Origin: Chitinophagaceae bacterium
GTDB taxonomy: Bacteria > Bacteroidota > Bacteroidia > Chitinophagales > Chitinophagaceae
DNA length: 64,000 nt
Direction: 5' to 3'
NCBI GenBank assembly: GCA_004322015.1
Contig: SCQT01000050.1
Location: 1-64,000, forward strand
The position numbers and the translations under genes are program-made. Shown piece by piece: positions 1 to 64,000 of the stretch. The notes below the pieces were generated by a model. That model was given only the letters and a program-made list of their open reading frames with translations, did no database searches and was not told the origin of the DNA. Each line of letters opens with the position of its first letter. Within the stretch, counting starts at the first letter, position 1.

Positions 1-104
1 AGTGAAGGCAGACGAACGTGCACATTCAAAGATCAGGAACGCAAACGAGCAAAATCAATAATTCAATTTCATTCTTTTTTATGGCATTCAACCTTCAAAA
101 TAAC

Positions 105-1748
105 ATGCAAAAGCGGATATATTCAATCCTCAAAGTATCGTGGATAATCTCCGGTATGGCGCTTACGATGTATCAAAGTGCTGTAGCACAACAGGATACT
201 ACTATTCAGCAACAGACCATTGACATTTACAATACTTACCAGCCGGTGCTTCGTGCTGCAGCCAGGCTGAATCTGACAGCCGCTTTGCCCCGGTTAGATA
301 CGGTGAAACCACAACTGGTATATAACGTGCCCGCTCAAAATCTCAACTTTACTTACGAACCTGTGCCTTTGCGCCCCCTGGCTATGGGAAGAGATACAGC
401 CAATGAAAGCATGTATAATAATTACATAAAAGCAGGATTCGGAAATTATAAAACCCCCTACCTGCAAATAGGTTTAAGTAATGGCAGAAGCCAGCCTTTT
501 CAATACGGATTAGATTTCAGTCATATTTCTTCACAAGGAAGCATTGAAAATCAAAATTACAGCAAAGATCATTTGTTAATTCACGGTCAGTATTTCTCAG
601 CTACTCATGAATTTCATGGAAACGTTACTTACGATCGCCACGGCATACGCTACTACGGTTATGATCATGACACCACCAAGCTGCCGCTCAGCCAGGTAAA
701 GCAGGCTTATAATACCATCAGTGCAGAATTTGGACTGAGCAATACCGTTAAAAATGCAGTGGGTATAAACTATCAGCCCGATCTTAAAATTACCAGCTTC
801 TCGGACATACATAACAGACGGGAATCTACCTTCCTGATTTTTGCACCCGTTCAAAAAGAGATCATCAAAGATATTTCCATCGTGGCAGATTTCACCGGCA
901 GCTTTTCCACTTACACTGACAAATACAATACCTACAATAATAACCTGATGGCTGTTCACCCTGCAGTGGAGATTAATAAGCCCCATTTTATGCTGCACGC
1001 CGGCGTCAATCCCACCTGGACAAACAATAAGTTTTTCCTTTTACCCGACATCGTGAACGAGACAGACCTGATTCCGGATAAACTTATTCTGAGCAGCGGA
1101 TGGATCTCTTATTTTAATAAGAACACCTATATGAATTTGGTGAAGGAAAATCCTTTTTTAGGAAATTATACCAACTTATTGAATACGCGGGTTGAAGAAA
1201 AATACACGGGCATAAAAGGCACGATAAACAGCCATTTTACATACAACACCAAGTTCTCTTTTGTAGAATATCATGATCGTCCGTTATTTGTGAACGATTC
1301 AATATATGGAAATACCTTCAAACCGCTGAATGAAGCTGATTTAAAAGCATATCAACTGCATGCTGAATTAGGGTATATCAATAATGAAGGATTTCAATTG
1401 AAATTATCCGGTAACTGGTTTAATTATTTTAAAGAACAAACTGCTAAAGATCCCTGGGGGCTTCGCCCGTTTGAAGCCAATCTTTCGGGCCAGTACATCA
1501 TTGCAGAAAAGCTGCGGCTGACCGCAGACATTTTCGCCCTAAGCGGAAGCTATTATCCTGATTCTTCAGGTAACCCGCATAAGACTAAAGGCGCCTTTGA
1601 TCTGAACGCAGGCGCCAGTTACCAGATCAATAAACAATTCAGCATTTGGCTGAATGGAAATAACTTATTTAACAGTCATTATGAACGCTGGCATAATTAT
1701 CAGTCATTAGGATTAAACGTGCTGGGTGGCATTATGATAAAATTTTAG
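105..1748 (+). CDS. Outer-membrane beta-barrel protein, TonB-receptor-like barrel without plug
   Basis: Begins with a signal peptide (MQKRIYSILK... to AVAQ), continues as a barrel-like sequence rich in alternating aromatic and polar residues, and ends in Phe (GGIMIKF), as expected of a BamA-inserted barrel. No carboxypeptidase-like or plug domain is visible, so it is probably not an active TonB importer. The frame is open from a GTG at 18, but the signal peptide places the start at ATG 105 (ATG 81 is possible). The next gene follows after 4 bases. Substrate unknown. The closest description is the TonB-dependent-receptor-like barrel that commonly precedes HU-CCDC81/SPOR proteins in Bacteroidota. 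Confidence 0.75.
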   Translation: MQKRIYSILKVSWIISGMALTMYQSAVAQQDTTIQQQTIDIYNTYQPVLRAAARLNLTAALPRLDTVKPQLVYNVPAQNLNFTYEPVPLRPLAMGRDTANESMYNNYIKAGFGNYKTPYLQIGLSNGRSQPFQYGLDFSHISSQGSIENQNYSKDHLLIHGQYFSATHEFHGNVTYDRHGIRYYGYDHDTTKLPLSQVKQAYNTISAEFGLSNTVKNAVGINYQPDLKITSFSDIHNRRESTFLIFAPVQKEIIKDISIVADFTGSFSTYTDKYNTYNNNLMAVHPAVEINKPHFMLHAGVNPTWTNNKFFLLPDIVNETDLIPDKLILSSGWISYFNKNTYMNLVKENPFLGNYTNLLNTRVEEKYTGIKGTINSHFTYNTKFSFVEYHDRPLFVNDSIYGNTFKPLNEADLKAYQLHAELGYINNEGFQLKLSGNWFNYFKEQTAKDPWGLRPFEANLSGQYIIAEKLRLTADIFALSGSYYPDSSGNPHKTKGAFDLNAGASYQINKQFSIWLNGNNLFNSHYERWHNYQSLGLNVLGGIMIKF

Positions 1749-1752
1749 AAAC

Positions 1753-2745
1753 TTGGAAACTTACTCTCAGGATATAAGCAATGCCTTGCAACAACACGGG
1801 CAATGTGTATTGCCAAATATCGGATTATTATATATCGTAAGGAACCCGGCTTCCAGATCATACCAGGACAATAAGATTTACCCGCCTGCCAGCGAAATCT
1901 CGCTGATCCCTCTAAGTGAGCAGGATCATACATATAGATATTACTCCATTATCCGACAAATAGCATTTTCTCATTCACTGTCCGAGGAAGAAGCTGAATT
2001 GAAATGGAACGAAGCGGCATCTGCCATCCGCAAAAAGCTATCTACCGGATCCAGCGTCGAATTACCGGGAATTGGATTATTAAACTTAGACAACGACCGG
2101 GAAATCACTTTAGATGCTGAACAATCGTTCACTTCTTCTATATATCAGCCTGTTTCCTTAGATGAAATAAAAAGTTTCTCCCTGCAGAAAAGTGAATCGG
2201 TCACTGCCCCGGCAGAAACAATAGATGCTCCGGTGAATGAACAAGTGCAGCCACCTGAAAATATTTTACCGCCCCTGCAGAAAAAGAAAAGACACAGGGA
2301 GATGGCATCCTGGTGGATAACAGGCACTATCATGACATTGTTGCTTGTCGGCTGGCTGACTTACAAAGGCACTCTGAAAAGAAATAAGATAACAGAGGCT
2401 GTAAAAAATATTATTGCGAGAGACACGACCAATCAAACGGCCAAAAAAGACTCCATGAAACTAAAAGAAGATACCGTGGCACAGGAAAATGTAATTCAAC
2501 GGGATTCCATCCACTACACTATTGTGTTTGCCATATATAACAACAAAGAAAAAGCCATGCATCAGTATCACAAAATAAAGGGATGGGGACATCCTGTTGT
2601 ACTGCTCACTAAAGACTCTTCCACTTACGAACTGGGAAGGCCTTTTACCACGCTTCCTCCCGACACTACTGTCAGTTTGGTTTCCATGATGAAATTATAT
2701 GGCGATAAAGTACATATCGAGTATGACAACTCCAATACAAAATAA
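1753..2745 (+). CDS. HU-CCDC81 and SPOR domain-containing membrane protein
   Basis: Residues 1-75 and about 78-140 look like the two CCDC81-type HU-like domains (first one with HGQCVLPNIGLL, second with ELPGIGLLNL). One transmembrane helix follows at about 182-202 (WWITGTIMTLLLVGWLTY). The periplasmic end (about 250-330, IHYTIVFAIYNNKEKA) resembles a SPOR domain, which binds denuded peptidoglycan. The likely start is TTG 1753, 4 bases after the preceding stop, because it places the first HU domain at the N-terminus; no good ATG exists there. The protein would link a cytoplasmic HU-like module to septal or cell-wall peptidoglycan. Coupling with the barrel gene suggests an envelope-spanning role. 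Confidence 0.8.
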   Translation: METYSQDISNALQQHGQCVLPNIGLLYIVRNPASRSYQDNKIYPPASEISLIPLSEQDHTYRYYSIIRQIAFSHSLSEEEAELKWNEAASAIRKKLSTGSSVELPGIGLLNLDNDREITLDAEQSFTSSIYQPVSLDEIKSFSLQKSESVTAPAETIDAPVNEQVQPPENILPPLQKKKRHREMASWWITGTIMTLLLVGWLTYKGTLKRNKITEAVKNIIARDTTNQTAKKDSMKLKEDTVAQENVIQRDSIHYTIVFAIYNNKEKAMHQYHKIKGWGHPVVLLTKDSSTYELGRPFTTLPPDTTVSLVSMMKLYGDKVHIEYDNSNTK

Positions 2746-2770
2746 AAGAGAGCCTGCATAAAAATATATC

Positions 2771-3694
2771 ATGACAGAAGAAATGTTTCGTCCTTCCTGT
2801 CCTGTATGCGGATCCACAGACACAGGGGTAGTATTAGAGGCTAAAGATTATACCGTCAGCGGTGAAATATTCGCCATTCGTCAATGTCAGACATGCACCC
2901 TGCGCTTTACCTGGCCGGTCCCGGACGAGCAACATATAGGAAGATACTACCATGCTGAAAATTATATCTCTCATTCTGATACTGCTAAGGGATTGGTTAA
3001 TAAGCTATATCATGCTGTCAGAAGGATCTCTCTCAAACAAAAAAAACATTGGATAGAAAAATCAACGGGGCTTACGCGTGGTAACATTTTAGATATCGGC
3101 TGCGGCACCGGAGCTTTTTTACATGAGATGCAGCAGTCGGGATGGGATGTCACCGGACTCGAACCTGATGAAGGAGCAAGATATATAGCTCATAAAAAAT
3201 ATGGCCTGACAACCCTTTCGTCCGGTTCCCTGTATGATTTGCCCAAAAATAGTTTCCATGCTATTACTCTCTGGCACGTGATGGAACATATCCACGACTT
3301 GAATGGATACCTACACCAAATGTTCCGGTTACTTCATGCCGAAGGACATCTGTTTATTGCAGTTCCAAACTACACTTCGTTGGATGCAGGAATATATCAA
3401 CAATGTTGGGCTGCGTACGACGTGCCGCGACATCTATATCATTTTTCCCCCGGGGCAATGAGAACGCTGATCAGGCAGCACGGATTAAAATTAGAGGAAA
3501 TGCATGCCATGCCCTTTGATGCATTTTATATAAGCTTACTAAGTGAAAAATATAAAAACGGACGAGATCATTATTTACCCGGGTTTATCAATGGCTTACG
3601 GTCATGGGCATACGCAAATACGCGTGTGGAACATTCCAGTTCTTTACTCTATATTCTTAACAAACAGCAACTTATCCCGTTAACACATCTTTAA
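2771..3694 (+). CDS. Class I SAM-dependent methyltransferase with N-terminal zinc knuckle
   Basis: Four cysteines in two CxxC pairs (residues 10/13 and 39/42) form a probable zinc ribbon. The Rossmann methyltransferase domain follows, with the SAM-binding motif ILDIGCGTGAFL at about 107-118 and an acidic residue after strand 2 (GLEPDE). WHVMEHIHDL is typical of Methyltransf_11/23-type enzymes. The C-terminal part (DVPRHLYHFSPGAM) is as in the sugar or lipid methyltransferases often annotated in Bacteroidota. It lies 25 bases after the HU-CCDC81 gene, probably in the same transcript. Substrate not predictable; cytoplasmic. Confidence 0.85.
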   Translation: MTEEMFRPSCPVCGSTDTGVVLEAKDYTVSGEIFAIRQCQTCTLRFTWPVPDEQHIGRYYHAENYISHSDTAKGLVNKLYHAVRRISLKQKKHWIEKSTGLTRGNILDIGCGTGAFLHEMQQSGWDVTGLEPDEGARYIAHKKYGLTTLSSGSLYDLPKNSFHAITLWHVMEHIHDLNGYLHQMFRLLHAEGHLFIAVPNYTSLDAGIYQQCWAAYDVPRHLYHFSPGAMRTLIRQHGLKLEEMHAMPFDAFYISLLSEKYKNGRDHYLPGFINGLRSWAYANTRVEHSSSLLYILNKQQLIPLTHL

Positions 3695-3737
3695 CATACG
3701 ATAACGAATAATTAACCGCTGTGCTTATATTTCTTTG

Positions 3738-3745
3738 TATCTTTG
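3738..3745 (+). promoter_or_regulatory. Bacteroidota -7 promoter element (TATCTTTG)
   Basis: Matches TAnnTTTG, the sigmaABfr -7 consensus. It lies 43 bases after the methyltransferase stop with no plus-strand gene following, so it would start an independent RNA at about 3750. No clear -33 TTTG is seen. Confidence 0.5.
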
Positions 3746-3750
3746 CTTTA

Positions 3751-3895
3751 GCAAGTAACAAAAGAAAAGATCATCATTTATTATACATTGATCGAAAGAA
3801 GCTAAAACGCAGCCAAGCCTGCAAATAGCAGAGAGTAGTAATTTTTCAAAGGGTTTAACACAAGAACCCCGCTTTTCCAAGCGGGGTTATTTTTT
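3751..3895 (+). ncRNA. Putative small RNA between the methyltransferase gene and murB
   Basis: About 145 bases bounded by a good -7 promoter element and a strong intrinsic terminator, with no convincing reading frame. An internal GATCA...TGATC stem (about 3769-3794) and a short GCAG...CTGC stem (about 3812-3825) could form. It is not tRNA or tmRNA, and I do not recognise an Rfam family. The alternative is a long 3' untranslated region of the methyltransferase gene. Confidence 0.4.
3865..3895 (+). terminator. Rho-independent terminator
   Basis: AACCCCGC pairs perfectly with GCGGGGTT (8 bp, 8-base loop), followed by ATTTTTTA. The T-run is on the plus strand only, so it terminates the small RNA and/or the methyltransferase transcript, not murB. 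Confidence 0.85.
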
Positions 3896-3900
3896 ATATT

Positions 3901-4911
3901 TTATATGATGTTCACTTCTCTTTCCAGCCTCACACTGAACTTCTCCCACACGCTTTTTTGTATTTCTTCCGACAATAGATAAATATCATTTCCACTTGCC
4001 TTGCCGTAATTCACCAATACCAAAGACTGCCTGTCATGCACACCGGCATCCCCTTTACGATATCCTTTCCATCCGCATTGCTCAATCATCCATCCTGCTG
4101 CAAGCTTAAACTGATCTCTGGCGGGATATGCAATGATCCCGGGGAAATCCTTTTTTAATTGATCATATTTTTCAGCAGCTACTTCCGGGTTTTTGAAAAA
4201 ACTGCCGGCATTTCCTATTTTTTTAGGATCGGGTAATTTGGAAGTGCGGATATTGATTACTGCCTGGCTGACAGCGCGGATACTCAGCTCTTTCACTCCC
4301 ATTGAGTCCAACTCTTTTCCGATTGCACCGTAAGAAGTATTGAAATGAGGGTGCTTATATAACCTCAGGGTAACAGACACTATCACAAATTGATCCTTGT
4401 ACTTATTTTTAAAGACGCTTTCTCTGTATCCGAACGTGCAATCATCACGATATAAAGTAACGATCGCTTTATCATGTAAATGAAAAGCCTGTAAAGAATG
4501 AAAAACATCCTTTATTTCCACACCGTAAGCCCCAATATTTTGCATAGGCGCAGCACCGGCATTACCAGGGATAAGAGAGAGATTTTCAACACCGGCCCAA
4601 TTATTATCAATGCAATGCATCACAAAATCATGCCATACCTCGCCGGCGCCTATTCTTATAAAAACAGATTGTTCATCTTCCTTTATTTTTTCAATACCTT
4701 TTATTTCATTTTTTAAAACTATTTCAGGATTTTTTGTCAACAGCATATTACTTCCCCCTCCCAGAATCAAAGGTGGAATATCCGAAATTTTAGTTTGAGA
4801 TAATATTTCTCTTAATTCATTTACGTTGGAAAATGAAGTAAAATATCTGGCGAAAGTATTTATGCCAAAAGTATTATACGGTTTTAAGGAAATATCGGTC
4901 AGTATGTGCAT
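3901..4911 (-). CDS. murB: UDP-N-acetylmuramate dehydrogenase (MurB)
   Basis: FAD-dependent reduction of UDP-GlcNAc-enolpyruvate to UDP-MurNAc, the second committed step of peptidoglycan synthesis, in the cytoplasm. Family motifs: LGGGSN near the N-terminus, the FAD-binding LSLIPGNAGAAPMQNIGAYG, the catalytic Tyr/Arg region GYRESVFK, and GNAGSFFKNP with the catalytic serine. The long form with the extra Tyr loop is like the E. coli (type I) enzyme. The start is set at ATG 4911 (MHILTDISLKPYNTFGI). The frame extends to 4980, but that extension is an 8-bp tandem array encoding an unlikely leader. Confidence 0.95.
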   Translation of the reverse strand: MHILTDISLKPYNTFGINTFARYFTSFSNVNELREILSQTKISDIPPLILGGGSNMLLTKNPEIVLKNEIKGIEKIKEDEQSVFIRIGAGEVWHDFVMHCIDNNWAGVENLSLIPGNAGAAPMQNIGAYGVEIKDVFHSLQAFHLHDKAIVTLYRDDCTFGYRESVFKNKYKDQFVIVSVTLRLYKHPHFNTSYGAIGKELDSMGVKELSIRAVSQAVINIRTSKLPDPKKIGNAGSFFKNPEVAAEKYDQLKKDFPGIIAYPARDQFKLAAGWMIEQCGWKGYRKGDAGVHDRQSLVLVNYGKASGNDIYLLSEEIQKSVWEKFSVRLEREVNII

Positions 4912-4940
4912 AAAGGCGATCTTCAATTTTCGATAAAGGC

Positions 4941-4980
4941 AAAAAGATTGAAAATAAAGAACAATTAAACAATGAAACAA
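4941..4980. repeat. Degenerate 8-bp tandem array upstream of murB
   Basis: Five octads in register from 4941, including AAGAACAA (4957), TTAAACAA (4965) and TGAAACAA (4973). It fills the gap between the ABC-relic stop (4990) and the murB start (4911). Same class as the octads at 14170, 19445 and 39663. Confidence 0.6.
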
Positions 4981-4989
4981 GGGAGCTTC

Positions 4990-5496
4990 CTAACTTGTCA
5001 ACTGCTTCCAGGTCTTATTACCAAAACTGTTAATTAATAAACAATCTGCTACAAGAGTCAATACAGCTAAGATAATAACTACCGGAGTATAATCCATGAC
5101 AAAATAATGCAATAGACCTATACCGCCTGTGACTATCATTAATAAAAAGGCCTGCATCATTCTGCCGGATGACTGGTCAATGCTCCATTGTTCGGAAAAA
5201 GGAAATGATTTCAAATAATATAATTCCGCATTTTCGGGGATATACCCGATTTGCCTCTTCACCTCTAAGAGGTTTTCATGCAAATTCATTCCAAGAATGG
5301 AAATATCCCCTTCAAATTCAGGTATCATTCCGGTAAGGATTTTTACGGTAGTGGATTTACCGGCGCCGTTGGGCCCGATGTATCCGATTACCTGGCCCGG
5401 ATAGACAGTGAGATCAATACCGTTCAGTACCCAGTCGCCGTTGCCATAGCGTTTGAAAAGGTTGTGAATAGAAATCACAGGATCAGAAGAAGACAT
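4990..5496 (-). pseudogene. ABC transporter relic: ATPase N-terminus fused in frame to permease C-terminus
   Basis: Residues 1-92 are a normal ABC ATPase N-terminus (Walker A GPNGAGKST at 41-49, then IGYIPENAELY at the Q-loop position). The reading then changes abruptly at about residue 93 (near base 5220) to LKSFPFSEQWSIDQSSG and two to three hydrophobic helices, ending LINSFGNKTWKQLTS, which looks like the tail of an ABC-2-type permease. The signature LSGGQ, Walker B and H-loop are absent. The simplest reading is one in-frame deletion spanning the end of the ATPase gene and most of an adjacent permease gene. Not expected to transport; a small membrane ATP-binding product is conceivable but unlikely. 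Confidence 0.75.
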
Positions 5497-5501
5497 GGTA
5501 T

Positions 5502-5550
5502 AATTAAAATTGAGGATTAAAAATTAACAATGCGGAACAAAGGATAACAA
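5502..5550. repeat. Degenerate 7-bp tandem array
   Basis: Seven heptads in register from 5502, for example AATTAAA, ATTGAGG, ATTAAAA and ATTAACA. Lies directly upstream of the ABC-relic start on its own strand. Confidence 0.55.
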
Positions 5551-5627
5551 ACCAGTGATTCTAAATTAACCGGCTAATCGTCAAACATGGCATATAAAGC
5601 CATCAACCCAGGAAGCAATTGCAATCA

Positions 5628-6797
5628 CTACTTTCCCCTGTTTGGTATTACATACGCATTCACGTCCTCTGCTGTAATAGTCTTCCCCGAAAGGATGATC
5701 AATCTTTCCACTACATTACGCAGTTCACGAATGTTACCTGTCCAGTCATGTTTCTGCAGGGCTTTCAATGCTTCTTTGTTGACTTCTTTCCTGGCAATGC
5801 CGTAGTCAGAGCAAATGTTTTCCAGAAAATGTTCAGTAAGGATGGGTATATCATCCACCCTGTCGTTGAGAGAAGGTACGTGGATGATAATCACGCTGAG
5901 CCGGTGATACAGATCAAGGCGAAAATTTTTATCTTCCACCTCTTTAAGCAGGTCTTTGTTTGTGGCAGCAATTACTCTTACATCCACATTAATCTCCTTC
6001 TCACCGCCTACACGGGTTATCTTTCCTTCCTGCAGTGCGCGCAATACTTTTGCCTGTGCACTCAGGCTCATATCCCCTACTTCATCCAGGAATAAAGTGC
6101 CTCCGTTGGCCTTTTCAAATTTTCCTATACGTTGTTTGATGGCTGAAGTAAAGGAGCCTTTTTCATGCCCGAATAATTCACTCTCTATCAGCTCGCTGGG
6201 AATTGCTGCACAATTCACTTCAATCAACGGCGCTGAAGCGCGGTTACTTTTCTCATGTATCCAGCGTGCTACCAACTCCTTCCCCACTCCGTTCTCACCG
6301 GTTACCAAAACCCTTGCATCTGTAGGAGCCACCTTTTCAATTGTTTCCCTGATGTGCCGGATCGGCTCCGATTCGCCGATCATTTCCTGTGTTTTGAAAA
6401 CTTTTTTTCGGAGTGTTTTTGTCTCTGCAACCAAAGTGGTCCTGTCCAGCGCATTGCGAATGGTGATCAGGATACGGTTCAGATCGGGGGGTTTGGAGAT
6501 AAAATCAAACGCACCTTTTTTGACAGCTTCTACAGCGTTATCAATATTTCCATGTCCGGAAACCATGATAATAGGAACATCCGGGTTGATCTCCACTGCC
6601 TGCTCAAGGAATTCCATGCCGTCAATCTTGGGCATTTTGATATCGCAAAGCACCACATCATAGGTATTCTTTTTAAAAAGATTGATCCCTTCCTGTCCGT
6701 CTGCCGCCTCTTCTATTTTATATCCTTCGTAACTAAGAATATCAGATAAAGTGTTACGAATACTCTTTTCATCATCTATGATCAGGATCGTGGCCAT
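5628..6797 (-). CDS. Sigma54-type response regulator (receiver + AAA+), no C-terminal HTH
   Basis: Residues 1-120 are a receiver with acidic pocket D8/D9, phosphoacceptor D52 and K102. The sigma54-activation AAA+ domain follows, with Walker A GENGVGKE (167-174), Walker B GGTLFLDEVGD (about 229-239) and NIRELRNVVERLIIL near the end. The protein stops at 389 residues, right after the AAA+ lid, so the usual Fis-type DNA-binding domain is missing. The sigma54-contact loop is GSFTSA (214-219) instead of GAFTGA. Both traits recur, as far as I recall, in Bacteroidota relatives, so it is probably functional but may act without specific DNA binding. No partner histidine kinase is adjacent. Confidence 0.85.
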   Translation of the reverse strand: MATILIIDDEKSIRNTLSDILSYEGYKIEEAADGQEGINLFKKNTYDVVLCDIKMPKIDGMEFLEQAVEINPDVPIIMVSGHGNIDNAVEAVKKGAFDFISKPPDLNRILITIRNALDRTTLVAETKTLRKKVFKTQEMIGESEPIRHIRETIEKVAPTDARVLVTGENGVGKELVARWIHEKSNRASAPLIEVNCAAIPSELIESELFGHEKGSFTSAIKQRIGKFEKANGGTLFLDEVGDMSLSAQAKVLRALQEGKITRVGGEKEINVDVRVIAATNKDLLKEVEDKNFRLDLYHRLSVIIIHVPSLNDRVDDIPILTEHFLENICSDYGIARKEVNKEALKALQKHDWTGNIRELRNVVERLIILSGKTITAEDVNAYVIPNRGK

Positions 6798-6800
6798 TTT

Positions 6801-6905
6801 CGGTTGTGGTTATAAGTTGTCAGTTAGTGTTAAGGGGTCAATGGAAAGTAATATCATCATAGTCAATATCCAATAACCATTAACCAATTACTGAATACCC
6901 AATCA
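6801..6905. repeat. Degenerate 7-bp tandem array between pdhB and the response regulator
   Basis: About 15 heptads in one register, clearest at 6864-6905 (CAATATC, CAATAAC, CATTAAC, CAATTAC, ...). The pdhB stop codon (6903-6905) lies inside the last unit. Confidence 0.65.
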
Positions 6906-7886
6906 TTTCTCTACATACATCACCTCTTTCACTACTTTTATCGTTTTTTCAATACTGGGTAAATACAGTTTAGCTAAGTTGGGCGCATAATGCATAGGTG
7001 CATCCACAGAAGTGATACGGCGGACCGGTGCATCCAGGTAATCAAAACCTTCTTTCTGAATGCGATAACCTATTTCGGATGAAACGCTGCACATAGGCCA
7101 TTGTTCTTCCACAATAACCAGGCGGTTTGTCTTCTTAACCGATTCCAAAATAGTCATCCAATCTAAAGGGCGGATCGTACGAAGGTCTATCACTTCCGCT
7201 TCAATACCTTCTTTGGAAAGCTCTTCCGCAGCTCCCAAAGCCACTTTCATCATTTTATTGAAAGAAACGATCGTCACATCTTTCCCCTGTCTTTTTATAT
7301 CCGCCTTTCCGATAGGAATGAGATATTCTTCTTCAGGCACTTCACCGGAATCGCTGTACATGACTTCGCTTTCCATAAAAATCACCGGATCATCATCACG
7401 AATAGCCGACTTCAATAAGCCTTTAGCATCATAGGGGTTAGAAACCGAAATCACTTTTATCCCGGGGATATTGGCATAAAAGCTCTCAAAAGCTGTGGAA
7501 TGTTGGGCGCCCAACTGTCCTGCAGAACCGTTTGGCCCCCTGAAAACGATCGGGCAACCTACCTGCCCGCCACTCATTGCCAGCATTTTAGAAGCAGTAT
7601 TCAATATCTGGTCTAACGCCAACACGGCAAAATTCCATGTCATGAATTCCACAATCGGGCGAAGCCCGTTCTGTGCCGCACCTACGCCGATACCGGCAAA
7701 ACCCAGCTCAGAAATAGGTGTATCAATGATACGCCTTTCGCCAAACTCTTCCAGCATTCCCTGGCTTACCTTATAAGCTCCGTTATATTCTGCCACTTCT
7801 TCTCCCATCAGGAAAACGCGTTCATCACGGCGCATTTCTTCCTCCATGGCTTCCCTGAGCGCCTGTCTGAAAAGTATTTCTCGCAT
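6903..7886 (-). CDS. pdhB: Pyruvate dehydrogenase E1 component, beta subunit
   Basis: 327 residues, the normal length for E1-beta. Starts [18 protein letters not shown] and carries [35 protein letters not shown] and [14 protein letters not shown], all typical of the transketolase-like beta subunit that shapes the thiamine diphosphate site with E1-alpha. The C-terminal transketolase domain includes DLRTIRPLD and IVEEQWP. It makes acetyl-CoA from pyruvate as part of the PDH complex. The E1-alpha and E2 genes are not adjacent. The start is supported by a -7 promoter element 33 bases upstream. Confidence 0.95.
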
Positions 7887-7918
7887 TGAAAATTAGTTTT
7901 GTGAGGTTATTTAACCTG

Positions 7919-7926
7919 CAAAAATA
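7919..7926 (-). promoter_or_regulatory. -7 promoter element for pdhB (TATTTTTG on the minus strand)
   Basis: CAAAAATA on the plus strand reads TATTTTTG towards pdhB and matches TAnnTTTG. Predicted leader about 25-30 bases. Confidence 0.55.
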
Positions 7927-8253
7927 TTGTTTAAAGGTGAAAAAGCCAATTTTTCGGAATGAATCATCGTTAGGATGCCCTTGAAGATTTTCAATGTTTC
8001 TCCTTACTTATACGGTTTAAATGCGCTTTTAAGAGGGCGTACTGTGCTTTTTGTGTGAATTACGGACCGGACTTATTCCGTACTTAATCATGTACAAGGC
8101 TGGCTTTCATGGAAATAAAGCGAATGAAAAAGTTTATTTAAAATAAGTATTTATTTTACAATCAACTGCCTGATTCCCGATGATGAAGTGATTTTAACCG
8201 GGTATTAATTCCCTCCTTCAGCAATTCATGCAGTTGCAGGGAACGGAGAAAGT
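7927..8253. other. Divergent intergenic region between pdhB and dut
   Basis: The gene-free space between pdhB and dut is about 400 bases including both promoters. Apart from the promoters I see only a weak ACGGA...TCCGT inverted repeat near 8062-8081 and AT-rich sequence around 8128-8165. No reading frame or RNA is recognised. Confidence 0.4.
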
Positions 8254-8283
8254 TTTGCAACTGGATAATGAGCCTTACCTTTG
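8254..8283 (+). promoter_or_regulatory. Promoter for dut (TTTG-N18-TACCTTTG)
   Basis: TTTG at 8254-8257, an 18-base spacer, and TACCTTTG at 8276-8283. The start codon at 8288 is only 4 bases after the -7 element, so the message is predicted to be leaderless or nearly so. Confidence 0.65.
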
Positions 8284-8287
8284 CCAA

Positions 8288-8731
8288 ATGCATAAAATCA
8301 AGGTCAAAATCGTTAATCAGTCGGCTTTCCCTTTGCCGGAATATGCAACCACCGGATCAGCAGGAATGGATTTAAGGGCTAATTTGCAGAACATTGTCCT
8401 ATTAAAGCCGCTGGAGCGGACGTTGATCCCCACGGGATTATTTATCGAATTACCGGAAGGTTATGAAGCACAGATAAGACCACGCAGCGGACTGGCTATA
8501 AAGCGGGGACTGACTTTATTGAATACCCCCGGAACCATTGATGCAGATTACAGGGGCGAAATCAAGGTGATCATGGTCAATGTAAGCGGCGAAGACCAGC
8601 CCATACAACCCGGAGAAAGAATCGCACAGATGATCATCGCCCCTTATATGCAAATACAATGGGAGGAAGCTGCCATTTTATCTGAAACAGACAGGGGTGA
8701 TGGCGGGTTTGGCCACACGGGAAAACATTAA
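8288..8731 (+). CDS. dut: dUTP diphosphatase (dUTPase)
   Basis: Hydrolyses dUTP to dUMP and pyrophosphate, giving the dTMP precursor and keeping uracil out of DNA. The trimeric dUTPase motifs are all present in order: [31 protein letters not shown] (catalytic Asp), GERIAQMII, and the C-terminal Arg-Gly-rich [11 protein letters not shown]. The start at ATG 8288 ([11 protein letters not shown]) gives 147 residues, the usual size. An upstream in-frame ATG at 8228 lies ahead of the predicted promoter. The stop abuts the next ATG, so dut heads the TPR/DUF4292 operon. Confidence 0.95.
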
Positions 8732-10537
8732 ATGAAACTGACAGGAAGAAAAAATAGAGTCATAACTGCTTTGGCATGCATAAGCGCAGGATGGATGCTT
8801 TTTTCATCGTGCAGCGGCTCCCGGCATGCTTTTAATAACGGACATACCTATATGGGGGTAAAACAGGCGACAGTCAATACTTCCTTCCTTGCAGACAGCC
8901 TTTTTATCGAAGCGGAAAAGCAGAAATTATTAGGAAATCCCTCCGGCGCCATCCGGTTATTCAACGAATTCCTGGAGTTAAAGCCAGGCAATGCCACTGC
9001 TCACTATGAGCTGGCATTGCTGAACGGTCAGTCAGGAAATACTGTTCAGACTATGGAAAATGCACGGGAGGCTTTTCAGGCCGACTCTTCGAACAAATGG
9101 TTTGGCGTTGCCTATGCCCATGCTTTGGCATTAAATGAAAAATATGACAGTTCCGCGTATATCTTTCATCAGTTGTCTTTGCATTATCAGCCTCAATCCA
9201 TTTTTCTCTATAATGAAGCCCTTATGCTCTCCAAAGCGGATCAATACCATGCTGCCCTGGATATCATCAATCGCATTGAAAAAGAGGAAGGAAGCAACAG
9301 CAGATTGCTCTACCAAAAGCAGTATCTTCTGCAAAAAACAGGACAGCCTGACTCCGCCGCCAAAGTCATTCAACAAATGATTGAAACGAATCCGGACAAC
9401 GTACGATTCCAGACCCTGCTGACAAAACTATATGCCGATAACAACCGGACGGGCGAAGGTATCAGCTTTTACAAGTCTTTGTTGTCAAGGGATCCGACTA
9501 ATCCCGATGTCATGCTTGCCCTGGCTATTTTATATAAAAAAGAGGGAAATGATTCCGTTTACCATTACTTCGTATCCAGAGTTTTTAAAGATCCTGGTTT
9601 CGACATTGACGATAAAATTGCCTTTGCCTCTCCTTATTTAAAATACGTAGAAATTGACTCCACAGAGAGAGAAGAAGCGCTTGCTTTATGCAGATTTCTT
9701 GTGCAAACCCATCCTGAAAATGCGAAGGCTTATAAATTTTACGGGGATATGTTTTTCCAATGTAAAATGCCGGACAGCGCCCTGAAAGAATACCGGAAAA
9801 CATTATCCATTGATCATTCAGATTATGAAGTATGGAATCAAATGATGTTGTTATACACAGGGGAAGGCAGGAATGATTCCCTGTTGAATATAAGCAGGCT
9901 GGCTGTGCAGCAGTTCCCTGACCAGGCAGGAGCCTGGTACTTTTCGGGGATGGCAGAATTTTTCTCCGGTCAGTATGAAAACAGTATCAGGTCGCTGCGT
10001 CACTCGTTACGTCTCGGCATCAGGGATAAGGATCTGCAAAGCCGTATTTATGCCACCCTTGGAAATGGTTACAACAATCTGAAAAATTACCCTGCAAGCG
10101 ACAGTTGCTTTCTGACTTCCATCAGGCTAAATCCGGAGGACGACCAAACGTTGAATAATTACAGCTATTATCTCGCAGTACGCCGTCAGCATCTTCGTTT
10201 TGCATTGCAAATGATCAAAGCTGCCGTATCACTCAGGCCTGATCAGGAAAATTATGAAGATACTTATGCCTGGGTACTGTATAATTTGGGAGAGTATAAA
10301 ACAGCCAGAATCTGGATGGAGAAAGTGTTCCGGTATCCCGATGCAGAGAGCCGTCCGGGATTCCTGGATCATTATGGCGATATCCTTTACAAAACTCATA
10401 ACAAGGACGAAGCAGTCAAATATTGGAAGCTGGCAAAAGAAAAAGGCGGCGATCCTTATTGGCTTAACTGGAAAATCAGGCATAAAAGGCTGCCTGCCCG
10501 GAAAGATCTGTTAAAACAAGACAAAAACAACCATTAA
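8732..10537 (+). CDS. TPR-repeat lipoprotein
   Basis: Lipoprotein signal peptide with lipobox FSSC (Cys27), then some 550 residues of tetratricopeptide repeats (for example ATAHYELALLNGQSGN, AKAYKFYGDMFFQCKMPDSALKEY and AGAWYFSGMAEFFSGQYENSIRSL). Probably a periplasm-facing scaffold anchored in the outer membrane. ATG immediately follows the dut stop. With DUF4292 and the EnvC-like gene next, it belongs to a gene order I recall as common in Bacteroidota (dut, TPR, DUF4292, M23-like). Partners unknown. Confidence 0.85.
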   Translation: MKLTGRKNRVITALACISAGWMLFSSCSGSRHAFNNGHTYMGVKQATVNTSFLADSLFIEAEKQKLLGNPSGAIRLFNEFLELKPGNATAHYELALLNGQSGNTVQTMENAREAFQADSSNKWFGVAYAHALALNEKYDSSAYIFHQLSLHYQPQSIFLYNEALMLSKADQYHAALDIINRIEKEEGSNSRLLYQKQYLLQKTGQPDSAAKVIQQMIETNPDNVRFQTLLTKLYADNNRTGEGISFYKSLLSRDPTNPDVMLALAILYKKEGNDSVYHYFVSRVFKDPGFDIDDKIAFASPYLKYVEIDSTEREEALALCRFLVQTHPENAKAYKFYGDMFFQCKMPDSALKEYRKTLSIDHSDYEVWNQMMLLYTGEGRNDSLLNISRLAVQQFPDQAGAWYFSGMAEFFSGQYENSIRSLRHSLRLGIRDKDLQSRIYATLGNGYNNLKNYPASDSCFLTSIRLNPEDDQTLNNYSYYLAVRRQHLRFALQMIKAAVSLRPDQENYEDTYAWVLYNLGEYKTARIWMEKVFRYPDAESRPGFLDHYGDILYKTHNKDEAVKYWKLAKEKGGDPYWLNWKIRHKRLPARKDLLKQDKNNH

Positions 10538-10548
10538 CCTGCCCGACG

Positions 10549-11406
10549 ATGAAATTTCTGAATAAAAATTATTCTTTTCCTGTCTCCGCCACTGGTATGA
10601 TAGTAATGTTAACCGGATTGATATTATCAGGCAGCGGTTGCCATACGGAAAAGAAAATAATAAAAGCAATCTCCGTAACCTCGCCTGGAAGCCCGACAGC
10701 CATCCGTCCTGTAAGCCATTACCTTTCCTCTGATTTTATTTTGCAAAAGCTCAGGGAAAATATCATTCCTTACCAGACTTTTTCAGCCCATGCCCGGCTT
10801 GACATTACTACGCCTAATGGAACACAAAGTGGCATTGCTACGTATATCCGGATGCAAAAGGACAGCGCTATCTGGATATCTATAAGGCCTGTTTTAGGAA
10901 TAGAATTGGTCAGGATCCTTATTACTCCCGACAGTGTGAAGGTGATTAATTTCTTTAAAAAGACGATTACGTTGCGCAGCGTTGATTCGCTTCAGCAGCT
11001 TCTTCATATTCCATTTGACTTCAACGCTTTACAGGACTTGATAGTAGGTAACCCTCCTGTGCTCACAGACAGCGTGGATGAGATCGAGCCTAACGACAGC
11101 ACAGACCACAGTATCTCCTTTTCATGCCAAAATCAGCACATGCTATGCAGCTACCTGATTGATACCCGCAATTATTTATTATTAAAAAATACTTTATCGC
11201 AGAAGGATACCTCGATGGAGACCAGGAGGTCGGAAGAATCTTTCGGAGAATATATTCTGACAAGCCAACATCCATTTTCCACCAAAAGGCATCTTGTTAT
11301 TCAAACAGGCTCAGAAACCATTGCAGATATTAAATTCAGTCGCATCGAATTTGATAAAACCATTGATTTTCCTTTTCCTGAAGTGAATAATTTCCGGAGA
11401 GAATAA
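10549..11406 (+). CDS. DUF4292 family lipoprotein
   Basis: Signal peptide ending in SGSGC (Cys31), then a DUF4292-type domain: YQTFSAHARLDITTPNGTQ, a LolA/LolB-like beta-sheet pattern, and DSAIWISIRPVLGIELVRI, the family hallmark. LolB-like folds bind lipid or lipoprotein acyl chains, so a role in moving hydrophobic cargo or stabilising the envelope is possible but unproven. It is 11 bases after the TPR gene and most likely co-transcribed with it. Confidence 0.8.
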   Translation: MKFLNKNYSFPVSATGMIVMLTGLILSGSGCHTEKKIIKAISVTSPGSPTAIRPVSHYLSSDFILQKLRENIIPYQTFSAHARLDITTPNGTQSGIATYIRMQKDSAIWISIRPVLGIELVRILITPDSVKVINFFKKTITLRSVDSLQQLLHIPFDFNALQDLIVGNPPVLTDSVDEIEPNDSTDHSISFSCQNQHMLCSYLIDTRNYLLLKNTLSQKDTSMETRRSEESFGEYILTSQHPFSTKRHLVIQTGSETIADIKFSRIEFDKTIDFPFPEVNNFRRE

Positions 11407-11467
11407 TTTTTCACAAAATTTTATTCAATTATTGACGTTCAACTGGTAATAGCAGAAACCATTTTAT

Positions 11468-11475
11468 TAAATTTG
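11468..11475 (+). promoter_or_regulatory. -7 promoter element for the EnvC-like gene (TAAATTTG)
   Basis: Matches TAnnTTTG. Predicted start near 11480 gives a leader of about 14 bases. No clear -33 element. Confidence 0.45.
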
Positions 11476-11493
11476 CCGCGTTTATAGCTTGAT

Positions 11494-12879
11494 ATGCGTT
11501 TATTACCCTCTATTTATCGCCTGCCTGTACTGCTTTTATGCTGTGTACTTCCGTGCCTGACCCGGGCACAGCAGCCGTCGCCTTCACGCACGGAATTAGA
11601 GCAACAGCGGGAACAATTGCAGAAAGACATACAACGGGCTACCCAGGATCTGAACCAGGTGCAAAAGAACAGGCAGAGAACGATGACGCAGCTTCGTATC
11701 CTGGACAATAAAATGCGCTTGCGTCAAAAGCTTGTAGCCAATATCAACCAGGAGATCAATTTTATCAACGGGGATATTAATAAAGCTAATCATGACATTG
11801 CATCCCTTCAAAAGGATTTGGATACACTCAGAGCACAATATGGCAGGCTGGTCGTATATGCCTTTAAAAATCGCAGTGCTTACGATTTTCTTAATTTTAT
11901 TCTTTCTGCCAACAGCTTTAATGATGCGATCAAGCGGTTTGAATATCTGAAGCAATACCGTGCCTATCGTCAAAATCAGGCAGCCAGTATTATCTCCACG
12001 CAATCTCAGCTTAAGGAGAAAATCAACAACCTTGACGCAATGAAAGATAAACGAAGCAAGGTGCTGACCTCTGAGGAAGGTCAGGTGCAAAAAATTGAAA
12101 ATGAGAAGCAGGAAAAGAACGATATGGTCAAAAGCCTGAAGGGGCATGAAAAAGAGCTGATGACCAGTATTAAAGAAAAAAGGATCCAATCTAATCAGCT
12201 TAGTATAAAAATTGCAGCGGTCATCCGTCGTGAAATTGAAGAAGCACAGAGAAGGGCGGCAGAAGAAGCGCGTAAGAGAGCGGAGGCAAGAGCGCGGGCA
12301 TTGGCAGAAGCCAAAGAACCGGCTCCCTCGGCAAACCCTGCTAAAGAACCGGCCAATCCATCTCCTGCATTCACTCCTTCATCTACCCCCCCTCCTGTAG
12401 CAGCCATTACGACTAAAGCAAGACCTGCTAACGTATTGGAATCCACTCCCGAGGCATTAGCCCTCTCCGAAAGCTTTGAGGCCAACAGGGGCAAGCTTCC
12501 CTGGCCCGTATCCAAAGCCATTATAATCAGCACTTTTGGTATTCACCAAAACCCGGTATTAGAAAAAATAATGGAAGATAATAAAGGTATCACCTTAGAG
12601 ACCGAGCAGGGGGCTGCCGTACATGCTGTCTTCACCGGCGAGGTGGCCAGCGTGTTCCCGGTTTCCAACAGGTGGACAGTGGTGATCCGTCATGGACAGT
12701 ATTTTACGGTTTATTCTAATCTGAAAGATGCCATTGTGCAGACAGGCCAACAGGTTAAAACCATGCAAACCATAGGTACCGTTTATACAAATCCCACTAC
12801 AGGAGAATCGGATCTTGACTTTCAGGTATATAAATCCCAGCAGCCTGTGAACCCGCAGTTCTGGCTCAGGAGTATGTAA
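11494..12879 (+). CDS. EnvC-like murein hydrolase activator with degenerate LytM domain
   Basis: Signal peptide (to LTRAQQ), a long coiled coil (about 30-265) split by a helical segment, a low-complexity Ala/Pro-rich linker (about 260-310), and a C-terminal LytM/M23 domain starting at GKLPWPVSKAIIISTFGIH. The zinc ligands of active M23 peptidases are missing: NKGITLET replaces the HxGID motif, YSNL the HxH pair, and LDFQV the LHFEV strand. It should therefore activate an amidase, as EnvC/NlpD do, and not cut peptidoglycan itself. Acts in the periplasm, probably in daughter-cell separation. Confidence 0.88.
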   Translation: MRLLPSIYRLPVLLLCCVLPCLTRAQQPSPSRTELEQQREQLQKDIQRATQDLNQVQKNRQRTMTQLRILDNKMRLRQKLVANINQEINFINGDINKANHDIASLQKDLDTLRAQYGRLVVYAFKNRSAYDFLNFILSANSFNDAIKRFEYLKQYRAYRQNQAASIISTQSQLKEKINNLDAMKDKRSKVLTSEEGQVQKIENEKQEKNDMVKSLKGHEKELMTSIKEKRIQSNQLSIKIAAVIRREIEEAQRRAAEEARKRAEARARALAEAKEPAPSANPAKEPANPSPAFTPSSTPPPVAAITTKARPANVLESTPEALALSESFEANRGKLPWPVSKAIIISTFGIHQNPVLEKIMEDNKGITLETEQGAAVHAVFTGEVASVFPVSNRWTVVIRHGQYFTVYSNLKDAIVQTGQQVKTMQTIGTVYTNPTTGESDLDFQVYKSQQPVNPQFWLRSM

Positions 12880-12913
12880 TCTAAGATCTCAAATCTGAGA
12901 TCTTAGATCCTAT
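12879..12913. repeat. 7-bp tandem array forming an 11-bp hairpin between convergent genes
   Basis: Five heptads ATCTAAG, ATCTCAA, ... starting on the last base of the EnvC-like stop codon and overlapping the pepT stop (12910-12912). The same bases form a perfect inverted repeat, CTAAGATCTCA (12881-12891) with TGAGATCTTAG, and a 4-base loop. It may act as a two-way terminator, although no T-run follows. Confidence 0.65.
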
Positions 12914-14166
12914 ATGGATTGTTCTTCCCAGATCTGACAAAGGTTAACGATTACCTGCACTGCTTTTTGCATGTCCTGGATGCTGACCCATTCCTGTTTT
13001 GAATGAAAAGCATGCTCGCCCGCAAAAATATTGGGACAGGGAAGCCCTTTAAATGTCAACATAGCGCCATCCGTCCCGCCGCGAATAGGTTGAACAGATG
13101 GTATCAATCCTGCTCTGCCGATAGCATCCAAAGCATATTCTGAAACCTGCGGATATCCGGAAAGGATACTATACATATTACGATATTGCTTCTCAATGGT
13201 CAGTGCAGCTTTTGCCCCCGGATAATCTTTCATTGTTTCCTCTAATAATTGCCGTAAAAAATCTTCGTGCGATTCTAATCCTTCCTCCGTAAAATCACGC
13301 ACCAAAAAATCAAGGTTTGCTTTTTCCACGCCCCCCGTAAAATACAATGGATGCAAAAATCCTTCTTTATTTTCAGTCGTCTCAGGGGAAAGCCTGTCCT
13401 TCGGCAATTTGTCAATCAGCGCTGCAGCTATTTTCAACGCGTTCACCATTTTACCTTTAGCCATACCTGTATGTGCCGATACCCCTTGAATTTCTATCCG
13501 TGCCTTATCCGCACAAAAGTTCTCATTTTCGAATGACCCCGCCGTTTCTCCATCTACGGTATAGCCGAATTGAGCCCCTAATTTTTTCATATCCACATGG
13601 GCCGTACCCCTGCCTATTTCTTCATCGGGGGTAAAAAGTATCCGGATCTCACCATGCCTGATTTCAGGATGAGTGAGCATAAAATTCACGGCATCCGCAA
13701 TTTCCGCCAGCCCGGCTTTATTGTCTGCCCCTAATAAAGTAGTTCCGCTGGCAGTAATAATATCATTCCCCTTCTGATTGGCTAATTCAGGATGATTCTG
13801 AGGGTTCAATATTTGATCAGGATCATCCGGCAATTGAATATACCCTCCGTCATAATTTTTATGGATAACCGGGTGTACATCAGTCCCGCTGCAGTCAGGC
13901 GATGTATCCATATGCGAACAAAAACAGATTACGGGGACGTCTTTTTTAGTTGTGTTAGCCGGTAAAGTGGCATACACATAGCCATATTCATCCAATTCGG
14001 CATCCACAAGTCCCATCTTTTTTAGCTCTTCCGCCAATAGTTTACCTAAATTCTTCTGCTTTTCCGTAGAAGGCGAAGATTCTGAAAACGGGTCCGATTG
14101 TGTATCTATCCCGACATAACGAAGAAACCGTTCAGCCACGGTATATGGATAATTATCGAAAGACAT
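12910..14166 (-). CDS. pepT: Peptidase T (tripeptide aminopeptidase)
   Basis: M20 dinuclear zinc peptidase that removes N-terminal residues from tripeptides; cytoplasmic. Metal and catalytic motifs: CSHMDTSPD (first His and Asp), GADNKAG (bridging Asp), TPDEEIGRG (catalytic Glu pair) and GGTDGAMLTFKGLP. The dimerisation domain lies in between. 418 residues is standard. Convergent with the EnvC-like gene; stands alone on its strand. Confidence 0.95.
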   Translation of the reverse strand: MSFDNYPYTVAERFLRYVGIDTQSDPFSESSPSTEKQKNLGKLLAEELKKMGLVDAELDEYGYVYATLPANTTKKDVPVICFCSHMDTSPDCSGTDVHPVIHKNYDGGYIQLPDDPDQILNPQNHPELANQKGNDIITASGTTLLGADNKAGLAEIADAVNFMLTHPEIRHGEIRILFTPDEEIGRGTAHVDMKKLGAQFGYTVDGETAGSFENENFCADKARIEIQGVSAHTGMAKGKMVNALKIAAALIDKLPKDRLSPETTENKEGFLHPLYFTGGVEKANLDFLVRDFTEEGLESHEDFLRQLLEETMKDYPGAKAALTIEKQYRNMYSILSGYPQVSEYALDAIGRAGLIPSVQPIRGGTDGAMLTFKGLPCPNIFAGEHAFHSKQEWVSIQDMQKAVQVIVNLCQIWEEQSI

Positions 14167-14169
14167 GGA

Positions 14170-14281
14170 TGTAATTGTTTTGTGGCGCTATAGTTCTATG
14201 GCTTTATTGTTTGATGGTTTTATTGTTTCACACCTGAAAACCCGAACCCGGAACTCGGAACTCGAAACTCGAAACCTCAAA
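14170..14281. repeat. Composite array: 8-bp repeats followed by 7-bp repeats
   Basis: Octads in register from 14170 to 14233 (for example TTCTATGG at 14194, CTTTATTG at 14202, TTTTATTG at 14218), then heptads from 14233 to 14281 (CTCGGAA at 14254, CTCGAAA at 14261 and 14268). The FKBP-gene stop (14277-14279) is within the heptads. Same order as at 19445-19565. Confidence 0.75.
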
Positions 14282-14705
14282 CAATCTCCACCAATTCAAT
14301 ATCAAAGATCAAATCTTCTCCCGCCAACGGATGGTTGGCATCTAAGGATACTGAATTTTCATGAATTGCATGAATGACTACAGGGACAGGTTGCCCCTGT
14401 TCGTTGGTCAACTGCAACTGCATTCCTTCCTGCAACTCCATCTCCGGAGGGAATTTGCCCTTGGGAAATTCGATGATCAAATCCTCATTTCTTTCACCAT
14501 AAGCCTGCCCGACAGGGATCTCCACTGTTTTTTTATCGCCCGGCTTCATATCCAGCACGCCATCGTCAAAACCTTTGATAACCATACCCGTACCCACCTT
14601 AAATTCTAACGGTTGACGGCCTTCGGAAGAATCAAATGTTTCCCCGTTGGTTAATTTCCCATGATAATGCACTTTTACAGTATCTCCTTTTTTAGCTCCC
14701 TGCAT
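14277..14705 (-). CDS. FKBP-type peptidyl-prolyl cis-trans isomerase, SlyD-like
   Basis: 142 residues from ATG 14705 (MQGAKKGDTVKVHYHGKL). The FKBP core includes NGETFDSS, FKVGTGMVIKGFDDGVLDM and PVGQAYGERNEDLI, with the inserted IF chaperone domain (about 70-125) as in SlyD. The metal-binding His/Cys-rich tail of E. coli SlyD is absent. A cytoplasmic folding helper: proline isomerisation plus holdase. The frame extends to 14780, but the leader is atypical. Confidence 0.9.
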   Translation of the reverse strand: MQGAKKGDTVKVHYHGKLTNGETFDSSEGRQPLEFKVGTGMVIKGFDDGVLDMKPGDKKTVEIPVGQAYGERNEDLIIEFPKGKFPPEMELQEGMQLQLTNEQGQPVPVVIHAIHENSVSLDANHPLAGEDLIFDIELVEIV

Positions 14706-14784
14706 ACAATGAATTTTGTGTGATAAAACCCGCAAGGTAACCAAAAGAAAAGAGCAAACAAAATAGCGATCAGGATTCAATGGA

Positions 14785-15516
14785 TTATCCCAGGATCTCT
14801 GACAAGACGCGGGGAGATTTTAAGCCTGAAAAGCCGGGGAAATGCAATTGATAATAAAGCTGATACCCTGCCAGCAACTGCTGCCTCGTCTGCTTGTCTG
14901 CCTTAATATCTCTTAATAAACCGGGGTTTCTTATTTCTAACAATTGTCCTGTTATACGGCTGCAGTTCTCATCCAGACAATAAGAGTTTAATAATTTCTC
15001 AGGAATAAAGGTACCCCCCTCCAAATCTAAATAAGGATTTTCATTACTGTACGTCCCGTAAATTCTGAACCCTTGCAATTCCGCCACACGTAATGCAAAA
15101 TAAAGCGGAAGATTAGCCATATTGCCTTCCTGCAGATCTATCCATTCGAATGCATCCACCGCAAAATGGAACAATTCGGGATATGATTCCGGTTGCTTCA
15201 ATGTCTTATCCAATAACTCCACAAAGAATAAGGCTATACTGTTCTTTATCACATCCGCATATAAGGAGCGGTATAAATAAGCAAAACGAAAATCCGACAA
15301 CCGTTGCAGGTTTTTATTATCCTTATGATAAACCACCAGGTCCAGGATGTTAGCCGGTTGCAAAAGATTAGCTTTAGAAGTTTTGGCTTTGCCGGTCCGG
15401 ACGCCATTCACCAGGTAGGACTGGATCCCGAATAATTCGGTAAATATGTTGACTATAACACTCGTTTCACCATAACGAACGGTACGAAGCACTATACCTT
15501 GTGTTTTGTGCAACAT
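14785..15516 (-). CDS. recO: DNA repair protein RecO
   Basis: Starts MLHKTQGIVLRTVRYGETSVIVNIFTELFG, the N-terminal OB fold of RecO; the helical C-terminal domain includes ALRVAELQGFRIYG. 243 residues, normal. RecO anneals ssDNA and with RecR loads RecA on SSB-coated gaps. It sits 12 bases after the secreted unknown gene (15529-16794) on the same strand. Confidence 0.93.
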   Translation of the reverse strand: MLHKTQGIVLRTVRYGETSVIVNIFTELFGIQSYLVNGVRTGKAKTSKANLLQPANILDLVVYHKDNKNLQRLSDFRFAYLYRSLYADVIKNSIALFFVELLDKTLKQPESYPELFHFAVDAFEWIDLQEGNMANLPLYFALRVAELQGFRIYGTYSNENPYLDLEGGTFIPEKLLNSYCLDENCSRITGQLLEIRNPGLLRDIKADKQTRQQLLAGYQLYYQLHFPGFSGLKSPRVLSEILG

Positions 15517-15528
15517 AAATAGGTGAAA

Positions 15529-16794
15529 TCAGAATATCTTATACCGGTATTTAATATTATCCGTGCTGTTTTTCAGTTCACCAATATCAATGGAGGTCTT
15601 AGTATCCGTTACCGCTTCATTCTTCAACTGGGTGAATTCCTGCTGCTTTTCCTGTACTACGGCTTTATCGGCCAAACCGTTTGTATTGGCAATATTCATG
15701 GCATTAATAACGGTACCATAATAGTTGTCCAGCATGGTAAAATATTCGTTGTACAGGTTTTCGAAATTTTTAGTTTGCATCACCAAATCTTCCAACTGGT
15801 TATTGGCTTCTTTCAGACTCATATTTTCTCTCAGTAATCTTTCATAATTTATTTTATCAGTGCCCTGGATCGTGTATTTCTGCTCCATCTGCGCAAAATA
15901 ATTCTCCACATTTGCCTGGTTAAAGGTGAGGAAAAATTTATTAAGCGTAACCCCCAGGGGTTCATTTGCATTTCTCGGAGGCATGGTGAATCCGAGCGCA
16001 CTGGCTGTGAATGACAGGTTATTGTATAGATTCTGCTGCAGCATGTTGAGCTGGTCCTTATTAAAATTCAGCCCGTACTGGAATTTTTGATTGCCTTCAT
16101 TCAGCGCGGTATAATAAGCCACATATTTGTTCAACTGGGATTCAAAATCCTTTAGATTTTTTTGATTGATATTTTTATTGTTAATGCTTAAAGTATGGAA
16201 AAAAGTCATGATAGAGGTGGCAATACCCAGGGGTGGCGCCAGCGTGGTAAATCCTCTGAATATAGGACTGTTTAAAATAGATTCGGTGGTGGAGACGATT
16301 TGTTCATTCCGCTTGCTTTTATCCGCTTTCCCTTCCAATATCACACTTTTTACCAAGCCTATTACCCGTTCGCTGAAGGAAAAGCCAAGCGCCTTGCTTT
16401 CAGGATTATTCAGGGAAGTGATAAAAACATCCAAGCTATTGGAAGTAGCGCGCGATTTCAGGTCAATGATCTTTTTATTCAGCAGATAATATGTTTGTAC
16501 AGCGCTGATCAGGTTACTTTTGAGCAGTTTGTACTTTGTCATATTATCTATTTGCTTCCCCTGGAGCAGGCCTTGTATCGCCACTGAATTTTGCCGTTCA
16601 TTTTCATTGACCTGCTTTAATTGCAGCAGAAGCCTCTGCAAGGCTGTATCCTTGTATTTAACCTGAAGGTGATTTATTTCGCTGCTGATCGTGGTATCAT
16701 TGGAAGGGGGAATAACCGTAGTATCCTGTTGTGCCCACAAAACAGAAGATAATAACAGACCTGCGATCAATAAAATGGCTTTTCTAAAATACAT
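15529..16794 (-). CDS. Secreted coiled-coil protein of unknown function
   Basis: Clear signal peptide (MYFRKAILLIAGLLLSSVLWAQ), then about 400 mostly helical residues with coiled-coil stretches (about 40-110 and 320-400) and many Asn/Gln. No enzymatic motif or membrane anchor is visible, so it is periplasmic or outer-membrane associated. Not recognised; it looks like a conserved Bacteroidota-only hypothetical. A TATATTTG promoter element lies 62 bases upstream. It is followed at 12 bases by recO, so recO is probably read from the same message. Confidence 0.7.
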   Translation of the reverse strand: MYFRKAILLIAGLLLSSVLWAQQDTTVIPPSNDTTISSEINHLQVKYKDTALQRLLLQLKQVNENERQNSVAIQGLLQGKQIDNMTKYKLLKSNLISAVQTYYLLNKKIIDLKSRATSNSLDVFITSLNNPESKALGFSFSERVIGLVKSVILEGKADKSKRNEQIVSTTESILNSPIFRGFTTLAPPLGIATSIMTFFHTLSINNKNINQKNLKDFESQLNKYVAYYTALNEGNQKFQYGLNFNKDQLNMLQQNLYNNLSFTASALGFTMPPRNANEPLGVTLNKFFLTFNQANVENYFAQMEQKYTIQGTDKINYERLLRENMSLKEANNQLEDLVMQTKNFENLYNEYFTMLDNYYGTVINAMNIANTNGLADKAVVQEKQQEFTQLKNEAVTDTKTSIDIGELKNSTDNIKYRYKIF

Positions 16795-16855
16795 ATAAAT
16801 AATAAGATTGGTTAAAAAAATCCGGGAATAATAACCGTTGTCCGGATATAAGGAG

Positions 16856-16863
16856 CAAATATA
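16856..16863 (-). promoter_or_regulatory. -7 promoter element (TATATTTG on the minus strand)
   Basis: CAAATATA on the plus strand reads TATATTTG towards the secreted coiled-coil gene and matches TAnnTTTG. Leader about 55 bases. Confidence 0.45.
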
Positions 16864-16909
16864 CCAATTTGATCACTTTTAACGGATAAATCCCTTTTAT
16901 ATTCAATTC

Positions 16910-18844
16910 CTATTTACGAATGACAGTTCCTGTCTTAGCAAATATTTCCTTCATATAGTTTACCAATTCATTATTTGTCTTCATCAATTTATTTTGTTCA
17001 ACAGGGTCTTTTTCTTCTTTCAATGATTCCGTATTCTCACGAATGAAACGCAGAATCATTTTTTGTAAAAGATAATGGATGACCGAACCTGCATCCTGCC
17101 GGAAAACCTGTTCTTCCCCAGGTACCACAATGCGGTAGCTTTTTTCCCAATTAACGCTTACCTCATAGGCAGTATATAAAGCGCTGGCAGTCAGCCGGCT
17201 GATTTCAGGATCCTCATGATACAGAAAAAGTTTTTTATCAGGCGCCTGTCCCTGCTCACTCAGTCTTTTATATGCACTCAGTATATTTTTAATAGCCTCA
17301 TTATGCAACAGATTAAAATTGACGGGTGAATTAAAAATATAATCTGCAATACTGCATGTTTCATCCCAGGAGCGATTTCCATATTCCAACAATATCCTGA
17401 CCAGGTTTTTCTCCTGTAATTCCTGATCCAACAAAAATTCAATGGCTTCATCCTGACCTGCCTGTTCCCGGGCAGCCGCAGCCTCTTCCAATTGCTTATT
17501 TTCAGTCACAGGCAAACGATTGGTCTTTTCCAACTGTTGCCGTATATATTTATTGACCAAAGAAGTCAATCCCTGCTCATCTATCTGCAGCACGTTGCTG
17601 CATTCTCTTATATAATCCTGCTGCCGGGTAAAATCTTCCGCTTTATTTATTTTAGCTAATGTCTCCGCTATTTCATTCACTAAAGCCGATTTCTTCACCG
17701 GATCATGTGCCGCATCCTTCAACGACAATTGCAACTTGAAAAGAATAAAATCTTTCTTATTTTCGAGAATATATTCTTTGAAAGCTTCTGCTCCCACTTT
17801 CTGCACAAAGCTGTCGGGGTCTTCCTCGCCTGGCAATAATACTAACTGTACGTTGAGGCTTTCTTCCAATGCCATATCCAAGCCTCTCAATGCCGCTTTC
17901 ACTCCCGCTGCATCTCCATCGTATAATATGGTCAGGTTATTCGTATATTTTTTGATCAGCCTGAGCTGATCGTGTGTCAACGAAGTGCCGCTGGAAGCCA
18001 CCACGTTTTCCAGTCCCGCCTGGTGCAGGGAAATAACATCCGTATAGCCCTCCACTAAAAGACATTCATTCTCTTTATCAATGGCATGGCGTGCAAAATA
18101 AGTGCCATAAAGAATTTTGCTCTTGATATATATTTCATTCTCAGGCGTATTAATATATTTGGGAGACTTCTCTGTCTTTTTTAAAACCCTTGCTCCGAAG
18201 CCAACCACCTTGCCGCTTTGATTATGAATAGGGAAAATAACCCTTCCGCGATAATTATCCGCAGGCCTCTCATTACGCATGACCATTAAGCCTGCTTTTT
18301 GTAAATATTCTGCCTGGTAACCTTTTTTCAAGGCAGCAGAAGAAAAAGAATCCTGTGTATCCAGACAATATCCTAATTGAAATTTACGAACAGTCTCTTC
18401 CGTAAATCCTCTTTCTTTAAAATAACTGATACCAATATCCTGTCCTTCCACAGTGTTAAAAAGCGCTTCTGAAAAATATTGCTGCGCAAATTGATTGACG
18501 ATATATAAGCTGTCTGCCAACTGGCGCTGAGCGGCTATTTCAGGGCTTGCTTCCGTTTCTTCCACTTCGATACCATATTTTTGCGCCAGCCATTTGATGG
18601 CTTCCACGAAAGAATATTTTTCATGTTCCATCAGAAAGCCAATGGCGTTGCCGCTTCGTCCGCAACCGAAGCATTTATAAATTTCTTTAGATGGAGAAAC
18701 AGTAAACGAGGGCGTTCTTTCATTATGAAAAGGGCACAGTCCCAAATAATTGGCGCCTCTGCGTTTTAGTTTCACAAAAGAGCCAATAATGTCCACAATA
18801 TCAATTCGAGTCTGTACCTGTTGTATGGTATCCTGGGAAATCAT
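16910..18844 (-). CDS. dnaG: DNA primase DnaG
   Basis: N-terminal CHC2 zinc domain (LCPFHNERTPSFTVSP ... YKCFGCGRSGNAIGF), the RNA-polymerase core, a TOPRIM domain with LLVEGYTDVISLHQAG and LYDGDAAG (catalytic acidic residues), and a helicase-interaction C-terminus. Makes RNA primers at the replication fork. The start is placed at ATG 18844 (MISQDTIQQVQTRIDIVDI); ATG 18850 two codons upstream is equally possible. Not in the classic rpsU-dnaG-rpoD operon here; it stands alone. Confidence 0.95.
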   Translation of the reverse strand: MISQDTIQQVQTRIDIVDIIGSFVKLKRRGANYLGLCPFHNERTPSFTVSPSKEIYKCFGCGRSGNAIGFLMEHEKYSFVEAIKWLAQKYGIEVEETEASPEIAAQRQLADSLYIVNQFAQQYFSEALFNTVEGQDIGISYFKERGFTEETVRKFQLGYCLDTQDSFSSAALKKGYQAEYLQKAGLMVMRNERPADNYRGRVIFPIHNQSGKVVGFGARVLKKTEKSPKYINTPENEIYIKSKILYGTYFARHAIDKENECLLVEGYTDVISLHQAGLENVVASSGTSLTHDQLRLIKKYTNNLTILYDGDAAGVKAALRGLDMALEESLNVQLVLLPGEEDPDSFVQKVGAEAFKEYILENKKDFILFKLQLSLKDAAHDPVKKSALVNEIAETLAKINKAEDFTRQQDYIRECSNVLQIDEQGLTSLVNKYIRQQLEKTNRLPVTENKQLEEAAAAREQAGQDEAIEFLLDQELQEKNLVRILLEYGNRSWDETCSIADYIFNSPVNFNLLHNEAIKNILSAYKRLSEQGQAPDKKLFLYHEDPEISRLTASALYTAYEVSVNWEKSYRIVVPGEEQVFRQDAGSVIHYLLQKMILRFIRENTESLKEEKDPVEQNKLMKTNNELVNYMKEIFAKTGTVIRK

Positions 18845-19018
18845 TTTCAAATGCTAAATTGCGAATAATTTGATAAAATCCGGTCAAAAAAAGTGAGGAA
18901 ACGGTAATTTTTTAACTTTTAATTGAGAGTCAATAAAATAACAATGGCCTGCAGACATTTTCTCCATCAATTGCTTCCTGTTTCCTTTTCTCCGGCCGTC
19001 AATTAATCGGCTTTTAAA

Positions 19019-19393
19019 TCACAGATGCTTTTTTCTTCTGAAATTAAAATATAAAGACAGCGCTAATGCCACAAAATAACAGGTTGCAGTCACGGTGTCA
19101 ACCAAATGATTGCTGAAAGAGATCCCCGTGATATGTTTCACCAGGTATTTCACATAAGATCCGGGGAGATTTGTTTTTCCTAAATGTTGCATTACTTCCC
19201 AGTGCCACTGAGTAAGAGGACAATAGCCTATGCCGTAAAATATTCCTAAAATGAACCACGAGCCACCGGTAAGCAATAATAAGATCAGATTAGCCAAACG
19301 TGTTTTTTTCCATATCCATCCGAACAAATTGAAAACAATGATCGCCGGATGAAGGATCATAAAAAATACATTCAGTAGCTGGTAGAGAAACAT
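19019..19393 (-). CDS. DUF2784-like small membrane protein
   Basis: 124 residues with four hydrophobic helices (about 4-28, 33-55, 92-110 and a weaker one), a CPLTQWHW motif after helix 2 and a basic C-terminus (NFRRKKHL). The pattern fits DUF2784 inner-membrane proteins of unknown function. Monocistronic, in an AT-rich neighbourhood. Confidence 0.65.
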   Translation of the reverse strand: MFLYQLLNVFFMILHPAIIVFNLFGWIWKKTRLANLILLLLTGGSWFILGIFYGIGYCPLTQWHWEVMQHLGKTNLPGSYVKYLVKHITGISFSNHLVDTVTATCYFVALALSLYFNFRRKKHL

Positions 19394-19444
19394 ATACTAG
19401 CATAAAAAATAAAGAGATGAGGATACCATGATCCTGAAGGGTTT

Positions 19445-19565
19445 TAGGATTATTCCGTTATTCTATTGCTTTATGGTTTAACTGTTTTATTGTTTGGCTG
19501 TCTTTGCATTCAAATAGAGCCAAACACGGAACATGAAATTTGAAATCTAAAATAATCCGAACGAT
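19445..19565. repeat. Composite array: 8-bp repeats followed by 7-bp repeats (second copy)
   Basis: Octads from 19445 to about 19508 (TTCTATTG at 19461, CTTTATGG at 19469, TTTTATTG at 19485), then heptads at 19517-19565 (ACACGGA, ACATGAA, ATTTGAA, ...). It ends exactly at the SDR stop codon. Same layout as at 14170-14281, with different spacing between the halves. Confidence 0.75.
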
Positions 19566-20279
19566 TCACTTCTTTACCGGCGGCTTGGTGGGTCTTACTT
19601 CAATTTTGCTGGGTAAAGTGCGGGGATTCATCATGAGCAGATCATATACGATTTCGCCCATGTCTTCCGGCTGTATTTTCCACCCATCTTCTGCAGATGG
19701 CTCATGATTGTTGAAATGACTGGTGACGGAGCCGGGCATGATGGTGGAGACCTTTACATCCTGCTGGCGAAGATCAAGCATCAGCGCCTGAGAAAATCCT
19801 ACTATCGCAAATTTGCTTGCATTATAAGCGGTGCTTTTTGGAGAAAAATTAATTCCTGCGAGGCTGCCAATGGTAATAATATAGCCCTTTGTTTTCTTGA
19901 TTTCTTCCACACAGGCCTTCACACTGTTAAATACACCCGTAAGATTAGTATCTATCGTCTGATTCCATTGATCATAGGTCAATTCCTCGATGGGCGCGAA
20001 TATCCCAATTCCTGCATTCGCTATCAGTACATCCAATCTGCCCCATTTATCCATAATTCCGGCAACCGCCTCCTTCTCATTTTCGGGGTTTCTCACATCT
20101 GATTGCAAAGGTAGAATTTGAGACTGATCTCCCTGCATATCTTTGGCAGCTTGTTTAGCGCTGTTTAACTGCCTTGCGCCAATGGCTACACGGTATCCTT
20201 TTTGCAATAAATACTGTGCAATCCCCTTACCGATTCCCTTGCTTCCCCCTGTGATGTAAACTACTTTCCCTTTATCCAT
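19566..20279 (-). CDS. Short-chain dehydrogenase/reductase
   Basis: Classical SDR: cofactor motif TGGSKGIGKG (about 11-20), the Arg in GARQ suggesting NADP(H), NAGIG (about 88-92), the catalytic Ser in TIGSLAG and YxxxK as YNASK. 237 residues. Substrate not predictable; close to the 3-ketoacyl reductase/sepiapterin-reductase-like group. The start MDKGKVVYITGG is well placed. Divergent from the PEP-mutase-family gene. Confidence 0.88.
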   Translation of the reverse strand: MDKGKVVYITGGSKGIGKGIAQYLLQKGYRVAIGARQLNSAKQAAKDMQGDQSQILPLQSDVRNPENEKEAVAGIMDKWGRLDVLIANAGIGIFAPIEELTYDQWNQTIDTNLTGVFNSVKACVEEIKKTKGYIITIGSLAGINFSPKSTAYNASKFAIVGFSQALMLDLRQQDVKVSTIMPGSVTSHFNNHEPSAEDGWKIQPEDMGEIVYDLLMMNPRTLPSKIEVRPTKPPVKK

Positions 20280-20359
20280 ATTTTAATTTTCCTTCTTAAA
20301 CAAAAAAATAGTGTAATATGTTTTCTCAAAGATATATTCATTTGACAACAAATAACAAG

Positions 20360-21199
20360 ATGATAAAGAACAAGACAACACAGAAAGAACTGGCAGAAAA
20401 ATTCCTTGCACTGCATCATACGGATCACACATTGATCTTGCCTAATGCATGGGATGCTGCCTCCGCTAAAATATTTGAAGCAGCAGGATTTCCTGCCATT
20501 GCGACCACCAGTTCGGGGATTTCGTTTTCCTGCGGCTACCAGGACGGAGAACATATTCCACCCGAGCTGATGCTTCGCGTGGTAGAGCGGATCGTTCTTT
20601 CAACAGGCGTGCCCGTAAGTGCGGACATTGAAAGCGGATATGCGCAGGGAAATGAGAATAAGTTTACAAAATTCATCAATGCGGTAATAGACACGGGTAT
20701 AGCGGGAATTAACCTGGAGGACAGCAATTCTGTAACTAAAAAGTTAAATGATCTTGAATACCAGCAGAGGTTGATCACAAAAGTGCGTGAACTCAGCTCA
20801 AAAAAGAAAGTTCACCTGTTCATTAACGCGAGAACAGATGCTATGCGGCTCGGATCCGGTAATTTAAATGCCAGGATAGCAGAGAGTATCAAGCGTGCCA
20901 AAGCCTTTCAAGATTCGGGCGCTGATGGTATTTTCGTACCCTTCGTTCACGAAATTGAAACGGTGGCCGAACTGAAAAAAGAAATTAAGCTCCCGCTGAA
21001 TATTTTAATTGAAGCCACTTTAGATGTGGCGGAGCTGAAAAAACTAAAAGTGGAACGTATAAGCACCGGATCCGGCCCAAGTTTAACTACCCTCAGCCTG
21101 TTAAAAAAGCTAAGTGATAAATTACGGAACGCCGACCATTGGGATCTGCTTTTTGATAAACAGGTTAACTACGCGGATATGATGAATTATTTTGCTTAA
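20360..21199 (+). CDS. Isocitrate lyase/PEP mutase superfamily enzyme
   Basis: Alpha/beta barrel with the family pattern LPNAWDAASAKIFEAAGF, PVSADIESGYA (Mg ligands), GINLEDSN and FINARTDA. The Cys-containing KKCGH loop of true isocitrate lyases is absent, so it belongs to the oxaloacetate decarboxylase / PEP-mutase-like branch; the C-C or C-P substrate is unknown. The start is ATG 20360 (MIKNKTTQKELAEKFLALH); an in-frame ATG at 20318 adds 14 unlikely residues. Convergent with hppA. Confidence 0.85.
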   Translation: MIKNKTTQKELAEKFLALHHTDHTLILPNAWDAASAKIFEAAGFPAIATTSSGISFSCGYQDGEHIPPELMLRVVERIVLSTGVPVSADIESGYAQGNENKFTKFINAVIDTGIAGINLEDSNSVTKKLNDLEYQQRLITKVRELSSKKKVHLFINARTDAMRLGSGNLNARIAESIKRAKAFQDSGADGIFVPFVHEIETVAELKKEIKLPLNILIEATLDVAELKKLKVERISTGSGPSLTTLSLLKKLSDKLRNADHWDLLFDKQVNYADMMNYFA

Positions 21200-21236
21200 A
21201 ATAATGTCTGCCTCTTTTTTATGCTAATTCAGGTAC

Positions 21237-23471
21237 TCATTTTCCCCCGGCAAAATCCTTCTCTTTCAACTGTAAGGTGGCAGACGAAGTCACAGGAGTT
21301 TTTTGAGATACGCTCATCTCTGTTTTTTGCTCCTGTGCTGCAGCAGTTTCAGGAACCGTATGATAAATACTTGCCAGTGTGGGCGCAATCACTAATGAAA
21401 CGATGGAAGTCAGCTTGATCAATATGTTCATGGAAGGACCGGAGGTATCTTTGAACGGATCACCTACCGTATCACCGGTTACAGAAGCTTTATGATGTTC
21501 GGAACCTTTGTAATGGGTTTCTCCGTTAATCGTTACCCCTTTTTCAAAAGATTTTTTTGCATTATCCCAGGCGCCGCCCGCATTGGACTGGAACATTCCC
21601 ATTAATACGCCACTGACCGTTATTCCTGCCAACATGGCGCCTAATACTTCAGGGCCAAAAATAAACCCGACAGCTACGGGCGCGAGGATAGCGATAGCCC
21701 CCGGAGCCATCATGGAACGAATAGAAGCATTAGTAGAAATGGCTACACATTTTTCATATTCAGGCTTACCTTTCCCCTCTAAAATACCTGGTATTTCCCT
21801 GAACTGGCGGCGTACTTCTTCCACCATGCTCATAGCAGCTTTGCCGACAGCGGAAATAGCAAGTGAGGAAAATATAAAAGGAATGACCCCGCCCACGAAT
21901 AATCCGGCTAAAACATTCGCTTTGTATATATCAATTCCTGAAATACCCGAGACACCTACAAACGCAGCGAACAACGCTAATGAAGTCAAAGCTGCAGAAG
22001 CAATCGCAAAACCTTTCCCTGTAGCCGCTGTTGTATTTCCCACTGCGTCCAGAATATCCGTTCTGCCGCGAACTTCTTTAGGCAGTTCACTCATTTCGGC
22101 AATCCCACCGGCATTATCGGAAATAGGCCCGAATGCATCAATGGACAACTGCATGGCGGTAGTGGCCATCATACCGGAAGCGGCAATAGCCACTCCATAA
22201 AGTCCTGCAAATGCAAATGAACCGTAAATACCCGCTGCCAATACAATCATAGGTAACAAAGTGGATTCCATTCCAACTGCTAATCCACCGATAATATTAG
22301 TAGCATGCCCCGTAGAAGATTGCCTGACAATAGACAACACGGGACGTTTCCCCATGGCAGTATAATATTCGGTAATGATGCTTATAAGTGTTCCCACAAC
22401 CAACCCAACAATTACAGCTCCAAAAACACCGGTAGAGGTAAACGGATGTCCACGCAATACCATATCTGCCGGCAACATATTTACAATAATAAAATAAGAA
22501 GCGATGGCAGTCAGAATAACTGCAATCCAGTTGCCCAGATTCAGGGCTTTCTGTACATCTCCATTCTCTTTTACTTTTACAAAATAAGTGCAGAGAATGG
22601 ATATCAGCGTACCCACTCCTGCGATCACCATCGGAAGAATCACAGGCGACAAACCACCAAAATTATCTTTCGTTACAATTTCACGGCCTAACACCACCGT
22701 AGCAATTATTGTGGAAACAAAGGAGCCGAATAAGTCGGCGCCCATACCTGCCACATCACCCACATTATCACCCACATTATCTGCAATGGTAGCGGGGTTT
22801 CTCGGATCATCTTCGGGGATACCGGCTTCAACTTTTCCCACTAAATCGGCTCCCACATCGGCAGCTTTGGTATAAATTCCACCACCTACACGGGCAAACA
22901 GAGCAATACTTTCTGCTCCAAGGGAAAAGCCGGTCAACGCCTCTAATGCTTTTTCCAGGCTTTCATGCGATTGCAGTACACCGGTATCACTGTACACACC
23001 GAAAAGGTGTAAGAAAATGATCAGCAGAGCGCCTAATCCTAATACTGCCAGTCCGGTAACCCCTATCCCCATCACGGAACCACCTTTGAATGAGACTTTT
23101 AAGGCATTGGAAAGGCTGCTTCTCGCAGATTCGGCCGTCCTTACATTGGCTTTGGTGGCAATGCGCATCCCGTTAAACCCTGCAAATGCCGACAGGATAC
23201 CCCCCAGGATAAACGCAATGGAAATAATCCAGCTGGACCTGGGATTGACATATCCCATATATCCTAACAAAATAGCTACAATGATGATGAAGTAAGAAAG
23301 TATTTTATATTCTGATTTCAAAAAAGCCATTGCGCCGCTGGCAATATGACTTGCAATTTCTTTCATTTTGTCTGATCCGGCACTTTGGCGGGAAACCCAC
23401 CCGCTCTTAATACCCATGAAGATCAAGGCAATAATTCCCATCAGAGGAATAACGTACAGAAAACTACTCAT
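21237..23471 (-). CDS. hppA: Membrane-bound ion-pumping pyrophosphatase
   Basis: 744 residues and about 16 helices, with the M-PPase hallmarks [20 protein letters not shown], the [19 protein letters not shown] pyrophosphate site and the second acidic site [10 protein letters not shown]. It couples hydrolysis of PPi to H+ and/or Na+ export across the inner membrane. [15 protein letters not shown] carries Ala where K+-independent enzymes carry Lys, so it should be of the K+-dependent class; whether H+ or Na+ is pumped I cannot decide. The C-terminus has an extra hydrophobic and Gln/Glu-rich tail. Confidence 0.95.
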
Positions 23472-23503
23472 ATAAAAACTTTATTATTCAATTTTAAGGA
23501 GCG

Positions 23504-23511
23504 CAAAAATA
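23504..23511 (-). promoter_or_regulatory. -7 promoter element for hppA (TATTTTTG on the minus strand)
   Basis: CAAAAATA on the plus strand matches TAnnTTTG towards hppA. Leader about 25-30 bases. Confidence 0.45.
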
Positions 23512-23529
23512 GGATATAAACTCCAGATT

Positions 23530-25032
23530 TTAGAGTGTTTTAAAGGCATCCCCCAAATAATGGCTGATATCCGAAGCAATCAGGCTTTCCTGTGAAAGAT
23601 CCGCAGCCGCCAGATCACCGGCTAAACCATGCAGATATACACCGAAAACTGCTGCATGTCCCGGATTATATCCCTGTGCCAGCAGAGCGCTAAGGATACC
23701 CGTAAGCGTATCTCCGCTGCCTGCGGTGGCCATACCCGGATTTCCGGTGGAATTGAACCAGCAATCTCCAGCCGGTGTGCTGATGCAGGTATAATGTCCT
23801 TTCAAAACGATATAAATTTGATATTCCTTGCTTTTATCCCTCTGAAGGTCTAATTGCTCAAAATCATTATTCGTCTTCCCAAACAGCCTTTCAAATTCCT
23901 TGGGATGTGGAGTAAGGATGGAATTGGCAGGTATTTTTTTCAGCATGCTCCTGTTTTCACCAATGATGTTTAAGGCGTCGGCATCCAATACCACCGGTTT
24001 TTTAAACGCAGGCAATAATTTCCCCAATACCTCCGCTGTGTCCGGGTTCCTCCCGATGCCCGGGCCTATTCCGACACACGAATACTTTTCTATTTCTTCA
24101 GGCAGGTTTTTCCAATATTCTTTTTCAATATCACATTTACACATCGCCTCGGGAACAGCCGATTGCAGGATCTCATAACCGCAGCTTGGGATGTGACTTG
24201 TCAACAGTCCCACCCCACTTCTCATACAGGCTCTGGCAGACAAAACCGCAGCACCCATTTTACCATAACTCCCGGCTATCAATAAGGCATGCCCAAAGGT
24301 TCCCTTATGTGAAAAATCATTTCTTTTTTTATAGATAGAGCGGATATATTTTATTTCCGTCAAATAAAACGGCGCAGGTGTCTCATTTATGTAATCTTCC
24401 GAAATACCTATCGGTAAGACATGTACCTGCCCGCAGAAATAAGCATTCTCGGGCATCAGAAAAGCTAATTTATAAAACTGAAAACTAAGGGTATAGCTGG
24501 CGTGCACTACTTCACCTTTTAAGGAAGATTGATCAGCCATTAATCCGGAAGGAAGGTCAATGGATATGATACAATGTTTCTGCTGATTGATACGGGAAAC
24601 GATGTTAGCTGCCAAACCGCTCAGCGGCCGGTTAATGCCGGTACCAAATAATGCGTCTATAATAACCGCATCGGCCGGTAATACGGGAAAATCTTTTTCC
24701 GAATGAATGGCAATTAACTGCGCATTATACTCATGTTCTAAACGATGACGATTCGTCTCACAATCTTTAGCAAAATGCTCACTGTAAAATACTATACATG
24801 CGCGGGGTTTATAGCCGCTCTCCCGCAATAACCTGGCGATAGCGAGACCATCACCACCGTTATTTCCTGTTCCGCAGAAGATGTAAAAGGGCGTCGTTCC
24901 CGTGAAATGATCCTTTATCCATTTTACACAAGCAAGAGCAGCTCTTTCCATCAACTCGATGCTGCCGATGGCTTCATGCATAATCGTATAGGCATCACCC
25001 TCACGGATTTGTTGCGCAGTAAAAATTTTCAT
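23530..25032 (-). CDS. Bifunctional NAD(P)HX epimerase / ADP-dependent dehydratase
   Basis: Repairs hydrated NADH/NADPH. The N-terminal YjeF_N epimerase domain (about 1-215) has CGTGNNGGDGLAIARLL and IDALFGTGINRPL. The C-terminal ribokinase-like dehydratase (about 220-500) has HKGTFGHALLIAGSYGKMGA, LTPHPKEFERL and the ATP/ADP-site NPGMATAGSGDTLTGIL. The start is taken as MKIFTAQQIREGD (25032); ATG 25038 is two codons upstream. The fused architecture is that of E. coli NnR. Confidence 0.93.
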   Translation of the reverse strand: MKIFTAQQIREGDAYTIMHEAIGSIELMERAALACVKWIKDHFTGTTPFYIFCGTGNNGGDGLAIARLLRESGYKPRACIVFYSEHFAKDCETNRHRLEHEYNAQLIAIHSEKDFPVLPADAVIIDALFGTGINRPLSGLAANIVSRINQQKHCIISIDLPSGLMADQSSLKGEVVHASYTLSFQFYKLAFLMPENAYFCGQVHVLPIGISEDYINETPAPFYLTEIKYIRSIYKKRNDFSHKGTFGHALLIAGSYGKMGAAVLSARACMRSGVGLLTSHIPSCGYEILQSAVPEAMCKCDIEKEYWKNLPEEIEKYSCVGIGPGIGRNPDTAEVLGKLLPAFKKPVVLDADALNIIGENRSMLKKIPANSILTPHPKEFERLFGKTNNDFEQLDLQRDKSKEYQIYIVLKGHYTCISTPAGDCWFNSTGNPGMATAGSGDTLTGILSALLAQGYNPGHAAVFGVYLHGLAGDLAAADLSQESLIASDISHYLGDAFKTL

Positions 25033-25112
25033 TTTCAATCAATGTATGAAAGCTGACTACCATGTAATTTGAAACTCAGAACCCCATTAAAAATAGTACT
25101 GCAATATTAACA

Positions 25113-25144
25113 CAAAAAAGCCGCTCTTTCGTACAGAGCGGCTT
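25113..25144 (-). terminator. Rho-independent terminator of the small barrel gene
   Basis: Stem AAGCCGCTCT/AGAGCGGCTT (10 bp, loop of 7). On the minus strand it is followed by TTTTTTG, 25 bases after the stop at 25169. It separates this gene from the NAD(P)HX repair gene. Confidence 0.9.
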
Positions 25145-25168
25145 CAGTCACGGAAAAATTTGCTTTTA

Positions 25169-25657
25169 TCAGAAAGTAAACCGGATACCCAGTCCTCCCC
25201 AGATACCGAAACCTCCATCGGGAACACTGACTTCAGGTTGAATGTCCAGGCTGAGGTCTATAGGCGCCCTGTTAAACTTATAATCAAGACCCAGCACTCC
25301 ATCTATTCCAAAGAATGCCCCGCTGACATTGTGATAATCTTTATAATGGGTATTCCAGAACCCGATATGAGCTCCGGGCCCCACATACCACAATAATCCG
25401 GGCGCGCCTTCAATAGGCCCGTGAAATTCGTATAGGCCGGTAATGGTAAACCAGTCGGGGCCGAAGCCAAGCTGTCCTTCCAGGGCTGCAGTAGGTTTCA
25501 TAAAATACTTAATATCCAGAGCACCTCCACCCCAGTAACCAAGTTTCACACCTACACCGGTGGTATAGGAATGACCCAGCGCCTGAGCGTCGGATTGGGA
25601 GGGTATGGCAAGAATGCTGATGGCTGCCACTAAAGGAATCAGGAATAACTTTTTCAT
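25169..25657 (-). CDS. Small outer-membrane beta-barrel protein
   Basis: Signal peptide MKKLFLIPLVAAISILAIPSQ...DAQ, then about 140 residues of short amphipathic strands rich in Gly and aromatics (LGYWGGGALDIKYFM, GLYEFHGPIEGAPGLLWYVGPG), ending in the C-terminal Phe motif GLGIRFTF. Probably an 8-strand barrel of the OmpX/OmpW-like size class. Function unknown. Single gene with its own promoter and terminator. Confidence 0.8.
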   Translation of the reverse strand: MKKLFLIPLVAAISILAIPSQSDAQALGHSYTTGVGVKLGYWGGGALDIKYFMKPTAALEGQLGFGPDWFTITGLYEFHGPIEGAPGLLWYVGPGAHIGFWNTHYKDYHNVSGAFFGIDGVLGLDYKFNRAPIDLSLDIQPEVSVPDGGFGIWGGLGIRFTF

Positions 25658-25721
25658 AATATAGATTTTAAAGTGATAGGAAATGACCTTTCATCATTTT
25701 TTGTGTTCGCTGGCAAAAGAG

Positions 25722-25729
25722 CAAAAATA
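25722..25729 (-). promoter_or_regulatory. -7 promoter element within a TGGCAA/TTGCCA palindrome
   Basis: CAAAAATA on the plus strand (TATTTTTG towards the barrel gene). It is enclosed by the perfect 6-bp inverted repeat TGGCAA (25711-25716) and TTGCCA (25730-25735), a possible operator over the promoter. Leader about 60 bases. Confidence 0.45.
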
Positions 25730-25836
25730 TTGCCAAAAGATATGGTCTGTTGAAATAAAAATTTGTCAAAACGGATTTTTATTATATTTTTATGGGTGAA
25801 ATTTAACTATTACTCACCTACTAAACCATTTCTTTT

Positions 25837-26289
25837 ATGAGAAAAATACTTCTTACTCTTTGCCTTGGTGTCATGGTAATAGCTGCAAATGCAGATCCGG
25901 GCCAAAACCCCTATACAGTCAATGATCAGCAGATTGAATCTGTATTTCAACACAGCGTTAATGCTGCCATGACCAATATGGTCCAATCCGCAGGCCTGGC
26001 GCTTACGGATGCCTCCGCGGCTAACAGCGCTCATGCACTCGTTTCTGATGCGGGCGGAAAAAGTTTTGCAGCCGCTCTTTTATTGGATCTCTTTTTAGGG
26101 GGACTGGGTATTCACCGTTTATATCTAGGAACTAAGACTATGACATGGGTTGGTTATATATTGACATGCGGAGGAATTTTTGGCATAGTTCCTTTGGTTG
26201 ATCTCGTTGTATTGATAGTACATAATGAGGATATCAGCCCGTATGTGAATAATCCCAAGTTCTTTATGTGGGCGGGAGGAAATATGTAA
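25837..26289 (+). CDS. Exported TM2-domain membrane protein
   Basis: N-terminal signal peptide (MRKILLTLCLGVMVIAANA), a polar stretch of about 50 residues, then a TM2 domain: two hydrophobic helices around the motif GGLGIHRLYLGTK (about 88-100) and GIVPLVDLVVLIV, with a short tail. TM2 proteins are widespread but of unknown function in bacteria. Single gene ending at a strong terminator. Confidence 0.8.
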   Translation: MRKILLTLCLGVMVIAANADPGQNPYTVNDQQIESVFQHSVNAAMTNMVQSAGLALTDASAANSAHALVSDAGGKSFAAALLLDLFLGGLGIHRLYLGTKTMTWVGYILTCGGIFGIVPLVDLVVLIVHNEDISPYVNNPKFFMWAGGNM

Positions 26290-26349
26290 CCTGCTGTTTT
26301 CTGAAGAATTGAGGCAGTATTTCGTGCAACAGACTATTTAATTCATTAA

Positions 26350-26387
26350 CGGGAAGCATTTAATCTTTTAAATGTTTCCCGTTTTTT
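26350..26387 (+). terminator. Rho-independent terminator after the TM2 gene
   Basis: 14-bp stem CGGGAAGCATTTAA / TTAAATGTTTCCCG (one G-U pair), loop TCTT, then six T on the plus strand. The stop codon and last residues of the convergent TPR gene (26360) lie inside the stem. Confidence 0.9.
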
Positions 26388-27238
26388 ATTACGGATAAAA
26401 GCTGATTTCTTACGGCAGCATTGAACTGAATCCTTTTTTTCTCATTGTATCTTTCAGCCAGCCATTTTGCCCTGCGAACACCTCCATGATAGAATGCAGC
26501 ATAGCCTCCCACACCAATAAGTACCCCGGTAATATATCGTTTCATCAGGATACTGTAGCCCCCAAAAGCAATAAACCCTGCCTGTAAGACTATGCTTAAT
26601 ATGCCTTCAGGTATATTCCCTGCATAGAATAAACCGGCTCCTGTGAAAGGGAGATAAGCTGATAATTTTTCTGCTTTATCAGGATCTTTCAACTTTGGAA
26701 TTTCTAAATAGGGATTGGGTAAGGCCTCCGATGGGCCATATTTCTCCATAAGCTGTTTATAGAGTGTATCTGCTTCCTTCCACTGCTGCAACTCGTTTAA
26801 ACACAAAATTTTCATAAAAAGTACATCCTCATTTTTTGAAGAATCGGGGAAATAATGGCAAAGGCTTTGCCATGTGGAAAAGGAAGTATTTAATTCATGA
26901 GCGAGGTAGGTGTTTAATGCATATTGAAATAAAATCCGGTATTTTAATGGCAAATCAGTGAGCTGCTCCAAATTCACAGCATCGAGAAGAGAGGCTGCTT
27001 CATCATATCTCCCCTGCATTTTCATACAGGTAGCTGCTTTCACAGTCGCTTCAGCCTTTATATGGGGAGATTCATTTTCAAAAGCAACCCTTTCATATTC
27101 GATGGCTGCCAGCGGATAATTCCCTGCGTGATGGATACTATCTGCATAGTCGAATATATTCCCCTGTGCTTTAATTAAAAATGGTACGCAAAGGAATTTG
27201 CAGATCAAACAAAATCTTTTGATAAATACTCTTTTCAT
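26360..27238 (-). CDS. TPR-like exported protein with C-terminal membrane segments
   Basis: Signal peptide (MKRVFIKRFCLICKFLCVPFLIKAQ), TPR-like helical repeats (about 28-175, AIEYERVAFENESPHIKAEATVK), then a hydrophobic region with two or three helices (LPFTGAGLFYAGNIPEGILSIVLQ, AFGGYSILMKRYITG) and a basic end. The FTGAGLFYAGN segment resembles the PGxGxxYxG motif of DUF5683-type proteins. The start overlaps the upstream gene by 68 bases; the signal peptide supports it. Last gene of the LolA-like/YidD operon. Confidence 0.7.
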   Translation of the reverse strand: MKRVFIKRFCLICKFLCVPFLIKAQGNIFDYADSIHHAGNYPLAAIEYERVAFENESPHIKAEATVKAATCMKMQGRYDEAASLLDAVNLEQLTDLPLKYRILFQYALNTYLAHELNTSFSTWQSLCHYFPDSSKNEDVLFMKILCLNELQQWKEADTLYKQLMEKYGPSEALPNPYLEIPKLKDPDKAEKLSAYLPFTGAGLFYAGNIPEGILSIVLQAGFIAFGGYSILMKRYITGVLIGVGGYAAFYHGGVRRAKWLAERYNEKKRIQFNAAVRNQLLSVIKNGKHLKD

Positions 27239-28040
27239 GATCTTCCCTGTTTATTTTTACAGCAAATACGCTTCCCCAGATATTTCCTACATAAAATACA
27301 GTCAACAACGCACCGAACCCGTAAAATTCCGCGCTGTGAGGCCCTCTCTTATGATAAGATTCATTGGCAAGTAAAGCCAGGGCCGCAATGGGTAGCATAC
27401 TGGCAATTCCCTGGTAGGTTTTACCCGCATATATTTTCCCAGTGCCGGGAATTACAGCCGACATCAGTCCCGCAAGGAACGGCGAACGATTTTTTATTCC
27501 CAATAATTCATCTTTGTAAATTGAAAATCTTTTTTCCTGTGCGGATAGCGCATAAAAATCATAAGAAAATTTGCCGCTTAAGGTATCAAAGGAATTATAA
27601 TCCTTTTTCAATAAGGCTAAACCCGCCTGTTCGAAATATTTTGTTTCTTTATTAATCGGATCCAGGCGATCAAGGCCGTTAAGAATCGCTTCAGCTTTAG
27701 CATAATGCAGCATATAAATATTATTATATGCTCCGAAGAACCTTGATTTAAAATACAAAGCAAATGAGGTATCCACTTTCAGCAGATAAAAAGAGGAAGA
27801 ATCCAGCGACTTCATATTATAATAGCTCCACCCTTTTAAATAATTAACAGAATCCCGCTGGCCGGAATTAAGGGCCGGCAGGGGAATCTCATCTAAGGCA
27901 ATAATAGCATGCTGATATTGCCCCTGGTCCTGAAGATATTGTATAAAACTTACATCATTCTGAAACGGACGCTTTAATTTTTGTGCGTACATATTTCCAA
28001 AGATCAGGAGAGTAAAGAGGCAGAACAGGATCTTTTTCAT
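27171..28040 (-). CDS. TPR-like exported protein with DUF5683-like membrane module
   Basis: Signal peptide (MKKILFCLFTLLIFGNMYAQ), helical TPR-like repeats (about 30-180), then SPFLAGLMSAVIPGTGKIYAGK (about 195-215), a DUF5683/TM2-like turn between membrane segments, and two more hydrophobic helices. Same architecture as its downstream neighbour, so the pair may have arisen by duplication. The start overlaps the yidD stop by 4 bases (ATGA), implying translational coupling. Function unknown. Confidence 0.7.
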   Translation of the reverse strand: MKKILFCLFTLLIFGNMYAQKLKRPFQNDVSFIQYLQDQGQYQHAIIALDEIPLPALNSGQRDSVNYLKGWSYYNMKSLDSSSFYLLKVDTSFALYFKSRFFGAYNNIYMLHYAKAEAILNGLDRLDPINKETKYFEQAGLALLKKDYNSFDTLSGKFSYDFYALSAQEKRFSIYKDELLGIKNRSPFLAGLMSAVIPGTGKIYAGKTYQGIASMLPIAALALLANESYHKRGPHSAEFYGFGALLTVFYVGNIWGSVFAVKINREDHEKSIYQKILFDLQIPLRTIFN

Positions 28041-28501
28041 GGGCGCCGGGTGTATCTGCCTGGAGGATCAATGATATGATGTGTCTCCGGATCAAAGTCT
28101 ATCGCCGGCACATCCAAGAGACTGATCCTGTTACAGCGCGTTAACCGGTCGGCGGCAATAGCCATTCCTTTAATGATCCCAAAATCTTGTATGCTTTGCT
28201 TTGCAAAATTGGAACAACTGATCTGATAGGGACAGGGTGATGATAGCTCGGGAGAAATAATGTTTTGATAGGTCCACATGCTTCCTTTTAATAAAAGAGA
28301 CACAGGATTAAACCTGGCTACAAATCCCGCCTTCCTGCTTTTCATCATGGCTGTGGAATTCCCGGGCAATGAATAAAACGAAAAATCACTTTTCTGATAA
28401 AAGGCAGTTGTTTCTATTAATGAATCATCTGAGAGGGATAGCTGTGCAAACACTGCCTGCACCACACAAATCAGCAGGGCTGTTAAATATATTTTTTTCA
28501 T
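28037..28501 (-). CDS. yidD: YidD-family membrane protein insertion factor, exported variant
   Basis: The YidD core at about 77-125 has SPCPYQISCSNFAKQSIQDF and GMAIAADRLTRCN, with the conserved cysteine and arginine pattern. YidD assists YidC in inserting inner-membrane proteins. Unusually this copy has an N-terminal signal peptide (MKKIYLTALLICVVQAVFAQ) and a 50-residue linker, so the YidD domain should face the periplasm, whereas classic YidD is a short cytosolic-face protein. ATGA overlaps on both sides couple it to the LolA-like and TPR genes. Confidence 0.85.
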   Translation of the reverse strand: MKKIYLTALLICVVQAVFAQLSLSDDSLIETTAFYQKSDFSFYSLPGNSTAMMKSRKAGFVARFNPVSLLLKGSMWTYQNIISPELSSPCPYQISCSNFAKQSIQDFGIIKGMAIAADRLTRCNRISLLDVPAIDFDPETHHIIDPPGRYTRRP

Positions 28502-29235
28502 TGGGTAACTAATTTGGCGTTTGCAGGTATTCTAAATTCAAACAAAGAATTGTTCGCCTGTTCATTTATTTTAAATCCCGAATACTCGGTCTTTGTAATA
28601 ACAGAATCTTTATTCTGATACAGGATCTCAGTAAATGTTTCAGGGAACTCAACTCCGTTAAGGTTTGTATAATTATAATAATACACCTTTCTGATAATGT
28701 TCTTTCCTGCATTTTCATAATCCATATAAACCGGATTATTTTTGTCGTGCACCAATTTTACATAAGTGACAGGATCGCGCACATCGCCATGTGTGGCTCT
28801 CCAAAGAGTTATCTTCAAATCCCCGTCAAATTTCGTATCTATAATATGATAACCCGATTGCCTTAATCCCATATCACCCGTTTTCCCCGAAAAGAAATAA
28901 TAAAAAGGGGTAATGTTAGAACTTAGCAGGTTATTTTGAAGTTGTATGACCGTGTTTTTCTGAGGATTGTAAATACGCATTTCACCTTTGCCGTTAGTTA
29001 TCACAACATAATTCTTAGGAGAAGTAAAATAAGATACCATATTGCCATTGGCCGAATAATAAATATCCCCCTCCAAGGAAGCTTTATAGCCGTTTTCAGC
29101 CTGTCTGGTGAAGATATGCGCAGATATTTTTTGAATACCGGACTGAGCTTTTGCTAACCCGGGAAGCATAAGCATGAGCATGATTAACTCCGCTGAACCG
29201 AACGTAAATCTTCTTTTCATCCTACTATTTTTCAT
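28498..29235 (-). CDS. LolA/outer-membrane lipoprotein-sorting-like protein
   Basis: Signal peptide (to LAKAQ), then a LolA-type half-barrel pattern: EGDIYYSANGNMVSYFTSP, GEMRIYNPQKNTVIQLQ and DGDLKITLWRA, followed by KTEYSGFKINEQANNSLFEFRIP, the usual LolA-like C-terminal strand. It probably binds acyl chains of a lipid or lipoprotein in the periplasm. First gene of a four-gene operon with YidD and two TPR/membrane proteins. Not the housekeeping LolA, which in Bacteroidota usually sits near ftsK. ATG 29235 or 29220 could be the start. Confidence 0.75.
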   Translation of the reverse strand: MKNSRMKRRFTFGSAELIMLMLMLPGLAKAQSGIQKISAHIFTRQAENGYKASLEGDIYYSANGNMVSYFTSPKNYVVITNGKGEMRIYNPQKNTVIQLQNNLLSSNITPFYYFFSGKTGDMGLRQSGYHIIDTKFDGDLKITLWRATHGDVRDPVTYVKLVHDKNNPVYMDYENAGKNIIRKVYYYNYTNLNGVEFPETFTEILYQNKDSVITKTEYSGFKINEQANNSLFEFRIPANAKLVTQ

Positions 29236-29273
29236 GGATTCCCATTAGATTGACTTGCTAAAATAAATACTTT

Positions 29274-30461
29274 TTAAACACCCGTCTTTTTATTTTCATT
29301 TTTCCCCGAAAAAATTCTCAGGTAAAAGTACCCTGATATTCCCGCTATCACTGATCCGGCTATAATTGCAATCTTGGAAAGAACCTGCCATTCTTCTTCT
29401 TTGTACGCCAGAGTAGCTATAAATATAGACATGGTAAAACCAATACCGGCTATCATGCCGGTGCCCAAAATTTGTTTCCATTTAGTATTATCAGGTAACG
29501 AAGCTATCTTAAGCTTTACAGAAAGCCAGGAAAACAAGATGATGCCAATGGGTTTCCCCAGAATTAATCCCAGCATGATGCCATAGGTAACCGGAGAATA
29601 AATAATATGATCAAACACAGATGGAAAAATAATAGCTGTGTTGGCCAGGGCAAATAACGGCATTATGATAAAATTGACTACATGGTATAAGGTATGCTCC
29701 AGGGAAGAGATTCGTGATAAAGGGATACAGAAAGCCAGCAATACTCCTGCAATAGTCGGATGAATACCGGAGTTCAGAAAACAATACCATATCACTATCC
29801 CCGGAATAAAATAAAAGAGGAGTTGCTTTGCTCTCATTAAATTGAACAATATGGGAACAACCAGGAGTCCGAGGCCAAACAGTAAGTAGCCCCAGTGCAT
29901 ATTCGTCGCATAAAAAACGGCGATAATAATAATAGCTCCCAGATCATCAATAATAGCCAATGCAGTTAGAAATATTTTCAGCTGAACCGGAACACGGTTA
30001 CCTAATAAAGAAATAATACCGAGGGAAAATGCAATATCGGTAGCCATCGGAATACCCCACCCATGATGAAAAGGGGTGTTTCCGTTGAAAATAAAAAAGA
30101 TAACTGCAGGAAAGATCATGCCGCCTAAAGCTGCTAAAACCGGTAACATGGATTTTTGAACGGATGCCAATTCTCCGATGATCAGTTCCCGTTTTATTTC
30201 CATGCCCACCAGAAAAAAGAAGACTGTCATGAGTCCGTCATTAATCCAATACAACAGACTCTGGGGCAGATGCATGCTTGCCGGGAAAATGGAAAGAGTT
30301 TGTACCCAAAAATTTGTATAGTCTTGTTGGAAGAGAACGGTATTGGAAAGGATTAAAGAGATAGTCGTGCAGGCAATAAGTACAATGCCGACAGCACGAC
30401 TATCTTTCAGAAAATCTTTTAAAGGACTGAATATACGGCGAGGAATATATTTTACCGGCAT
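29274..30461 (-). CDS. nhaA: Na+/H+ antiporter NhaA
   Basis: 395 residues and about 12 helices. NhaA landmarks: VFFFLVGMEIKRELIIGEL, MATDIAFSLGIISLLG and LAIIDDLGAIIIIAVFY, which contains the two ion-binding aspartates in the DD pair. Exchanges external H+ for internal Na+ for pH and sodium homeostasis. A TATTTTTG element ends 5 bases before the start codon, so the transcript has almost no leader. It follows the LolA-like gene's divergent-free upstream side on the same strand but with its own promoter. Confidence 0.95.
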   Translation of the reverse strand: MPVKYIPRRIFSPLKDFLKDSRAVGIVLIACTTISLILSNTVLFQQDYTNFWVQTLSIFPASMHLPQSLLYWINDGLMTVFFFLVGMEIKRELIIGELASVQKSMLPVLAALGGMIFPAVIFFIFNGNTPFHHGWGIPMATDIAFSLGIISLLGNRVPVQLKIFLTALAIIDDLGAIIIIAVFYATNMHWGYLLFGLGLLVVPILFNLMRAKQLLFYFIPGIVIWYCFLNSGIHPTIAGVLLAFCIPLSRISSLEHTLYHVVNFIIMPLFALANTAIIFPSVFDHIIYSPVTYGIMLGLILGKPIGIILFSWLSVKLKIASLPDNTKWKQILGTGMIAGIGFTMSIFIATLAYKEEEWQVLSKIAIIAGSVIAGISGYFYLRIFSGKNENKKTGV

Positions 30462-30465
30462 TCAG

Positions 30466-30473
30466 CAAAAATA
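30466..30473 (-). promoter_or_regulatory. -7 promoter element for nhaA (TATTTTTG on the minus strand)
   Basis: CAAAAATA on the plus strand, 5 bases upstream of the nhaA start codon. Predicts a leaderless or near-leaderless message. Confidence 0.5.
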
Positions 30474-30552
30474 CTCGTTTCCTACTTATCCCGCTACAAA
30501 CGATCCGTCCGCTGATAATCCGTCATTCACGCTCTTGCAACAAACTTTCCGG

Positions 30553-31536
30553 TTACACTTTCAGCTTCCATTTAGTCATAAGCCTGTTCCACCGGTCTTT
30601 ATTTTCCTGCAAGATCTTTTCATACATGGATCGTTGCTCCAGTTTCTTTTTGGCTCTCCGGTATGACAACTGCACCAGATACACTCCCACCAGGGTTATA
30701 AGAGAACCGAAGAAGATATACCAATTCAAATGCTCATGTAAGACAGCCCATCCTAAAATTAAAGCTACCACCGGATTGATATAAGCATAAATGGAAGCCT
30801 GCGTGGCCGGTAAATTTTTCAGGGCATATTGATAAGCGTTAAAGCCGATTAAAGATCCGGCCACAATAAGATAAACAATGGAAAGCCAACTGATCACCGG
30901 TACCTTTGTCAAAGGAATCGTATGACCTGTCAGGATACTAATGATCACCAATTCCAATCCTCCAAATAAAAATTCCCATCCTGCCGCATAAAATACATTC
31001 ATATCAAATGGTTTCCTTGAAATCAACACGCTGCCTGAAGACCAGCCGATGACAGCCAGCACAATAAGCATGACCCCAAAAGCAAATCCTTTATATTCGG
31101 GATGAATTAATTGAGGATAAAAAATAATGGTAATTCCCGCTAACCCTAAAAATAATCCGACGATTACTTTATAATTAACTTTTGTGCCAGGCATGAGCAG
31201 TATGCTGAAAAATGCAATGCACAGCGGATTTAGCGCAGCCAGCACCGATGCCAGGCCCGAAGGGACTGTCTGTTCTCCCCAGGTCATAAAGCCATTGCCT
31301 ATCCCCAAAAGAAATAAGCTGATGATGGCCAAACGCCCGAGCGTTTTAAGATCCGGCAGTCTATGCCCCCTGATCAAAAACCAACTGACTACCATTACAC
31401 CGCAAACTGAATTGCGTATGGCAGCCAACATCAGTCCGGGCATGTGTCTAACACCTGCACGCATAGCTAAATAAGTAGTTCCCCAAACTAGGCAAACCGT
31501 CGCTATGGCTATATAGGCTTTGGTCTTTGTATTCAT
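30553..31536 (-). CDS. EamA-family drug/metabolite transporter
   Basis: Ten hydrophobic helices in two EamA repeats (about 8-140 and 155-295). N-terminal TVCLVWGTTYLAMRAGV and the second-repeat motif ATQASIYAYINPVVALILGWAVLHEHLNW are typical of RhaT/YedA-like DMT transporters. A basic cytoplasmic tail follows (RRAKKKLEQRSMY). Exporter of an unknown small metabolite; inner membrane. Single gene. Confidence 0.9.
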   Translation of the reverse strand: MNTKTKAYIAIATVCLVWGTTYLAMRAGVRHMPGLMLAAIRNSVCGVMVVSWFLIRGHRLPDLKTLGRLAIISLFLLGIGNGFMTWGEQTVPSGLASVLAALNPLCIAFFSILLMPGTKVNYKVIVGLFLGLAGITIIFYPQLIHPEYKGFAFGVMLIVLAVIGWSSGSVLISRKPFDMNVFYAAGWEFLFGGLELVIISILTGHTIPLTKVPVISWLSIVYLIVAGSLIGFNAYQYALKNLPATQASIYAYINPVVALILGWAVLHEHLNWYIFFGSLITLVGVYLVQLSYRRAKKKLEQRSMYEKILQENKDRWNRLMTKWKLKV

Positions 31537-31775
31537 AAAAAGCAGTTGCTTGCACCCTGCGATACCCGATCAATTCATACAATATATTTTCCTCTCTTAT
31601 TCTCTTTCAGAATAGAGCGTGCAAAGATCGCAATTTGGAAAATAAGAATGATACATGAAAAACTTTGGACAATAAGCCAATAAAAACTGTTCGTAATACC
31701 CGTTGGCTGCAATGACCCCACTGCTGAAACACGGCAAGCAAATTTGTGACCGGCGCAAATGCATGCAGTTCCCGG

Positions 31776-32216
31776 CTAATCAACTATGGGTGTGTGAGAA
31801 GTGATAGCTATCCTGTTCCATCCATTGATGACAACCACTGCCATCATAACCGCAGCCAGTTCTTTTTCGGAAAATTGTTTGGCAACTTCCTTAAATACCT
31901 CGTCAGGCACTCCATGTACAGAGATCATGGTCATGGCTTCTGTGAGCGCCAAAGCAGCTTTTTCTTTTTCAGAATATAAGTCGGTCTCCCTCCACGCATC
32001 CAGCATGTATATCCGCAGCTCCGTTTCGCCTGATTTACGTGCATCGCGCGTATGCATACTCAGGCAGTGAGCGCATCCATTTATTTGTGATGCCCGGATC
32101 TTGATCAGTTCATATAATTTCTTGTCGATACCGGTGTTACGTACATAACTTTCCAGGCCTGACATAGCTTTATACGCATCCGGATCCACCTGAAACAATT
32201 TGAATCGTTCTTGCAT
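31776..32216 (-). CDS. Carboxymuconolactone decarboxylase-family / AhpD-like protein
   Basis: 146 residues, all-helical. It contains the CxxC-His motif CAHCLSMHTRDARK (about 52-65) used by AhpD-type alkylhydroperoxidases for thiol chemistry, preceded by LYELIKIRASQING and followed by EKEKAALALTEAMT. Probably a peroxidase or reductase of oxidative-stress defence. Single gene divergent from glycerate kinase. The 240-base gap before it (31537-31775) shows nothing recognisable. Confidence 0.9.
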   Translation of the reverse strand: MQERFKLFQVDPDAYKAMSGLESYVRNTGIDKKLYELIKIRASQINGCAHCLSMHTRDARKSGETELRIYMLDAWRETDLYSEKEKAALALTEAMTMISVHGVPDEVFKEVAKQFSEKELAAVMMAVVVINGWNRIAITSHTPIVD

Positions 32217-32271
32217 TATTTTTATTTTTTAAGTAATGATGAGACTTTTATTACGAGGCAAAGTTCATAAT

Positions 32272-32279
32272 TAATTTTG
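32272..32279 (+). promoter_or_regulatory. -7 promoter element for glycerate kinase (TAATTTTG)
   Basis: Matches TAnnTTTG and lies 16 bases before the start codon at 32296, giving a leader of about 10 bases. Confidence 0.5.
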
Positions 32280-32295
32280 TTTTTAACTTCAACCC

Positions 32296-33423
32296 ATGAA
32301 CATTCTCATTGCAACCAACGCTTTCAAGGGAAGCCTTTCTGCAGAAACCGCTGCCATATATATCGCGGAAGGCATCAGAAAAAGCAAGCTCAAATGCACA
32401 CTCACACTATTTCCGATTGCCGATGGCGGCGATGATACGGCGGCTCTATTGAATAAAAAATGGAATGCCCGGAAGATATCCACGCAGGTTCATGATCCTT
32501 TAGGCAGATTGATTGATACATCTTTCGGATGGATACAAAGAGAAAAAAAAGCGATCATAGCAATGTCTGATGCATCGGGATTAAAACTCCTAAAGAAAGG
32601 AGAGCTTGATCCGCTTCACGCCCATACTCTCGGAACGGGAGAATTAATAAAAGCCGCTTTGAAAAAAGGTGCGGAAAAAATGATCATCGGGCTGGGCGGA
32701 AGCGCTACGGTGGATGGCGGAAGCGGATTACTAAAGGCGTTAGGGCTTCGTTATTATGATAAACAAGGAACTGAAATCAATGATCTTCCTTCGGGGTTAA
32801 TAAAATTAGATAAGATAGATTTGAAAAATTTAGATAAAAGATCGCTATCAACTAAAATAATAGTGTTGTGCGATGTACAAAACAAATTATTGGGAGACGA
32901 AGGTGCCGCCAGAATCTTCGGCCCGCAAAAGGGAGCGAATCAACAAGAAGTTGAAATGTTGGAACAGATCCTCCATCAGTGGAACACAAAAACTATTGAA
33001 ACCATGCATATTGATATGCAGGAAATGCAATATGGTGGCGCAGCAGGTGGCGTGGCAGCTTGTTTGGTTGCCTATGCCGGTGCAAAATTGGTGAAGGGCA
33101 TAGATTTTTTTCTGGATGAATTACTGTTTGACAACTTATTGACACAGGCAGATGTGGTGATAACCGGTGAAGGCCGTATAGATGCACAAACTTTGGAGGG
33201 AAAAGGCCCGTTGGGTGTGGCTCAAAGAGCAAGACAAAAAGGCATTCCGGTGATCGCAATGGGAGGTGAAATTAAGAGCAGTCATTCAAAAATATTATCC
33301 CTTTATTTTGATCAGTTAATTGCCATTAATCAGGAGGATGATCCGTTAGAAATTTCCATAAAAAATACTAAAGCTAATTTGACACGTGCCGCATTTAATT
33401 TAGGAAACAACTTTCCATATTGA
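32296..33423 (+). CDS. Glycerate kinase (class II, GlxK/GarK type)
   Basis: Phosphorylates D-glycerate with ATP to a phosphoglycerate that enters glycolysis. 375 residues with the family motifs NAFKGSLSA (N-terminus), FPIADGGDDT, IIGLGGSATVDGG, GAAGGVAA and ITGEGRIDAQTLEGKGP. Cytoplasmic. The next gene on the strand is a glycerate dehydrogenase-like enzyme, so the two could run hydroxypyruvate or glyoxylate carbon into glycolysis, although each has its own promoter. Confidence 0.93.
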   Translation: MNILIATNAFKGSLSAETAAIYIAEGIRKSKLKCTLTLFPIADGGDDTAALLNKKWNARKISTQVHDPLGRLIDTSFGWIQREKKAIIAMSDASGLKLLKKGELDPLHAHTLGTGELIKAALKKGAEKMIIGLGGSATVDGGSGLLKALGLRYYDKQGTEINDLPSGLIKLDKIDLKNLDKRSLSTKIIVLCDVQNKLLGDEGAARIFGPQKGANQQEVEMLEQILHQWNTKTIETMHIDMQEMQYGGAAGGVAACLVAYAGAKLVKGIDFFLDELLFDNLLTQADVVITGEGRIDAQTLEGKGPLGVAQRARQKGIPVIAMGGEIKSSHSKILSLYFDQLIAINQEDDPLEISIKNTKANLTRAAFNLGNNFPY

Positions 33424-33503
33424 AAAGACAGGCTGCTGCCGGTTCGATTCCTTTGGTATATGCGAGAAACCCAAAAAGGATTGTAAAGTTGTTTCTTATG
33501 AAT

Positions 33504-33511
33504 TATCTTTG
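33504..33511 (+). promoter_or_regulatory. Promoter element (TTG-N20-TATCTTTG)
   Basis: -7 element TATCTTTG with TTG at 33481-33483 at the right distance. Start codon at 33548; leader about 30 bases. Confidence 0.55.
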
Positions 33512-33547
33512 AGGTTCGCATATCTTTTAATTTAAAAATTAATACGC

Positions 33548-34501
33548 ATGAACATTGCGGTGCTGGATGGCTATACCATGAACCCCGGTGATCTGAGCTG
33601 GGATGAACTAAAAAATTTAGGTAATGTGACTATTTATGATCGCACGCCTGTTGAAGAAGTAAAAGAAAGAATAGTTTATGCAGAGATCGTTCTGACTAAT
33701 AAAGCTATCATTAATGCAGAGGCAATCACCTATGCCCGGAATCTGAAATATATCGGCGTGATGGCAACCGGCTTTAATGTGGTGGATATTCAGGCTGCAC
33801 AAAAGAAGAATATTACCGTTACCAATGTTCCATCTTACAGTACGGTTTCCGTAGCCCAAATGACTTTTGCGCTGATCCTCGAATTGACGAACCATGTGGC
33901 TGAATATGCACAGAGCGTGCAAAACGGCGATTGGGTGCGAAGCAAAGATTTCAGTTACCAGGTAAAACCCATCCGGGAATTGCAGGAGAAGACATTAGGT
34001 ATTATCGGATTGGGAAGAACAGGAAAAAAAGTGGCGCGAATCGGGCAGGCATTTGGCATGAAGGTCATAGCGTCTCACAAGCATCCAGAACGCGACAAAA
34101 TGGAAGGTGTGCAATTTGTGCACGAAGAAATATGCTTCCGTGAATCCGATATCCTTAGTTTACATTGCCCGCTGAATGAACAGAATAAAGGATTCATTAA
34201 TAAGCATTCGCTCACATGGATGAAATCGTCCGCTTTGCTTATTAATACCAGTCGCGGCCCCCTGATCAATGAACAGGACCTGGCTGATGCTTTGAATAAT
34301 GGACGGATTGCAGGTGCAGGACTGGACGTATTGTCCACAGAGCCACCTTCTGAAGAGAATCCTTTGCTATATGCAAAGAATTGCATTGTCATCCCGCATA
34401 TTGCATGGGCTACTTATGAATCACGTCAGCGTCTGATGAAAACAGTCGTTGATAATATCCGGGCCTTTACGAACGGTAAACCTGAGAATGTGGTTATATA
34501 A
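33548..34501 (+). CDS. D-2-hydroxyacid dehydrogenase (glycerate dehydrogenase / hydroxypyruvate reductase type)
   Basis: NAD(P)-dependent. Dinucleotide motif GLGRTGKKVARIGQAFGMKV (about 152-171), catalytic Arg in NTSRGPLINEQDL, Glu in LDVLSTEPP and His in IPHIAWAT. 317 residues. The substrate-side motif VMATGFNVVDIQAA is as in HprA/glycerate dehydrogenases. It reduces hydroxypyruvate (or glyoxylate) to D-glycerate, the substrate of the glycerate kinase just upstream. I therefore favour glycerate dehydrogenase over lactate dehydrogenase. Confidence 0.9.
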   Translation: MNIAVLDGYTMNPGDLSWDELKNLGNVTIYDRTPVEEVKERIVYAEIVLTNKAIINAEAITYARNLKYIGVMATGFNVVDIQAAQKKNITVTNVPSYSTVSVAQMTFALILELTNHVAEYAQSVQNGDWVRSKDFSYQVKPIRELQEKTLGIIGLGRTGKKVARIGQAFGMKVIASHKHPERDKMEGVQFVHEEICFRESDILSLHCPLNEQNKGFINKHSLTWMKSSALLINTSRGPLINEQDLADALNNGRIAGAGLDVLSTEPPSEENPLLYAKNCIVIPHIAWATYESRQRLMKTVVDNIRAFTNGKPENVVI

Positions 34502-34578
34502 GATCGGCATTTACTATCCTGGCCAGACAAGACCTGAATTAAAGATCAAATGACAAAACACCGGATAAATCCCTACTT

Positions 34579-36111
34579 TCAATTCATAAATTCCCAGCGT
34601 AAAGCTATTTTTATCCTCTCCAACGTTTCTTGTTTCCCTAATAATTCGGCAATATGAAATACCGGAGGACCGAACTTTCCTCCTACCAGTATAATCCGCA
34701 GGGGGAGCATCAACCCTCCAGCTTTCAGGTTCTTTCTCTCAGCTAATGATTTAAATGCATCTTCCAATGATCCGGGTGTGAATGATTCCACGGCGGAGAA
34801 TGCAGCAGGCAGTTCCTTAAAGAATTGTTTTTTATCCGCATCCCATTTTTTCAGTATGCTTTCTTTGTCATATTCCGTCGGCCTTTGGAAAAAGAAAAAA
34901 CTGTTTTCCCACAGATCAGGTAATAAAGTGCAGCGTTCCTTGATCAGATCCATAATGGACAGCAAGCGATCATCGTTTTCCTGTACATTTTTTTCCTGTA
35001 ATATTTTTTTGAAATAGGGCAACAGCATCCGGGAATCACCTCGCTTGATATATTCATGATTGAACCATTTGGCTTTTTCAAAATTAAATTTCGCCCCCCC
35101 TTTATGTACTCTTTCCATTGAAAACTTCTCTACTAATTCCTCCGGGGAAAAAATTTCTTTTTCGGTACCGTCGTTCCAACCCAGCAAAGCCAGCATATTA
35201 TTAAACGCTTCGGGTAAAAATCCTATTTCTCTGAACCCTTTGGTAACCTCTCCTGTCTTAGGATCCGTCCATTGCATGGCATATACAGGGAATCCCAGTC
35301 GGTCTCCATCGCGTTTGCTCAGTTTGCCTTTGCCATCAGGCTTCAGGATCAAAGGCAGATGGGCATACTGCGGTATTTCATCTTTCCACCCCAAACGCTC
35401 CCAAAGAAGTAAATGCAGCGGTGTACTGGGCAGCCATTCTTCTCCACGGAAGATATGAGTTATCTGCATCAAATGATCATCTACCACCACAGCCAGATGA
35501 TAAGTAGGCATTCCATCTGCTTTTAGCAGCACTTTATCATCTAAAGTATGTGTGTTGAACTTCACTTCACCGCGTATCATATCCGTAAAACTAACTTCAT
35601 CGTTCTCCGGCATTAAAAAACGGATGACATGGGTTGTTCCTTTCTCCATCAGTTCTTTCACTTCTTTTTCAGGTATGGTAAGTGAGTTACGCATTTTGAT
35701 ACGGGTGTGATGCCCATATTGCGGAGAAGGATCCTCAGGAGTTTTAAATTCCTTCCGCATACTGTCTAACTCTTCAGGAGTATCAAAAGCATAATAGGCA
35801 AAGCCTTTTTTCACCAGATATTCCGCATATTGTTTATACATCTCTTTCCGTTCACTCTGACGGTAAGGCCCGTATTTTCCGCCTTTTTGAGGACTTTCAT
35901 CCGGTTCCAATCCGCACCATTGCAGACAATCCACGATATATTCTTCTGCCCCCGGCACATACCTTGTCTGATCTGTATCCTCAATACGCAAAACGAAATC
36001 ACCCCTATGCTGCCGGGCAAATAAATAATTATACAATACCGTACGCACCCCTCCCAGATGAAGTCCGCCCGTCGGACTGGGTGCAAATCTTACACGAACT
36101 TTTTTATCCAT
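34579..36111 (-). CDS. gltX: Glutamyl-tRNA synthetase
   Basis: Class I synthetase charging tRNA-Glu. HIGH-type motif in FAPSPTGGLHLGGVRT (HLGG here), KMSKS-type KLSKRDGDRLGF, and the ADTFR-like region LRIEDTDQTRYV. 510 residues, with the Bacteroidota-type insertion TPEELDSMRKEF. The start at ATG 36111 (MDKKVRVRFAPSP) is chosen because the -7 promoter element lies at 36119-36126, which would place the alternative start 36129 outside the transcript. Confidence 0.95.
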   Translation of the reverse strand: MDKKVRVRFAPSPTGGLHLGGVRTVLYNYLFARQHRGDFVLRIEDTDQTRYVPGAEEYIVDCLQWCGLEPDESPQKGGKYGPYRQSERKEMYKQYAEYLVKKGFAYYAFDTPEELDSMRKEFKTPEDPSPQYGHHTRIKMRNSLTIPEKEVKELMEKGTTHVIRFLMPENDEVSFTDMIRGEVKFNTHTLDDKVLLKADGMPTYHLAVVVDDHLMQITHIFRGEEWLPSTPLHLLLWERLGWKDEIPQYAHLPLILKPDGKGKLSKRDGDRLGFPVYAMQWTDPKTGEVTKGFREIGFLPEAFNNMLALLGWNDGTEKEIFSPEELVEKFSMERVHKGGAKFNFEKAKWFNHEYIKRGDSRMLLPYFKKILQEKNVQENDDRLLSIMDLIKERCTLLPDLWENSFFFFQRPTEYDKESILKKWDADKKQFFKELPAAFSAVESFTPGSLEDAFKSLAERKNLKAGGLMLPLRIILVGGKFGPPVFHIAELLGKQETLERIKIALRWEFMN

Positions 36112-36118
36112 AAGAGGG

Positions 36119-36126
36119 CAAAAGTA
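36119..36126 (-). promoter_or_regulatory. -7 promoter element for gltX (TACTTTTG on the minus strand)
   Basis: CAAAAGTA on the plus strand, 7 bases upstream of the gltX start. Predicts a very short or absent leader. Confidence 0.5.
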
Positions 36127-36221
36127 CATTTTTTAAAGGTAGATTTGAGACAATGATGTACTTTTACATGCATCGTGGCTATATAAACGAACAAATAACC
36201 GGCAACAAGAAAACAGCAATC

Positions 36222-36842
36222 ATGTTATACTTCACAAGGACTCCGGCCATATTCAGATCACTCTATAAGAGCTGTATCTGGAAGATGACACCCGCGGAGC
36301 CTACGGTATATTTTACTTTTGATGACGGACCGCATCCGGAGATCACTCCCTTTGTGCTGGAACAATTGAAAAAATATAATGCCAAAGCCACTTTTTTCTG
36401 TGTAGGGAAAAACGTGGCAGCCCATCCCGATATTTTTCAACAAATATTTAATGACGGGCACTCCGTCGGCAACCATACTTATGACCATGTAAACGGTGCA
36501 AAAACAAAAACCAAAGCTTATGTTGAAAACGTGCTGGAAGCAGCTAAATATATCCATTCACCGTTATTCAGGCCTCCTTATGGAAGAATTAAATCTTCCC
36601 AAATCAAAGCATTGAAAAACGCCGTTCCGGATATTAAAATTATCATGTGGGATATCCTCAGCGGTGATTTTGATAAGGATGTTCAGCCACAGGTTTGTTT
36701 ACAAAAAGTGTTGTTTAAATCCCGCTCCGGTTCTATCATCGTATTTCACGATAGTGAAAAAGCATGGGACCGGATGAGCTATGCTTTGCCGAGACTGTTA
36801 AATCATTTTTCTAAAAAGAAATTTAAAATGGTCACTTTATGA
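36222..36842 (+). CDS. Polysaccharide deacetylase (NodB-fold) family protein
   Basis: NodB homology domain in a 206-residue protein: TFDDGPHPEITPFVL (catalytic Asp pair), the metal-binding His pair in GNHTYDH, RPPYGR and the catalytic His in IVFHDS. Deacetylates N-acetylated glycans (peptidoglycan or chitin-like) in a metal-dependent way. No cleavable signal peptide: the N-terminus (MLYFTRTPAIFRSLY) is short and basic-hydrophobic. Substrate unknown. The frame extends to 36153, but ATG 36222 fits relatives better. Single gene. Confidence 0.88.
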   Translation: MLYFTRTPAIFRSLYKSCIWKMTPAEPTVYFTFDDGPHPEITPFVLEQLKKYNAKATFFCVGKNVAAHPDIFQQIFNDGHSVGNHTYDHVNGAKTKTKAYVENVLEAAKYIHSPLFRPPYGRIKSSQIKALKNAVPDIKIIMWDILSGDFDKDVQPQVCLQKVLFKSRSGSIIVFHDSEKAWDRMSYALPRLLNHFSKKKFKMVTL

Positions 36843-37057
36843 CCACGCCTGACCTCACGTAAGTTTTCCCCATTGTATGCTTATCAACAGATGGTGATGT
36901 AATTCATCCATTTTTCCATATCCATGAGTGCCGGCAAGGTTAAATTTTAAGGAATGCCGGTTTGGGGTATGCCTTATCATTCTCTGAGAAGATTATTTGA
37001 TCATGTATGCTATAAGATTTCTGCACGATCATAATTTAGCCATTAGAAAAATATTTT

Positions 37058-37071
37058 TTAGGTTAATCTAA
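37058..37071 (+). promoter_or_regulatory. DtxR/MntR-like operator (TTAGGTTAATCTAA)
   Basis: A 14-base near-palindrome with one mismatch. It closely resembles the TTAGGTTAnnCTAA core bound by DtxR/IdeR-family metal-dependent repressors. It lies just upstream of the -7 element of the TonB receptor, where binding would block the polymerase. Inference: repression by Fe2+ or Mn2+. Confidence 0.55.
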
Positions 37072-37076
37072 TTTTA

Positions 37077-37084
37077 TATTTTTG
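37077..37084 (+). promoter_or_regulatory. -7 promoter element for the TonB receptor (TATTTTTG)
   Basis: Matches TAnnTTTG, 23 bases before the start codon and 5 bases after the DtxR-like operator. Confidence 0.6.
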
Positions 37085-37107
37085 CATGTGTAAAATTATA
37101 AACTACG

Positions 37108-39600
37108 ATGAAAGCTATATTAATCTTCATGAATATTTCCCTGTTTATAATGGCAGCAAATGCTCAAACGGCCACGATCATCGGGAGCGTTACTTACGGC
37201 AAAATGCCGATTGCTTATGCGAGCGTAGGATTATCCGGAACAGGTTTAGGGACAACTACAGATAGTGCAGGCTATTTTATTATCAGGGGCATTCCCAAAG
37301 GGGATTATACGCTCAGGGTCTCTTATGTCGGATACCAAAGTTTTACAAGAGAGATCTCGATAAAAAGTAACGATAAAATAGCACTTCATGTCGTTTTGAC
37401 CCCCAATGACAATACCTTGAATGAGGTAGTAGTTACGGGTGCGAGCAAAGCGATCCACATCAAAGAAAATCCGCTGCCTGTTATCAGCATATCGAAAAAA
37501 GTAATTGAGCAAACTATTTCCGAAAATACCATTGATGCCATTGCGCAAAACGCGCCCGGATTTCAGGCGGTAAAAACTGGACCGAATGTGTCCAAACCTT
37601 TTATCAACGGGCTTGGGTACAACCGCGTGCTGACTTTATATGACGGCGTGCTGCGCGTGGAAACGCAGCAATGGGGCGACGAACACGGCGTGCCGATGGA
37701 CGATTACACGATTGACCATGCAGAAGTAATTGAAGGTCCGTCGAGCCTGATGTACGGCTCGGATGCCATCGCCGGCGTGCTCAGCCTGTTTATCTCAGAA
37801 CCGAAAGATACTGACAGACGGATCCATGGCAGACTTCTTTCAGAATACCAAACCAACAATGGACTGATCGGCAATAGCCTGATATTCAATTATGGTGGCA
37901 GTCATTGGTCTTATGCATTGCGAGGCTCGGAGCGCATAGCAAAAAATTATACCAACCCCATTGACGGAAGGGTTTATAACACAGGTTTCAACATGCAGAA
38001 CCTGTCTGCGTTTGCTGGTTATAAAAATGCAAAAGGCTACTCGCATTTCAATCTTACTTACTACAACAATCGTCAGGGCATTCCCGACGGCAGCCGCGAT
38101 TCGCTGACAAGAAAATTCACTTACCAGATTTATGAATCGCCAGGCGAGAATGTAAAAATTCCGCAGGTGGACACGATTACCAATCGTCCGATTGTAAGCA
38201 ATAAAGTTTTGAATTCATACAATGGCAGCGTAAGTCCTTTGTCACAGCGCATACAGGATTTTCGCGCTTATACCGATAACCAGTACCAGCTTGGTGATGA
38301 CGAAATCAAGGCTATGCTTGGCTTTGAGCAAAACATCCGGCGAGAGTTTGACCATCCGACAGATACAAAACAAGCCGGCGAATACATTGTCTTGAATACG
38401 ATTGATTATGCGCTTCGCTACAATGCGCCGACTGTCTGGAACATCCAGCCTTCGGTGGGTGTGAACGGAATGTACCAGACAAACAGTAATAAAAATGCAA
38501 CGGACTTTCCCATTCCGAATTATCACCTATTCGACATCGGCAGCTATTTTTATGGATTGTGGAAGCGCGCACGATGGACAATTGCGGGCGGCATCCGTTA
38601 TGATCACCGCAACGAAAACGGCGATGATATGTATATAAAAGCAAATCCGAATACAGGATTTTATCAGCAGGTTTCCGGTAACGATACTACCGGAAGCAAG
38701 CATCAGTTCAATGCGTTTCATTTAAATTTTGAAGGCATTACCGGAAGCCTTGGTGCGACTTATGCATTGAGCAATCAAATCAGCCTGAAAGCAAATATCG
38801 CACGTGGTTATCGTGCGCCGAACATCACGGAAATTGCATCGAACGGCTTAGACCCTGGAGCGCATATTTATTATGTTGGCAACCTGAATTTCAAGCCGGA
38901 GTTCAGCTTGCAGGAAGATTTGGGAATGATAGGAACGTTTAACGATTTTTCTTTTGAGCTGGGCGTTTACAACAACTACATTGAAAATTATATTTATGAA
39001 GATTTGGATGTAGATGCAAATGGCAACCCTGTTGTGATTATTCCGGGCAACAGAACTTTTAAATACCAGCAAACCAATGCGCGGCTGTATGGATTGAACG
39101 CCACATTCAACGTGCATCCGCAAAGCTGGAAAGCATTTCAATTCGATAATTCTTTTTCGATGATATATGGCAACAACCTGAACCCAAAATATAAAAAGAC
39201 GGGTACACAGGGGCAATATCTTCCGTTCATTCCATCGCCTCGCTGGTTGAGCAGCGTCGGTTATGATATGGATACAAAAAATAAAATCATACAAAACATT
39301 TCTCTGAAAGCTGCAACAGACATGAATCTTGCGCAAAACAAATATCTCGGTTTGTACAACACGGAAACGCCTACGGCGGCTTATGCTTTGCTGAATTTCT
39401 CTGCCGTTGTCAATGTTCATTATTCAAAAAATAAAAACATCAGCGTTGAATTTGCCATCAATAATTTGCTGAATACGGCTTACCAGAATCACTTAAGCCG
39501 CTTACAATATTTTGAGTATTACACCCAATCGCCCAACGGACATTTGGGTATTTATAATATGGGAAGAAATTTTTGTTTTAAAGTGATTGTACCATTTTGA
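37108..39600 (+). CDS. TonB-dependent outer-membrane receptor, probable metal-complex importer
   Basis: Signal peptide (MKAILIFMNISLFIMAANAQ), an N-terminal carboxypeptidase-like regulatory domain (about 22-105), the plug domain (about 110-230) with EVVVTGASKAIHIKENPLPV, NRVLTLYDGVLRVETQQWGDEHG and EVIEGPSSLMYGSDAIAGVL, and a 22-strand barrel ending in Phe. The QQWGDEHG plug motif is common in siderophore/metal receptors. The DtxR-like operator supports an iron or manganese role; substrate unknown. Codon choice (frequent GCG/CGC from about 37500 on) looks different from its neighbours, hinting at transfer. Single gene. Confidence 0.9.
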   Translation: MKAILIFMNISLFIMAANAQTATIIGSVTYGKMPIAYASVGLSGTGLGTTTDSAGYFIIRGIPKGDYTLRVSYVGYQSFTREISIKSNDKIALHVVLTPNDNTLNEVVVTGASKAIHIKENPLPVISISKKVIEQTISENTIDAIAQNAPGFQAVKTGPNVSKPFINGLGYNRVLTLYDGVLRVETQQWGDEHGVPMDDYTIDHAEVIEGPSSLMYGSDAIAGVLSLFISEPKDTDRRIHGRLLSEYQTNNGLIGNSLIFNYGGSHWSYALRGSERIAKNYTNPIDGRVYNTGFNMQNLSAFAGYKNAKGYSHFNLTYYNNRQGIPDGSRDSLTRKFTYQIYESPGENVKIPQVDTITNRPIVSNKVLNSYNGSVSPLSQRIQDFRAYTDNQYQLGDDEIKAMLGFEQNIRREFDHPTDTKQAGEYIVLNTIDYALRYNAPTVWNIQPSVGVNGMYQTNSNKNATDFPIPNYHLFDIGSYFYGLWKRARWTIAGGIRYDHRNENGDDMYIKANPNTGFYQQVSGNDTTGSKHQFNAFHLNFEGITGSLGATYALSNQISLKANIARGYRAPNITEIASNGLDPGAHIYYVGNLNFKPEFSLQEDLGMIGTFNDFSFELGVYNNYIENYIYEDLDVDANGNPVVIIPGNRTFKYQQTNARLYGLNATFNVHPQSWKAFQFDNSFSMIYGNNLNPKYKKTGTQGQYLPFIPSPRWLSSVGYDMDTKNKIIQNISLKAATDMNLAQNKYLGLYNTETPTAAYALLNFSAVVNVHYSKNKNISVEFAINNLLNTAYQNHLSRLQYFEYYTQSPNGHLGIYNMGRNFCFKVIVPF

Positions 39601-39662
39601 CGAATAAAGGTTTGTGATTGTTTTCGATTGGCAGCTAAATTTTAATTTGAAGTTCTCCCATT

Positions 39663-39740
39663 ATCTAAACTTTGTAACTTTGGCCTGATGATTTCCGGCT
39701 TTATAACCTCACAACCTTGTAACTTCATAACTTATCCAAC
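39663..39740. repeat. 8-bp tandem array ending at the tatD start codon, containing a promoter element
   Basis: Octads in register: ATCTAAAC, TTTGTAAC, TTTGGCCT, ..., then TTATAACC (39701), TCACAACC, TTGTAACT, TCATAACT and TATCCAAC (39733-39740). ATG follows immediately. TAACTTTG (39675-39682), a -7 promoter match, is part of the array. Confidence 0.7.
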
Positions 39741-40511
39741 ATGCCTTCTTTCATTGACAGTCATGCACACCTATATTTGCCAGAATTTGATGAAGACCGT
39801 GCCGCCATGATGCAGCGAGTTAAAGACGCCGGTATTGAAAAAATCTTCCTTCCTAATATTGACAGCAGCACCACAGATGCTTTATTAAATTTTGAAAGAG
39901 AATTTTCAGAGCGTGCTTATGCCATGATGGGATTACATCCATGTTCAGTAAAAGAGAATGTTACTGAAGAATTGAAAATACTCAAACACTTGTTTTCGCA
40001 ACGGAAATTTGTAGCAGTGGGGGAAACCGGCCTGGATTTCTATTGGGATGTTACTTTTAAAGAACAACAAATGGCAGCTTTCCGTGACCAGATTGACCTG
40101 GCCTTGCAATATCATTTGCCCATCGTTATTCACAGCAGAAACTCGACCCGGGATTGTATAGATATCGTCCGTGAGAAAAAAGATGGGAATTTGCAGGGTG
40201 TGTTCCATTGCTTTTCGGGAACAGCAGCAGAGGCTCAGGAAATCATTGATCTGGGATTTTATCTGGGCATCGGAGGAGTAATCACTTTTAAAAAATCCAC
40301 ATTGCCTGATGTTATCAAAGATGTGGATCTGTCGCATTTGCTTCTGGAAACAGATGCGCCTTACCTCGCACCGGTGCCGTACCGGGGTAAACGCAACGAA
40401 AGCAGCTATATTCCCTTAATTGCTGAAAAAATAGCTGCAATAAAAAATACGGATGTAGCAGAAGTGGCAAAAGTAACTATGGATAATGCAAACAGGTTAT
40501 TCCAATTCTAA
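39741..40511 (+). CDS. tatD: TatD-family metal-dependent hydrolase/DNase
   Basis: TIM-barrel hydrolase with the TatD metal residues: DSHAHLYLPEFDEDR near the N-terminus, GETGLDFYWD, HSR and HCFSG, and ETDAPYLAPVPYRGK near the C-terminus. Cytoplasmic nuclease with 3'-exonuclease/AP-type activity and a proposed quality-control role. 256 residues, normal. The start is immediately after an octad array; its promoter element is within that array. Confidence 0.94.
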   Translation: MPSFIDSHAHLYLPEFDEDRAAMMQRVKDAGIEKIFLPNIDSSTTDALLNFEREFSERAYAMMGLHPCSVKENVTEELKILKHLFSQRKFVAVGETGLDFYWDVTFKEQQMAAFRDQIDLALQYHLPIVIHSRNSTRDCIDIVREKKDGNLQGVFHCFSGTAAEAQEIIDLGFYLGIGGVITFKKSTLPDVIKDVDLSHLLLETDAPYLAPVPYRGKRNESSYIPLIAEKIAAIKNTDVAEVAKVTMDNANRLFQF

Positions 40512-40712
40512 TTTTTACAGAACTGCGAATGTTTACAGACTTTATATAAAAAAGATCAAGTGATCAGGTATAATATATTTTGTTTAGAAAAAAATACGGA
40601 CTTTTTCAATTGTCTTGTATAATACAACCGGTGGATGGATTGCCGAATAATCCTCATCTTGCCGGCAATGAATACAGCAGAGGCATTGGCAGAAAATCCG
40701 GTCAGTTCAGCT

Positions 40713-41783
40713 ATGAGTAACTATCTCTCCAAAGCTACTACTAAGATCATGATCATCTATACGGGGGGTACGATAGGAATGATCTATGATGAAAAACAAC
40801 AGCTATTGCGACCGCTGGAGTTCTCAGAGATCAGGAATAATATCCCTGAAATGTACAGGCTGGGATACCATTTCTTCGTATATCCTTTTACTCCTCCTAT
40901 TGATTCATCAGATATGCAACCGGAGATATGGATACAAATGGCAGAGATCATTGAGCAGAATTATCAGTATTACGATGGCTTTGTGATCCTGCATGGAACA
41001 GATACCATGTCTTTTACAGCATCAGCCCTGAGCTTTATGCTGGAAAACTTAGGTAAACCCGTCGTCATTACAGGGTCCCAGTTGCCGATAGGAATGATCA
41101 GGACAGATGCTCGTGAGAACATTATTACTGCCATAGAAATAGCGGCAGCTAAATATGATAACGGGCAAGCGCTTATTCCGGAAGTATGCATCTATTTCGA
41201 CTTCATGCTTTTCCGGGGCAACCGTTCCAAGAAATATGATGCAGAGAAGTTTGAAGCATTTTACTCCATGAATTATCCGGTATTGGCTGAAGCGGGGGTA
41301 ACCATTAAATACCATGATGAATTTACTTTGCCGCAACCTAAAGATGAATTCAACGTGTATAAAAAGTTAGATCCCCGTTTAACCGTTCTGAAAATATTTC
41401 CGGGTATTACCCAGTCTGCAGTAAATGGTGTGCTGCAGGCTCCGGATATCAGAGCTGTCATTTTAGAAAGCTTTGGTAACGGGAACGCCACTACTGCATC
41501 GTGGTTTATCCGCTGCATTGCAAATGCTATAGCCCGCGGACTCATTGTGTTGAATATTACCCAATGCGACGGTGGCTCGGTGGAATTAGGGAGATATGAA
41601 ACCAGCAAGTACCTTCTGGAAGCAGGTGTGATCAGCGGATGCGATATGACTTTTGAGGCCGCAGTTACCAAAACAATGTTTCTGTTAGGGCAGCCATTAT
41701 CTACGGATGAGATCAAATATCTGCTTCAAACTTCCCTCCGGGGTGAACTCACTCCTGTTGCAAGTAATAAAAATCATTTGTAA
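40713..41783 (+). CDS. ansA: Type I L-asparaginase (cytoplasmic)
   Basis: Hydrolyses asparagine to aspartate and ammonia. Catalytic threonines in YTGGTIGM and HGTDTM, the latter with the conserved Asp; further signatures TGSQLPI and LFRGNRSKK. The C-terminal domain has GNGNATTASWFI. No signal peptide, so a type I enzyme. The start is uncertain: MSNYLSKATTKIMIIYTGG (40713) resembles known N-termini, while ATG 40668 and 40635 are in frame upstream and would add an unusual leader. The upstream sequence has no Shine-Dalgarno site. Confidence 0.92.
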   Translation: MSNYLSKATTKIMIIYTGGTIGMIYDEKQQLLRPLEFSEIRNNIPEMYRLGYHFFVYPFTPPIDSSDMQPEIWIQMAEIIEQNYQYYDGFVILHGTDTMSFTASALSFMLENLGKPVVITGSQLPIGMIRTDARENIITAIEIAAAKYDNGQALIPEVCIYFDFMLFRGNRSKKYDAEKFEAFYSMNYPVLAEAGVTIKYHDEFTLPQPKDEFNVYKKLDPRLTVLKIFPGITQSAVNGVLQAPDIRAVILESFGNGNATTASWFIRCIANAIARGLIVLNITQCDGGSVELGRYETSKYLLEAGVISGCDMTFEAAVTKTMFLLGQPLSTDEIKYLLQTSLRGELTPVASNKNHL

Positions 41784-41851
41784 ATCCGGCAGAATATTTG
41801 TACCTTGTCATTGGACCAAATAGTTGTATTCACTTTTAAATCCTTCCTATC

Positions 41852-42280
41852 ATGAAAAATGTGGCTCAAATTCTCACGCGCAAAGGAAATAACGTCATAT
41901 CCGTGGATCCAGAGTGTCACGTATTGGATGCTTTAAAAATGATGGCAGAAAAGAACATTGGCTCCATTGTGGTAATGGAAAACGGACAGTATTGCGGGTT
42001 AATGACGGAACGGGATTATGCCAGGAAGATCATACTCCGGGGGAAAACTTCCGCTGAAACAAAAGTAGCTGATATAATGTCCACCGATCTGCCCAAGATC
42101 AGTCCTGAAGATTACATTGACCATTGCATGCAACTGATGTCGGATGCCAATATCCGCTATCTTCCGGTATTCGAAAACGATCAGATCTGCGGTATTATTT
42201 CAATTAATGATGTAGTGAAAGAAACCATCTCCGACCAAAAACAGGTGATAGATATACTGAACAATTATATTCAGTCATAA
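41852..42280 (+). CDS. CBS-domain pair protein
   Basis: Two tandem CBS motifs: IGSIVVMENGQYCGLMTERDYARKI (about 38-62) and DANIRYLPVFENDQICGIISIND (about 100-122). Stand-alone CBS pairs bind adenine nucleotides and modulate partner enzymes or transporters; the partner is unknown. 142 residues. The end overlaps the convergent rnc gene by 6 bases. Confidence 0.92.
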   Translation: MKNVAQILTRKGNNVISVDPECHVLDALKMMAEKNIGSIVVMENGQYCGLMTERDYARKIILRGKTSAETKVADIMSTDLPKISPEDYIDHCMQLMSDANIRYLPVFENDQICGIISINDVVKETISDQKQVIDILNNYIQS

Positions 42281-42961
42281 GGGTTTATCGGAAGAGATGC
42301 CGAGTATTTCCAACGCATCCCGTGCCGCTAACTGGCCTGCATCTTTTTTATTGTGAGCTTTGCCTGAGCAAACAATATCGCCATCCACCACCACTGCCAC
42401 GGTAAAGAGGCGGCGGCTTCCCTCCAAATGTTCATCCAAAAGTTCAAATTCTAACTGATGTCCGTATTTATTAGCCCAGCCGTATAATTTATTCTTATGA
42501 TTGATCTCTTCATTTTCTAGTGATTCGAGATCAATATAAGGTAAAATGATACGTTTAAAAATAAACTCACGGGTTTTTTCGAAGCCCCGGTCCAGGTACA
42601 CAGCGCCTATTAACGCTTCTAAAGTATTACCGAATATGCCGCTGATTTTCAGAAAATTATTATCCTTGTTGTAAATAGTAAGGCGACGTAATCCCATTTT
42701 AACGGCAATATCATTCAAGCGCTGACGATTGACGATTTTAGAGCGCATTTCAGTCAGATATCCTTCAGGCTGATGAGGATATTTTTTAAATAAGAAATCC
42801 CCGATAACCGCTCCTAAAATAGCATCTCCCAGGTATTCCAGCCGTTCATTATTTTCATCGTTTTTTTCTTTGCTGGAGCGATGGCTAAGCGCTATTTCAT
42901 AAATAGCCGTTTTTCTGGGTGTAAATCCCAGCACATTTTTCAATTCTTTTTTGTTTTCCAC
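42275..42961 (-). CDS. rnc: Ribonuclease III
   Basis: Catalytic endonuclease signature ERLEYLGDAILGAVIGDFLF (about 42-61) with the metal-binding Glu and Asp, NTLEALIGAVYLDRG with the second acidic pair, and a C-terminal double-stranded RNA-binding domain (about 155-225, KNKLYGWANKYG, KKDAGQLAARDALE). Processes rRNA precursors and dsRNA. Lies 5 bases after fabF, in the operon acpP-fabF-rnc. Confidence 0.96.
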   Translation of the reverse strand: MENKKELKNVLGFTPRKTAIYEIALSHRSSKEKNDENNERLEYLGDAILGAVIGDFLFKKYPHQPEGYLTEMRSKIVNRQRLNDIAVKMGLRRLTIYNKDNNFLKISGIFGNTLEALIGAVYLDRGFEKTREFIFKRIILPYIDLESLENEEINHKNKLYGWANKYGHQLEFELLDEHLEGSRRLFTVAVVVDGDIVCSGKAHNKKDAGQLAARDALEILGISSDKPL

Positions 42962-42966
42962 AAAAA

Positions 42967-44220
42967 TCAGTCAACAAATTTTTTAAATATCACGGAAGCA
43001 TTATGCCCGCCAAATCCAAAAGTATTACTTAAAGTGGCATTTACTTCTCTTTTCTGCGATTTGTTGAAAGTAAAATTAACTTTCGGGTCGAATTGAGGAT
43101 CGTCTGTAAAATGGTTGATAGTCGGAGGAACGATTTGATGTTGAATGGCCATAAGGCAAGCGATTGCTTCTATGGCTCCTGCTGCTCCCAATAAATGTCC
43201 CGTCATAGATTTGGTGGAACTGATATTCAGCTTATAAATGGCATCGCCAAAAAGCTGATGAATGGCTTTTACTTCAGAAACATCTCCTAATGGAGTGGAT
43301 GTGCCATGCACATTAATATAATCAATTTGATCAGGTTGCATGCCGGCATCATCTAATGCGCGTTGCATGACCAATCTGGCACCCAACCCTTCGGGATGCG
43401 GCGCGGTAATATGGTGAGCATCTGCAGAGGCTCCTCCTCCGGCTACTTCTGCATATATGTGGGCTCCCCGCACTTTAGCCATCTCCAGATCTTCCAATAT
43501 CAGACACCCTGCCCCTTCTCCGATTACAAATCCGTCCCTGTCCAAATCAAATGGACGGGAAGCTGTCTGAGGGTTGTCATTACGTTCGGACAATGCTCTC
43601 ATTGCGCTGAAGCCACCTACACCCGCTTCATTAATCATGCTTTCAGAACCACCGGCCAGCATAATGTCTGCTTTGCCCATGCGGATATAATTGAAAGCTT
43701 CAATGATCGCATTAGTGGAGGAAGCACAGGCGGATACCACCGCAAAATTAGGCCCCCTGAAATTGAATCTCATGGCAATAAACCCCGCGGCTATATCAAT
43801 AATCATTTTAGGAACGAAGAATGGACTGAATCGCGGTGTGCCATCGCCCCTGTAAAAGACTTTTAACTCTTCGCAGAAAGAGGTCAGTCCGCCTATCCCT
43901 GAAGAGTGTATCACTCCTACCCGCTCTGTATTGACTTTTTCGATATTCAATCCTGAATCCTTAATAGCCTGATCGGCCACTACAAGAGCCGTTTGTGTAA
44001 AGCGGTCAATCTTCCTGACTTCTTTTTTATCCAGATAGTCGGCAGGGTCAAAATTCTTAAGCTCGCAGGCGAAGCGGGTTCTGAATTTGGATGGGTCAAA
44101 CGATTGAATGAAATCAGCGCCGGATACGCCGTTCACCAATCCATCCCAATATCCGGGAACAGAATTGCCCAACGGCGTAAGTGCGCCTAAACCTGTAACT
44201 ACAACACGTTTTAATTCCAT
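42967..44220 (-). CDS. fabF: 3-oxoacyl-ACP synthase II
   Basis: Condenses malonyl-ACP with acyl-ACP in fatty-acid elongation. Catalytic Cys in VVSACASSTNAI, the two His in NVHGTSTPLGDV and KSMTGHLLGAAGA, plus NTFGFGGHNASVIF near the C-terminus. 417 residues, complete. Lies in the conserved order acpP-fabF-rnc. Confidence 0.97.
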   Translation of the reverse strand: MELKRVVVTGLGALTPLGNSVPGYWDGLVNGVSGADFIQSFDPSKFRTRFACELKNFDPADYLDKKEVRKIDRFTQTALVVADQAIKDSGLNIEKVNTERVGVIHSSGIGGLTSFCEELKVFYRGDGTPRFSPFFVPKMIIDIAAGFIAMRFNFRGPNFAVVSACASSTNAIIEAFNYIRMGKADIMLAGGSESMINEAGVGGFSAMRALSERNDNPQTASRPFDLDRDGFVIGEGAGCLILEDLEMAKVRGAHIYAEVAGGGASADAHHITAPHPEGLGARLVMQRALDDAGMQPDQIDYINVHGTSTPLGDVSEVKAIHQLFGDAIYKLNISSTKSMTGHLLGAAGAIEAIACLMAIQHQIVPPTINHFTDDPQFDPKVNFTFNKSQKREVNATLSNTFGFGGHNASVIFKKFVD

Positions 44221-44250
44221 TAATCGTAAAACAAATTTTTTTACTCCTGA

Positions 44251-44487
44251 TTATTTGGCGTGCTCCTCTAAGTAAGAAATAGCCTGACCAACGGTAGTGA
44301 TTGTTTCTGCTTGTTCGTCGGGAATGGAGATGTTGAACTCTTTTTCAAATTCCATGATCAGCTCGACAGTGTCTAACGAATCAGCCCCTAAATCGTTAGT
44401 AAAACTGGCTTCGGGGGTCACTTCTGCTTCGTCTACACCTAATTTGTCAATGATGATCTTTTTTACTCTTGATGCAATGTCTGACAT
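44251..44487 (-). CDS. acpP: Acyl carrier protein
   Basis: 78 residues, four-helix acidic ACP with the phosphopantetheine attachment serine in [15 protein letters not shown]. Starts [18 protein letters not shown]. Carries growing acyl chains for fabF directly downstream. A TATTTTTG promoter element lies 28 bases upstream. Confidence 0.97.
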
Positions 44488-44515
44488 AACGGTAATTTTT
44501 AGGATTATTTTGGCG

Positions 44516-44523
44516 CAAAAATA
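44516..44523 (-). promoter_or_regulatory. -7 promoter element for acpP-fabF-rnc (TATTTTTG on the minus strand)
   Basis: CAAAAATA on the plus strand matches TAnnTTTG. Leader about 25 bases. Confidence 0.6.
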
Positions 44524-44655
44524 TAAATTTTATGGAAATAAGCGTTTTTAATTTTCATAACCACTTGTACGTTCGCTGCTTTTGCCTTCTACAAAGTCTT
44601 TTTACCTTTTATAACAATAAGACATTACCACTTTACTCTGTCAAACCTTGTTTTG

Positions 44656-44663
44656 TAACTTTG
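44656..44663 (+). promoter_or_regulatory. -7 promoter element for the RND efflux operon (TAACTTTG)
   Basis: Matches TAnnTTTG. The leader to the adaptor gene would be about 65 bases. The surrounding 44592-44690 sequence also shows weak 8-bp periodicity. Confidence 0.45.
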
Positions 44664-44732
44664 TCATCCTTTTATCCTGAATAAAAGGTGTCAACCGGCC
44701 TAAAATTATAAAAATATCAGGAAATAAAAAGT

Positions 44733-45818
44733 ATGAATCGTACAATCGTCCGGATTATTTTGATTCTTGTGGTGGTATGTGCCATAGGTGCCCTGGCTTA
44801 CAATAAAGTGAAAAAAGATCAAAAGCAGGCCGCCGAAAGAAAAAGTATGGCAAAAGGCTCCAAAGGCCTGTTGGTGGATGCTTATGTGGTAAGGCCTGTT
44901 CCATTGCAAAACAACTTGGAGGTGACCGGCACTTTGCTGAGCAATGAATCCATTGGGATACAACCTGAGACCACAGGCAGAATTACACAAATAAACTTTA
45001 AGGAAGGGTCCTATGTAAAAAAAGGTGACCTCCTGGTAGAGTTATTCGATGGCGACCTGAAAGCACAGTTGGAGAAATCCAAAATTCAGCAACAATTAGC
45101 GGACACCACCCTCAAACGTCAAAAACAACTGCTTGCCATCAACGGCATCAGCGAACAAAACGTGGACAATACCCAAAACCAAGTAGCCTCAGCTCAGGCA
45201 GATATTAATTATTATAAAGCGGAGATCAGCAAGACAGATATTCGTGCTCCTTTTGACGGCAAGGTGGGACTCAGGCAGGTAAGTGTGGGAGCTATAGTAA
45301 CCCCTTCTACGGTGATCACTAATCTTTACCAGAACAATCCTTTGAAATTGCAATTTTCAGTACCTGAGAAATATCGGGACAGGATCTCATTAGGCGACAA
45401 GGTGAGTTTTTCTGTTTCTGAGATGCATGATCGCAGCTTCTCAGGAGAAATTTACGCGATTGATCCGGGGGTTGATCCCGTGACCAGAACCGTTACCATG
45501 CGCGCACTTGTGGGAAACAATAAAAATATACTGGCACCCGGTGGTTTTGCAGTTGTCCACATTGATTTGCATCATATTCCCGACGCCTTAATGATCCCAT
45601 CTCAGGCGCTGATACCCACCACCCAGGATGCTCAGGTAATAGTAAGCAGGAACGGGAAGGCCGTATTTGTAACGGTACAAACAGGGGAACGCACTGCCGA
45701 TCAGGTACAGATCATTTCCGGCCTGAATGCAGGAGATACTGTACTTACCACAGGGATTATGCAGGCGATGCCCGGGGCAAGCCTGCATTTTATGCATGTG
45801 AGCAGTGATGAAAAATAG
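44733..45818 (+). CDS. RND efflux periplasmic adaptor (membrane fusion protein)
   Basis: N-terminal membrane anchor (about 5-24, VRIILILVVVCAIGALAY), a lipoyl/barrel-sandwich domain with ETTGRITQINFKEGSYVKKGDLLVEL, an alpha-hairpin (about 105-150), then the beta-barrel and membrane-proximal domains (FDGKVGLRQVSVGAIVTPST, PVTRTVTMRALVGN). Bridges the RND pump and the TolC-like channel. First gene of a complete tripartite efflux operon; no local repressor gene. Confidence 0.93.
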   Translation: MNRTIVRIILILVVVCAIGALAYNKVKKDQKQAAERKSMAKGSKGLLVDAYVVRPVPLQNNLEVTGTLLSNESIGIQPETTGRITQINFKEGSYVKKGDLLVELFDGDLKAQLEKSKIQQQLADTTLKRQKQLLAINGISEQNVDNTQNQVASAQADINYYKAEISKTDIRAPFDGKVGLRQVSVGAIVTPSTVITNLYQNNPLKLQFSVPEKYRDRISLGDKVSFSVSEMHDRSFSGEIYAIDPGVDPVTRTVTMRALVGNNKNILAPGGFAVVHIDLHHIPDALMIPSQALIPTTQDAQVIVSRNGKAVFVTVQTGERTADQVQIISGLNAGDTVLTTGIMQAMPGASLHFMHVSSDEK

Positions 45819-45851
45819 TTTTAGCAAAAGTTTTAGAATTGAAAATCTGCC

Positions 45852-48800
45852 ATGAGCCTACCTTCCATATCACTCAGACGCCCGGTATTGGCTATCGTGA
45901 TGAGTATTATCATCGTGATCTTTGGTATTGTGGGGTTTACTTTTCTGGGCGTTAGAGATTATCCGGCCATTGATCCGCCGGTGATCAGTGTGCGCACTTC
46001 TTATACAGGGGCAAACGCTTCCATTATAGAATCCCAGATAACTGATCCGCTGGAAAAAGCTATTAATGGTATTGCCGGTATTCAAAGCATCTCTTCTACC
46101 AGTTCGCAGGGTATCAGTTCCATTACCGTACAATTTGACCTGGGAACAGATCTCGAAGCGGCAGCTAATGATGTACGTGATAAAGTGTCCGGCGCCGTCC
46201 GTTCATTACCTCAGGATATTGATGCCCCACCGGTAGTCAGCAAGGCCGACGCTAATGCCTCACCCATTATGGCGCTGACTTTGCAAAGCACCACCCGTAA
46301 TCAAATGCAGTTGACCGATTATGCAGAAAACGTATTAGAGCAGACGCTGCAGACCATACCAGGTGTCAGCTCTATTCAGGTTTGGGGAGAGAAATTATAT
46401 TCCATGCGTCTCTGGTTGAATCCGTTGAAAATGGCTGCTTACGGGATTACTCCGCAGGATGTTCAGGCCGCTTTAAATCAGCAAAATGTTGAACTGCCTT
46501 CAGGTACAGTTACCGGCGATGCCACACAACTGACCATCCGCACCATGGGAAGGCTTTATACACCCGAACAATTTAATAATCTTATTATAAAAGACGTGGG
46601 TGGAAAGATCATCCATCTGTCCGACATCGGTTCCGCAGAATTAGGTCCTGAAAATCAGGAAACTATTCTCCGGGAAAAAAATGCTCCAATGGTTGGATTG
46701 GCTATTATTCCTTTGCCGGGTTCAAATTATGTGGCTATTTCTGATGAATTTTATAAAAGATTAGATCAAATAAGGAAAGATCTGCCAAAAGATTTAAAGC
46801 TGAATATTATTTTTGATGACAGCCAATATATTAAAAATTCAATCAGTGAGGTAAAAGAAACATTGATCATTGCTTTGATCTTAGTGATCCTGATCATTTA
46901 CTTCTTCTTCCGCGATTGGATCATCGCCATAAGACCGCTTTTAGATATTCCTGTCTCCCTGATCGGCGCTTTTTTCATCATGTATTTATGTGGTTTTTCC
47001 ATTAACATACTGACCTTATTGGGAATCGTATTAGCGACCGGTCTGGTGGTGGATGATGGCATTGTAGTTACTGAAAACATCTTTAAAAAATTAGAAGCCG
47101 GCATGCCTAAAATGCAGGCCTGCCGCGAAGGTTCGGAGGAAATATTTTTCGCAGTGATCGCCACTTCCGTTACATTGGCTTTCGTATTTCTGCCGATTGT
47201 ATTCCTCCAGGGATTCGTAGGAAGACTATTCCGCGAATTTGGTATTGTCGTAGCCGGTGCTGTCTTGCTCTCAGCATTTGTTTCGCTGACACTTACGCCG
47301 GTACTCAACCTGAAGATGGCGCGCGATGCGCATCATCATTCGGGATTTTATAAAAAAACAGAACCTTTTTTCCAATGGTTTGAGGGAGGATATAAAAACT
47401 CACTAACTCGTTTTATGGAAATGAGATGGGCTGCATTATTCATTATAGGAGTATGTCTTGCCATGATCTGGTTTATCGGTAAAAGCCTGAAATCGGAATT
47501 AGCCCCCCTGGAAGACAGGAGCCAGTTCCGCGTATCCATGACCGCTCCCGAAGGGACCTCATTTACTTCCATGGACCAATATGTGAAGAATGAAGTTAGT
47601 TTTATTATGGATTCCATTCCCGAACATAATATGGTTCTTTCGGTTACCTCCCCCTCTTTTGGCGGAAACGGAGGCAGCAATACTGCATTTATGTATGTAA
47701 CCCTGGTACCACCGGATAAACGCCATCGTTCCCAACAGCAAATCGTTAATTATTTTAACAGCCAACAAAAATATTTCCCACAAGGGCGTGCTTACGCTAT
47801 TCAGACTCAAACCATTCAGCAGAGCCGCCATACCACTTTACCAGTGCAGTTCGTGATTGAAAATATTAATTTCGATTCATTAGCCCATGTCTTACCTGTC
47901 TTTTTAAACAGGGCACAAAAAGATCCCATGTTTCAGGTGGTGGATGTAGATCTGAAATTTAACAGCCCTGAATTAAGAGTGACAATAAACCGGGCAAAAG
48001 CCAGCCAGATGGGCGTTTCCATCGCAGATGTATCCCAGGCATTGCAATTGGCTTTATCTAATGTGCGTTACGGATATTTTACTATCAACGGTATGCAATA
48101 CGATGTGGTGGGAGAACTTTTGTGGAATTATCGTGATGCACCTTCCGATCTCAAATCTATTTATGTGAGAAATAACCAGGGGCAATCTATTTCTTTGGAT
48201 AACCTGGTGACCATGCAAACTTCTACCGCGCCTCCTACGATCTATCATTATAACCGCTATAAGTCTGCTACTATTTCAGCGAGCCTGGCGCCCGGTATTA
48301 CACAAGGGCAAGGGATAGAGGAGATGCAGAAAATAGCCAAAGAAACGTTGGGACCTTCTTTCAGCACCGCCCTGACGGGTTCTTCCCTGGATTATGAACA
48401 AAGCTCTTCCAACACCTTGTTCGCCTTCGTGCTGGCCATGGTATTGATCTACCTGGTTTTAGCCGCACAATTTGAAAGCTGGATAGATCCGTTTATTATC
48501 ATGATCACTGTCCCATTGGCATTAGCAGGCGCCGTGCTATGCTTATGGCTTTTTGATCAGACATTGAACATATTTTCAGAGATCGGTATGATCATGCTGA
48601 TCGGATTAGTCACAAAAAATGGTATTCTTATTGTAGAATTCGCCAACAAAAAACGGGATGCCGGCATGAGCAGGATCAATGCTGCCATTGAAGCCGCCTC
48701 GTTACGCCTGCGCCCTATTTTAATGACCAGTCTGGCCATGTCATTAGGCGCTTTGCCCATCGCATTATCCTTAGGCGCTGCATCCACCAGCCGCATTCCG

Positions 48801-48959
48801 CTCGGCATAGTGATTGTGGGAGGAATTATTTTTGCCCTTATTCTGACTTTATTTGTGATCCCGGCCATGTACTCTTTCCTTTCCAGGAGGAAGCCGGCAA
48901 ACCTGATTGACGGAGAGGGGATTTTACAAGAGAAAGAATTAAGGATATCCCAGGGTTGA
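45852..48959 (+). CDS. RND multidrug efflux permease (HAE1-type)
   Basis: 1035 residues with 12 transmembrane helices and two large periplasmic loops, as in AcrB/MexI. It has the N-terminal LRRPVLAIVMSIIIVIFGIVG, the proton-relay aspartates in GLVVDDGIVVTENIFK (TM4), GSSLDYEQSSS in the second loop and a conserved TM11-12 region (RLRPILMTSLAMSLGALP). Uses the proton gradient to export hydrophobic compounds. Sits 33 bases after the adaptor and 14 bases before the outer-membrane channel gene. Confidence 0.96.
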   Translation: MSLPSISLRRPVLAIVMSIIIVIFGIVGFTFLGVRDYPAIDPPVISVRTSYTGANASIIESQITDPLEKAINGIAGIQSISSTSSQGISSITVQFDLGTDLEAAANDVRDKVSGAVRSLPQDIDAPPVVSKADANASPIMALTLQSTTRNQMQLTDYAENVLEQTLQTIPGVSSIQVWGEKLYSMRLWLNPLKMAAYGITPQDVQAALNQQNVELPSGTVTGDATQLTIRTMGRLYTPEQFNNLIIKDVGGKIIHLSDIGSAELGPENQETILREKNAPMVGLAIIPLPGSNYVAISDEFYKRLDQIRKDLPKDLKLNIIFDDSQYIKNSISEVKETLIIALILVILIIYFFFRDWIIAIRPLLDIPVSLIGAFFIMYLCGFSINILTLLGIVLATGLVVDDGIVVTENIFKKLEAGMPKMQACREGSEEIFFAVIATSVTLAFVFLPIVFLQGFVGRLFREFGIVVAGAVLLSAFVSLTLTPVLNLKMARDAHHHSGFYKKTEPFFQWFEGGYKNSLTRFMEMRWAALFIIGVCLAMIWFIGKSLKSELAPLEDRSQFRVSMTAPEGTSFTSMDQYVKNEVSFIMDSIPEHNMVLSVTSPSFGGNGGSNTAFMYVTLVPPDKRHRSQQQIVNYFNSQQKYFPQGRAYAIQTQTIQQSRHTTLPVQFVIENINFDSLAHVLPVFLNRAQKDPMFQVVDVDLKFNSPELRVTINRAKASQMGVSIADVSQALQLALSNVRYGYFTINGMQYDVVGELLWNYRDAPSDLKSIYVRNNQGQSISLDNLVTMQTSTAPPTIYHYNRYKSATISASLAPGITQGQGIEEMQKIAKETLGPSFSTALTGSSLDYEQSSSNTLFAFVLAMVLIYLVLAAQFESWIDPFIIMITVPLALAGAVLCLWLFDQTLNIFSEIGMIMLIGLVTKNGILIVEFANKKRDAGMSRINAAIEAASLRLRPILMTSLAMSLGALPIALSLGAASTSRIPLGIVIVGGIIFALILTLFVIPAMYSFLSRRKPANLIDGEGILQEKELRISQG

Positions 48960-48973
48960 TTAAAATTTGAATA

Positions 48974-50284
48974 ATGAAATTATTGCCTGTTTATTTTTTA
49001 TGTGTGTTATTCATCTGTGATTTCTTTCAAAGTGAGGCACAAGAATTAATGACTTTGGATGATGCCATTACGATCGGATTAAAAAATAATTACAATATTC
49101 TGATGGCAAAAAACCAGGAGGAAGCGGCAGCAGTGGATTATCACTATGCTTTCGGCGCATTCCTGCCTGTGCTTAGCGGAACCGCATCTAAAACATGGTA
49201 CACTGAAAGCGTCAGTCAGAAGTACTCCAATGGCAACAAAGTAGAGCGTAACGGTGCAAAATCAAGCCAGACATCGCTTTCAGCCAACCTGAACTGGACC
49301 TTGTTTGATGGATTAAAAGTATTTGCCACAAAAGATAAATTAAAAGCTATTGAAGAAGCGGGCACTTTAACTGTGAAAAATCAGGTGGTGACCACGATAG
49401 CGCAAATCATTCAGTCCTATTATAATATTGTGCAGCAGAAGGAGCAATTGGCTTCAATTGCAGAGCAAATGTCCATTTCCGAAGAACGTGTAAAAATCGC
49501 CGGGAACGAATTCAACAGCGGTTTAGGCTCTAAGATTGATCTGCTGCAGGCGCAGGTGGATCTGAATTCACAAAAAGCTTCCTATCTGCAGCAGCAGACT
49601 TTGATTGAGGAAAGTAAAGCGTCTCTCAACCGGTTAATTGCAGTTCCTGTTGATAATGATTACCTGGTTACTGATAGTATTCCTGTTGACACAACTCTAA
49701 ATTATGCCTCCATTAAACAAGCCGCATTAGCCGATAATCCGGGCCTGTTATTAGCCAGGAAGAATATTGATATTTCACGGTTAGCATTGAAAGAAGTACA
49801 GCGCAGCCGTTTACCGACTGTTTCTTTTAATTCCAGCTATGCTTTCAACAGCACGAATTCTGAAGCCGGTTTTTTTCTTTTGAATCAGAATAGAGGATTA
49901 AATTACGGGGTCTCTGCATCTATACCTGTTTTTCAGGGATTCCTTCACAATCAACAGGCGAAGAATGCGCAACTGAACATCGCCTATAATCAGTTAAGCC
50001 TCCGGAATCAGCAGTCGTTAGTTTCAGAGGAACTGCGTAATGCTTACAAAAGCTATGAATATTATATCAAAGCGATCCGGTTAGCAGAAGAAAACCTGAC
50101 AGTGGCTGAGGAAAACGTGAAAGTAAACTTAGCCGCCTTTCAGCAGGGGCAGGTCAGTTCCTTAGAGGTGAAACAAGCCCAACAAAGTCTTGCTGAGACC
50201 CGGTTCACTTTAATCTCTGCTCAGTATAATGCCAAATTAGCCGAGACCAATTTGTTAATGCTGAAAGGTGATCTTGTAAAATAG
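48974..50284 (+). CDS. TolC-family outer-membrane efflux channel
   Basis: Signal peptide (to QSEAQ), then two OEP repeats with the typical LTLDDAI-type start (LMTLDDAITIGLKNNYNIL), long coiled-coil helices (EEAAAVDYHYAFGAFLP, SEERVKIAGNEFNSGLGSKIDLLQAQ) and a matching second half (EENVKVNLAAFQQGQVSSLEV). No lipobox. Completes the tripartite pump with the two upstream genes. Confidence 0.94.
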   Translation: MKLLPVYFLCVLFICDFFQSEAQELMTLDDAITIGLKNNYNILMAKNQEEAAAVDYHYAFGAFLPVLSGTASKTWYTESVSQKYSNGNKVERNGAKSSQTSLSANLNWTLFDGLKVFATKDKLKAIEEAGTLTVKNQVVTTIAQIIQSYYNIVQQKEQLASIAEQMSISEERVKIAGNEFNSGLGSKIDLLQAQVDLNSQKASYLQQQTLIEESKASLNRLIAVPVDNDYLVTDSIPVDTTLNYASIKQAALADNPGLLLARKNIDISRLALKEVQRSRLPTVSFNSSYAFNSTNSEAGFFLLNQNRGLNYGVSASIPVFQGFLHNQQAKNAQLNIAYNQLSLRNQQSLVSEELRNAYKSYEYYIKAIRLAEENLTVAEENVKVNLAAFQQGQVSSLEVKQAQQSLAETRFTLISAQYNAKLAETNLLMLKGDLVK

Positions 50285-50303
50285 GATCAATAATATTTTT
50301 TCT

Positions 50304-50311
50304 TACCTTTG
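50304..50311 (+). promoter_or_regulatory. -7 promoter element for the SRP RNA (TACCTTTG)
   Basis: Matches TAnnTTTG and ends 4-5 bases before the first base of the SRP RNA closing stem. Confidence 0.65.
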
Positions 50312-50315
50312 CAGC

Positions 50316-50412
50316 GGCAGGTCTTACACGACCAGCTCCTGCTGAATCCCCCAGGACAGGAATGTAGCAAGGGTAGGTGGTTGAGCGGTGCGATGTAAGT
50401 AATCTGCCATTT
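50316..50412 (+). ncRNA. ffs: Signal recognition particle RNA, bacterial small type (4.5S-like)
   Basis: About 97 bases. The ends pair (GGCAG at 50316 with CTGCC at 50404). The apical helix-8 signature is present: CAGGACAGGAATGTAGCAAG matches CAGGnCnGGAAnnnAGCA, the Ffh-binding internal loops with the conserved GGAA side. Ends in a run of eight T. It binds Ffh for co-translational membrane targeting. Own promoter directly upstream. Confidence 0.92.
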
Positions 50413-50498
50413 TTTTTATTTATAAGCGGGAATTATCAAAAGAATTTTTTGCCCATCTGAATCCGAATAAATATATTTGGATTAAATCTCCCCCTTAC

Positions 50499-51209
50499 AT
50501 GATCGAGAATTACTACAAATGGCATTCTCCCGATCTCGGACGTGAATTTCAAATGCTGGTTTTTGGCGACCGCGGCGTACCTGTAATTCTTTTCCCGACC
50601 TCCATGGGGAGATATTATGAGAACAAAGACCGGGGAATGATTGATGCAGCACAATGGTTCATTAATGAAGGGTTGATAAAAATCTATTGCCCCGACAGCA
50701 TTGACACAGACAGTTGGTATAATAATGACATAGCTCCTAATATACGAGCCTATAATCATAGTTGTTATGACCGGCTTATACTCCATGAAATAGTGGGCCG
50801 AGCCGCCCATGAAACGGGACATCGCCGGGTCGTTACGGCAGGCTGCAGCTTTGGGGGATACCATGCGGCTAATTTTGCCTTCAGGCATCCTGCTATGGTG
50901 TCTCATCTGTTTTCCATGAGCGGAGTTTTCGATATTAAATCGAGAGTTTCCGGCTATTATGCTGATGATGTGTATTATAATAATCCTGTAGATTTTTTAC
51001 CCGGAGATCAGGATCCCAACCTTTGGAAAATGGGTATCATCTTAGGTGTGGCGGGAAATGACATTTGCCGTGAGCAAAATGAAAGACTTTCAGGTATTTT
51101 ATGGCAAAAAGGAATTTCTCACTGGCTGGATATCAGGCCTGATGCTACGCACGACTGGCCGGTGTGGAAAGAAATGTTTCCACATTATCTCTCAAAAATA
51201 AATTTTTAA
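50499..51209 (+). CDS. Esterase-family alpha/beta hydrolase (amidoligase cluster)
   Basis: 236 residues. Nucleophile elbow GCSFGGYHA (about 109-117), a preceding NIRAYNHSCYDRLILHE helix, and the catalytic His in DATHDWPVWKEMFPHYL near the end; the acid is probably in VAGNDICREQN. This is the esterase/COG4947-like group, cytoplasmic (no signal peptide). It lies 10 bases before an ATP-grasp gene and in one operon with a GCS2-family ligase, so it probably acts on the product or a protected precursor of that pathway. Confidence 0.88.
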   Translation: MIENYYKWHSPDLGREFQMLVFGDRGVPVILFPTSMGRYYENKDRGMIDAAQWFINEGLIKIYCPDSIDTDSWYNNDIAPNIRAYNHSCYDRLILHEIVGRAAHETGHRRVVTAGCSFGGYHAANFAFRHPAMVSHLFSMSGVFDIKSRVSGYYADDVYYNNPVDFLPGDQDPNLWKMGIILGVAGNDICREQNERLSGILWQKGISHWLDIRPDATHDWPVWKEMFPHYLSKINF

Positions 51210-51219
51210 ATTATTTCAG

Positions 51220-52182
51220 ATGAAAAGAATTGGAATTCTCTTTGGAGTTGAAAACAGCTTTCCCCAGGCTTTCATTAATAAGGTGAACAGCAAAAATGAG
51301 GAAACTATTATAGCCGAGCCGGTTAGCATTGACAAAGCAATTCAGGGAGAGCCAAGCGGTTATGCTGTTATCATTGACCGTATTTCTCAGGATGTGCCTT
51401 TTTACCGCTCTTTTCTCAAGAATGCAGCGCTGCGCGGCACGGCTGTGATCAACAATCCTTTCTGGTGGAGTGCTGATGAAAAATTCTTTAATAATTGTTT
51501 AGCCACAAAAATCGGCGTGCCTGTACCCAAAACCGTTTTGCTTCCTTCCCGTGAATTACCCCCGGATACTTCTAACGAATCTTTTAAGAATCTGGCCTAT
51601 CCTCTGGATTGGGAAGCCATATTTAATTATACCGGATTTCCCGCCTACATGAAACCTTTTGCCGGCGGCGGATGGAAAAGTGTGTATAAACTCCATAACA
51701 AAGAAGAATTTTTTGAAAAGCATGCGGAAACGGGACAATTAGTGATGATGCTGCAGGAAGAGATCACCTTTGAATCCTACTTCAGATGTTACTGCATTGG
51801 CGGAAAGCATGTCCGTATCATGCCTTATGAGCCGCGGAATCCGCATCATCTTCGTTATCATGCCACTCATCCGTTAGATGGAAATCTGTTGCGATTGATA
51901 GAAAACTATACCATTCGTTTAAATCAATTTTTGGGCTATGATTTTAATACGGTGGAATTTGCAGTGCGTGACGGAATACCTTATGCCATTGATTTCTGCA
52001 ATCCGGCGCCGGATGCGGACAAGCATTCCGTAGGTGAGGAGAATTTCGAATGGGTTGTGGAAACTGCCGCCCGCTATGCCATTGAACGTGCTGCCTCGCA
52101 AAAAGACGATGTGGATAATCTCACCTGGGGAAAATTTGTGCTTGACTCGGTTGACAAGAGAGAGGTGAAAAGATGGCCGTAA
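51220..52182 (+). CDS. ATP-grasp ligase (RimK/glutathione-synthetase-like)
   Basis: 320 residues with ATP-grasp features in order: INNPFWWSADEKFFNNCLA (about 78-96), the ATP-binding lysine and glycine loop MKPFAGGGWKSV, hinge LQEEI, and metal ligands in NTVEFAV and AIDFCNPAPDAD near the C-terminus. ATP-grasp enzymes join a carboxylate to an amine through an acylphosphate. Substrates unknown. It sits between an esterase and a GCS2-family ligase, so two different peptide-bond-forming enzymes occur in the same operon. Confidence 0.85.
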   Translation: MKRIGILFGVENSFPQAFINKVNSKNEETIIAEPVSIDKAIQGEPSGYAVIIDRISQDVPFYRSFLKNAALRGTAVINNPFWWSADEKFFNNCLATKIGVPVPKTVLLPSRELPPDTSNESFKNLAYPLDWEAIFNYTGFPAYMKPFAGGGWKSVYKLHNKEEFFEKHAETGQLVMMLQEEITFESYFRCYCIGGKHVRIMPYEPRNPHHLRYHATHPLDGNLLRLIENYTIRLNQFLGYDFNTVEFAVRDGIPYAIDFCNPAPDADKHSVGEENFEWVVETAARYAIERAASQKDDVDNLTWGKFVLDSVDKREVKRWP

Positions 52183-52226
52183 GTTGATAAAACGTGTGAT
52201 GAATAATAAGATCAGAGACGCTGCTT

Positions 52227-52268
52227 CTAAAACCCATATTCGGTGCTCGATATTCAATATTAAAAAAC
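52227..52268. repeat. Short 7-bp tandem array
   Basis: Six heptads from 52227, including CGATATT (52248) and CAATATT (52255). It fills part of the 90-base gap before the GCS2 gene and ends 4 bases before its ATG. Confidence 0.5.
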
Positions 52269-52272
52269 ACTT

Positions 52273-53379
52273 ATGAATTTCAATCAATTTACCCTTGGGG
52301 TGGAAGAAGAATACATGGTCATGGACCCTGAAACGTTAGAGCTGAAATCCCATGAACAAAAGATAGTAGAGCTGGCCCATATGATACTGAAAGACAAGGT
52401 GAAAGCAGAAATGCACCAGGCTGTGGTAGAAGTAGGGACAGAGATTTGTAAAAATATAGGAGAAGCGCGGGAGGATGTAAGATTATTAAGAAAATCTATT
52501 TCCGCTATAGCCCGCAATCTGGGCTTTGTTATCGGAGCATCCGGCACACATCCTTTTTCACGATGGGAAGCACAATTGATCACGGATCATCCGCGCTATT
52601 TTGAAATTGTGAACGAAATGCAGGATGCAGCACGCTCAAATCTCATTTTCGGTTTACACGTGCATGTGGGAATGGAAAACCGTGAAATGGCTTTACATAT
52701 TGCCAATTCATCCCGTTATTTTCTCCCGCACGTATTTGCACTTTCCACTAATTCACCCTTTTGGGAAGGGAGGAATACAGGCTTTAAATCGTTCAGGACT
52801 AAAGTCTTTGATAAATTTCCCCGTACCGGAATACCCGATTATTTTGCAACTATTGATGAATATGACAGGTATATTAATCTCTTAGTTAAAACGAATTGTA
52901 TTGACAATGCGAAGAAAGTCTGGTGGGATTTGCGCGTGCATCCATTTTTCAATACCGTAGAATTCCGCATTTGCGATGTGCTGATGACCCTGGATGAGAC
53001 CATTGCCATTACGGCTTTATTTCAGGCAATCTGCGCCAAGTTATACAAGCTCAGAACAAAAAACCTGAATTTCATTATTTATAAAAGACAATTAGTCAAT
53101 GAAAATAAGTGGCGGGCATCCCGTTACGGCTTAGACGGGAACATGATTGATTTCGGAAAAGAATGTGAAGTAAACACCCGGGTATTGATTTATGAATTAC
53201 TCGATTTTATTGATGATGTGGTAGATGACCTGGGAAGCCGTCATGAGATTCGTTATATTGAAAGAATGTTGCAGCATGGAACCGGAGCCGACAGGCAAAT
53301 ATCCATATATGAAAATACCCAACAGATCAGAGAGGTAGTGAATTATGTGAACAGTGAATTTTTAACGGGCGTGGACTAA
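52273..53379 (+). CDS. Carboxylate-amine ligase, GCS2/YbdK family
   Basis: 368 residues starting MNFNQFTLGVEEEYMVMDP, the GVEEE-type N-terminus of the GCS2 family (glutamine-synthetase-like fold). Other hallmarks: EVGTEIC, IGASGTHPFSRW, the metal/substrate HVHVGM and WDLRVHPFFNTVEFRICDV. The family has weak glutamate-cysteine ligase activity in E. coli YbdK, but the natural product is unknown. Co-directional with the esterase and ATP-grasp genes, last of the trio. Confidence 0.92.
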   Translation: MNFNQFTLGVEEEYMVMDPETLELKSHEQKIVELAHMILKDKVKAEMHQAVVEVGTEICKNIGEAREDVRLLRKSISAIARNLGFVIGASGTHPFSRWEAQLITDHPRYFEIVNEMQDAARSNLIFGLHVHVGMENREMALHIANSSRYFLPHVFALSTNSPFWEGRNTGFKSFRTKVFDKFPRTGIPDYFATIDEYDRYINLLVKTNCIDNAKKVWWDLRVHPFFNTVEFRICDVLMTLDETIAITALFQAICAKLYKLRTKNLNFIIYKRQLVNENKWRASRYGLDGNMIDFGKECEVNTRVLIYELLDFIDDVVDDLGSRHEIRYIERMLQHGTGADRQISIYENTQQIREVVNYVNSEFLTGVD

Positions 53380-53441
53380 CCCGATTTTCTTACATAACGA
53401 TCCACAGGTAAGAAAAATTCCCGGAACATACCCTGGCAGCG

Positions 53442-53852
53442 CTAATGGGGAAGTTTATCCCTTAAGGCTGAATAAACCCAGGTCCCGGCCAGTGCACTCA
53501 ATAGTGTTACTATAATTACACTGAATCCAGAACCGATCTGTGCAAATAACGGGCCTGGGCAGGCACCTGTTAATGCCCAACCCAATCCGAAAATAAATCC
53601 ACCGATGATATATCCTTTATGAAATTTTTTCGCCGGAATACAGATAGCTTCTCCATGAATGGTCGGGACATGCAGCTTTTTAATGAGCAGCACAGAAATG
53701 ATTCCAACCGGAATAGCAGTCATAAAAATACCATACATCTGAAATCCCTGAAAGTGAAACATTTCCTGTATACGGAACCATGAGATTGCTTCACTTTTTG
53801 TCAGAATAATTCCGAATAAAGTTCCGAATACCAGATATTTTATATTTCTCAT
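53442..53852 (-). CDS. YeeE/YedE C-terminal half-transporter (DUF6691-type)
   Basis: 136 residues with four membrane segments and GWALTGACPGPLFAQIGSG, the half of YeeE that carries the conserved Cys in GACPGP. In many bacteria YeeE is one gene, but here it is split in two. Function: thiosulfate or other small sulfur-compound uptake. It lies 7 bases after the other half (53860-54432). Confidence 0.88.
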   Translation of the reverse strand: MRNIKYLVFGTLFGIILTKSEAISWFRIQEMFHFQGFQMYGIFMTAIPVGIISVLLIKKLHVPTIHGEAICIPAKKFHKGYIIGGFIFGLGWALTGACPGPLFAQIGSGFSVIIVTLLSALAGTWVYSALRDKLPH

Positions 53853-53859
53853 CTTGTAA

Positions 53860-54432
53860 CTAAAGCTTTAATACATAAGGAAGTATGAAATAAGAGCATA
53901 TAATACCGCCTGCAAAAAAAGATATTACAGCTACCAACGACGGCCATTGCAGATTAGACAGCCCCATAATACCATGCCCGGACGTACAGCCGCCGGCATA
54001 ACGGGTTCCGAAACCCACCATAAAACCACCTACTATCATTAAAATAATACCTTTCAGGCTGAGTACGGCATGCCAGTTGAATAGATTATCCGGCAGCAGG
54101 CCGCTTTTTGTATTCACACCCATTTGGTGCAACAAATACACTGTATTAGACGAAATATCCACCGGTAAAGGATTGGCAAACACATCCCCTGCTATGATGC
54201 CGCCTATCAGGATGCCGGCCACAAAAAATAAGTTCCAGCTCTCTTTTTTCCAGTCGTAATGTAAAAAATTGATATTGGCAGGAACGCAGGCGGCGCAGAT
54301 ATGTTTCAGCGAAGAGGATACTCCTAAACGTTTATTTCCCGCTACCAGCAGCGCGGGCACTGTCAGCCCGATCAGGGGGCCCCCTATATACCAGGGCCAC
54401 GGTTTCCGCAGAAATTCAATTAACAGAACCAT
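53860..54432 (-). CDS. YeeE/YedE N-terminal half-transporter
   Basis: 190 residues with five membrane segments and the signature [22 protein letters not shown], including the conserved Cys, at about 145-166. A further [11 protein letters not shown] motif holds two cysteines. Pairs with DUF6691 to make the full inner-membrane sulfur-compound channel. A promoter element lies 30 bases upstream. Confidence 0.9.
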
Positions 54433-54461
54433 TTTCTTAAGATTTTAAAAGAATAGAATTG

Positions 54462-54469
54462 CAAAGGTA
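54462..54469 (-). promoter_or_regulatory. -7 promoter element for the YeeE pair (TACCTTTG on the minus strand)
   Basis: CAAAGGTA on the plus strand matches TAnnTTTG. Leader about 25 bases. Confidence 0.5.
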
Positions 54470-54736
54470 TGTTATCCTATAGAATTAATATACTATTGTT
54501 AATATTTTTATAACTCCCTGTAATTTTAACAGTCTTTTATCATCCAATCGGAAAGAAAAGCAGAAAATCAGTAACTTAGATGACAATTTAACAGGCAGAA
54601 TAAACAGGATTGTTATTTGTGATGATATGAACGTTCCTTACACAAATCAATGAGGTAAAACAATAAAAGAGTAGAGTGATTACTATGCTTAGTTTGATTG
54701 AATTACTTATGAAAAAATTTATTTTAATCAGAAGAT
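54470..54736. other. Intergenic region between the YeeE pair and clpB
   Basis: About 300 bases without a gene between the two divergent genes. AT-rich. The 12-mer GATATGAACGTT at 54624-54635 recurs exactly at 54734-54745, across the clpB start codon. No CIRCE (TTAGCACTC) heat-shock box or TAnnTTTG promoter element is visible, so I cannot name the clpB promoter. Confidence 0.5.
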
Positions 54737-57382
54737 ATGAACGTTAATAATTTCACGATCAAAGCACAGGAAACGCTGCAACATGCGCAGCAACTTGCAT
54801 TCGATGCCGGTAACCAAAGTATTGAAACGGGACACTTATTGAAAGCATTGCTGGCCGACAATGAGGATATTGTTGATTTCCTGTTGAAAAAAAATAATGT
54901 CAATACTAATTTCTTAAACGCCAAGCTGGATGAGCAGCTCCAAAAATATCCCAAGGTGTCCGGAGAAGGGGGGCAATTCATGAGCCGGGACGCTAATAAT
55001 GTGTTGTTGCGTGCGAGTTCAAATATTAAAGATTTTAAGGATGAATTTGTGAGCGTGGAGCATTTGCTGCTGGCGCTATTGGATGGGAGTGATGATATGG
55101 CAAAGCTTTTGAAAGATGTGGGCCTGACCACAAAAGGGCTTCGAGCCGCCATCCTGGATCTCCGGAAGGGCTCCACTGTCAATACGCAAAGTGGAGATGC
55201 TCAATATAATGCATTGCAAAAATACGCCCGGAACCTGAATGAATTGGCGTCAGCGGGTAAATTAGACCCTGTTATCGGAAGGGATGAAGAGATCAGGCGT
55301 ACACTGCATATATTGTCCCGCCGCACAAAAAACAATCCTATTTTGGTGGGTGAACCCGGTGTGGGTAAAACAGCCATTGTGGAAGGCCTGGCTCATCGTA
55401 TCATTAGCGGTGATGTCCCTGAAAATCTAAAAACAAAAATAATTTACGGCCTGGACATGGGCGCTTTAATGGCCGGAGCCAAGTATCGCGGAGAATTTGA
55501 AGAAAGGCTGAAAGCGGTGATTAAAGAGGTAACCACCAGTGACGGCCAGATCATATTATTTATTGATGAAATTCACACCTTAGTCGGAGCTGGCGCCATG
55601 GAAGGCGCCATGGATGCAGCCAATATTCTTAAACCAGCGCTGGCCCGCGGTGAATTAAGAGCTATTGGAGCAACCACTTTAAATGAATATCAAAAATATT
55701 TTGAAAAAGATAAGGCTCTGGAACGCCGTTTTCAGAAAGTGATGATAGATGAGCCCGATGTAGAAGATGCTATTTCCATTTTGAGAGGATTAAAAGAACG
55801 TTATGAAACGCATCACCATGTAAGGATTAAAGACGAAGCTATTGTGGCTGCCGTGGAACTTTCACACCGCTATATTACAGACCGTTTTTTACCGGACAAA
55901 GCCATTGACCTTATTGATGAAAGCGCTGCAAAGCTTCGTTTGGAAATGAACTCCATGCCCGAAGAATTAGATGAATTAGAACGCAGGATCCGCCAGTTGG
56001 AAATAGAGCGTGAAGCGATAAAACGAGAAAACGATGAAGGAAAATTAAATGATCTGAATAAAGAAATTGCCAATTTGGATGAAGAAAGAAAATCTTTCCG
56101 TGCCAAATGGCAGCAGGAAAAAGAGTTGGTGGACAGGGTTCAGAATGCCAAATCATCCATTGAAAATCTCAAGCATGAAGCAGAACAAGCCGAGCGGAAC
56201 GGCGATTATGGTAAAGTGGCCGAAATACGGTACGGGAAGATCAAGGAAGAAGAAAACAAGGTAGCAAAATATACCAACGAATTGAATGACTTATCCGCCA
56301 ATACCAAACGTCTCTTAAAAGAAGAAGTGGACGCGGAGGATATTGCCGAAAATGTATCCAGAGCAACAGGTATCCCCGTGGCAAGCATGTTACAAACGGA
56401 GAAGGAAAAACTACTGAATTTGGAAGAACATTTGCACGAACGTGTGGTAGGTCAGGATGAAGCCATAGAAGCAGTGGCGGATGCCATTCGTCGCAGCCGG
56501 TCCGGGTTACAGGATCCAAACAGGCCCATTGGCTCATTCATCTTTTTGGGTTCTACCGGAGTTGGGAAAACAGAACTTGCCAAGGCGCTTGCAGAATTCC
56601 TCTTTGACGATGAAAGCATGATGACGCGGATAGATATGAGTGAATATCAGGAAAAGCATACGGTAAGCCGCCTGATCGGTGCACCTCCGGGTTATGTAGG
56701 TTATGATGAAGGAGGCCAATTAACCGAAGCTGTTCGTCGCAAACCTTATTCCGTAGTACTTTTAGACGAAATAGAAAAAGCAAATCCGGATGTATGGAAT
56801 GTTTTATTGCAGATGCTGGATGATGGGAGACTGACCGATAATAAGGGAAGGGTTGTCAATTTCAAAAATACCATCATCATCATGACGAGTAACTTAGGCA
56901 GTAATATTATCCAGGAGAATTTCGAAAAGGTCAACAAAAAGAACAGGGAAGAAATAGTAGAGTCCACCAAAGCGCAGGTAGTAAATCTATTACGTCAAAC
57001 GATCCGGCCCGAGTTTTTAAACCGCATTGATGAAATCATCATGTTCCAGCCTTTATTGAAAGAGGATATCAAACATATCATCCACATTCAACTGAATCGT
57101 CTGAAAAAGATGATGGCAGAAAATGACATGGATCTGCAGTTTACGGAATATGCGTTGGATTATCTTGCCGAGCAGGGTTTTGATTTGCAGTTTGGTGCGC
57201 GCCCTTTGAAGCGGGTTATTCAAAAACAAATCGTGAACTTACTCAGCAAAAAAATTATTGCGGGGGAAATAGACAAATCCAAGCCGGTACTGGTAGATGT
57301 ATTTGATGGAATAGTGGTAATAAGGAATGAGGCCGATACAGTAGGAAAAACGGCTAAAACAAAAAAGGAAGAAAAGGTCTGA
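54737..57382 (+). CDS. clpB: ATP-dependent disaggregase ClpB
   Basis: 881 residues with the full ClpB order: Clp N-domain (1-145), AAA+ NBD1 with [10 protein letters not shown], the coiled-coil middle domain (about 405-530) rich in Glu/Lys, NBD2 with [10 protein letters not shown] and the pore-loop [10 protein letters not shown], and a C-terminal domain ending [12 protein letters not shown]. It extracts proteins from aggregates with DnaK; heat-shock regulated in most bacteria. No ClpP-binding IGF loop, unlike ClpA/ClpX. Confidence 0.97.
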
Positions 57383-57401
57383 GATATTTTCAAAACGATG
57401 A

Positions 57402-57436
57402 GTGGCATGCGTCCATTACTACAGGATGCATGCCGC
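57402..57436 (+). terminator. Hairpin after clpB, possible terminator
   Basis: GGCATGCGTCC (57404-57414) pairs with GGATGCATGCC (57424-57434), 11 bp with one G-U pair, about 20 bases after the clpB stop. No T-run follows, so termination is likely but not certain. Confidence 0.55.
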
Positions 57437-57511
57437 TGTTATTAAGAACAGTATCGAGCCGGTCATAAGAGAACTGACGAAAGAGTCCTTCCGGTTTTTA
57501 TTTTTTCCTGT

Positions 57512-57519
57512 AAGTTTGC
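57512..57519 (+). promoter_or_regulatory. -7 promoter element for the ureohydrolase gene (TAAGTTTG)
   Basis: Matches TAnnTTTG, 18 bases before the start codon. Confidence 0.5.
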
Positions 57520-57537
57520 AGCCAATAAATTAGCAAT

Positions 57538-58668
57538 ATGTCCGATTATCAGCATCTGCAGGATTTTATGGAACCCATCATCATGAATGACTTTTTTGGG
57601 GATATCTCTTTTAATGAAAATCAGTTCGGCTATTTTTTAAATCAAGCGGAGAATATAAATAAGGCAGAGGATGATGAAATCGTACTCATAGGTATAAAGG
57701 AGCAGCGGGGAGATGGGTTTCCTTTACCAACTGCGTCACCTGATACGATCAGGAAACAGTTATACCCGATGTACCACTGGCATAACGATATCAGAGTTAC
57801 TGATCTGGGCAATATAAAGTGTGGCCTTTCTTTAAAAGATTCAAAGGCTGCCCTGAAAACAGTAATAGCCGGATTATTAAAAATGAGAAAGGTCGTAGTC
57901 ATTCTGGGAGGGTCTCATGATCTTACGCTTTCTCAATATGATGCCTATGCTTCTAAAGAAAGAATCATAGAAGCTACTGTAATAGATGCTTTAATAGATT
58001 TACATGAAGAAGACGGTCTCCCTTCTCACCATTTTCTTATGGAGATGCTGACCACACAACCCAATTTTCTCCGTCATTATAATCATGTAGGTTTCCAAAG
58101 TTATTTTATTCATCCACGTATGCTGGAAACTCTGGATAAGTTGCGTTTTGACTGTTATCGCCTGGGAATGGCACGTGAAAACATAGAAGATATGGAGCCC
58201 GTTATCAGGCATTCAGATATGATGAGTTTGGATATGTGCGCCTTGCAGGCATCTGCTGCGCCTGCCTGCCGCGTATCTCCCAATGGTTTTACGGGAGAAG
58301 AAGCCTGCACCCTGATGCGATTTGCCGGTATGAGCGAGCGGTTATCTTCCATAGGGATTTACGGTTATCGCGCAGAAACAGACCGTGATGATCTTACAGC
58401 CATTCAGGCTGCACAAATGGTTTGGTATTTTATTGACGGATTTGCATTCCGTAAACGTGAAGCTGATCTAAAAGAGAAAGATGCATTCATTGAATTTCAT
58501 GTCTCTTTTTCTGACCTGCAAACTTCTTTTCTGAAAAGTAAGCGCACCGGACGCTGGTGGATGCAATTACCTGATGAGAAATATATTCCCTGTTCCTATA
58601 AAGATTATCTCACTGCCGGCAAAAATGAAATTCCCGAACGATGGCTGAGGGCCCAGGAAAGGCTTTAA
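57538..58668 (+). CDS. Arginase/formimidoylglutamase-fold protein with degenerate metal site
   Basis: 376 residues with the ureohydrolase fold: ILGGSHDLT keeps the first metal His, but the second motif reads DALIDL, where active enzymes have DAHxD (His to Leu), and the last SLDMCAL, where they have SxDxD (second Asp to Cys). Two of six manganese ligands are thus missing. The NGFTGEEACTLMRFAG region is shared with the Bacteroidota-specific branch annotated as formimidoylglutamase. Probably not an ordinary Mn2+ ureohydrolase; true role unknown. Single gene. Confidence 0.85.
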   Translation: MSDYQHLQDFMEPIIMNDFFGDISFNENQFGYFLNQAENINKAEDDEIVLIGIKEQRGDGFPLPTASPDTIRKQLYPMYHWHNDIRVTDLGNIKCGLSLKDSKAALKTVIAGLLKMRKVVVILGGSHDLTLSQYDAYASKERIIEATVIDALIDLHEEDGLPSHHFLMEMLTTQPNFLRHYNHVGFQSYFIHPRMLETLDKLRFDCYRLGMARENIEDMEPVIRHSDMMSLDMCALQASAAPACRVSPNGFTGEEACTLMRFAGMSERLSSIGIYGYRAETDRDDLTAIQAAQMVWYFIDGFAFRKREADLKEKDAFIEFHVSFSDLQTSFLKSKRTGRWWMQLPDEKYIPCSYKDYLTAGKNEIPERWLRAQERL

Positions 58669-58695
58669 TTTGTGAAAAAGCAGCGGGAATCATTT

Positions 58696-61293
58696 TCATG
58701 AGTTATCGCTATCCTTCCCTGATTTCTTATACTTTCTGAAATTATAGGTAATGTACAGGCTAAAATATCTTATGTTTCGCCGATTGTCGCTATATTGAAC
58801 GTAATTACTTGTTTTGTAAAAATTATTTTTTACGGAAGCGCCAAACAAATTGGCAATGCCTAACGAAATATCTAGCCTCCTTTGCATAAAATCCGCCCTG
58901 ACTCTCAGCCCCGATGAAAACCGGGAAGGGCGTCTCCCCTGTGCAAAATAACGGGGTCCTTCATACCTCCCATAAATATTCAATGTGAACATACCTGTCT
59001 GAAATGAGGTCCACATCTTCGCATTGCTGCTGAATCCTGTCACATTTTGAAAATCCTTGCTGACATGAATATCATCGGATTGTAAATGGTAAAGTTCCAT
59101 CCCTCCATCTGCATTGACATTGATATTCCCTTTTAAAGATGGTATATCCTTAAAATAATGAACGCCGGCATTTAATCCTGCATTCTCGCTGATACGGTTG
59201 TGCAGGTTTACATAGGTAGTATTGGAAACGCCGTTTGAATCCACGGTGGTATAGGATGATATCACATCTTTAGAAATATTTTTCCCGAGGTTTAATGCAG
59301 CATACACTGCTTTGTGGTTATATTCATAATGCAGATGATATTCATTGGTAAAAGAAGGCCTTAATGCGGGATTACCTTCCCTGATATTGAGTGGGTCCAG
59401 GCTATTGACATAGGGATTTATCTGATTCCAGTTAGGAGGATCCACATTACGTTTATAGCTCAACGTGACCTGGTGGTCGCCCGCCGAATATTGTATATGC
59501 GCCCCGGGGATAAAATTGTTATATCTATATGTCAACACAGGTACACTGTCATTGACAAGTGTTTTTTGCACGTAAGATTCCATGCCGGGATTAAAGCTGA
59601 CATTAATCTCCTGATCTTTGCCGGGGCTGTAATTCATTCCGATAGCATCGTGTGAAATAAAAGCATAATTATCAGATGAGCTTAGCTGGTAATGGTCACT
59701 TCCGCTTTGCAGGTAATAAGCCATACTTATAGCAACAATCCAACCTAAATGCCGGTCCTTTTTACCCATTAATCCTAAAACGGCATAATTGGAAGAGGTG
59801 GAGAAATAATCGGTGGATAAGGCGTGATTCAGGTACATCTCAGAAGAATGAGCAGAGGTGTCCGAACGGCTTACACTGTTCAGATTGTGACGATGAGAAA
59901 AATTCATACTTCCATTGAGCACATAAAACTTCTCATTGCCAAAAGTGTTTTTGAACTGCATGTTGCTCCGGAAGTCCAGTTGGTTGCCCAGGCCTTCATT
60001 CAGTTGATTTAAGGTATCGCTGCTGATTAAATATTGCCCTACAGACATTGTCCGACTCCGGTGGTCGCCTTGTGAAATCTGCATGGTTGCATGAAGCTCT
60101 TTTCCCTCTTTATCATAATCCTTTAAATAGTCTGCATTCGTATTAATATTATACCCGTTCGAATGGCCTGAACTCTGCTGTTCGAGATGCTGATCCCGCA
60201 TATTTTTAGGATTATTGATGATGCTTGTACCGGAGGAAGAGGATCCATTTTGATTCCAGCCTCCTCTTGCATTCATCCTCAGTCGTTCCTTGTCCGAAAA
60301 CTTAAACTCATAAGAAGCATCCAGATATTGACTGAAACCAAGATTGGTACGATAATTCTTCTGATTGAGCAGCGATGAATCACCATTTCCGAAATAACTC
60401 GTTCTATACAGATAACTGCTATCGGTACTATTGTTAAGATTGTTGAAATAGTTAAGTTTGAATGGATCGAGATTCAGATTTAAACGCGCTCTTCCGGTAA
60501 GTTCATTACGCGAGTTTGCTCCGCCTGTCAATGAGGCACTGTATCCTTTGTAACGTATTTTGCGGGTGATGATATTCAGGTAATAGCGATCTGTAATGCC
60601 TTCTGCAAGAGCTTCGGCAGCATCTTCAGGATCCGGAGGGGTCTTTAAAATCTCGATCCTTTCGATCATAAAAGAAGGCGTATTCTGCAAATAGGTCTGT
60701 ACATCCATGCCTGTCAGTGCAATAGGACGGCTATCCACATAAACACCTACCTTTCCCTGTCCTTTCACCAGGATATTGTTATTTGCATCAAATGTCAGTT
60801 CGGGTGTATATTCTAATACATCCATAGCAGTACCGCCGGTCATAAAATCTTCCGGCACATTGAAAACCGTCGTGTCCTTTTTAAATTCATACATCGGCTC
60901 TTTTTCGGCAACCACCGTCACTCCCTGTAACGTGTTTTTTAGTGAAGGTAGCAAAATCCTTTTCAGTCGGATATGGTCATGTCCCGGGGAAAACCAGACA
61001 GCCAGGGATCTTGGCTGATATCCCAAATAGGATACATTCAATATGACCGAATCGGGGGAAGAAAGAGAAATGTGGAACCTCCCGTTATTATCCGTATAAA
61101 TGCCCGTAACAAAGTCAGAGTCAGGCTGACCGAGAACAGTCACAGACGCGGCCTGTAAAGGTTGATGGGTTACTGAATCTATTACTTCACCCTCTATCTC
61201 CTTTTTGAGAGCTTGCGCGATTGAGTAACAGTCCGTAACCAGCAGAAGGAAAATTATTTGAAAAAGTATATAAAATAAACGTTTTCTCATCAC
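58696..61293 (-). CDS. Outer-membrane beta-barrel receptor with carboxypeptidase-like N-domain
   Basis: 865 residues: signal peptide, carboxypeptidase-like regulatory domain (about 32-115, EGEVIDSVTHQPLQAASVTV), plug-like part (about 120-235, DVLEYTPELTFDANNNILVKGQ, IERIEILKTPP), and a large barrel of the OMP_b-brl_3 type. It resembles TonB-linked receptors, but a classic TonB box is unclear. Substrate unknown. The C-terminus ends in a polar tail (KYKKSGKDSDNS), unusual since most barrels end in an aromatic residue. Confidence 0.85.
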   Translation of the reverse strand: MMRKRLFYILFQIIFLLLVTDCYSIAQALKKEIEGEVIDSVTHQPLQAASVTVLGQPDSDFVTGIYTDNNGRFHISLSSPDSVILNVSYLGYQPRSLAVWFSPGHDHIRLKRILLPSLKNTLQGVTVVAEKEPMYEFKKDTTVFNVPEDFMTGGTAMDVLEYTPELTFDANNNILVKGQGKVGVYVDSRPIALTGMDVQTYLQNTPSFMIERIEILKTPPDPEDAAEALAEGITDRYYLNIITRKIRYKGYSASLTGGANSRNELTGRARLNLNLDPFKLNYFNNLNNSTDSSYLYRTSYFGNGDSSLLNQKNYRTNLGFSQYLDASYEFKFSDKERLRMNARGGWNQNGSSSSGTSIINNPKNMRDQHLEQQSSGHSNGYNINTNADYLKDYDKEGKELHATMQISQGDHRSRTMSVGQYLISSDTLNQLNEGLGNQLDFRSNMQFKNTFGNEKFYVLNGSMNFSHRHNLNSVSRSDTSAHSSEMYLNHALSTDYFSTSSNYAVLGLMGKKDRHLGWIVAISMAYYLQSGSDHYQLSSSDNYAFISHDAIGMNYSPGKDQEINVSFNPGMESYVQKTLVNDSVPVLTYRYNNFIPGAHIQYSAGDHQVTLSYKRNVDPPNWNQINPYVNSLDPLNIREGNPALRPSFTNEYHLHYEYNHKAVYAALNLGKNISKDVISSYTTVDSNGVSNTTYVNLHNRISENAGLNAGVHYFKDIPSLKGNINVNADGGMELYHLQSDDIHVSKDFQNVTGFSSNAKMWTSFQTGMFTLNIYGRYEGPRYFAQGRRPSRFSSGLRVRADFMQRRLDISLGIANLFGASVKNNFYKTSNYVQYSDNRRNIRYFSLYITYNFRKYKKSGKDSDNS

Positions 61294-61534
61294 TGTTTTT
61301 CACCTAAAAAAGCGGGTAAAATAGTATAATTCCCTATAAGCTCTGCTGTAATTTTGATAAGCTGAAAGATAATATGATAAATGGGATCGTAGTGTTAATT
61401 ACTGTTAAGAATATAGGAAATTCCCCTGCTGACAGACAGAGATATCAACCCACACAGCGTGCTGCGGCCACGTTAACAATATAATTAATTAAATTATGTC
61501 CGATCCTTGATAGCTTTTACCCTTGCTTGTCTTC

Positions 61535-62632
61535 TTATCTCACCATTTCCACTACTTTAGTCGGCTCAAGATTCGCATTACGGATAGAGATCTGTCTGGC
61601 TACATTCTGGGCAAATGCTGCAAAGGCAGCTTTCGTAATGTCATCATCACTGACCATCACGGGGACACCTATATCCCCACCTTCACAAATTCCCTGTACC
61701 AAAGGTATTTGTCCAAGGAATGGAACTTCATATTCATCTGCTAATCGCTTCCCTCCTTCTCTTCCAAAGATGTAATATCTGTTTTCCGGCAACTCTTTTG
61801 GAGTGAAATAAGCCATATTTTCAACTATGCCCAACACAGGGACTTTTATGGCGCTCATTTTAAACATGCCGATACCCTTTTTTGCATCAGCTAATGCAAC
61901 CTGCTGTGGGGTTGTCACGATAACCGCTCCGGTTACAGGAATCGTTTGAACCACAGTTAAATGAATATCACCTGTCCCCGGAGGGAGGTCAAGGACTAAA
62001 TAGTCTAATTCATCCCAAAGCACTTCACTGATAAACTGCTTCAAAGCGCTGGTGGCCATAGGTCCGCGCCAAACGAGGGCTTGCTTTTCATCTACCAATA
62101 TCCCGATAGACATCAATTTAATGCCAAACCGTTCCATCGGCACTATCATTCCTTTACCGTTCACCTTAGTCATCATGGGACGTTCCCCCTGTATTCCAAA
62201 CATGATGGGAACGCTGGGGCCATAAATATCCGCATCTAACAAACCCACTTTGGCCCCATCCTGTGAGAGCGCCAACGCCAGGTTGGCAGCCACGGTAGAT
62301 TTACCGACACCACCTTTCCCGCTCGCCACCGCTATAATATTCCTCACATGGGGTAACTGGGCCTTATTATCCCGCCTGTTACTGGTCACACGGGAAGACA
62401 TGGTAATATTTACCTTCACTTCTTTCCCTATAAAATGATGGATGGCATTAATGCTGGCATTCTGGATCATCTCTTTCAACGGACAAGCCGGCGTAGTCAG
62501 TTCCACAGTAAATGTAACGTCATTGTCCCCCCCTTTCACATCTTTCACCATGTGAAGCGTTACAATGTCCTTCCCAAAATCAGGATCAATTACATTGCTC
62601 AATGCATTTAATATCTGCTCTTCAGTAATCAT
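61535..62632 (-). CDS. mrp: Mrp/ApbC-family Fe-S carrier P-loop ATPase
   Basis: N-terminal MIP18/DUF59 domain (about 1-90, with its conserved Cys in TTPACPLK), then the deviant Walker A SGKGGVGKSTVAANLALAL (about 104-122) and DLPPGTGDIHLT. Loads Fe-S clusters on apoproteins. The CxxC cluster site of Mrp/Nbp35 is missing: VENMAYFTPKELPENRYYIF occupies that place. The start is set at ATG 62632 (MITEEQILNAL), because the frame upstream to 62671 runs into the predicted promoter at 62669-62676. Confidence 0.94.
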   Translation of the reverse strand: MITEEQILNALSNVIDPDFGKDIVTLHMVKDVKGGDNDVTFTVELTTPACPLKEMIQNASINAIHHFIGKEVKVNITMSSRVTSNRRDNKAQLPHVRNIIAVASGKGGVGKSTVAANLALALSQDGAKVGLLDADIYGPSVPIMFGIQGERPMMTKVNGKGMIVPMERFGIKLMSIGILVDEKQALVWRGPMATSALKQFISEVLWDELDYLVLDLPPGTGDIHLTVVQTIPVTGAVIVTTPQQVALADAKKGIGMFKMSAIKVPVLGIVENMAYFTPKELPENRYYIFGREGGKRLADEYEVPFLGQIPLVQGICEGGDIGVPVMVSDDDITKAAFAAFAQNVARQISIRNANLEPTKVVEMVR

Positions 62633-62668
62633 ATCTCGCAAAAATTTGTTAAACTTAATAATCGGCGA

Positions 62669-62676
62669 CAAAGTTA
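62669..62676 (-). promoter_or_regulatory. -7 promoter element for mrp (TAACTTTG on the minus strand)
   Basis: CAAAGTTA on the plus strand matches TAnnTTTG. Leader about 30 bases to the start at 62632. Confidence 0.5.
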
Positions 62677-62729
62677 GCTTAAATACTGCTTATTTTGTTT
62701 TTAAAATAGTCAGATTTTATCTAAAAATG

Positions 62730-62737
62730 TACCTTTG
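62730..62737 (+). promoter_or_regulatory. -7 promoter element (TACCTTTG)
   Basis: Matches TAnnTTTG, 10 bases before the start codon at 62748; leader only about 4-6 bases. Confidence 0.5.
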
Positions 62738-62747
62738 AAGGCTCAAC

Positions 62748-63389
62748 ATGTGGAGAAAGATTTACATATTACTCTGTGCGGGGATTATTCCATTTTTAGC
62801 AAAAGCTCAGGAATCTCATAATATTCAGGATTCATTGGTAGAAGTTTCGGGTGTCACGCTTACAGCGGATAGCTCTATGAACATTCCGAATGTCAGCATT
62901 TTAATTAAGGGTACCGACAGAGGCACCATTTCTAATAATGACGGCGTGTTTTCTATTGTGGCTCTTAAGGGTCAGCAATTGATTTTCAGGGCAATCGGAT
63001 TTAAGACCAAAACAGTTCATATCCCCGCCGATATTAAAGGTAATCATTATGGATTGGCGGAACTGATGACAGAAGATACCACTTATCTTCCGGAAACTAT
63101 TGTCAGACCCTGGCCTACAAGATCTGAATTTGCTGATGCTTTTTTACACTGGAAAATCCCCGAAACTCAATATGATATTGCAAGAGAAAATACTGATCCG
63201 AGAAAACTCCGGGCGCTTTCCTATTATGTGACCCCTGACGGCGCTGAAGGCGTCAACAATACCTTTAACCGGCAATTCCAGGCGGCCCAATACAAAGGGG
63301 GATTCCCTCCGATGAATATCTTTAACCCGTTGGCATGGGCACAATTCATTCAGGCGCTGAAGAACGGAGATTTTAAACAGCAACAATAG
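62748..63389 (+). CDS. Stand-alone carboxypeptidase-like regulatory domain protein
   Basis: 213 residues: signal peptide (to AKAQE), then a CarboxypepD_reg-like beta sandwich (about 30-110, SGVTLTADSSMNIPNVSILIKGTD ending RAIGFKTKT), and a helical C-terminal part (about 125-213, GGFPPMNIFNPLAWAQFIQALKNG). These domains usually precede TonB barrels, but none follows. Function unknown. The stop codon is directly followed by the antiporter ATG, so the two are probably translated from one message. Confidence 0.78.
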   Translation: MWRKIYILLCAGIIPFLAKAQESHNIQDSLVEVSGVTLTADSSMNIPNVSILIKGTDRGTISNNDGVFSIVALKGQQLIFRAIGFKTKTVHIPADIKGNHYGLAELMTEDTTYLPETIVRPWPTRSEFADAFLHWKIPETQYDIARENTDPRKLRALSYYVTPDGAEGVNNTFNRQFQAAQYKGGFPPMNIFNPLAWAQFIQALKNGDFKQQQ

Positions 63390-64000
63390 ATGGACAATCT
63401 GCATCAGCTCATTACTGATCTGGCATTGATCCTTGGGTCGGCAGGGATCATTACCATCATTTTCAAAAGACTAAAGCAACCCGTTGTTCTTGGATATATC
63501 ATAGCGGGACTATTGGTCAGTCCCAATTTTAAACTTTTTCCCACCATCACTGACATGGAAAGCATCCGTGTTTGGGCAGATATAGGCGTTATATTTTTAT
63601 TATTCAGTTTAGGGCTGGAATTTAGTTTTAAGAAATTAGTCAAGATAGGTCCTACTGCAGGCATTACCGGAGTTTTCGAAGTATCTATGATGCTGCTGAC
63701 AGGCTTCGTCGCAGGGAGGCTGATGGGATGGTCCTTCATGGACAGTATTTTTTTAGGAGGAATTATCTCCATTTCATCCACCACCATCATTATCCGGGCC
63801 TTTGAAGAATTGGGGGTTAAAACGATGAAGTTCGCAGGTATGGTGCTTGGTGTGCTGGTCATTGAAGACCTGGCCGCCGTTCTGCTATTGGTTTTGCTTT
63901 CTACTGTGGCGGTCAGTAAGAATCTCTCCGGCGGTACCATGCTTTTTTCTGTATTAAAACTTGTGTTTTTCCTGATACTTTGGTTCGTTGCCGGTATCTA
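63390..64000 (+). CDS. CPA2-type cation:proton antiporter (KefB/NapA-like), 3' end outside the window
   Basis: The first 203 residues are visible, then the window ends with the frame open. Starts MDNLHQLITDLALILGSAGI; motifs include KQPVVLGYIIAGLLVSP (helix 2), FLLFSLGLEFSFKKL, SSTTIIIRAFEELGV and the ion-binding region VLVIEDLAAVLLLV with the ED pair. It would exchange Na+ or K+ for H+ at the inner membrane. TrkA-N domains, if any, lie outside. Start 0 bases after the preceding stop. Confidence 0.9.
   Translation, partial: MDNLHQLITDLALILGSAGIITIIFKRLKQPVVLGYIIAGLLVSPNFKLFPTITDMESIRVWADIGVIFLLFSLGLEFSFKKLVKIGPTAGITGVFEVSMMLLTGFVAGRLMGWSFMDSIFLGGIISISSTTIIIRAFEELGVKTMKFAGMVLGVLVIEDLAAVLLLVLLSTVAVSKNLSGGTMLFSVLKLVFFLILWFVAGI

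Follow-up and report, generated by a model that had tools for sequence, protein, structure and literature searches.

An esterase and two amide ligases of a Chitinophagaceae bacterium as probable members of a co-inherited amidoligase module in Bacteroidota

Introduction

Three neighbouring genes in the genome of a Chitinophagaceae bacterium, predicted to encode an esterase, an ATP-grasp ligase and a GCS2-family ligase, raise the question of whether they act together, and on what kind of product. The genes lie in a stretch of 64,000 nucleotides (GCA_004322015.1, contig SCQT01000050.1, positions 1 to 64,000 of the forward strand), referred to here as the window. An initial annotation, made from the letters of this stretch, had proposed that the two ligases work in sequence on an amino-acid-derived backbone and that the hydrolase trims, unmasks or recycles the product. 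Genes for ATP-grasp and COOH-NH2 ligases, when linked, have been described as encoding successive peptide ligases (PMC4431377), and multi-amidoligase operons were predicted by Iyer et al. 2009, as cited in that work. Here we analyse the three genes together with their relatives in other genomes.

Results

The trio and its surroundings

The coordinates and strands of the open reading frames (Table 1) agree with the initial annotation, which had described three co-directional genes with 10 bases between the first two and 90 between the last two, and the motifs that it listed (GCSFGG, KPFAGGG, VEF...DFCN, GVEEEY and HVHVG) were all found. The ATP-grasp gene (GRASP) and the GCS2 gene are each present in a single copy in the window genome.

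Table 1. The trio and flanking features in the window
Feature	Position	Strand	Length or remark
Tripartite RND efflux operon (HlyD adaptor, AcrB-type pump, OEP channel)	44733..50284	+	complete; 214 bases 5' of esterase
Esterase ESTsame (alpha/beta hydrolase fold, predicted)	50499..51209	+	236 aa
ATP-grasp amide ligase GRASP (RimK/Ddl/LysX-like fold, predicted)	51220..52182	+	320 aa
Intergenic stretch GRASP-GCS2, 90 bases	52183..52272	+	without conserved gene; longest plus-strand ORF 30 aa, TTG start
GCS2-family carboxylate-amine ligase, PRK13515 (YbdK relative, predicted)	52273..53379	+	368 aa
YeeE/YedE-type sulphur transport pair (PF04143)	53442..54432	-	two genes; converges on ligase operon
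Arginase/agmatinase-family gene (PF00491)	57538..58668	+	downstream of ClpB

Functional ties of the trio to the upstream RND pump and to the downstream arginase-family gene were considered and rejected, the linkage to the pump not being conserved in relatives and the arginase-family gene not being found near their trios. A defence system, for which PADLOC gave no match, and cargo of a mobile element or phage were also rejected, the latter because GRASP relatives are absent from the plasmid collection and from IMG/VR contigs.

Predicted enzymes of the trio

The first gene encodes a predicted serine esterase. It scores 20 bits against PF00756, for which the cut-off is 22, with a homologue at locus L069 reaching 30.3, and its profile matches the structures 5vol, 4rgy and 6vh9 (E 3e-7 to 4e-6). 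Alignment places the catalytic triad at S117/D188/H218, and these residues are conserved almost throughout 17 homologues (Ser 16/17, Asp 17/17, His 16/17). Two types of esterase occur near GRASP, a co-directional type like that of the window and a divergently transcribed PF00756 relative, which are distantly homologous (hhalign probability 97%). Among 61 relatives, a GRASP with intact catalytic residues is always accompanied by one or other of these types; of the two, only the co-directional type is present in the window genome.

Two observations on individual esterases may be recorded here. The divergent esterase (L069:8254-9069, minus strand, and its relatives), an enterochelin-esterase-like hydrolase, contains a conserved DExxDRNxNGxIDxIDD loop that resembles the calcium-binding loop of dockerins and EF-hands. 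In the homologue L174:10061-10789, which belongs to an operon of GRASP, GCS2 and a further ligase gene, C5 (see below), the nucleophilic serine is replaced by glycine, and this loss suggests a non-catalytic role for the protein at that locus.

The second gene is predicted, mainly from a structural model, to encode an ATP-grasp amide ligase with a RimK/Ddl/LysX-like fold. GRASP gave no Pfam match, and its score against the RimK family (TIGR00768; E 1.2e-05, 24.8 bits) lies far below the cut-off of 143.4 for membership of that subfamily. Since a sequence search of GRASP against the PDB returned nothing significant, we performed a fold search, in which the AlphaFold model, of moderate confidence (pLDDT 75, pTM 0.77), matched D-Ala-D-Ala ligase, LysX/ArgX and the graspetide ligases PsnB and MdnC (Foldseek E from 8e-13). 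When residues were checked against the list of ATP-grasp features in PMC4431377, K145, G149-G151, R189, E246 and N261 were conserved in 12-13/13 and 20/20 aligned sequences. D258, which sits three residues before N261, is also a conserved position. GRASP thus resembles RimK, LysX and D-Ala-D-Ala ligases in its predicted fold, the K/GGG loop, the invariant R189, E246 and the conserved N261, but differs from them in having no Pfam match, in its low RimK score and in its metal motif, which is D-x-x-N where the usual motif is E-x-N, the glutamate being replaced.

The third gene encodes a predicted GCS2 carboxylate-amine ligase of the PRK13515 type. It passes the cut-offs of PF04107 (E 1.8e-56, 192 bits against 21) and of NCBIfam PRK13515 (NF010039; E 4.5e-157, 522 bits against 371), shares with YbdK and other members of these families the conserved GVEEE and HVHVG motifs and the charged residues of the active site, and aligns with E. 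coli YbdK (1r8g) and a plant glutamate-cysteine ligase (2gwc; E 3.5e-05). Its scores fall below the cut-offs of all PRK13517/13518 models and of the glutamate-cysteine ligase equivalog TIGR02048 (60.6 bits against 249), the latter a negative result for glutathione biosynthesis. What sets it apart from other YbdK/PRK13515 ligases is its position in a multi-ligase operon. The literature that we searched gave no established substrate for PRK13515 members.

Gene order in relatives

With one genome scanned per species, at least 588 loci encoding GRASP relatives were obtained. Nearly all of the closest 80 of these carry the names of Chitinophagaceae, Mucilaginibacter, Pontibacter or other Bacteroidota; the sole exception in name among these 80 is one bin titled Williamsia, which is probably misnamed. 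Flanks were long enough for a comparison at 82 loci: 78 of them have GCS2 downstream of GRASP at a distance of no more than 3.5 kb, and 74 have an esterase upstream. The gap between GRASP and GCS2 is short (median 75.5 bases; 200 bases or less in 80 of the 94 measured), and the genes around the trio vary between relatives while the order of the trio itself stays. The linkage is far above chance: the ATP-grasp and GCS2 genes are not scattered in relatives, and the association of ligases and hydrolase that had been claimed for the window recurs as a conserved unit.

Downstream of the trio, relatives also carry a class-I glutaminase-like gene (GAT), present in 30 of the 78 loci with enough sequence, and a second ligase of the ATP-grasp kind (C5), which accompanies it in 25. 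In the complete operon, found at L051/L196, the five genes follow each other co-directionally in the order ESTsame-GRASP-GCS2-GAT-C5; complete operons at L069 and L083 carry the divergent esterase in addition, and those at L184 and L185 belong to other, distant families. Some operons include M17 or M29 aminopeptidases, and a third ATP-grasp is found near the module in some loci. In 41/100 loci the same strand also encodes, some 3.3 kb upstream, an outer-membrane CarboxypepD_reg/OMP_b-brl_4 barrel. At one locus (L197:4347-9893, genome G263) GRASP and GCS2 are separated by genes for an EmrAB-like MFS pump, its HlyD adaptor and a TetR-like regulator, assigned by eye; the pump is a possible exporter of the product in this one lineage.

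Other loci have a different composition. GCS2, GAT and C5 are present and GRASP is absent at L188, while at L170 and L181 a protein of 471-475 aa adjoins GRASP and GCS2 is not adjacent. The L170 protein (10643-12058) is a circularly permuted ATP-grasp (PF14403), to which the L181 protein (5685-7112) is similar by eye. GAT, an esterase and a further ATP-grasp are encoded at L170 too, which suggests that the pathway there is a variant. Given these subsets and replacements, the pathway may be modular, or the genes may not belong to one pathway.

C5 and GAT

C5 matched no Pfam or NCBIfam family above threshold. Its structural model is confident (pLDDT 88, pTM 0.89), and Foldseek matched it, at E values from 2e-16 to 1e-11, to the GspS-like structure 3n6x (E 2e-16), yeast and human glutathione synthetase, homoglutathione synthetases, YgiC and YjfC. 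C5 shares with glutathione synthetase, glutathionylspermidine synthase (GspS) and YgiC/YjfC their fold, a C-terminal KPLFSFAGxG loop and an N-terminal E112-x-Q114 that corresponds to their E-x-N; it differs in that identity is about 15% and the amidase domain of GspS is missing. In GAT the triad Cys105/His208/Glu210 is kept in 15/15 aligned sequences. One trivial hit aside, GAT and C5 occur in the same 32 genomes out of the 61 relatives. These include the window genome, in which GAT (contig 111) and C5 (contig 265) lie away from the trio.

Co-inheritance across Bacteroidota

Among 395 Bacteroidota genomes, GRASP is present in 134, PRK13515 GCS2 in 126, C5 in 114 and all three in 105, with phi values of 0.82-0.87 for their co-occurrence (Fisher p-values not corrected for phylogeny); GRASP occurs without GCS2 or C5 in 15. 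This pattern goes beyond shared ancestry, since in the mostly negative family f25 the three genes occur together: all seven C5-positive genomes have GCS2 and six of them GRASP, while other listed members have none above cut-offs. Co-inheritance holds even where the module genes are dispersed. GRASP, GCS2, C5, GAT and esterase are a five-enzyme set inherited together in about one quarter to one third of the sampled Bacteroidota.

One genome, G016, is without GCS2, C5 and GAT, and its GRASP homologue (L032:9131-10099, 36% identity) has lost K145, the GGG loop, D258 and N261. This protein is probably a dead or repurposed enzyme, as expected if GRASP were useless without its partners.

Discussion

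Our results suggest that the trio probably comprises the esterase and the first two ligases of a Bacteroidota amidoligase module that would make and recycle one small peptide-like metabolite. What we observed is that the genes are linked and co-inherited and that the enzymes have matching folds and intact catalytic residues; the chemistry is our inference. The initial annotation was thus right to treat the trio as a functional unit, but the pathway that it drew was incomplete, since C5 and GAT are co-inherited with these genes.

Several other readings were weighed. In a low-molecular-weight thiol route, GCS2 would make gamma-glutamylcysteine, C5 and/or GRASP would lengthen this dipeptide into a glutathione-like tripeptide, with the esterase acting like S-formylglutathione hydrolase; the alignment of GCS2 with plant glutamate-cysteine ligase, the fold that C5 shares with glutathione and homoglutathione synthetases and a weak match of the divergent esterase to fghA_ester_D (E 9.8e-05) are all consistent with this. 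However, GCS2 is nearest to YbdK/PRK13515 and not to any characterised glutamate-cysteine ligase, and two ligases suffice for glutathione, as compared to three plus a glutaminase here. Glutathione or another general thiol was dropped as the leading idea on the finding of the bacillithiol synthase BshC in 59/61 relatives, whether the module is present or not: the general thiol role therefore looks filled, and a glutathione substitute is unlikely. The GRASP model also matches PsnB, MdnC and LysX/ArgX, and this, together with the RimK-family profile match, would be explained if GRASP modified a protein or ribosomal peptide, by RimK-like tagging or as a graspetide ligase, with its neighbours acting separately. 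We consider this quite improbable: GRASP is tightly co-inherited with a glutaminase and with two further ligases for small substrates, and a conserved precursor gene is absent. The operon gaps, which is where we searched, offer neither room nor a conserved ORF for a graspetide precursor, and a graspetide or other ribosomal peptide was rejected on this result.

The match of the divergent esterase to enterochelin esterase PRK10439 (E 2.7e-16) and the frequent upstream barrel might point instead to a siderophore or metallophore, built by stand-alone ligases and relieved of its metal by a Fes-like esterase. This match, however, reaches 60 bits where the cut-off is 222, and the PF00756 family is broad; the barrel type is common in Bacteroidota and absent from more than half of the loci, genes for siderophore tailoring or export do not recur there, and the module has a broad, stable distribution and not a sporadic one, all of which makes a metal-binding product very unlikely. 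It also seems highly improbable that the genes are adjacent through inherited gene order alone and function independently. Partial sets in some genomes, and the placement of GAT and C5 on other contigs in the window genome, are in line with independence, but co-inheritance persists where the genes are unlinked, including in f25, and complete operons recur in distant families.

We therefore return to a shared amidoligase pathway. Characterised relatives of the three amide ligases work via acylphosphate chemistry, and three such ligases, together with GAT and esterases, would suit a route in which a small peptide-like amide is built step by step and turned over. In such a scheme, GCS2 would turn the side-chain carboxylate of glutamate, or a similar compound, into an acylphosphate and join it to an amine, GRASP (RimK/Ddl-like) would form a second amide, and C5, with its glutathione-synthetase/YgiC fold, a third, possibly by attaching an amino acid or polyamine as a cap to the terminal carboxylate. 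GAT would cleave a gamma-glutamyl amide, and so take off a gamma-glutamyl group that serves as protection or as carrier, or would release ammonia; the esterases would cleave an ester, thioester or amide in maturation or recycling; and the aminopeptidases, where present, would hydrolyse or recycle the product, a small gamma-glutamyl-type peptide or amide. Any particular order of these steps is considerably less certain than the pathway itself. As to the roles that the initial annotation had assigned, ligases working in sequence agree with what is recognised for linked ATP-grasp and COOH-NH2 ligases (PMC4431377), although C5 and GAT had been left out, and unmasking of the product by the hydrolase is one option, GAT being at least an equal candidate for removal of a gamma-glutamyl group.

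A proven parallel is the pathway to the pseudo-tripeptide E-64, in which a glutathione-synthetase-fold ATP-grasp is followed by a second, unrelated stand-alone ligase (PMC12568646); YgiC and YjfC are cited in the same work as peptidylpolyamine synthetases. E-64 and dapdiamide biosynthesis use an adenylating amide synthetase, whereas the module described here has GCS2, two ATP-grasps, a glutaminase and esterases, and its distribution, unlike theirs, is broad and conserved. The module also resembles the operons of Iyer et al. 2009, as far as these are described in PMC4431377, in which ATP-grasp genes are linked to ligase domains of unrelated kinds, COOH-NH2 ligases among them. The families and the operon logic are thus already known. 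We found no description of the five-enzyme combination in the searchable literature, whose coverage does not extend to Iyer et al. 2009.

The module is small, with five genes that form one complete operon in some lineages. Bacteroidota matter in soil, in water and in animal hosts, and uncharacterised stand-alone amide ligases are useful biocatalysts. Retention of the module in so large a share of the sampled Bacteroidota, beyond a single class, makes a niche secondary metabolite unlikely. We tentatively suggest, as a possibility worth serious attention, that the product is a widespread Bacteroidota cofactor or osmolyte, a gamma-glutamyl-type pseudo-tripeptide or polyamine amide made by three unrelated or distantly related amide ligases and served by its own glutaminase and esterases. 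The breadth of the module suggests that a cofactor, a stress protectant or a signalling peptide may have gone unrecognised in these bacteria.
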